The notes below the pieces were generated by a model. It was given only the letters and a program-made list of their open reading frames with translations. It did not search any database and was not told where the DNA came from. From a virus: a stretch of DNA of 23,755 nt. The stretch is from positions 1 through 23,755 of the IMG/VR virus record IMGVR_UViG_3300031612_001205, one strand, 5' to 3'. Below, piece by piece: positions 1 through 23,755 of the stretch (positions are counted from its first letter, which is position 1; each line of letters starts with the position of its first letter). A program made the translations under genes and the position numbers.

Positions 1-12
1 ACAACAGCCTGA

Positions 13-213
13 TCAGGGACGCATCTTCCATCCGCGCCACGAGAGTGGCTGCGGCGTAGGTTTCCCGTTCGACATGGCCCACAGCACGATATCCGGGGAT
101 GGCGATGGCAAGACCGAGATCGAGCCCGCCCGCGCCGGAGCAGAGCGAGAGGCCGAAGAGGCATGCGTCTCCGGCTCCGGAAGCGTCTCCGGAGGAAGGT
201 AGAGCCACGTCAT
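13..213 (-). CDS. Small conserved phage protein (MTWLY family), apparently frameshifted
   Basis: A 66-aa frame starting MTWLYLPP follows the methyltransferase stop by 5 bp. I recall phage proteins of unknown function that open with MTWLYLPP and have Ser/Pro-rich low-complexity bodies with a W-RGW-K type motif, often next to phage DNA methylases; this frame shows all of that. The reading ends at WKMRP followed by TGA at 15-13. In the relatives I remember, this position continues as a run like RP-x-IRLLSG, and exactly that (LIRLL) is present immediately downstream in another frame. One extra C in the CCC at 16-18 would restore it. So the gene is either disrupted near its 3' part or carries a base-call error, and its true C-terminus lies outside the window. 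A GTG at 222 overlapping the upstream stop is an alternative start. Function unknown. Confidence 0.6.
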   Translation of the reverse strand: MTWLYLPPETLPEPETHASSASRSAPARAGSISVLPSPSPDIVLWAMSNGKPTPQPLSWRGWKMRP

Positions 214-218
214 GCATG

Positions 219-1595
219 TCACGCGGCGGTCTTGCGCTTTCGCGCGGGTTCGGGGGCGGTGTCCGTAGCCGGGGGATCGGCCGGGGGTGCGGCGTCGTCG
301 CCCAGCCGCTCGGTCCTCACCTGCGCGAACGTCCGTCCATCGCCGTCCAGGATCGCGTCGCGCCCGGTCTCGGCCTGCCAGCGTTCCACGGCGACGTCGA
401 CATAGGCGGGGCTGATTTCCATTGCGAAGACGCGGCGGCCGTTGGCCTCGCCCGCCATGATCTGCGAGCCGGAGCCCGAGAACGGTTCGTAGCAGAGGCC
501 GCCCCGAGCGACGTGCTGGCGCATCGGGATGCCGAAGGCGTCGAGCGGTTTCGGTGTCGGATGGTCGGGGCGCTCGTCCTTGGCGAAGGACGGCATCTCC
601 CAGGTCGAGGCCAGCGTCTGCTCGGCGACCTTCGGCGGGCGGTTCGGTCGGCGCCAGCCCATGAAGCAGGGCTCGTGCTTCCACAGGTAATGCGAGCGGG
701 TCAGCACCCCGCGGTCCTTCACCCAGATGATCTGCTGGTGGACGAAGGCGCCGGCCTTTTCCCAGCAGGCCTCCAGCATCGCCTGGCGGCGCGAGGCGTG
801 CCAGCAGTACCAGGCGGCATCCTCGGTGATGGCCTCGGCGACGGCCGCCGAGATGAAGCCGTCATAGAGCTCCGCGCCCTGCGAACTGTCGTCCCATGTC
901 GTCCCGTAGGACGCGGACCAATCCTTGTTGCGGGTCGGATGGTTCGAGCCGTCATAGTCCACCAGATACGGCGGGTCGGTGGCGAACAGGATCGCCCGCT
1001 CGCCGTTCATCAGGCGGCGCACATCGGCAACGCTGGTGCTGTCGCCACACAGCAGGCGGTGATCGCCGAGGATCCAGAGATCGCCCGTCCGCGAAGCCGG
1101 GTTGCGCGGCGGCTCGGGGATGGTCACCGGCGGCACGGAGCCCCCGGCGCCACCTTCTTCACCGTCGTCTTCCGCGACGTAGGCCAGCAGCTTGTCCAAC
1201 TCGCCGTCGGAGAAGCCGACCAGCGACAGGTCGAAGTCGTCGGCCAGCAGGTCGTTCAGTTCCGCCGACAGCAGCGCCTCGTCCCAGGTGCCGAGTTCGG
1301 TCAGCTTGTTGTCCGCAATGCGATATGCCCGGCGCTGCGCCTCGGTCAGGTGCCCAAGCACGATCACCGGCGCCTCGGTCAGCCCGAGCTGCGTTGCGGC
1401 CAGCACACGCCCATGCCCGGCGATCAGCTCCCCGTCCTCGCCGACGAGGCACGGCACGGTCCAGCCGAACTCGGCCATGCTGGCGGCGATCTTCGCGACC
1501 TGGTCCGCGCCATGCGCCTTCGCGTTCTTCGCGTAGGGCTGGAGGCGCGACAGCGGCCACGTCTCGATCGCGTCCGGGGCGAAGCTCAGCGTCAT
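219..1595 (-). CDS. ParB-domain fused DNA methyltransferase (phage type)
   Basis: This 458-aa protein has two modules. Residues about 10-110 are a ParB/Sulfiredoxin-like domain (LIAGHGR at 57-63, then ADNKLTELGTWD). Residues about 170-415 are a beta-class N6-adenine or N4-cytosine methyltransferase: DPPY motif IV at 207-210 comes before the SAM-binding FSGSG motif I at 372-376, the order of that class. An HPTPKP segment precedes motif I, as is usual. The tail is Ala/Pro-rich and basic. In prophages such proteins methylate phage DNA, probably to evade host restriction; no partner nuclease is adjacent, so an orphan enzyme is likely (inference). The open frame extends to a TTG at 1604, but ATG at 1595 is preferred, with an AAGGA about 12 nt upstream. 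Target sequence unknown. Confidence 0.88.
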   Translation of the reverse strand: MTLSFAPDAIETWPLSRLQPYAKNAKAHGADQVAKIAASMAEFGWTVPCLVGEDGELIAGHGRVLAATQLGLTEAPVIVLGHLTEAQRRAYRIADNKLTELGTWDEALLSAELNDLLADDFDLSLVGFSDGELDKLLAYVAEDDGEEGGAGGSVPPVTIPEPPRNPASRTGDLWILGDHRLLCGDSTSVADVRRLMNGERAILFATDPPYLVDYDGSNHPTRNKDWSASYGTTWDDSSQGAELYDGFISAAVAEAITEDAAWYCWHASRRQAMLEACWEKAGAFVHQQIIWVKDRGVLTRSHYLWKHEPCFMGWRRPNRPPKVAEQTLASTWEMPSFAKDERPDHPTPKPLDAFGIPMRQHVARGGLCYEPFSGSGSQIMAGEANGRRVFAMEISPAYVDVAVERWQAETGRDAILDGDGRTFAQVRTERLGDDAAPPADPPATDTAPEPARKRKTAA

Positions 1596-2072
1596 GGTGG
1601 GCAAGGTTCCTTGGGGCGGGTGGATGCCGGTGGCTTCCGGACTCCGGATGCCGGGCCGGACTCCAAGCGGGGTCCAGCGGCCACCAGCGGTGTCCGGTTG
1701 GAAGGTCAGCGTTCATTGGCGTTTGCGCGGGGCGTGAGTGGGTCCGGCTTCCGGGTGGCTTCCCAAAAATCCGGCCCTGTCGCTGGCGATGTCCCGCGCT
1801 TCGCCCGCCAGCATACGAATATCGCCCGGAAGGAACCGGAAATCAGTGGGTTAGCGGGATGGACCCCGGTTGGACCCCGCCCGGACTCTGGAAGCCAGCG
1901 GGGTATCCACCTCGGGATCAGCCCCGCTTCGCTCGAGCGCACGACCCCGAGCATATCGCCATGGATACCGTCAGAAGGGCGCTTCGTCTCGCCGTCCGGT
2001 GTCTCGCCGGAAATTGTCTTGCGAGACTGATCAGGCTTGACAGCCGTGGTTCGCCTTGCTCTGCGACGTCCC
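1596..2072. other. 477-bp gap with short repeats, no recognised gene
   Basis: No convincing coding sequence was found between the darG stop and the methyltransferase start. A minus-strand frame is open over 2122-1706 but looks like Arg/Pro-rich read-through with no family resemblance. Short repeats are visible: TGGACCCCG at 1860-1868 and 1871-1879 (11-bp period) with its inverse CGGGGTCCA at 1668-1676; GTCTCGCCG at 1986-1994 and 2001-2009; and an inverted pair GTCTCGC (2001-2007) / GCGAGAC (2021-2027) with a 13-nt loop and no T-tract. It could hold the methyltransferase promoter, scars of the darTG insertion, or a decayed gene. Confidence 0.5.
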
Positions 2073-3152
2073 TCATGCGGGCAACTGGTTCGATACCCGA
2101 AGTTGCTCCAACGCAATGGCAACCAGCCGTTGATCGAAGATCTTCAGCTTGCGCAGCCCTGCCGCTTCTCCGCCCGCCCAGCCCTTGAGACCTTGCATGA
2201 CACCTTCCACGGTCGGATCGATATCGTCGTGCTGCATCATCCAATCAACGGTCGCCAGAAGTTCCATGCCGAGGGGCGACTCGAAGCCATCAATGGTCGC
2301 CGAAGCCCACTCCAATACGCGCGAGAACTGCTTCCCTTCCCCGGAATTCAGGTATGCTTGCACTCGGTCGTACTTGGCGTCGTCAAACCAAATGAGGTCC
2401 AGCGGATCGGCGTCCGAGAGCCGCTTGTCGCAGCGAAGATAACTGCCATCGAGGCTATCGAGCAGCTTCGTCAGGTTGTGCGAATAGGGCCCGTACTTGT
2501 GGGCTTGGAACCTGAAATTGAGTGCCTCCGTCAATCCAAACCGCGTTACACCACGCTCGAGGAACCAACCCAACTTCTGCACTTCGAGAATCGAGCACTC
2601 GATCCCCAATAGAGCATAACGACGTACCATCTCCGCCACCAAAGCACGGGCCGGGGTCAGCTTCCCGACTCCGGTACGTTTGGCGACGTTCTGGTACTTC
2701 ACAGTCGGCTCGTAGACTAGGACGTTGACACCGTCGAGTTTGCCCAATGCCGCCTCGATCAGTGGACGAACGTCCTGCCAAATGAGTCCACCATTCCCAC
2801 AGCCAAGTGGAGGGATCGCAATTGAACGAATGTTCTTGTCGCGAATTACGCGGACAAGATCTCTCAATCCTTCCTCAACCCATTCTATTTGGGTCTTCAC
2901 ACGCCAATGGGTCTTCGTCGGAAAATTGATGATCCAGTGCGGCCCGAAGAGTTCTTTGTTCTCGGTAACGAACATCTTGCCAATTTTAACTTCGCCGGCG
3001 TCGCAAGCGCGCGCATAGGCTTCGAAGTTGCGGGGGAACTGCTCCTTGAACATCAGAGCAATCCCCTTGCCCATGATTCCGACGGTGTTGACAGTGTTCA
3101 CCACTGCGTCAACGTCGGCCTCCAGCAGATTTCCTTGCGTGTAAGTTACCAT
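2073..3152 (-). CDS. darG: DarG: macrodomain DNA ADP-ribosylglycohydrolase antitoxin
   Basis: DarG removes ADP-ribose from thymidine on DNA and also binds and inhibits DarT. The 359-aa product has an N-terminal macrodomain (about 1-155) with the ADP-ribose-binding signatures NTVNTVGIMGKGIA near residues 18-31, the NFPTKTHWR stretch, and PPLGCGNGGL near 113-122. The C-terminal half (about 165-359, ALLGIECSILEVQKLGWFLE onward) matches the DarG domain that neutralises the toxin directly. Length fits a full two-domain DarG. Its ATG overlaps the darT stop (TGATG, 1 base shared), so the pair is translationally coupled. The gene is noticeably more AT-rich than flanking phage genes, suggesting separate acquisition. 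Confidence 0.93.
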   Translation of the reverse strand: MVTYTQGNLLEADVDAVVNTVNTVGIMGKGIALMFKEQFPRNFEAYARACDAGEVKIGKMFVTENKELFGPHWIINFPTKTHWRVKTQIEWVEEGLRDLVRVIRDKNIRSIAIPPLGCGNGGLIWQDVRPLIEAALGKLDGVNVLVYEPTVKYQNVAKRTGVGKLTPARALVAEMVRRYALLGIECSILEVQKLGWFLERGVTRFGLTEALNFRFQAHKYGPYSHNLTKLLDSLDGSYLRCDKRLSDADPLDLIWFDDAKYDRVQAYLNSGEGKQFSRVLEWASATIDGFESPLGMELLATVDWMMQHDDIDPTVEGVMQGLKGWAGGEAAGLRKLKIFDQRLVAIALEQLRVSNQLPA

Positions 3153-3793
3153 CAGAAATACCAGCCAGGTTGTGCTACGACCTTGAGTTCGAGCCCAACC
3201 TCCTCCCGTTGACGTTCGAGTGTTCTTTTTTCGTTCTCACCCAGGCAGACTATGCCTGCAAGGTGCTCCACTGGCAAGTGCCTGTGTACGAGCGCCTCAG
3301 CCTGGTAGCGATCGGTCTTCTCAGGGTCATCGACGTCACGCTTGAAGTCCCTGCGTTGAAGGATTCCCCAGTCGATCTTGTCCAGATCGTCGAGCGAGGT
3401 GAAGAACTGCGCGGTCTGAAGATAAGCGTGCCGATCCGAGAACACGGTTGCAAGGCCGCGATCTGCCAACCCTCGGAGCGACGACACCATGATCACAATC
3501 TCAGCATTCGGGAACTGCCGTATCCCCCCGTAACCCGTCTTGATATTGTACATCATCATTGAAAAGGGCGTGAAGTAGAACGGGATATAATCCGCCAGCG
3601 TCCCGCCCGGCTGCACGGGCACATTCCTTGCCGTCCGGCGCTGAATCAGTTCGAGGTTCCCAATTCGCACAAAATCGGGATCCTGAACGTCGGAATTCTT
3701 GCAATGCAGCCCATGTCTGAGGATCCACGGCACATTGTTGATGTGCGTGATCCTGAAGATCAGGGCTTTCTCGGCGGTCAGGTTGTTGGCCAT
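3152..3793 (-). CDS. darT: DarT: DNA ADP-ribosyltransferase toxin (DUF4433)
   Basis: DarT uses NAD+ to ADP-ribosylate thymidine in DNA, blocking replication; DarTG systems are toxin-antitoxin modules with known anti-phage activity. The 213-aa product shows the family hallmarks: the NAD-site segment RITHINNVPWILRHGL (14-29) with H17, the PFYFTPFSMMMYNI stretch (71-84), and the YQAEALV motif near 163-169 whose E166 aligns with the catalytic glutamate. Nothing looks truncated, so it is probably active. It is the upstream gene, overlapping darG by one base, and lies 34 bp after the stop of the DUF6362-like gene. Assignment to the DarT1 or DarT2 subgroup, and hence the target sequence, cannot be made from reading alone. 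Confidence 0.92.
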   Translation of the reverse strand: MANNLTAEKALIFRITHINNVPWILRHGLHCKNSDVQDPDFVRIGNLELIQRRTARNVPVQPGGTLADYIPFYFTPFSMMMYNIKTGYGGIRQFPNAEIVIMVSSLRGLADRGLATVFSDRHAYLQTAQFFTSLDDLDKIDWGILQRRDFKRDVDDPEKTDRYQAEALVHRHLPVEHLAGIVCLGENEKRTLERQREEVGLELKVVAQPGWYF

Positions 3794-3827
3794 GTCATGT
3801 TGTCAATACAGTTCGAGCAGTGTCCCC

Positions 3828-4265
3828 TCAAGATGGTCTATGACGCCCAGCTGCGTCCATCACGAATTCCATCGACCGCTTCGTCGGCACGCGTTTGCCG
3901 TTCAACCGCCAGACGATGACCGCGATGCCATACTGCCAGCGCCGGTTGGCGGTGGCGCGGCTGATGCCCAATTCCCAGCAGATCGGCTTCCAAGGCTTGC
4001 GGTTCGCCCGGAGCCACACAAGGCGAGCGTCTGCCGGGTCCAGCCAGCGCAACCACAGCAGCGCGTCATCGGCTTGGGTGATGTCGCGCGGGCCCGGCTT
4101 CGGCCGCCGCATCCGAGGTTCCTGGCCGACCTGATCGGCGAAGCTGTGGAAATACTCGGGCCACGCGTTGAAGTAGCCTTGGGGCTTCACCTCGGGCAGC
4201 GACCGGAAAACGTCGGCCGCGCTCTCAAGGCGCGTTTCGACCATGGCTGGGGTCCAATCACCCAT
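3828..4265 (-). CDS. DUF6362-like phage protein with helix-turn-helix
   Basis: The 145-aa product starts MGDWTPAMVE and resembles a family I recall as DUF6362 in alphaproteobacterial prophages. Its centre (DALLWLRWLDPADARLVWLRA) is helical and Trp-rich. It is followed by a helix-turn-helix-like segment with KPICWELGISRATANRRW, suggesting DNA binding. The start ATG overlaps the end of the preceding 66-aa frame by 8 bases, so the two are coupled. The open frame runs further upstream to 4433, but that part is a shadow of the neighbour. A small-terminase or regulatory role is possible but not shown. darTG begins 34 bp after this gene, where related phages would, as I recall, continue directly to the methyltransferase/packaging region. 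Confidence 0.75.
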   Translation of the reverse strand: MGDWTPAMVETRLESAADVFRSLPEVKPQGYFNAWPEYFHSFADQVGQEPRMRRPKPGPRDITQADDALLWLRWLDPADARLVWLRANRKPWKPICWELGISRATANRRWQYGIAVIVWRLNGKRVPTKRSMEFVMDAAGRHRPS

Positions 4266-4458
4266 TGGCCGTCTCCCTTGGCTCGACACGCGGGCCGTAG
4301 AGTTTTTCGCCCAGCTGACGGACCAGTTCCTGCTCCGGCCAGGTGAGGCGCGGGTCGTTGATGGACACGGCCAACAGCCCATGGTCGTGCCAGCCGTCCT
4401 GCTTGACGCGATCTGGATCACGGCGCGTACCACCGTAGCCTCGGGGATACCACCTCAC
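4258..4458 (-). CDS. Small phage protein, 66 aa, unknown function
   Basis: A GTG start at 4458 overlaps the RuvC-like gene stop (GTGA, 4 bases), giving a 66-aa product beginning (M)RWYPRGYGGTRRDPDR. The middle (GLLAVSINDPRLTWPEQELVRQLGEKLYG) looks like a folded helical segment with a WPEQELV turn. An in-frame ATG at 4488 exists but would overlap the upstream gene by 34 bases without benefit, so GTG is preferred. It is sandwiched between the resolvase and the DUF6362-like gene with coupled overlaps at both ends, so a phage DNA-metabolism role is likely. No family recognised. Confidence 0.65.
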   Translation of the reverse strand: MRWYPRGYGGTRRDPDRVKQDGWHDHGLLAVSINDPRLTWPEQELVRQLGEKLYGPRVEPRETANG

Positions 4459-4976
4459 GCGACACCCCCGTTCGTTTCGATGGCCCAATGCAGGATGGCG
4501 ATGGCATCCGCCTCGTTGTCATCGGCGGGGCTGAACCCGCGCTCCTGCGCAGCCGCAATCATCGCCACCTTGTCGGCGTTACCCTTCCCGGTGGCATGGC
4601 GCTTGATGGTGCCGACCGGAACACCCTCATAGGGAATGCCGCGGAGTTCGGCCCACGCAGTGAGAGTGGCCATCAGACCGCCATAGACATGGGCAGCGTC
4701 GGTACCGACATGGCGGCGGACTTCCTCGAACCAGATCGCGGCGATGGGGCCTGAGAGCCGGTCGATCTCCGTCAGCCAGTTGGTAAAGCGGAGATATCGC
4801 ATACCGCCGCCGTCGAAACGGCCGGGGCGAAAGGACGTCGTGCCGCTGGTGATCAGGCCGTCATGGCCGCGGATCGCCCAGCCTGTCGTCGTCCCGAGGT
4901 CGAGGGCAAGGATGCAGGACGCGAAAAGGCACCCCGGTTCGAGGTGCAGGTCGGCTGTCTCGGTCGTCGGCGTCAT
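4455..4976 (-). CDS. RuvC-like Holliday-junction resolvase
   Basis: The 173-aa product has the RuvC/RNase H-fold signature. LALDLGTTTGWA gives the first acidic residue (D26); IWFEEV gives the second (E84/E85); KGNADKVAMI precedes the terminal DDNEADAIAI motif (D152/D153 and D157). These residues coordinate the two metal ions that cut branched DNA. In phages these enzymes resolve recombination or replication junctions before packaging. It is the first gene after the 435-bp GTGGGAC-repeat gap and starts a coupled set with the 66-aa and DUF6362-like genes. ATG at 4976 has no strong Shine-Dalgarno sequence. It is probably a phage homologue rather than the host ruvC, since no ruvA/ruvB are beside it. 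Confidence 0.87.
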   Translation of the reverse strand: MTPTTETADLHLEPGCLFASCILALDLGTTTGWAIRGHDGLITSGTTSFRPGRFDGGGMRYLRFTNWLTEIDRLSGPIAAIWFEEVRRHVGTDAAHVYGGLMATLTAWAELRGIPYEGVPVGTIKRHATGKGNADKVAMIAAAQERGFSPADDNEADAIAILHWAIETNGGVA

Positions 4977-5076
4977 GTTGAAGGCTCACATCAATCGTGG
5001 GCCTTCGGCTTTGGTCATTGGCAGGGAATCATGCCATGCGCGCCCTTTCAAGAAAAATGCGCCTGAACACGCCTCT

Positions 5077-5345
5077 GTCCCACCTGGTCGTGGGGTGTCC
5101 CACTTGCCGATCAAAGTGGGACGCCAGATTTTCCTTTCAAAACAAGGCGTGTCCCACCTGTCCCACTTGTCCCACCTTTTTCCCTACGTCGCATGAGGAA
5201 GAATGAGGTCGGCCGGGACACGTACGCTCCATATAAGAAAGAGAGAAGTTGGCGGTCCAAGTGGGACAGGTGGGACAGGATTGATTTCAAATGGTTTTTT
5301 CCGTCCTACCTTGCGCTTGAAGTGGGACACGCCGCGAAGTGGGAC
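5077..5345. repeat. Iteron-like array: ten copies of GTGGGAC / GTCCCAC
   Basis: GTCCCAC on the plus strand occurs at 5077-5083, 5097-5103, 5151-5157, 5160-5166 and 5169-5175. Its complement GTGGGAC occurs at 5116-5122, 5261-5267, 5270-5276, 5322-5328 and 5339-5345. The inner copies have an exact 9-bp period (5151/5160/5169 and 5261/5270), and the two clusters face each other across 5176-5260. The core often extends to GTCCCACCTG or GTCCCACTTG. The arrangement resembles binding sites for an initiator or repressor. It is not CRISPR: units are too short and there are no uniform spacers. Confidence 0.8.
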
Positions 5346-5350
5346 AGCGG

Positions 5351-5385
5351 CCAAACGAAAAGGGGCACCCGGATGGATGCCCCTT
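5351..5385 (-). terminator. Rho-independent-type terminator after primase-helicase gene
   Basis: A perfect 8-bp inverted repeat, AAGGGGCA (5360-5367) and TGCCCCTT (5378-5385), has a 10-nt loop. Read on the minus strand it is followed by TTCGTTT, a short T-rich tail. It sits about 27 bp past the primase stop, so it should end the replication-operon transcript before the GTGGGAC array. Confidence 0.65.
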
Positions 5386-5411
5386 CGGTGCCTGACACTG
5401 CCATCGCGATG

Positions 5412-7967
5412 TCAGCCGCACTGCGATCTGCGGTAGCGCCATTCGCGGGTCGCGCCCGTGCCGCTGCGGTATCGCTCCCAATCCCGCGACTTCAGCCAGG
5501 CCCCCACGCGCATCTGGTCGCCCTTGGTCCATTTCGCGGGCTCGATGCCGAGCGCGCCTTCGAGGATTTCGCCCACCGACACATCGCGGATCGGCTCGGG
5601 ACGTTCGAATTCTTCATCCTGCCAATCATCCCAGCCGGCGTGACCGCGATTGACGCTGCGGGTGTCGTGGGTCAGCCAGCGGTCGATACGGGCGTCCCAG
5701 GCATCGGCCTGATAGCGCGCCTCCTGCGCGGCGGCGGCTTCGGCAAGCAGCGCCGGATCGTCAAGCCACCAGATCGCGCCTTCGCGGAAGCGATGGACGG
5801 CTTCGGCCCAGATCTGACCACGGTCGCGGGCCAGCGCCGCGATGTCGATGGTGCCGCAGCGTAGCGGCCAGAATCGGCGATTGCCGGTTTCATCGCGCAG
5901 ATAGGTGTCGGGGTTCACAGTGCCAGCGAACACGCACTGGCGCGGCACCTCGACGGTATAGCGGCCATAGGGCGGGCGGAAGCGGTCGGTGGTGCGGGTC
6001 AGGAAGGCCTTGATGCGCGAGACCTCGGCCCGGCCGATGGCGTCGAGCTCGGCGATTTCCACGATCCAGACGCCCTGCATGTGAATGGCCGCGTCCTTGG
6101 ACCCAAGCTCGGGCAATTCGTCGGTGAACCAGTCCTCGCCCGCGAGCACCTTGATCGCGGTGGATTTGCGCGCGCCCTGCGGCCCTTCGAGGATCAGCAT
6201 GTGATCGGCCTTCACCCCGGGCCGGTAGATCCGGGCCACGGCAGAGATCAGCCAGAGCGCGCCGATGGTGTGATGGAAGGATGTCGGCGCTGCACCGAGG
6301 TAGGTGCTGGTCCAGGTCTCGATCCGGGGCGTGCCGTCCCATTTCAGGGTGTCGAGCCAGTCGCGAACCGGATGGATGCGCATGTCGCGGGCCACCGCGC
6401 CGACACCACGGCCGACAACCATCGGGGCGACGTTGAGCCCGCGCAATTGCAGCCATTCGGCGGTGCGCACATCGTCGGCATCGTCCCAGGGGCGCGGAAA
6501 GCGGATGGCCGGGTCATCCCAGGGCAGCGGCTGGCGCACCACGATGGATTGGGCGAACTCGTCGAAGGCCAGGAGACCGGCAAAGACCGGATCCGAGGAC
6601 AGGGCGATGATCACATTGGCCTCGTTGCGCTCGGGCGTGCCGGACAGATCCTGACACAGCCGCCCAAACCAGGCGGGACGCGCAATCCTGCCCTGCGGAT
6701 CGCCCGTCGCATGCACGCGGCGGCGCAGTTCCGTCAATTGCTTGTCGAGGATGGACATGGAGATGCCGGTCGCAGTCTTGATCCGGGCAAGGATCTGGCG
6801 TTCGGGCAGCGGATCGAGCCGGGCAAGCGCAAGGCGGCCGAGAAGGCTGGAGAGTGCGGCGAGTTCGGGCGGGTTGGTCAGCGCCTCGGCGGCGGCAATC
6901 AGAACGTCCGGATCGCCAGGCGTCGGAGCTGCCGCTGTCGTCATGGCCTCAATACCGACCGGCTCGTCTGCCGAAATATCCCGGCTATAGTCGGCCGCAC
7001 GCGCCCCGCGCATCAGATCGTCGTTGAAATCATCACCATGCAGCGGGACCACGATTTCGTTCGGAATGTCGGCCCGGTTCAGCCGATCCGACAGGGTCGC
7101 AGCGGCCTGACGACCGGCATCGCCAGCATCGGCGTAGATCGTGATCCGCGTCGTGCCCGCCGGCCACTGAAACCGCGCGAGCCCGTCGGCAGAGAGTGCC
7201 GCCCAGACAGCGGTGCCGAACAGGGCATGTGCTGTCAATGCTGTCTCGATGCCTTCAGCGATGCCGAGGTGGCCGTCCGCAGGCATGGCGAACAGGCGCA
7301 CGGCCGCATCCGCTACCGATCCCAGCATCTTCTTCCCGGCGGGGCCCTTGGCGCTGCCGTCGTCGAGCAGGAAGGTCCGGTGAATACCCTGCGCGCGAGT
7401 GCCATCCACCAGGCGTGGCAATGCGATCAGCCCCGGCCAACCGCGTCGCGTGTCGAAATCCGGCAGGTCGGGGTGGAACAGCAGATCCGGGCATCCCGGA
7501 TCAGCAAGGCCGCGGGTGCGGAGGTAGGTTTCGCCGGGGGTGCCAGCGAGCGGCTTTGCGCCATCGACCAGCCGGGCAATCTCGCCGGTATGATCGGGCT
7601 TCCCGCGTGGCGCGTTTCGGGGCGCGGGATGATCCATTCCGGCAATCCGCGCCGCCTCGTCGAAGAGCGCGCCATCGCAGAGCCCGGTTGCCTGCGCGAT
7701 CAGGTCGATGGGCCCTGCGCTTTCGCCGGTGGCATAGTCGAACCCCCAGCCGGCATAGGGCCCGTCGAGATGGATCGTGCAGGACCCTTCCTTGCGCGGC
7801 GGGCGGCCGGACAGGTCGGCACAGCGCAAGGAGCGACGGTCGCGCGCAAGCCGCGCCTCCGGAAAGATGCCGGGGAGCCAGTCGCCAGCTGTCGCCGCCA
7901 GCCGGTCCTTAACGGCCGCCAGATCGTGGCGTGCTTTCGGCGTGCCGACATCGTTGAGATCGATCAT
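5412..7967 (-). CDS. Phage primase-helicase: Toprim domain plus VirE-type ATPase
   Basis: This 851-aa protein combines priming and helicase modules. The N-terminal half resembles phage/plasmid primases. A possible primase/zinc-finger-like region at 1-115 lacks an obvious Cys4 set. It is followed by a Toprim domain with IAEGIET (236-242) and the metal-binding YADAGDAGRQAA stretch (278-289). The C-terminal half (about 500-760) is a virulence-associated-E (VirE/VapE) P-loop ATPase: Walker A EGPQGARKST at 594-603, Walker B VWIVEIAE at 633-640, and the typical NPDTYLRDETGNRRFWP at 685-701. Such proteins initiate phage or satellite replication. ATG at 7967 has GAGGGGG upstream; the helicase stop lies 9 bp before it. 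A terminator follows the gene. The first residues, MIDLND, recur in neighbouring genes. Confidence 0.9.
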   Translation of the reverse strand: MIDLNDVGTPKARHDLAAVKDRLAATAGDWLPGIFPEARLARDRRSLRCADLSGRPPRKEGSCTIHLDGPYAGWGFDYATGESAGPIDLIAQATGLCDGALFDEAARIAGMDHPAPRNAPRGKPDHTGEIARLVDGAKPLAGTPGETYLRTRGLADPGCPDLLFHPDLPDFDTRRGWPGLIALPRLVDGTRAQGIHRTFLLDDGSAKGPAGKKMLGSVADAAVRLFAMPADGHLGIAEGIETALTAHALFGTAVWAALSADGLARFQWPAGTTRITIYADAGDAGRQAAATLSDRLNRADIPNEIVVPLHGDDFNDDLMRGARAADYSRDISADEPVGIEAMTTAAAPTPGDPDVLIAAAEALTNPPELAALSSLLGRLALARLDPLPERQILARIKTATGISMSILDKQLTELRRRVHATGDPQGRIARPAWFGRLCQDLSGTPERNEANVIIALSSDPVFAGLLAFDEFAQSIVVRQPLPWDDPAIRFPRPWDDADDVRTAEWLQLRGLNVAPMVVGRGVGAVARDMRIHPVRDWLDTLKWDGTPRIETWTSTYLGAAPTSFHHTIGALWLISAVARIYRPGVKADHMLILEGPQGARKSTAIKVLAGEDWFTDELPELGSKDAAIHMQGVWIVEIAELDAIGRAEVSRIKAFLTRTTDRFRPPYGRYTVEVPRQCVFAGTVNPDTYLRDETGNRRFWPLRCGTIDIAALARDRGQIWAEAVHRFREGAIWWLDDPALLAEAAAAQEARYQADAWDARIDRWLTHDTRSVNRGHAGWDDWQDEEFERPEPIRDVSVGEILEGALGIEPAKWTKGDQMRVGAWLKSRDWERYRSGTGATREWRYRRSQCG

Positions 7968-7976
7968 CGCGCCCCC

Positions 7977-9296
7977 TCAGGCCAGAAGGACGAGCCCGCG
8001 CTCAGCGCGGGTGATGGCGGTATAGAGCCAGCGACGGCGGTCGATCTCGCTGCGTCCCAGCCCGTCATCCCAGACGATCACGTTCTCCCACTGCGACCCT
8101 TGCGCCTTGTGGGCGGTGATCGCCCAGCCGTAGGTCGCCTCGGTCAGCTTGCGCTTTTCCCGCCAATCGCGGTCATGGCGCTTGGCGTCGTAGGAGACGT
8201 GATCCTCGAAATGCCCCTTGTAGATGCGCAGCCGCCCGGGGCGTCCGTCGCTGTCGAAGGGGGATACCCGGCGCCCGTCCTCGTCATGCACCACGGCAGA
8301 GAAATAGAGGCTGCCCTCGTCGACGATATCCTCGAGGGTCAGGAACATGCCGTTGATAAGCCCGAGCGAATTGTCGTTCTTGAGGCAGATGATCTTTTCC
8401 GCCGCGCCAGTGGGCAAATAGGTCCCGCCCAGCCCGGCCGCCGCACGCATCGCATTGTTGATCTGCAACCGTGTCGCGTTCAGCCCGCAGATCAGCTGCC
8501 CGCCGCGCAGCGCCTGTTCCGGCGAAATGTCGCCCTTGCGCATCTTGGCGACATGGGTGTCGTAGGTGCCAAAACCGATGGGCTCGCCCATCCGCGCCAT
8601 GGTGGCGAGACGGATGATCGCGCTCTCAGTCGCCTGACGGTGGATCTCGGTCAGCATCACGTCAGGCGCATCGCGGGTGAAGGCGCCTTCGCCCTTGATG
8701 GGCGGCAACTGACCCGGATCGCCCAGAACGAGGATCGGTTTGCCAAAACTCATCAGATCGCGCGCCATTTCCTCTCCCACCATCGACACCTCGTCAAGGA
8801 CGATCAGCCTTGCATCCGCCGCATCGCTCTGCGGGTTCAGGGCGAAACGGGGATGCTTCATCGCCGAGAGCGCCTGCCGCATGGCCTCGATCGCGGCCTC
8901 GGCCGTTGTGCGGTCAAAGCCGGTCAGCCGCCGCGCGGCAGTCTCGGCCTCTCGGACCTTCTGCGCTGCGGCCTCGATTTCCGCTTCCGTGGCCTCGATC
9001 ACGGAATAGATCAGGCTGTGAATGGTGCGGGCGGGCGTGCCCTTGCGGGTCAGTACCAGCGCCGCCTTGCCGGTGAAGGTGGCGGTGACCACACCCGGCA
9101 CGCAGGTGCCGTCCTTTGCGCCACGATGGGGCGACAGGCCAAGCTCATCGAGCGCGAACTTCAGCACCGTGCTCTTGCCCGATCCGGCATAGCCAAAGAG
9201 CCGGAACACCTGTTGCGTGTCCGTGCGGTTCTCGAACCAGTCGCGGACCTCGGCGATGGCGGCGGCCTGCGCTGCCGATGGGGTGAATTCCGTCAT
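7977..9296 (-). CDS. RecD2-like superfamily 1 DNA helicase
   Basis: The 439-aa product is a compact SF1B helicase. Motifs in order are GYAGSGKST (Walker A, 35-43), TATFTGKAA (Ia), TIHSLIY, LIVLDEVSMV (Walker B, 164-173), LGDPGQLPP (motif III, 191-199), LTEIHRQ (motif IV, 215-221), YGWAITAHKAQGSQW (motif V) and LYTAITRAERGLVLLA (motif VI) at the C-terminus. It should translocate 5'-3' on single-stranded DNA during phage replication or recombination, like T4 Dda or RecD2. A coiled-coil-like Ala/Glu-rich insertion lies near 103-146. ATG at 9296 overlaps the previous stop by 4 bases (ATGA). The open frame reaches 9749, but the extra part is an Arg-rich shadow. Confidence 0.9.
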   Translation of the reverse strand: MTEFTPSAAQAAAIAEVRDWFENRTDTQQVFRLFGYAGSGKSTVLKFALDELGLSPHRGAKDGTCVPGVVTATFTGKAALVLTRKGTPARTIHSLIYSVIEATEAEIEAAAQKVREAETAARRLTGFDRTTAEAAIEAMRQALSAMKHPRFALNPQSDAADARLIVLDEVSMVGEEMARDLMSFGKPILVLGDPGQLPPIKGEGAFTRDAPDVMLTEIHRQATESAIIRLATMARMGEPIGFGTYDTHVAKMRKGDISPEQALRGGQLICGLNATRLQINNAMRAAAGLGGTYLPTGAAEKIICLKNDNSLGLINGMFLTLEDIVDEGSLYFSAVVHDEDGRRVSPFDSDGRPGRLRIYKGHFEDHVSYDAKRHDRDWREKRKLTEATYGWAITAHKAQGSQWENVIVWDDGLGRSEIDRRRWLYTAITRAERGLVLLA

Positions 9297-10042
9297 GCCT
9301 GTCGCGCCTCCAGCGCATAGTCCTTCACCACCCCGCCGCGCGCGGGATCGCCCACTTCGCATTGGCGCACGAAGATGCGCCGACCGTCCGGCAACTGGCG
9401 CCAATGCCCCCGACGCAGGTGCCAGCGCGGGCTGGCATGACTGCCGCCGAGCGGTTCGGATGCGGCGCGAAGCCGGGCCGGATCGATGGCGACCTGATGC
9501 CAGGTCCAGCCGCGCACGCCATCCCGCGCGAAGGGTTTGCGCTTGATTGGGGCGATCTGCCGTTCGCCGATGCTTGCAGCGGATGCGAGGATCGCTAGCC
9601 CGCGCCAGACGATGGCGGCCGCCGCCTGACCGCTTTGTTCCGCCAGTCCTGCATCGCGGAGCGCCGGATTGGTGGCGAATTCCGCGATGCCGCCATCGGC
9701 GATCCGGACATGGGCATGGATATCGGTCCAACGTCTGGGGCTGCGCCACAGGGCAAGCCAGACCGCCTCGATGCCGTCTTCGCGCTGCCGGGCGTAGACG
9801 ATCTGGCTGCGGATGGTCCGACTGCGGTCGGCCAACTCAAAAATCGTCTCGGGGTGTGGCAACCGTTGCGGACCGGCCGCCAGGCGGCGGGCCAGTGCAT
9901 CGACGTCGTCGGAATCGAACTGCGCCTGATCGGCGAAGCGCCAGACCGGCGCGAACTCGAACCCTTCGAGCAGGTCCGGCAGCCAGAAGCGCGCGCGATG
10001 GGCGCGGACAATCCGCTTGAGATCATAGGCGTCAGGGATCAT
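9293..10042 (-). CDS. Conserved phage protein of unknown function, 249 aa
   Basis: The product begins MIPDAYDLKRIVRAHRARFW. I do not recognise a named family, though the C-terminal portion (HLRRGHWRQLPDGRRIFVRQCEVGD) resembles a motif in other phage proteins of unknown role, with a conserved RGHWR and a GR-x-x-V core. The central part is helical and Ala-rich with several Trp. It overlaps the nuclease gene upstream and the helicase downstream by 4 bases each (ATGA), so all three are made together and probably act on the same DNA substrate. No signal peptide or membrane segment. Confidence 0.75.
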   Translation of the reverse strand: MIPDAYDLKRIVRAHRARFWLPDLLEGFEFAPVWRFADQAQFDSDDVDALARRLAAGPQRLPHPETIFELADRSRTIRSQIVYARQREDGIEAVWLALWRSPRRWTDIHAHVRIADGGIAEFATNPALRDAGLAEQSGQAAAAIVWRGLAILASAASIGERQIAPIKRKPFARDGVRGWTWHQVAIDPARLRAASEPLGGSHASPRWHLRRGHWRQLPDGRRIFVRQCEVGDPARGGVVKDYALEARQA

Positions 10043-10836
10043 CGCCGCTCACCCCAGCACTTGGCGGCCCATGCGCAGGGCGCGTGCCACTTGCCACCGG
10101 CCATGCCGCCCCGGCAGACGACGGCCGTGGGTTCGGTCGCCGCCCGGGGCAACCATTCGCCCGCCGCCGAGGCCTGCACGACCGTGACCGCGCGATCCGA
10201 CATCTCCTGCGCCAAACGGGCATCGAACGGCACCAGTTCCGTGTGCAATTCCATCGTGTCACGGTTCAGCGCGGTGAAGAGCGCCGGGTTGGGCAGGTCC
10301 ATGTAGGCCTGATAGAGCGCGATCTGGGCGGCATAGACGGGGCGTGCGATGCTGACGCCACGCTTGACCACATCCTTCCAGCTCGACGCGCCGAGCGCCT
10401 TGTTCTCCCAGAGCGCGGGATAATCCATCGCCACGGGGCCCGAGACGAAGCAGCCGTCGATATGGCCCTTGAACCGGCCCGCCATGGCCGCGAAGCCGAA
10501 CTGGCGACCATCGGGGCGTTCGGTGCGCAGATCGAACCCGGCAATCCGGAACCAGCCCGCGACAATGTCCTCGGCCCGATGGCCTGCCTCGAAGATCCGC
10601 AGGATGCGCGGTTCAAACTCCTGGCCCTCGTCCTTGGGGACAGCGAGATAGTCGAACTGGATCTGGCGCAGGCAGTCGCGCCCCAGCCCAGAGGAACTGA
10701 CATAGGTGCGGGGGCGCTCGGCGCGATTGCGCGCCGTCAGGGCGGCATCGATCGCGGACGAGACGGCGACGGCGATCGGAGGAAGCGGCGCGTCCTGGCC
10801 ATAGAGGCAACCAGAGCCATGGTTCAGGTCGATCAT
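10039..10836 (-). CDS. PD-(D/E)XK nuclease, Cas4/RecB-like, possible Fe-S cluster
   Basis: This 265-aa protein shows the PD-(D/E)XK nuclease order: AGHRAED (H86, E89), GHIDG (D127), ENK (E144, K146) and a QIALYQAYM motif (Q171, Y175). Such enzymes are metal-dependent exonucleases that make single-stranded DNA for recombination. C55 (GRDC) lies upstream of the core, and C241, C254 and C260 cluster at the C-terminus. One N-terminal plus three C-terminal cysteines is the layout that holds a 4Fe-4S cluster in Cas4 and AddB-type nucleases, though the spacing here is wider. Neighbouring SSB-like, Sak4-like and helicase genes support a recombination role. ATG at 10836 overlaps the upstream stop by 4 bases. 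Confidence 0.85.
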   Translation of the reverse strand: MIDLNHGSGCLYGQDAPLPPIAVAVSSAIDAALTARNRAERPRTYVSSSGLGRDCLRQIQFDYLAVPKDEGQEFEPRILRIFEAGHRAEDIVAGWFRIAGFDLRTERPDGRQFGFAAMAGRFKGHIDGCFVSGPVAMDYPALWENKALGASSWKDVVKRGVSIARPVYAAQIALYQAYMDLPNPALFTALNRDTMELHTELVPFDARLAQEMSDRAVTVVQASAAGEWLPRAATEPTAVVCRGGMAGGKWHAPCAWAAKCWGERR

Positions 10837-11042
10837 TGGTCGCGCTCCCAGAACCCGCCAGCCTGCGCGATGCAGGTCAGCTTGTGATGCTGGGCCTCGG
10901 TCAGCCGGGCGCGCGCGCCGAATGTTTCAAGCTTCTGGCGCAGGCTCTCGCAGAACTCGACCTCGAAGTGGGTGATGGCATTTGCCGTCGCGGCGGCGAG
11001 AAGGTCGGTCCAGGGGGCGGTCTCAGTGTTCAGATCGATCAT
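10833..11042 (-). CDS. Small phage protein, 69 aa, unknown function
   Basis: The product starts MIDLNTETAPWTDLLAAATA and ends CIAQAGGFWERDQ; it is mostly helical with two cysteines. ATG at 11042 is preceded by a strong GAGGAGG Shine-Dalgarno at good spacing, so the longer frame starting at 11129 is rejected. It overlaps the nuclease gene downstream by 4 bases (ATGA). Its first five residues are the same as those of the nuclease and the primase-helicase. It may be a small partner of the nuclease, but nothing in the sequence proves this. Confidence 0.72.
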   Translation of the reverse strand: MIDLNTETAPWTDLLAAATANAITHFEVEFCESLRQKLETFGARARLTEAQHHKLTCIAQAGGFWERDQ

Positions 11043-11052
11043 GGCGGCCTCC

Positions 11053-11463
11053 TCAGAACGGAATCGGATCGTCATGGGCCGTGCCGGTGCGCTCCTTGCG
11101 CGCGCCTTGCGCCAACATGCTGTCGACATAGCCGGTGACGGCCGCCTCGATCAGCCGGTCGATATCCGCGGCCGTGCGATGGAAGAAAGGCTCCATGAGC
11201 CCGAGGTCGGTCAGCGCTTCGGCAAAGAGCGCCCGCGCGTCGCGGATCGCCTGTGCCTCGCGTGCGGTCTTGTCGATCATACCATTCATCCTTTGGGCGA
11301 TTGCGCTGCCCACGTCCTGACAGCGGAGCGAGCAGAAGCGGTGATAGGGATAGCGGTCGCGCTGGAGGCGATGGACGTAACCAAAGCCGCGGGCCTCCCG
11401 CGCGCAGACGGCGCAAAGCGCTACCCCAGCAGGAAATTCGCGATCGGATCTTCGGGCGGCCAA
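11053..11463 (-). CDS. Zinc-finger phage protein (DUF6511-like)
   Basis: The well-supported part begins near VALCAVCAREARGFGY and continues YPYHRFCSLRCQD, giving a C-x2-C ... C-x3-C set typical of a treble-clef or zinc-ribbon fold. A helical C-terminal half follows, ending AHDDPIPF. I recall this arrangement as DUF6511 in alphaproteobacterial prophages. No ATG lies close upstream in frame; the best candidate start is TTG at 11463 (136 aa), overlapping the preceding gene by 43 bases, so the N-terminus is uncertain. It probably binds nucleic acid or a replication partner. Confidence 0.7.
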   Translation of the reverse strand: MAARRSDREFPAGVALCAVCAREARGFGYVHRLQRDRYPYHRFCSLRCQDVGSAIAQRMNGMIDKTAREAQAIRDARALFAEALTDLGLMEPFFHRTAADIDRLIEAAVTGYVDSMLAQGARKERTGTAHDDPIPF

Positions 11464-11741
11464 CCCGCCCGCTGGAGCTTCTCGGTCTGCATCACGATCC
11501 AGCGCGAGATCGCGTTGCTGGCCATGGCCTCGAGGTCGCCGAGGGTAAGGCTTGCGATGGGTTGGTGCAGTCTTCCTCGGGCCTCGAGCCATGTTCCAAT
11601 CTCCAGCGCGGCGGCGCGCGTCACATGCGCCTGCCATTCGTCGGGGGTCATGGGCCGGTCTGCCGGCCCATGACCATCGGGCTCGGCGGCAGGCGACCCT
11701 GCGGACCCACCCGACCGCCGCTTCCGCCGCACCTCAGCCAT
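11421..11741 (-). CDS. Small conserved phage protein, 106 aa
   Basis: The product starts MAEVRRKRRSGGSAG, a basic and flexible N-terminus. A helical domain follows (MTPDEWQAHVTRAAALEIGTWLEARGR, then LGDLEAMASNAISRWIVMQTEKLQ), ending in PPEDPIANFLLG. ATG at 11741 overlaps the end of the SSB-like gene by 8 bases. I do not know a family name. Its place between the SSB-like and zinc-finger genes suggests a role in the same replication/recombination machinery. Confidence 0.72.
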   Translation of the reverse strand: MAEVRRKRRSGGSAGSPAAEPDGHGPADRPMTPDEWQAHVTRAAALEIGTWLEARGRLHQPIASLTLGDLEAMASNAISRWIVMQTEKLQRAGWPPEDPIANFLLG

Positions 11742-12483
11742 TGAGCCACGCGGGCATTGCCGGGGTGCCCGGTGCTGCGGGTGCCGGTGTTTGGGGCGTG
11801 GCCGGTGCAGCGGGTCCGGTCTGCGTACCCCAGGTCGGAGCGGCCGTCGCAGTGGGCTGCGCTGCCGCGCCCCATGCCGGTGTCGGCGCCTGCCAGCCCG
11901 GCGCCGCGACGCTCGCGGCCTTGCGCGGCGGGGCGTTGACGGGTTCCGGCGGGACGGTTTCACCACGCATGACGGCGGCATGCTGCGGCTCGTCGGGCAG
12001 AACGACGTTGGCGATGCGGTTCTGGTCGCGATACTGCGGGTTCGAGGCGGGCTCCACCATGATGCGGGCGGCAAAGACGATGCCGTCGAGATGCTTGAGG
12101 CCGGGCAGCACCCGCTTTGCCTTGGTCGCCGGGGTTTCGTCGCGGGGATCGAGACCGAGGGCGCTGTCGACCATGGCGCGAAACGTGGATTTCGAGATCT
12201 TCCAGCCGATGGACTGGCCTTTCTCGTCCAGCTTGCCGCCCGCCACGGTGAAGCTCTGCCAGAACTTGCGGCGGGCATGCGGGCCCTCGACAACCGTGAA
12301 TTCGCAGTCGAGCATGCGCGCATCGCTGGACTGCGAGGCCTTCAGCAGCCCCGCATCCATCGGGGTCGCGCCGTTGACCCCGCCGGGGCGGATGATCAGG
12401 CGGACCTTGGCGAAGGTGCCGTCGGGGATCAGTTCGCCGATGGGGGCCATCTGCGGCTGGGCGTCGTTCAGATCGTAGCTCAT
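11734..12483 (-). CDS. SSB/DUF669-like single-strand DNA-binding phage protein
   Basis: The 249-aa product has a folded N-terminal domain (about 1-170) with beta-rich segments FAKVRLIIRPGG, LDCEFTVVEGPHARRKFWQSFTV and a KSTFRAMVDSALG helix, resembling phage DUF669/SSB-like proteins. The remainder (about 175-244) is a Pro/Ala/Thr-rich linker ending in AMPAWLNG. This plan (OB-like core, disordered tail, conserved tip) is typical of single-strand DNA-binding proteins that recruit partners through the tail. It lies 18 bp after a Sak4-like ATPase, a usual pairing in phage recombination systems. Function is inferred from plan and context; direct homology is uncertain. Confidence 0.72.
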   Translation of the reverse strand: MSYDLNDAQPQMAPIGELIPDGTFAKVRLIIRPGGVNGATPMDAGLLKASQSSDARMLDCEFTVVEGPHARRKFWQSFTVAGGKLDEKGQSIGWKISKSTFRAMVDSALGLDPRDETPATKAKRVLPGLKHLDGIVFAARIMVEPASNPQYRDQNRIANVVLPDEPQHAAVMRGETVPPEPVNAPPRKAASVAAPGWQAPTPAWGAAAQPTATAAPTWGTQTGPAAPATPQTPAPAAPGTPAMPAWLNG

Positions 12484-12501
12484 GTCAGGTCCTTTCGGGG
12501 A

Positions 12502-13359
12502 TCAGGAGGCGAAAGCGGGTTGATGGGAGGCGCGACCGTCGATCCGGGCGAGCAGCGCGCCGAGGTCGGGCGGTTCGGTCAGGTCAAGACGGCCGGAGCG
12601 GTCCTTGGCAGGAAGGCCCCAGGGATTGCCGGACTTGCAGACAAGGCGGCGGTCGGTGGCGGTCTCGTCCAGCACCCAGCCGCCTTCGGCATCGCGGGCG
12701 AAGAGCTGCATCGAAACCACCTGGTCCACGATGCCGGGCAATTCCCGCCCCGCCTTGCTGCCTTCCATCTGCGGCTGCCAGGAGACCGTGCCGAAATCGT
12801 CGGTCACCTTTTCCAGCACGCCGACGAAAATCACGGTCTTGCCGCGTGCATGCTGGAGGTGCTTCAGCGCCTGGATCACCTCACGCCCCAGAAGCCCGTA
12901 GGCACCGCGGACATCCGGCTTGCCGGTCCGGTCCGAGAAGGCCTCGGGCTGCTGGCGGGCATAGGCCATCGCCTGCCGGGTCAGATCGGTGATCGAGTCG
13001 ACGAAGACGATACGGCGCGCGGCGAGGAAGGCCTCGATGCCGCTGTCGCGGTGCTGGGCCTGCAGCCACGCGTGCCGTTCGGTCCCGTACCAGGACTGCG
13101 GATGTTGCGCGGGGTCCGGCCCGCCGATCAGCACTGCCAGATCGCGGAAGTCGGTGAAGCTGCGCACCGGGATCGACGCACCGCGCCAGTCCTGCACCGA
13201 TTTCATGCCAGCCTCGAGGTCGAGGCAGACGGTTTCGTCGGCCGGGAGGGATTTCAGAAGCGTGGTCTTGCCCACGCCGGGCGGGCCGAAGATGGCGAGC
13301 GAGGTCTTGTTCTCGGCGGCCGAGAGGCGTTCGTCGGCGGTGATGATGCGGAAGGCCAT
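12502..13359 (-). CDS. Sak4-like RecA-fold phage recombination ATPase
   Basis: The 285-aa product begins MAFRIITADE. It carries Walker A GPPGVGKTT at 25-33, an acidic CLDLEAG strand near 45-51 and a Walker B-type VFVDSITDL near 118-126, all in a RecA-like core. Phage Sak4 (AAA_24-type) proteins have this size and plan and promote single-strand annealing together with an SSB, which matches the downstream SSB-like gene. ATG at 13359 is preceded by CGGAG, so the upstream extension of the open frame to 13662 is a shadow. The gene follows a 101-bp gap with a strong inverted repeat. Confidence 0.83.
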   Translation of the reverse strand: MAFRIITADERLSAAENKTSLAIFGPPGVGKTTLLKSLPADETVCLDLEAGMKSVQDWRGASIPVRSFTDFRDLAVLIGGPDPAQHPQSWYGTERHAWLQAQHRDSGIEAFLAARRIVFVDSITDLTRQAMAYARQQPEAFSDRTGKPDVRGAYGLLGREVIQALKHLQHARGKTVIFVGVLEKVTDDFGTVSWQPQMEGSKAGRELPGIVDQVVSMQLFARDAEGGWVLDETATDRRLVCKSGNPWGLPAKDRSGRLDLTEPPDLGALLARIDGRASHQPAFAS

Positions 13360-13385
13360 GGGATTCTCCGAAGGATTGCAAGGGG

Positions 13386-13458
13386 CGCGGCGGCGGGGGT
13401 GACCGGGTGCCGAAGGGGAACCTGCCCGGCGTTGCCGCTCGGGCGTCCCGCCGCCGCG
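13386..13458. repeat. 12-bp perfect inverted repeat in intergenic gap
   Basis: CGCGGCGGCGGG (13386-13397) and CCCGCCGCCGCG (13447-13458) pair perfectly around a 49-nt loop, filling the 101-bp gap between the 172-aa gene and the Sak4-like gene. There is no T-tract, so it is not a standard terminator. It could attenuate or stabilise the transcript. Confidence 0.6.
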
Positions 13459-13460
13459 CG

Positions 13461-13979
13461 TCACCGGTCTCGGGTCTCGAGCCGGAACACGGGTTTGCCG
13501 GTGGTCTCGGACCGGGCGGCTGCGAAGCCTTCGCGCATGGCGTCGGGCCAGGCCCCGAAGCGGCGTTCGGGCACGCGATAGGCGATCTCGAGATACTGGG
13601 TCGGATCGTCGCCGGCCTCGCGGATCCGGGTTGCCATGGCGGCCAGCCGGTCCTGATCCCACGTGACCTTCTTCGGCAGGTCGGCGATCACCACCACGCC
13701 CGCATCCTCGATCCGGACGGTGCCCGAGGTCTTGCCCTGCGCAGACCGCTCAGCCTCGGTCGCGGCGCCATAACGCTGCGCCAGTGCCGCCTCAAAGCGG
13801 TCCTTCAGGCGCTTGACCCGGGCGGTCTCGGTCGCTGCTTCTTCCTGCAGCGCAAGAAGCAGCGCCGGTGGCATGTCGGCGATCTCACCGATGGACAGCC
13901 GGTCGAGGTCGTCAAACTTCGGCATGTTGTCGAGGCGGGCCTCTGTCGGCGCCTCGGTGCTGGGGAAAGGCATGGCCAT
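13461..13979 (-). CDS. Conserved phage protein, 172 aa, coiled-coil-like
   Basis: The product starts MAMPFPSTEAPTEARL. A central helical segment (PPALLLALQEEAATETARVKRLKDRFEAALAQRYG) is likely coiled coil; a beta-rich part follows (TVRIEDAGVVVIADLPKKVTWD), then a helical C-terminus. I recall similar unnamed proteins upstream of recombination genes in alphaproteobacterial prophages but no functional name. The ATG overlaps the upstream stop by one base (TGATG). It may be an accessory factor for the Sak4-like/SSB-like pair. Confidence 0.72.
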   Translation of the reverse strand: MAMPFPSTEAPTEARLDNMPKFDDLDRLSIGEIADMPPALLLALQEEAATETARVKRLKDRFEAALAQRYGAATEAERSAQGKTSGTVRIEDAGVVVIADLPKKVTWDQDRLAAMATRIREAGDDPTQYLEIAYRVPERRFGAWPDAMREGFAAARSETTGKPVFRLETRDR

Positions 13980-14371
13980 TACAGCCCCTCCCGCTTCAGG
14001 GCCGCATCCACGGCACGGTCCGTGCCGACAGCCCCGGCTTCACGCGCCAGACGGTGGAGCTTTTCCAGCGCCGAGGATCGCTGGATGGCCGCAGAGAGTT
14101 CGGCATTCGCGGCGACGATCGCGATGGCGATATCGTCGACACTCGCGGTCTCGACGGGCAGCGGATCGGTGGCATCGCCGGGACGCCAGGCGGCGAGGAT
14201 CACCTCCGGCAGATCCTCAAGGCTGCGGAAGGCCTTGCGCAGGCGCGCAAGCAGGCCGTTGGTCTCGGTCATGTCGTGGTCTCCGATGAGGGATGCGGCC
14301 GAGCTTCCGGCCAGAAGAAAGTAAAGGGACGGCGGCAGCCGATCCCCGATCCAGGCAAGCGTGGCGCGCAT
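13979..14371 (-). CDS. Small phage protein, 130 aa or 97 aa
   Basis: The frame begins MRATLAWIGDRLPPSLYFLLAG at 14371 with a TGATG overlap to the upstream stop. A second start, MTETNGLLARLRKAF at 14272, has a good GGAG sequence 8-9 nt upstream. The body (LARLRKAFRSLEDLPEVILAAWRPG, then SVDDIAIAIVAANAELSAAI) is helical. The first 33 residues are hydrophobic enough to be a short membrane-contacting segment, or simply not translated. Both starts are plausible and no family is recognised. Confidence 0.65.
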   Translation of the reverse strand: MRATLAWIGDRLPPSLYFLLAGSSAASLIGDHDMTETNGLLARLRKAFRSLEDLPEVILAAWRPGDATDPLPVETASVDDIAIAIVAANAELSAAIQRSSALEKLHRLAREAGAVGTDRAVDAALKREGL

Positions 14372-14727
14372 CAGGCGGCCTCCTCTGTCGCGATGAGTTG
14401 GGAAAACGGGATCGGCGCATGGCGCGGTTTGGTCCGCGCGATGGCCAGATAGGCGAAGCGATCGGGACCGACCCGGACCTGCACCAGATGCACCAGCGCG
14501 GCCTCGAAGGCGCGGTGGGCGGCACTGGCCAGCGCTCCGAGCCTGCGGCGATCCGGTTCCGGCAAGGTGGAAATCACCGCGGTGGTATCGATCCCGAGAA
14601 ACCCGCGATGATACTCGAGGCGGTCGCCCGACATGGCCTGGCCGATCCAGGCGCAGAACTCGATGTCGGTGAGCGGCCGGGTCTTTGCGGGCGTGAATTC
14701 GGTGAGGGGCATGACGATCATCTCCAT
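14371..14727 (-). CDS. Conserved phage protein, 118 aa, unknown function
   Basis: The product starts MEMIVMPLTEFTPAKTRPLTD and continues with an acidic/aromatic segment (FCAWIGQAMSGDRLEYHRGFLGIDT) and a helical Ala/Leu-rich region. ATG at 14727 has AGAGG about 6 nt upstream; an in-frame ATG at 14712 is an alternative. It begins 13 bp after the sigma-like gene and overlaps the next gene by one base, so it is part of the same transcript. No domain recognised. Confidence 0.68.
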   Translation of the reverse strand: MEMIVMPLTEFTPAKTRPLTDIEFCAWIGQAMSGDRLEYHRGFLGIDTTAVISTLPEPDRRRLGALASAAHRAFEAALVHLVQVRVGPDRFAYLAIARTKPRHAPIPFSQLIATEEAA

Positions 14728-14740
14728 GTCGGTCCTCTAC

Positions 14741-15334
14741 TCACGCTGCTTTCGAACCGTCCCACTCGGTCCCGATCCCGCGCATGGCGAGGTCGAGCCG
14801 CAGGCGGGCGATGTGACGGTAGAGGGCGGAACGGGAGGTGCCGGTACGCTCGACGATCTCTGCGACAGCGCAGGTGCCAAGCGCCGCGCAAAGCCCGCGG
14901 GCATCCTCGGGCAGGCCGCCCAGCACCCGGGCGAGATCGTGGAGGGTGTCGGCGTCGTCCGTGGCAGAGCGGTCCTGCCCATGCCAGGCGGCCAGACCAT
15001 CGGCTTCCGCCAGCAAGCAGCCCAGCGGCTCGGTCGCGCCGGAAACGGGGGCGTCGAGCGAAAGCACAGTGCCGCCCTGCATGCGCCGCTGGCGATGATG
15101 GCGGATCGCAATGCGCGAGGACTGGTTGCGCAGGACGATGTTGGCGAAAGCGCCGATGCTGCCACGGCGCGCGTCGAAGCCGGGCAGCCGACAGATCAGG
15201 TCGACCAGCAGGTCCTGGCGGAGATCGTCGAGATCGGCGGCAGGCAGCACCAGCTTGCGATGCAGGCGGCGCGCGGCAAAGGCCGCCTCGTCGATCAGCG
15301 TGGCAAGATCATCGGGGGAAATCGGCGGAAACAT
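14741..15334 (-). CDS. Sigma-70-like (ECF-type) transcription factor
   Basis: The 197-aa product has the two-domain plan of a small sigma factor. Region 2 spans about 33-85 (DLDDLRQDLLVDLICRLPGFDARRGSIGAFANIVLRN, then a basic IRHHRQRR). Region 4 spans about 140-187 (LPEDARGLCAALG, AVAEIVERTGTSRSALYRHIARLRLDL), the latter a clear helix-turn-helix. Such phage-encoded factors can direct host RNA polymerase to phage promoters. It sits between the LexA-linked pair and the replication genes, so it may relay the switch (inference). The 108-bp upstream gap holds an inverted repeat just before the start. It could instead be a sigma-like DNA-binding protein without core-binding activity. Confidence 0.8.
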   Translation of the reverse strand: MFPPISPDDLATLIDEAAFAARRLHRKLVLPAADLDDLRQDLLVDLICRLPGFDARRGSIGAFANIVLRNQSSRIAIRHHRQRRMQGGTVLSLDAPVSGATEPLGCLLAEADGLAAWHGQDRSATDDADTLHDLARVLGGLPEDARGLCAALGTCAVAEIVERTGTSRSALYRHIARLRLDLAMRGIGTEWDGSKAA

Positions 15335-15346
15335 TCGGGAGCACCT

Positions 15347-15369
15347 CGGAACATGTTGCTGTTGTTCCG
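15347..15369. promoter_or_regulatory. Candidate operator: inverted repeat before sigma-like gene
   Basis: CGGAACA (15347-15353) and TGTTCCG (15363-15369) form a perfect 7-bp dyad with a 9-nt centre, 13 bp upstream of the sigma-like ATG. A second outer dyad, CATTCGG near the start codon and CCGAATG just beyond the inner arm, nests around it. The position suits a repressor site or a translational hairpin; the binding protein is unknown. Confidence 0.5.
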
Positions 15370-15442
15370 AATGTGCCGCTCAGCGCACTGCTGCCGGTGT
15401 GATTGCCGTGTGTTTGTTATGTGCGGATTGTGTGGGAAGGCC

Positions 15443-16372
15443 TCAGGGCTCGATGACCACTTCGGCAGGGTCGAGGCCGATCCGATAGCCGCGAGCATGT
15501 ACCGTCGCGACCAACGCCTTTGTTTGGTCGCTGGTCAGGCCACAACCGACCAGCGCCTTTCGAAGGTCTCGGATGATCTGGTTGGGCGGCCGGCCGGTCT
15601 GCGTCTCGATCTCCTGATTTTTCAGGACTGGATCACGCTTGACGGATTGCTCGATCAGCAGACGAAACAGCGCATACATCTGTGTCGGCAGGTCGAGCCG
15701 ACGGCCGTCGAGAGTGACCGACTGCGCCGAAAGCGTCATGAAAAGACGCGGAAGTGAAGATGGCGGATCGAGGACGAGGCGTTCCGTGCCATCCGACCCT
15801 GCCTTGAGAACCGCTGCAATTTCGTGGGGCTCGACTCCGACCTCCCGCAGCCTGACGGCGATTGTCGCGGAAAGGTCGTGGACGATTGCCATGATCGGTT
15901 TCGGCCCCACTGCCGCCCTGATCGCCATCACCACGCCCGGCGCAGCCAGATTTTCAGTATCGAATGACAGGACCACGGCATGGCCGGATGGGGTCTCCCC
16001 CAACAGCCAGACGCCGTCAGCAATGCAGGCAACTGCGCCGCCCAGATTCCCGCTGGCTGCAGTCCGGGCCACGAGCCGATCGACGTTTACCGAAAGGCGG
16101 CGCAGATCGTCTTTCTGCAGGATCACGTCTTCGGCGGGATCGTGGGGGCAGCAGGCCCGGAACGCATCACCCGACTGTTCGACGGGGCGCGCATCAAGCC
16201 CGCAATCGCACTCCGCGCAGACCGACCAGGTATCGGCCTTCCGCTCTTCGATCAGCACCTGCGCCCGCAAGAGGCGCTCGATATCGTTTGCAGGAAAACG
16301 GCTCAGTCCCCGGCCCGAGATCGAGACCCGGGCGCCGTCCTCACTCAGCCGCGTCCACAACCATGCCAGCAT
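15443..16372 (-). CDS. Unrecognised protein with Cys cluster and OmpR-like winged helix
   Basis: The likely product is 309 aa. ATG at 16372 has GAGAAGG at ideal spacing; a further ATG at 16393 would add 7 residues. N-terminally there is a helical domain, then a cysteine cluster CAECDCG with CC about 17 residues later, suggesting a zinc knuckle. The middle is an alpha/beta region of unknown fold (ADGVWLLGETPSGHAVVLSF onward). The last 85 residues look like an OmpR/PhoB-type winged helix: VTLDGRRLDLPTQMYALFRLL, then NQIIRDLRKALVGCG and the wing motif TVHARGYRI. It overlaps the 412-aa gene by 32 bases and shares its LexA-like control. It probably regulates transcription, perhaps of the genes downstream. 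No characterised family is recalled for the full architecture. Confidence 0.7.
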   Translation of the reverse strand: MLAWLWTRLSEDGARVSISGRGLSRFPANDIERLLRAQVLIEERKADTWSVCAECDCGLDARPVEQSGDAFRACCPHDPAEDVILQKDDLRRLSVNVDRLVARTAASGNLGGAVACIADGVWLLGETPSGHAVVLSFDTENLAAPGVVMAIRAAVGPKPIMAIVHDLSATIAVRLREVGVEPHEIAAVLKAGSDGTERLVLDPPSSLPRLFMTLSAQSVTLDGRRLDLPTQMYALFRLLIEQSVKRDPVLKNQEIETQTGRPPNQIIRDLRKALVGCGLTSDQTKALVATVHARGYRIGLDPAEVVIEP

Positions 16373-17579
16373 CGCGGTCCTTCTCGAGTCCATTGCGCTG
16401 AACCAGCGTGTGGATCGCCTTTTCGAACCGCGTCCGGCGGAAGGCGAGTGTCCCCGGCGGCTTCAGCCGCACCGTGACCTGTGCCGGCCGCTTTGCGCCG
16501 GTTTCGAAGGCGACCCGGAAGGTGATCTCGCCCAACCGCCAGCCCCGGCCGAACCGCACCTCGCTGCCCCGGAAATGGGTCAGCGCGCCGCCGGACGCGT
16601 CTTTCGATTCCCAACTGCGCACATGACGCCAGCGCTGATCCGCTTCATCCCGCTCGAAGAGGTCAGCGGCGGCGGCTACGATCCGAACCTCCTTGATGGT
16701 CTCGTCATAGCGATGCTGGAACGCGAAATCGGGCCCGGCATCGCTGATCGGATCGAGCGTATAGAGATCACGGGCGTCCCGCCCCGAAAAGAAGCCCGGC
16801 CGCCTCAGGATATGCCGGGCGAAAAGATCGGCGATCTCGCCTTGCTGCGCCTTGACCACGCCGCCCACGAACAGGCGCCCTTCCACCGGGGAGTACCGCA
16901 GCACCGCGTATTTGACCGCGCGAAGGGTGATGATCTCTTCCCGATCCCCGGTGACCACCGGAGTTGTGGTCACTTGCGCGCCGTGGCTGATCACCAGGTT
17001 GATTTCGCCATCTTCCTCATAGGGCCCAAGGCGGCAATATTGACCCTGCAGGTCCTGCGAAAACAGATTGATCACCGCGGCCTTGAAAGCTTCGGTCATT
17101 TCTTCGGTCAGGTCCGCCCCCACGTCCCGCACTGGCCCGCGGAACTCAGCAGGCGATGTCGGCGCACGCAGCGCATGAAAGTCGGCTGCAGCCTCGAAAA
17201 CGCGGTGATGCAGCAGGTAGGTGTGAAGCGCGACGTGTTTGGGATCATGGCGCATGGGCGCTGCCTCGGCGTCGTCAGGGTCGGGCTCGGGATAGAGAAC
17301 CACGCCACGACGACGGGCTTCGTTCAGAATAAGCTGCATGCCCTCGCTGGTTCCAAGCTCGGCAACGCGATGCAAATCGGCGACCATTCCGGCGTTCCAG
17401 CCTGCAACGGTTCCTTCGAAATGCGCCGCCAGAGCTGCCCGAATGGTTGCGGCCTCTCCCTCGAATGCCACAGGCAGTTCATCCTCGCCGAAGTGCCGAA
17501 CGAACAAAGTCCGCATCAGGGCCGGATCAATGGTTTTGAGAAACTTCGGATTAACAAATTTCTTGAGATCGGAACCCAC
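16341..17579 (-). CDS. Unrecognised 412-aa protein, first gene of LexA-linked operon
   Basis: I do not recognise this family. The start is probably GTG at 17579, with GAGG about 8 nt upstream; the open frame also allows TTG at 17594. The protein is soluble, without signal peptide or membrane segments. Visible features are a basic N-terminus (GSDLKKFVNPKFLKTIDP), an alpha-helical region to about 160, an acidic stretch PEPDPDDAEAAP near 97-108, a beta-rich middle (INLVISHGAQVTTTPVV, LRAVKYAVLRYSPVEGRLFVGG), and a C-terminal beta-sandwich-like part (ITFRVAFETG, AQVTVRLKPPG). It overlaps the next gene and lies 26 bp downstream of a GTTC-N7-GTTC box, so SOS induction is likely. It may act with the winged-helix protein as a sensor/effector pair. 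Confidence 0.75.
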   Translation of the reverse strand: MGSDLKKFVNPKFLKTIDPALMRTLFVRHFGEDELPVAFEGEAATIRAALAAHFEGTVAGWNAGMVADLHRVAELGTSEGMQLILNEARRRGVVLYPEPDPDDAEAAPMRHDPKHVALHTYLLHHRVFEAAADFHALRAPTSPAEFRGPVRDVGADLTEEMTEAFKAAVINLFSQDLQGQYCRLGPYEEDGEINLVISHGAQVTTTPVVTGDREEIITLRAVKYAVLRYSPVEGRLFVGGVVKAQQGEIADLFARHILRRPGFFSGRDARDLYTLDPISDAGPDFAFQHRYDETIKEVRIVAAAADLFERDEADQRWRHVRSWESKDASGGALTHFRGSEVRFGRGWRLGEITFRVAFETGAKRPAQVTVRLKPPGTLAFRRTRFEKAIHTLVQRNGLEKDRDAGMVVDAAE

Positions 17580-17594
17580 GGGAATACCTCGCAA

Positions 17595-17739
17595 ACGGCG
17601 GGCCTGTTCTGATTATGTTCTAAACGATGGATCAACCATGAGTCGAGTCCGGCCTTTCGCATAACCGCCATCTTTCCCTGCGGGACGTTTCTCGGATCGG
17701 CTGAGTAGAGGCAAGGCAAGCCAACACGGACTTGCTCGC
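17595..17739. other. Divergent intergenic region between phage operon and recombinase cassette
   Basis: This 145-bp gap separates minus-strand genes from the plus-strand recombinase cassette. It holds the LexA-like box and must contain promoters in both directions. No -35/-10 pair fits well enough to call, and no hairpin terminator is seen. Confidence 0.5.
17606..17620 (-). promoter_or_regulatory. LexA (SOS) operator, alphaproteobacterial type
   Basis: GTTC-N7-GTTC on the plus strand (17606-17609 and 17617-17620, spacer TGATTAT) reads GAAC-N7-GAAC on the minus strand. This direct repeat is the established LexA box of Alphaproteobacteria, including Rhodobacter. It ends 26 bp upstream of the GTG start of the 412-aa gene, the right place to block its transcription until RecA-stimulated LexA cleavage. 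Confidence 0.72.
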
Positions 17740-17939
17740 ATGAAACGCCCCAATCCCCTGCCACCCGACCAGATGACCGCCGCAGAACGCCGTGCCGAGT
17801 TGTGCGGCCTGCTGGCGCTCGGGCTGGTCCGGTTGCGGCTGCGCGAACGCGGCGAACCTTCTGACGATACTGGAGAAATTCGCCTACACTATCCGGCCGA
17901 CCGATGCCGTCATGCAACCCAGAACCCAACGGAGACTGC

Positions 17940-17943
<4 letters not shown>
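17740..17943 (+). CDS. Small recombinase-cassette protein, 67 aa
   Basis: The product starts MKRPNPLPPDQMTAAERRAEL and has a helical core (LCGLLALGLVRLRLRER) with a charged tail. I recall similar small proteins ahead of DUF2924/serine-recombinase pairs in alphaproteobacterial elements. Its TGA overlaps the DUF2924 ATG (ATGA), so it is coupled to the cassette. Function is unknown; a small accessory or regulatory role in integration is plausible. Confidence 0.7.
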
Positions 17944-18391
<448 letters not shown>

Positions 18392-18395
<4 letters not shown>

Positions 18396-19714
18396 CGAAG
18401 CCGCCGGATAGATCGAAGGTCGTCCGCAAGCTGCGCTGCGCGGTCTACACCCGGAAATCCTCAGAGGAAGGGCTGGAGCAGGAGTTCAACAGCCTCCACG
18501 CCCAGCGTGAGGCCTGCGAGGCCTACATCGCCAGCCAACGCTCCGAGGGCTGGGTGCTTGTCCGTGATCAGTATGACGACGGTGGCATCTCCGGCGGCAC
18601 GCTGGAGCGGCCGGGCCTGAAGCGGTTGTTGCAGGACATCGAGGATGGGCTGGTCGATGTGGTGGTGGTCTACAAGATCGACCGCCTGTCGCGCTCGCTC
18701 GCCGACTTCGCCAAGCTGGTCGAGGTGTTCGACCGAAACAGCGTCACGTTCGTCTCGGTCACGCAGTCCTTCAACACGACGACTTCCATGGGCCGACTGA
18801 CGCTGAATATCCTGCTGTCCTTCGCCCAGTTCGAGCGCGAGGTGACTGCCGAGCGGATTCGCGACAAGGTCGCCGCCAGCCGGAAGAAGGGGATGTGGAT
18901 GGGTGGGGTGCCGCCCTTCGGCTACCGGGTGGAAAACCGGAAGCTGTTGGTCGACGCGGACACCGCCGCGCATGTGCGCTGGATCTTCGCCCGCTTCATC
19001 GAGATCGGCTCCTGCACGGTGCTGGCCCGCGAGGTCGACGCACGGGGGCTCGGGACGCCTCGTGGCAACCGGATCGACAAGAAGTATCTCTACCGGATGC
19101 TTTCGAACCGGGCATACCTTGGCGAGTCGGTCCACAAGGGCGAGAGCTATCCCGGCGAACACGACGCGATCATCGACCGCGAGACCTGGAACAAGGTTCA
19201 CGCCATCCTGCAGGAGAGCCCCCGCAAGAGGGCTGCCCGGACTCGCGCCGACACGCCCGCGCAGCTGAAGGGGCTTCTCTACGGTCCCGATGGCGCCGCG
19301 TTCTCGCCGACACACACCCGCAAGGGCGGCAGGCTCTACCGCTACTATGTCAGCCAGACGGTTCTGAAGCACGGAGCGGGGGCGTGTCCCATCGGCCGCG
19401 TGCCTGCGGGCGAGATCGAGGCCGCCGTCATCGACCAACTGCGTGCCGTCTTCCGCCAACCCGAGATTGTCGCGGGCACGTGGAAGGCAGCGCGGACGCA
19501 GGACGACGGAATCACCGAGGCCGACGCTCGCGCGGCCCTCCAGACGCTCGATCCGTTGTGGGATGAACTGTTCCCGGCGGAACAGGCGCGAATTGTGGCC
19601 CTGTTGGTCGAACGGGTCGATATCGGCATCAGCGGTCTCAACGTCCGCCTGCGCATGGACGGGCTGGCGGCGCTGGCGAGTGAAATCACCGCCGATGCCG
19701 GAGCCGAAGCATGA
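18392..19714 (+). CDS. Large serine recombinase (site-specific integrase/resolvase)
   Basis: This 440-aa enzyme catalyses site-specific integration or excision through a serine-DNA intermediate. The resolvase domain carries YTRKS with nucleophile S23 and R21, then YDDGGISGGTLERPGL (61-76) and YKIDRLSRS (94-102). The recombinase domain follows (GGVPPFGYRVENRKLLVDADTAAHVRWIF). The zinc-ribbon region (QLKGLLYGPDGAAFSPTHTRKGGRLYRYYVS) lacks the usual first Cys pair, leaving only a later GACP cysteine, as in a subfamily of alphaproteobacterial recombinases. ATG at 18392 overlaps the DUF2924 stop by 4 bases; the long upstream extension to 18014 is a shadow. It is the most likely integrase of the element. 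Confidence 0.93.
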
Positions 19715-20103
19715 CCCGCGACACGCCGATCCCCGACACCATGACCATCCATGTCCCGTTCCGGGTCGTGAAGCGCGGCGGGCGGAAGGAGATGGTGCTG
19801 CCGGATGGCGCAGAGCCTACGCGGAAGCCGGACAACACGTTGGTCAAGGCTTTGGCGCGCGCGTTCCGCTGGAAGCGGATGCTGGAGTCGGGCGAGTTCG
19901 CGTCGATTTCCGAACTGGCCGAGAAGGAAGGGATCGCCTTCACCTACATGGCGCGGCTGATGCGGTTGTCGCTCCTTTCCCCGGAACTCGTCGATGCCGT
20001 GATGGACGGCCATCAGCCCGCGAATATTACACTCGCCAATTTGATGGACCCGTTCCCGGCCGACTGGAAAGAGCAGCACAGGCTCTGGTCCGACGTTAAC
20101 TGA
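19711..20103 (+). CDS. Recombinase-associated HTH protein, 130 aa
   Basis: The product starts MTRDTPIPDTMTIHVPFRVVKRGGRKEMVLPDG. Its C-terminal half is a ParB/KorB-like helix-turn-helix: SISELAEKEGIAFTYMARLMRLSLLSPELVDAVMDG, then ITLANLMDPFPADWKEQ. Proteins like this regularly follow DUF2924 and the recombinase and are often mislabelled as recombinases. The ATG overlaps the recombinase stop by 4 bases. It probably binds the attachment site or cassette promoter to control integration. An alternative start at 19741 (MTIHVPF) is possible. Confidence 0.82.
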   Translation: MTRDTPIPDTMTIHVPFRVVKRGGRKEMVLPDGAEPTRKPDNTLVKALARAFRWKRMLESGEFASISELAEKEGIAFTYMARLMRLSLLSPELVDAVMDGHQPANITLANLMDPFPADWKEQHRLWSDVN

Positions 20104-20176
20104 TTCCCGCGTGCAAAATGCCAACCGGCGCGATAGGTAATTTAAAACAAGACCTTTTCGTGAGTTTCTGCCCCGC
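20104..20176. other. Short AT-richer gap before the methyltransferase
   Basis: This 73-bp spacer contains an AT-rich run (GGTAATTTAAAACAAGACC) unlike its surroundings and probably includes the promoter of the methyltransferase operon. No attachment-site repeat could be identified without the other element end. Confidence 0.35.
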
Positions 20177-23100
20177 ATGTCCGATATTTCCGACCTGATC
20201 CTGACCCTGTCACCCGAAGACGGTTCCACCATCGGCAACGGAGCCATGCTGGCGCTGCTGCGCGAGCACATGCCGGACCTGGCCGAGGACGACTACATCG
20301 CCGCGCGCGATGCGCTGATCGATGAGGGGGTGCTGGGGCGTGGCAAGGGGCGTGGCGGGTCGATCTTTCGCGTTACCGACGATCTGGACGATGAGGATGA
20401 CGACCTGGACGAGGATGAGGGCGATGAGGACGATGGGTTCGAACTGACCCACACCATCGATCCCGCGCCGCGCCAACGACGGGCCAAGACCGGGAAGAAG
20501 GCCGCGCGCCGGCCGGACGGGCCGGTGCAGGTGCTGTCCTACCGCCACGGCGAAACGCGGGTGAACAACCCCGAGGTCGGGATGGTCCATGCCGGCACCG
20601 ATCCGGATGGCGACAAGACGGTCTGGGCCTATGACCCGCATCTCGATCCGGTGCTGAATTTCGACTCTGCGCGGGCGGGGATCGAACGGCTCATCGACGA
20701 CGCGCTGGCCAGCGATGATGCCGAGCGGATGAAGGACGCGCTGCAGGAGCTGAAGCGGCTGCAGGCGCCCTATCTCAACTGGACGGGCAAAGCGGAGCGG
20801 ACGAGCGTCGCGGTCGATACCGTCTCGCTGCATGTCCATGAACGGGTGGACCCGGCGACGATCCTCGCCAATGCGGCCAGGCGGCTGAAGGGGAAGGATG
20901 CGGCGACGCAGTGGCAGCAGCCTGACCTGTTCGCGGCGCCGTTCGAGAACCTGCCGCTGCGCCAGGCGCTGGATTTCTACCACCACGAGAAGGGCTGGTC
21001 GAACCGGCTGGTGGCGGGCGACAGCCTGCTGGTGATGAACTCGCTCCTGACGAAGGAGAGCATGGGCGGCAAGGTGCAGATGATCTACATCGACCCGCCC
21101 TATGGCATCAAATACGGGTCGAATTTCCAGCCCTTCACGAACAAGCGCGACGTGAAGGACCGCTCGGACGACGACCTCACCCAGGAACCCGAGATGATCA
21201 AGGCGTTCCGGGACACCTGGGAACTCGGCATCCACTCCTATCTCACCTATCTGCGCGACCGGCTGATGCTGGCGCGGGAACTGCTCGCGGATTCCGGTTC
21301 CGTTTTCATGCAAATATCCGATGACAACCTGCATCACGTCCGAGAAATCATGGATGAGGTGTTTGGGGCCGAACATGTTGTGGGGATTATCACCTTCAAG
21401 AAAACATCTGGAGCCGGAAGCCCTACGGGCGGAACGGAGGTCCTTGCAGAGGTTTCCGACTACCTCGTTTGGTACGCCAAAGACCGACAACAGGTGAAAT
21501 ACCGCCAAGTTTATCGCGACAAGAAGGTCGGAGGTGACGGCGGCTCTGGCTATTCAATGATGCAGGACGAAAGCGGTGAACGTCGCCGCCTTCGCGACGA
21601 GGACGGACCGGACGCAAGAGCGTTTACACCCGACAATCTGACGTCGCAAAGCTCGGGCGGCCCGCAATTTTTCGACTGGAACTTCGATGGGCAGACTTTC
21701 TCGAACACCAAGAGCGGCTGGAAAACTACCCGCGACGGCATGCAGAAGTTGAATCGAGCGCGAAGGCTATATGCAGCCGGCAACACGCTTCGCTATGTTC
21801 GCTTCGTCGACGATTTTCCAAAGTTTCCAATCAACAGACTTTGGGACGATACAACGACTGCGGGCTTCGGCGATCCCAAGAATTATGTCGTCCAGACCAA
21901 TTCAAAGGTCGTTGAAAGGTGCATGCTGATGACCACCGATCCCGGCGATCTGGTGCTCGATCCGACATGCGGCTCCGGCACCACCGCCTTCGTCGCCGAG
22001 AAATGGGGGCGGCGCTGGATCACCTGCGACACGTCTCGCGTGGCGATCACGCTGGCCAAGCAGCGGTTGATGACCGCCAGCTTCGACTACTACGCGCTGC
22101 GCTATCCGCACGAGGGGCTGGGGGGTGGATTCGACTATGAAACCGTCCCGCACATCACGCTGAAAAGCATCGCCAACAACCCCGACATCGACACCATCCA
22201 TGACGAGGATCACCCGAAGATCGCGGCGGCGCTGGCCGACCTGAACGCCGCGCTGACCGCCAGCCCACCAAAGCCGCTCAAGCCTGCGCAGGGCGTGCGC
22301 AAGGGCAAGCCGGTGGACTTCGCCAAGGGCGACACCCTGCATGAATGGGAGGTGCCCTTCGACTGGCCCGACGATTGGCCCGAGTCCGCTCGCGCGCCCT
22401 TCGATGCCTTCCACGCCGCCCGTCAGGCGATGCAGCGCCGTATGGACCAGAGCATCAGTGACCATGCCGAGCAGGAGACGCTCTACGACAAGCCGCGCAT
22501 CGACCGCTCCAAACTGCGCATCTGCGGACCCTTCTCGGTCGAGGCGGTGCCGGCGCCCACCGTCCTGTCGCTGGACGACAGCATCCCGCCGCAAGAGGCC
22601 GACGAGACCGTCGCGCGCTCCGGCGAGACCTCCCGCCAGGCGCTGTGGCGCGACGAACTGCTCAAGACTGGCGTGCGCGGCAAGGGCGGCGCCATACTCC
22701 GCTTCGCCGAGTTCGAGACGCTGCCGGGGCTGAAGCACATCCATGCCAGCGGGTCGCTGGCCGAGACGGGCGAACGCGTCGTCGTCAGCTTCGGCCCCGA
22801 GCACGCGGCGCTGGAGCAGCGGCAGGTGGAACTGGCGCTGACCGAGGCCGAGACCCTGCGCCCGTCGCCCAAATTCATCCTGTTCTGCGCGTTCACCTTC
22901 GACCCCGAAGCCGCGAAGGACATCGACGAAGTGAACTGGCCTGGCGTCACGCTGCTGAAGGCGCAGATGAACACGGACCTTCTGACCGAGGATCTGAAGA
23001 AGGGCCGCAGTTCCAACCAGTCCTTCTGGCTGATGGGCCAGCCCGATGTGGACCTGCGAAAGCGCAAGGACGGGCTGTGGGAGGTTCAGGTCAACGGCTT

Positions 23101-23413
23101 CGACTATTTCGATCCGCGCAAGGGCGATCTGGTCTCGGGCGGCACCAAGCAGATCGCGATGTGGTCGCTGGACGTGGATTACGATAACCGATCCCTGATG
23201 CCGCATCAGGTGTTCTTCCCCATGGCGGATGCCAAGGGCGGCTGGAACCGCCTGCGCAAGACCGTGCGGGCCGAACTGGACGAGGACCTGCTGGAGCAGT
23301 TCCACGGCACCGTCTCGCTGCCCTTCGAGGCGGGCGACAACCGGCGCATCGCGGTCAAGATCGTGGACGACCGCGGGATCGAGACGCTCAAGATCATGTC
23401 GCTGGAGGGATAA
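20177..23413 (+). CDS. Type III-like adenine-specific DNA methyltransferase (Mod-type, large)
   Basis: The 1078-aa protein is much longer than a usual Type III Mod (about 600-700 aa). Residues 1-60 form a winged-helix-like segment (GNGAMLALLREHMPDLAEDDYIAARDALIDEGVLGRG), followed by an acidic DDLDDEDDDLDEDEGDEDD tract at about 67-85. The catalytic core is beta-class: DPPYG at 306-310 (motif IV), then a target-recognition region, then DPTCGSGTT at 595-603 (motif I), which binds SAM. The C-terminal 400 residues form an extra domain ending KIVDDRGIETLKIMSLEG. Bases about 21290-21945, encoding the recognition region, are clearly more AT-rich than the rest. The gene ends 4 bp before the helicase-restriction subunit, indicating a restriction-modification operon. 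Confidence 0.88.
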   Translation: MSDISDLILTLSPEDGSTIGNGAMLALLREHMPDLAEDDYIAARDALIDEGVLGRGKGRGGSIFRVTDDLDDEDDDLDEDEGDEDDGFELTHTIDPAPRQRRAKTGKKAARRPDGPVQVLSYRHGETRVNNPEVGMVHAGTDPDGDKTVWAYDPHLDPVLNFDSARAGIERLIDDALASDDAERMKDALQELKRLQAPYLNWTGKAERTSVAVDTVSLHVHERVDPATILANAARRLKGKDAATQWQQPDLFAAPFENLPLRQALDFYHHEKGWSNRLVAGDSLLVMNSLLTKESMGGKVQMIYIDPPYGIKYGSNFQPFTNKRDVKDRSDDDLTQEPEMIKAFRDTWELGIHSYLTYLRDRLMLARELLADSGSVFMQISDDNLHHVREIMDEVFGAEHVVGIITFKKTSGAGSPTGGTEVLAEVSDYLVWYAKDRQQVKYRQVYRDKKVGGDGGSGYSMMQDESGERRRLRDEDGPDARAFTPDNLTSQSSGGPQFFDWNFDGQTFSNTKSGWKTTRDGMQKLNRARRLYAAGNTLRYVRFVDDFPKFPINRLWDDTTTAGFGDPKNYVVQTNSKVVERCMLMTTDPGDLVLDPTCGSGTTAFVAEKWGRRWITCDTSRVAITLAKQRLMTASFDYYALRYPHEGLGGGFDYETVPHITLKSIANNPDIDTIHDEDHPKIAAALADLNAALTASPPKPLKPAQGVRKGKPVDFAKGDTLHEWEVPFDWPDDWPESARAPFDAFHAARQAMQRRMDQSISDHAEQETLYDKPRIDRSKLRICGPFSVEAVPAPTVLSLDDSIPPQEADETVARSGETSRQALWRDELLKTGVRGKGGAILRFAEFETLPGLKHIHASGSLAETGERVVVSFGPEHAALEQRQVELALTEAETLRPSPKFILFCAFTFDPEAAKDIDEVNWPGVTLLKAQMNTDLLTEDLKKGRSSNQSFWLMGQPDVDLRKRKDGLWEVQVNGFDYFDPRKGDLVSGGTKQIAMWSLDVDYDNRSLMPHQVFFPMADAKGGWNRLRKTVRAELDEDLLEQFHGTVSLPFEAGDNRRIAVKIVDDRGIETLKIMSLEG

Positions 23414-23417
23414 GCCC

Positions 23418-23755
23418 ATGTCCCTCATCATCAATTCGCCCTTCGTCTGCCCGGCGCAGCATTGGGTCGAGGCCAAGGGCGGCAAGCTGGAGATCAAGTC
23501 TGAGCGGCGGCCGGCAAGCTACGAGGTCTTTGACGCGCGCAACAACACCAAGCGCACCGAGGTGCTGGACCTGGTGAACACCATCCGGACCCGCGTGGAT
23601 CAGTGGCGCGAAGACGGTTGGCCCGGCGTGACCATCGTTACCCGCAAGCTGCTGGAGCACTGGCACGACCGTGAGGCGCGGCAGCATCCATTCTATTTCT
23701 GCCAGCTCGAGGCCATCGAGACGCTGATATGGTGGGTCGAAGGCGCCGAGGCCTA
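23418..23755 (+). CDS. DEAD/DEAH helicase-restriction subunit (Type III Res-like), partial
   Basis: An open frame begins at ATG 23418, four bases after the methyltransferase stop, and runs off the window end after 112 codons. The visible N-terminus (MSLIINSPFVCPAQHWVEAKGG, SERRPASYEVFDARNN) and the block PGVTIVTRKLLEHWHD ... HPFYFCQLEAIETLIWW match the start of large DEAD/DEAH helicase proteins annotated as Type III restriction R subunits; the CQLEAIETLIW stretch carries the Q-motif glutamine. The P-loop and nuclease motifs would lie beyond the window. With the upstream Mod it would form the restricting half of the system. Confidence 0.82.
   Translation, partial: MSLIINSPFVCPAQHWVEAKGGKLEIKSERRPASYEVFDARNNTKRTEVLDLVNTIRTRVDQWREDGWPGVTIVTRKLLEHWHDREARQHPFYFCQLEAIETLIWWVEGAEA

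Follow-up and report, generated by a model that had tools for sequence, protein, structure and literature searches.

In SaPI, PICI and SCCmec elements, iterons lying directly 3′ of a helicase gene constitute the origin or putative origin, and in SaPI, PICI and SCC elements these iterons are bound by the C-terminal domain of the helicase, as described in excerpts of PMC7581432 and PMC6092414; the same excerpts provide the account of the SaPI/PICI rep-ori module (Ubeda et al. 2007, as cited in PMC7581432; also PMC6092414). Here we describe an array of this general organization in a viral DNA stretch of 23,755 nucleotides (IMG/VR record IMGVR_UViG_3300031612_001205; the window hereafter), a 23.8-kb fragment with a serine integrase. 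Comparison of its sequence with those of relatives leads us to propose, with high confidence, that the array is a phage replication origin of the SaPI/PICI type, which would be bound by the adjacent primase-helicase.

Ten exact copies of the heptamer GTGGGAC are found within 269 bp, as reported in the initial annotation, and the array that they form fills the gap between the start of the RuvC-like resolvase gene (4976) and the end of the primase-helicase gene (5412), with 66 bp separating it from the primase-helicase stop codon (Table 1). A single further copy is present in the window, at 14759; the resulting 11 copies compare with 3.4 expected and were reached in 0 of 100 shuffles. The extended repeat unit approximates (A/G)(A/G)GTGGGACA. 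Together the sites define a dyad of about 270 bp with 12 positions, of which 10 are exact, one carries a single mismatch and one is degenerate, and mirror pairing as good as this arises under random placement with a probability of 0.003 for the exact sites and in 0 of 5000 placements when the one-mismatch site is included. The two iteron sets flanking the spacer, a feature required of a SaPI/PICI-type rep-ori, are hence mirror-image arms. The initial annotation had correctly recognized the inner copies as being 9 bp apart and oppositely oriented on the two sides, but missed the mirror symmetry of the outer copies; the more AT-rich centre that it described is borne out by the composition (51% AT versus about 35% for the window), although the enrichment is modest and the richest blocks lie partly elsewhere, namely in the right arm (Table 1), at 5124-5148 (60%) and, inside the centre, at 5228-5250 (70%).

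Table 1. Coordinates of the array components and of neighbouring features in the window.
Feature	Coordinates	Strand	Remarks
Iteron array, proposed replication origin	5077..5345	.	12-position dyad, axis near 5213
Iteron, left arm outermost	5077..5083	-	exact GTGGGAC, mirror of 5339
Iteron, left arm	5097..5103	-	exact GTGGGAC, mirror of 5322
Counter-oriented iteron, left arm	5116..5122	+	exact GTGGGAC, mirror of 5303
Three iterons at 9-bp phase, inner left arm	5151..5175	-	exact GTGGGAC at 5151, 5160, 5169; mirrors of 5270, 5261, 5252
Dyad central spacer, candidate melting region	5176..5250	.	51% AT
Degenerate iteron GCGGTCC	5252..5258	+	mirrors 5169; relatives have an intact GTGGGAC here
Two iterons at 9-bp phase, inner right arm	5261..5276	+	exact GTGGGAC at 5261, 5270
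AT-rich block, right arm, inner cluster to counter-oriented site	5277..5303	.	67% AT
Counter-oriented iteron GTAGGAC, right arm	5303..5309	-	one mismatch
Iteron, right arm	5322..5328	+	exact GTGGGAC, mirror of 5097
Iteron, right arm outermost	5339..5345	+	exact GTGGGAC, mirror of 5077
Primase-helicase (DUF7146, TOPRIM, VapE-like helicase), proposed initiator	5412..7967	-	domain matches
Primase-helicase C-terminal region, aa 726-851	5412..5792	-	co-varies with iteron class
Predicted winged helix, aa 798-846	5430..5576	-	structure prediction
Arg834 codon, first wing strand	5466..5468	-	Gln in all tested GGTGAC-type phages of the family
RuvC-like resolvase, the array's other neighbour	4455..4976	-	does not track iteron class
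G+C-rich hairpin then TTTTCGTTT, putative terminator of primase transcript before array	5358..5386	-	-25.7 kcal/mol, z -4.3

The hairpin between the primase-helicase gene and the array is kept in relatives; it is absent from the list returned by a consensus terminator scan, and an Rfam scan of the window found no known RNA. Close to the array, a DarT-like ADP-ribosyltransferase adjoins a macro-domain (DarG-like) protein (2073-3793), and the two probably constitute a DarTG toxin-antitoxin pair. The window further codes for a 1078-aa N6/N4 DNA methylase (20177-23413) and a small protein with a weak match to sigma-70 region 2 (14741-15334).

A DNA-similarity search of GenBank phages gave two weak matches alone, and relatives were therefore taken, via the primase-helicase, from viral contigs and from named genomes, the latter mainly of Rhodobacterales (such as Paracoccus, Gemmobacter, Rhodovulum and Tabrizicola). 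Most of the 130 distinct primases have an array downstream, those without one being mostly cut by contig ends. The initial annotation had raised the prospect of an array that is absent or random in close relatives; instead, its positions and orientations are kept in most classes of relatives, with an outer pair of sites, a single counter-oriented site, an inner group of two or three and a spacer followed by the mirror image of the same. The heptamer itself switches at nearly all sites of an array together, in both orientations, yielding GTGGGAC, GTGGGACC, GTGGGGC, GTAGGG, GTTGGGAC, GTTGGGG and GGTGAC types. The commonest hexamer has a median of 11 copies and a minimum of 7 in the array regions, as against a median of 5 in control 700-bp stretches elsewhere in the loci, 3.8% of which reach at least 7. 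Inner sites are phased at 9-10 bp in most classes, but some members of the GTTGGGAC class have a spacing of 16-20 bp; given this variation and the presence of 9-bp phasing in the P4 crr too, we dropped the earlier suggestion that an odd 9-bp phase favours wrapped or filament-like binding. A dispersed host repeat was likewise set aside, there being one array per phage contig with a layout that travels with the phage genes.

In class A relatives, 22-1403 bp lie between the primase stop codon and the start of the array, and nearly all relatives have ruvC approximately 100-370 bp downstream of the array. Many relatives carry cargo between the helicase gene and the array, and in these ruvC is the constant array neighbour. 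This primase-array gap is a cargo slot with convergent genes in four loci, which respectively hold an IetA/IetS defence pair (L115, 8618-12344), an HATPase protein with a weak restriction-enzyme match (L111, 8656-10671), a 1352-aa protein of no assigned function (L130, 8698-12756) and a 376-aa protein with only a weak glyoxalase-like Pfam match (L151, 8631-9761). Another locus, L143, has two differing arrays 3′ of one primase gene, a GGTGAC-type array (4226-4510) and, beside ruvC, a CTCACA-type dyad (about 4630-4880) that may belong to another initiator. Relatives of the RuvC protein in a further set of loci (L212, L229, L237, L246, L220, L232, L226, L223) have upstream arrays of quite different motifs (CAGATT, GTGAGCC, GGGAATGT, CAGTTTCG, TTGAAAG), some with the same mirror layout. 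Searching for GTGGGAC itself, an approach that speaks to the recurrence of the arrangement and not to its frequency, recovered dyads directly 3′ of other helicase families (DUF5906/Pox_D5, D5_N, DUF927 and AAA_25) in loci with no detectable relative of the window's RuvC. One of these, 3′ of a D5_N helicase gene on a 62.9-kb contig (L053, 6074-6395), has 13 GTGGGAC sites in an almost perfect dyad with six exact mirror pairs.

Sliding identity comparisons revealed that the primase of L099 is close to that of the window except for the last ~125 residues, and the L099 array is of the GTTGGGG type. Counting the changes of seven iteron classes on protein trees for 106 loci, we obtained 12-13 for the C-terminal slice. 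The primase body required 31, other 125-residue slices of the primase 29-33, and shuffled labels about 57. For other proteins, compared with the C-terminus on the same loci, the counts were 25 for RuvC (C-terminus 11) and 26 for Cas4, 29 for the SF1 helicase and 24 for DUF6362 (C-terminus 11-13). The association between array and C-terminus holds across 2-5.5 kb of cargo inserted between the gene and the array. At the nucleotide level, the primase genes of L343 and L165, whose array types differ, are 88-97% identical, versus 68% in the last 100 nt, and the mosaic boundary runs into the primase 3′ end in both L099 and L343. The array and the 3′ end of the primase gene appear to have been exchanged together by recombination, creating replication-specificity types. 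Because the array sequence and the C-terminus switch together, the adjacent primase-helicase is the most likely binder of the array.

Within the C-terminal region, which is predicted to adopt a winged-helix fold (the best structural match of its model being weak by itself, with E 0.12 and TM 0.35), residue 834 is placed on the first wing strand. Gln occupies this position in 17/17 GGTGAC-type loci, and the other loci (89/89) have Arg or Lys; the six supported independent pairs all agree (sign test p = 0.031), and the residue tracks the repeat type in several different backbones. Loci fetched afterwards display the same pattern, with Gln834 in 23/23 GGTGAC-type arrays and Arg/Lys in 22/22 of the GG(G)AC type. 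The rule fails to explain L354, L357 and L360, which combine TGGTAACC and TGGAAACC arrays with Arg, Gln and Gln, respectively, and does not extend to Marinobacter phage PS3, a distant phage from outside the family that has Arg at this position with a GGGGTGACC array. Arg reading G and Gln reading the A of a T:A pair are common protein-DNA preferences, and the Arg/Gln switch at 834, a putative DNA contact, fits them. We give an even chance to the proposal that, within this primase-helicase family, residue 834 (Arg/Lys versus Gln) contributes to the choice of base pair recognized at iteron position five (GTGG-G versus GTGG-T), and that origin and wing are exchanged as a cassette to generate specificity types, with which related prophages would be able to share a cell and not fire each other's origins.

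The helicase core matches SaPI PriRep1 (7PDS) in profile comparison (E 4.5e-59), and 7PDS, the nearest solved structure, also ranks first in a fold search, for which alone the full-length AlphaFold model was used, being poor over the helicase (mean pLDDT 67). By this homology, the protein is a putative self-loading helicase of the Rep type. GC skew over three relative contigs has no flip at the array and is uninformative. We propose that the primase-helicase acts as the initiator, with its C-terminal winged helix binding each heptamer; that the mirror-image arms would load a pair of helicase rings, oriented towards each other from either side of the centre; that AT-rich DNA between or beside the arms would be melted; and that the fused TOPRIM primase would then begin synthesis. 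These steps, from binding and ring loading to the place of melting, and the origin activity itself are inferred.

The initial annotation had proposed either origin iterons or a multi-site operator, and the switching of the C-terminus with the array favours the former. As an operator, the array would be the target of a phage repressor or activator that recognizes the heptamers and regulates the ruvC operon or the replication genes, an explanation with which its position upstream of ruvC in nearly all relatives accords, as does its staying by ruvC when cargo parts it from the primase gene. We nevertheless consider an operator unlikely: the heptamer switches with the primase-helicase C-terminus and not with RuvC or DUF6362 (the two candidates compared), the dyad recurs 3′ of other helicases in loci without a detectable relative of this RuvC, a scan of the primase-ruvC gap for sigma-70-type promoters found none of this type, and a one-sided promoter needs no mirror symmetry over 270 bp.

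The closeness of the primase 3′ end and the array in class A means that some of the co-variation could be linkage. It would be linkage entirely if array-centred recombination blocks dragged along the primase 3′ end and another protein were the real binder, and the entry of the mosaic boundary into that end is in line with such blocks. This is quite improbable, because RuvC, equally near on the other side, fails to co-vary and because the association persists across the inserted genes; moreover, residue 834 and the repeat type go together in several backbones and in the fresh loci, and no other tested protein tracks the repeat type. Clustered inverted short repeats also occur at parS-like and packaging sites, and one relative (G001) encodes a ParB-like domain fused to a methyltransferase, but we regard a role of the array in partition (as a centromere-like site) or in packaging/recombination, with this helicase or some other protein as the binder, as very improbable, given that in the examined loci the ParB-like gene is not linked with the array and that the constant feature across families is the linkage to a replicative helicase.

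The relative G001 (49.8 kb), with the same array, codes for portal, major head, tape measure and tail proteins, and by kinship with it the array module would belong to a tailed temperate phage. Phage identity was settled from the portal, head and tail genes since the terminase families PF03354 and phrog_2 were found in few relatives. Classification of the window as a PICI satellite, i.e., a helper-dependent element with no virion genes, was rejected in view of the G001 virion genes and the same kinship argument. An origin organization of SaPI/PICI satellites is in this way placed in a widespread tailed-phage lineage of Rhodobacterales. The kind of architecture is already known; its occurrence in full-length phages, the swapping in the manner of a cassette and the correlation with a single residue look new, and a limited literature search found no later report of such a module in tailed phages. 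The natural switches amount to about 150 initiator-origin pairs with a specificity that should be predictable from sequence, and these pairs make testable how a viral initiator helicase recognizes its origin, which base the wing residue reads, and whether the replication types of prophages behave like incompatibility groups.

Among the known systems, the lambdoid O-protein origin resembles the window in having iterons read by a phage initiator; however, lambda has its iterons within the O gene, and the O protein is no helicase, unlike the intergenic array 3′ of a helicase gene seen here. In P4 (X51522), the alpha primase-helicase gene is followed on its 3′ side by a terminator and then by the crr, which has type-1 repeats in both orientations, some of them 9-bp phased, comparably to the window. 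However, P4 has a separate ori and crr, the iteron core GGTGAACA and a crr made of two direct 120-bp repeats. Relatives G001 and G004 have a single array per contig instead of this bipartite organization, and the wing motif has no visible sequence resemblance to the P4 alpha C-terminus. The putative origin of SCCmec Cch2, as presented in excerpts of PMC7581432, shares with the window the placement of repeats 3′ of a D5-type helicase gene, binding by the isolated C-terminal domain paralleling what we propose here, and an iteron, AAGTG, that resembles the start of AAGTGGGAC here; it differs in having only three iterons, in direct rather than mirror-image arrangement, and in the helicase family. 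SaPI/PICI elements, as far as the excerpted accounts go, are similar to the window in having iterons immediately 3′ of the gene for the initiator helicase, in the two sets flanking a spacer, in an initiator C-terminus expected to read the iterons and in a helicase homologous to PriRep1 (7PDS). Their rep-ori has an AT-rich melting region between the sets; at the array described here, AT content is 51% in the centre and 60-67% in the flanking blocks, against about 35% in the window. Finally, unlike the SaPI/PICI versions, the module of the window belongs by kinship to a temperate phage lineage, has a primase of the TOPRIM (DnaG-like) type, and displays a 12-position dyad of stereotyped form, each arm of which includes a counter-oriented site.
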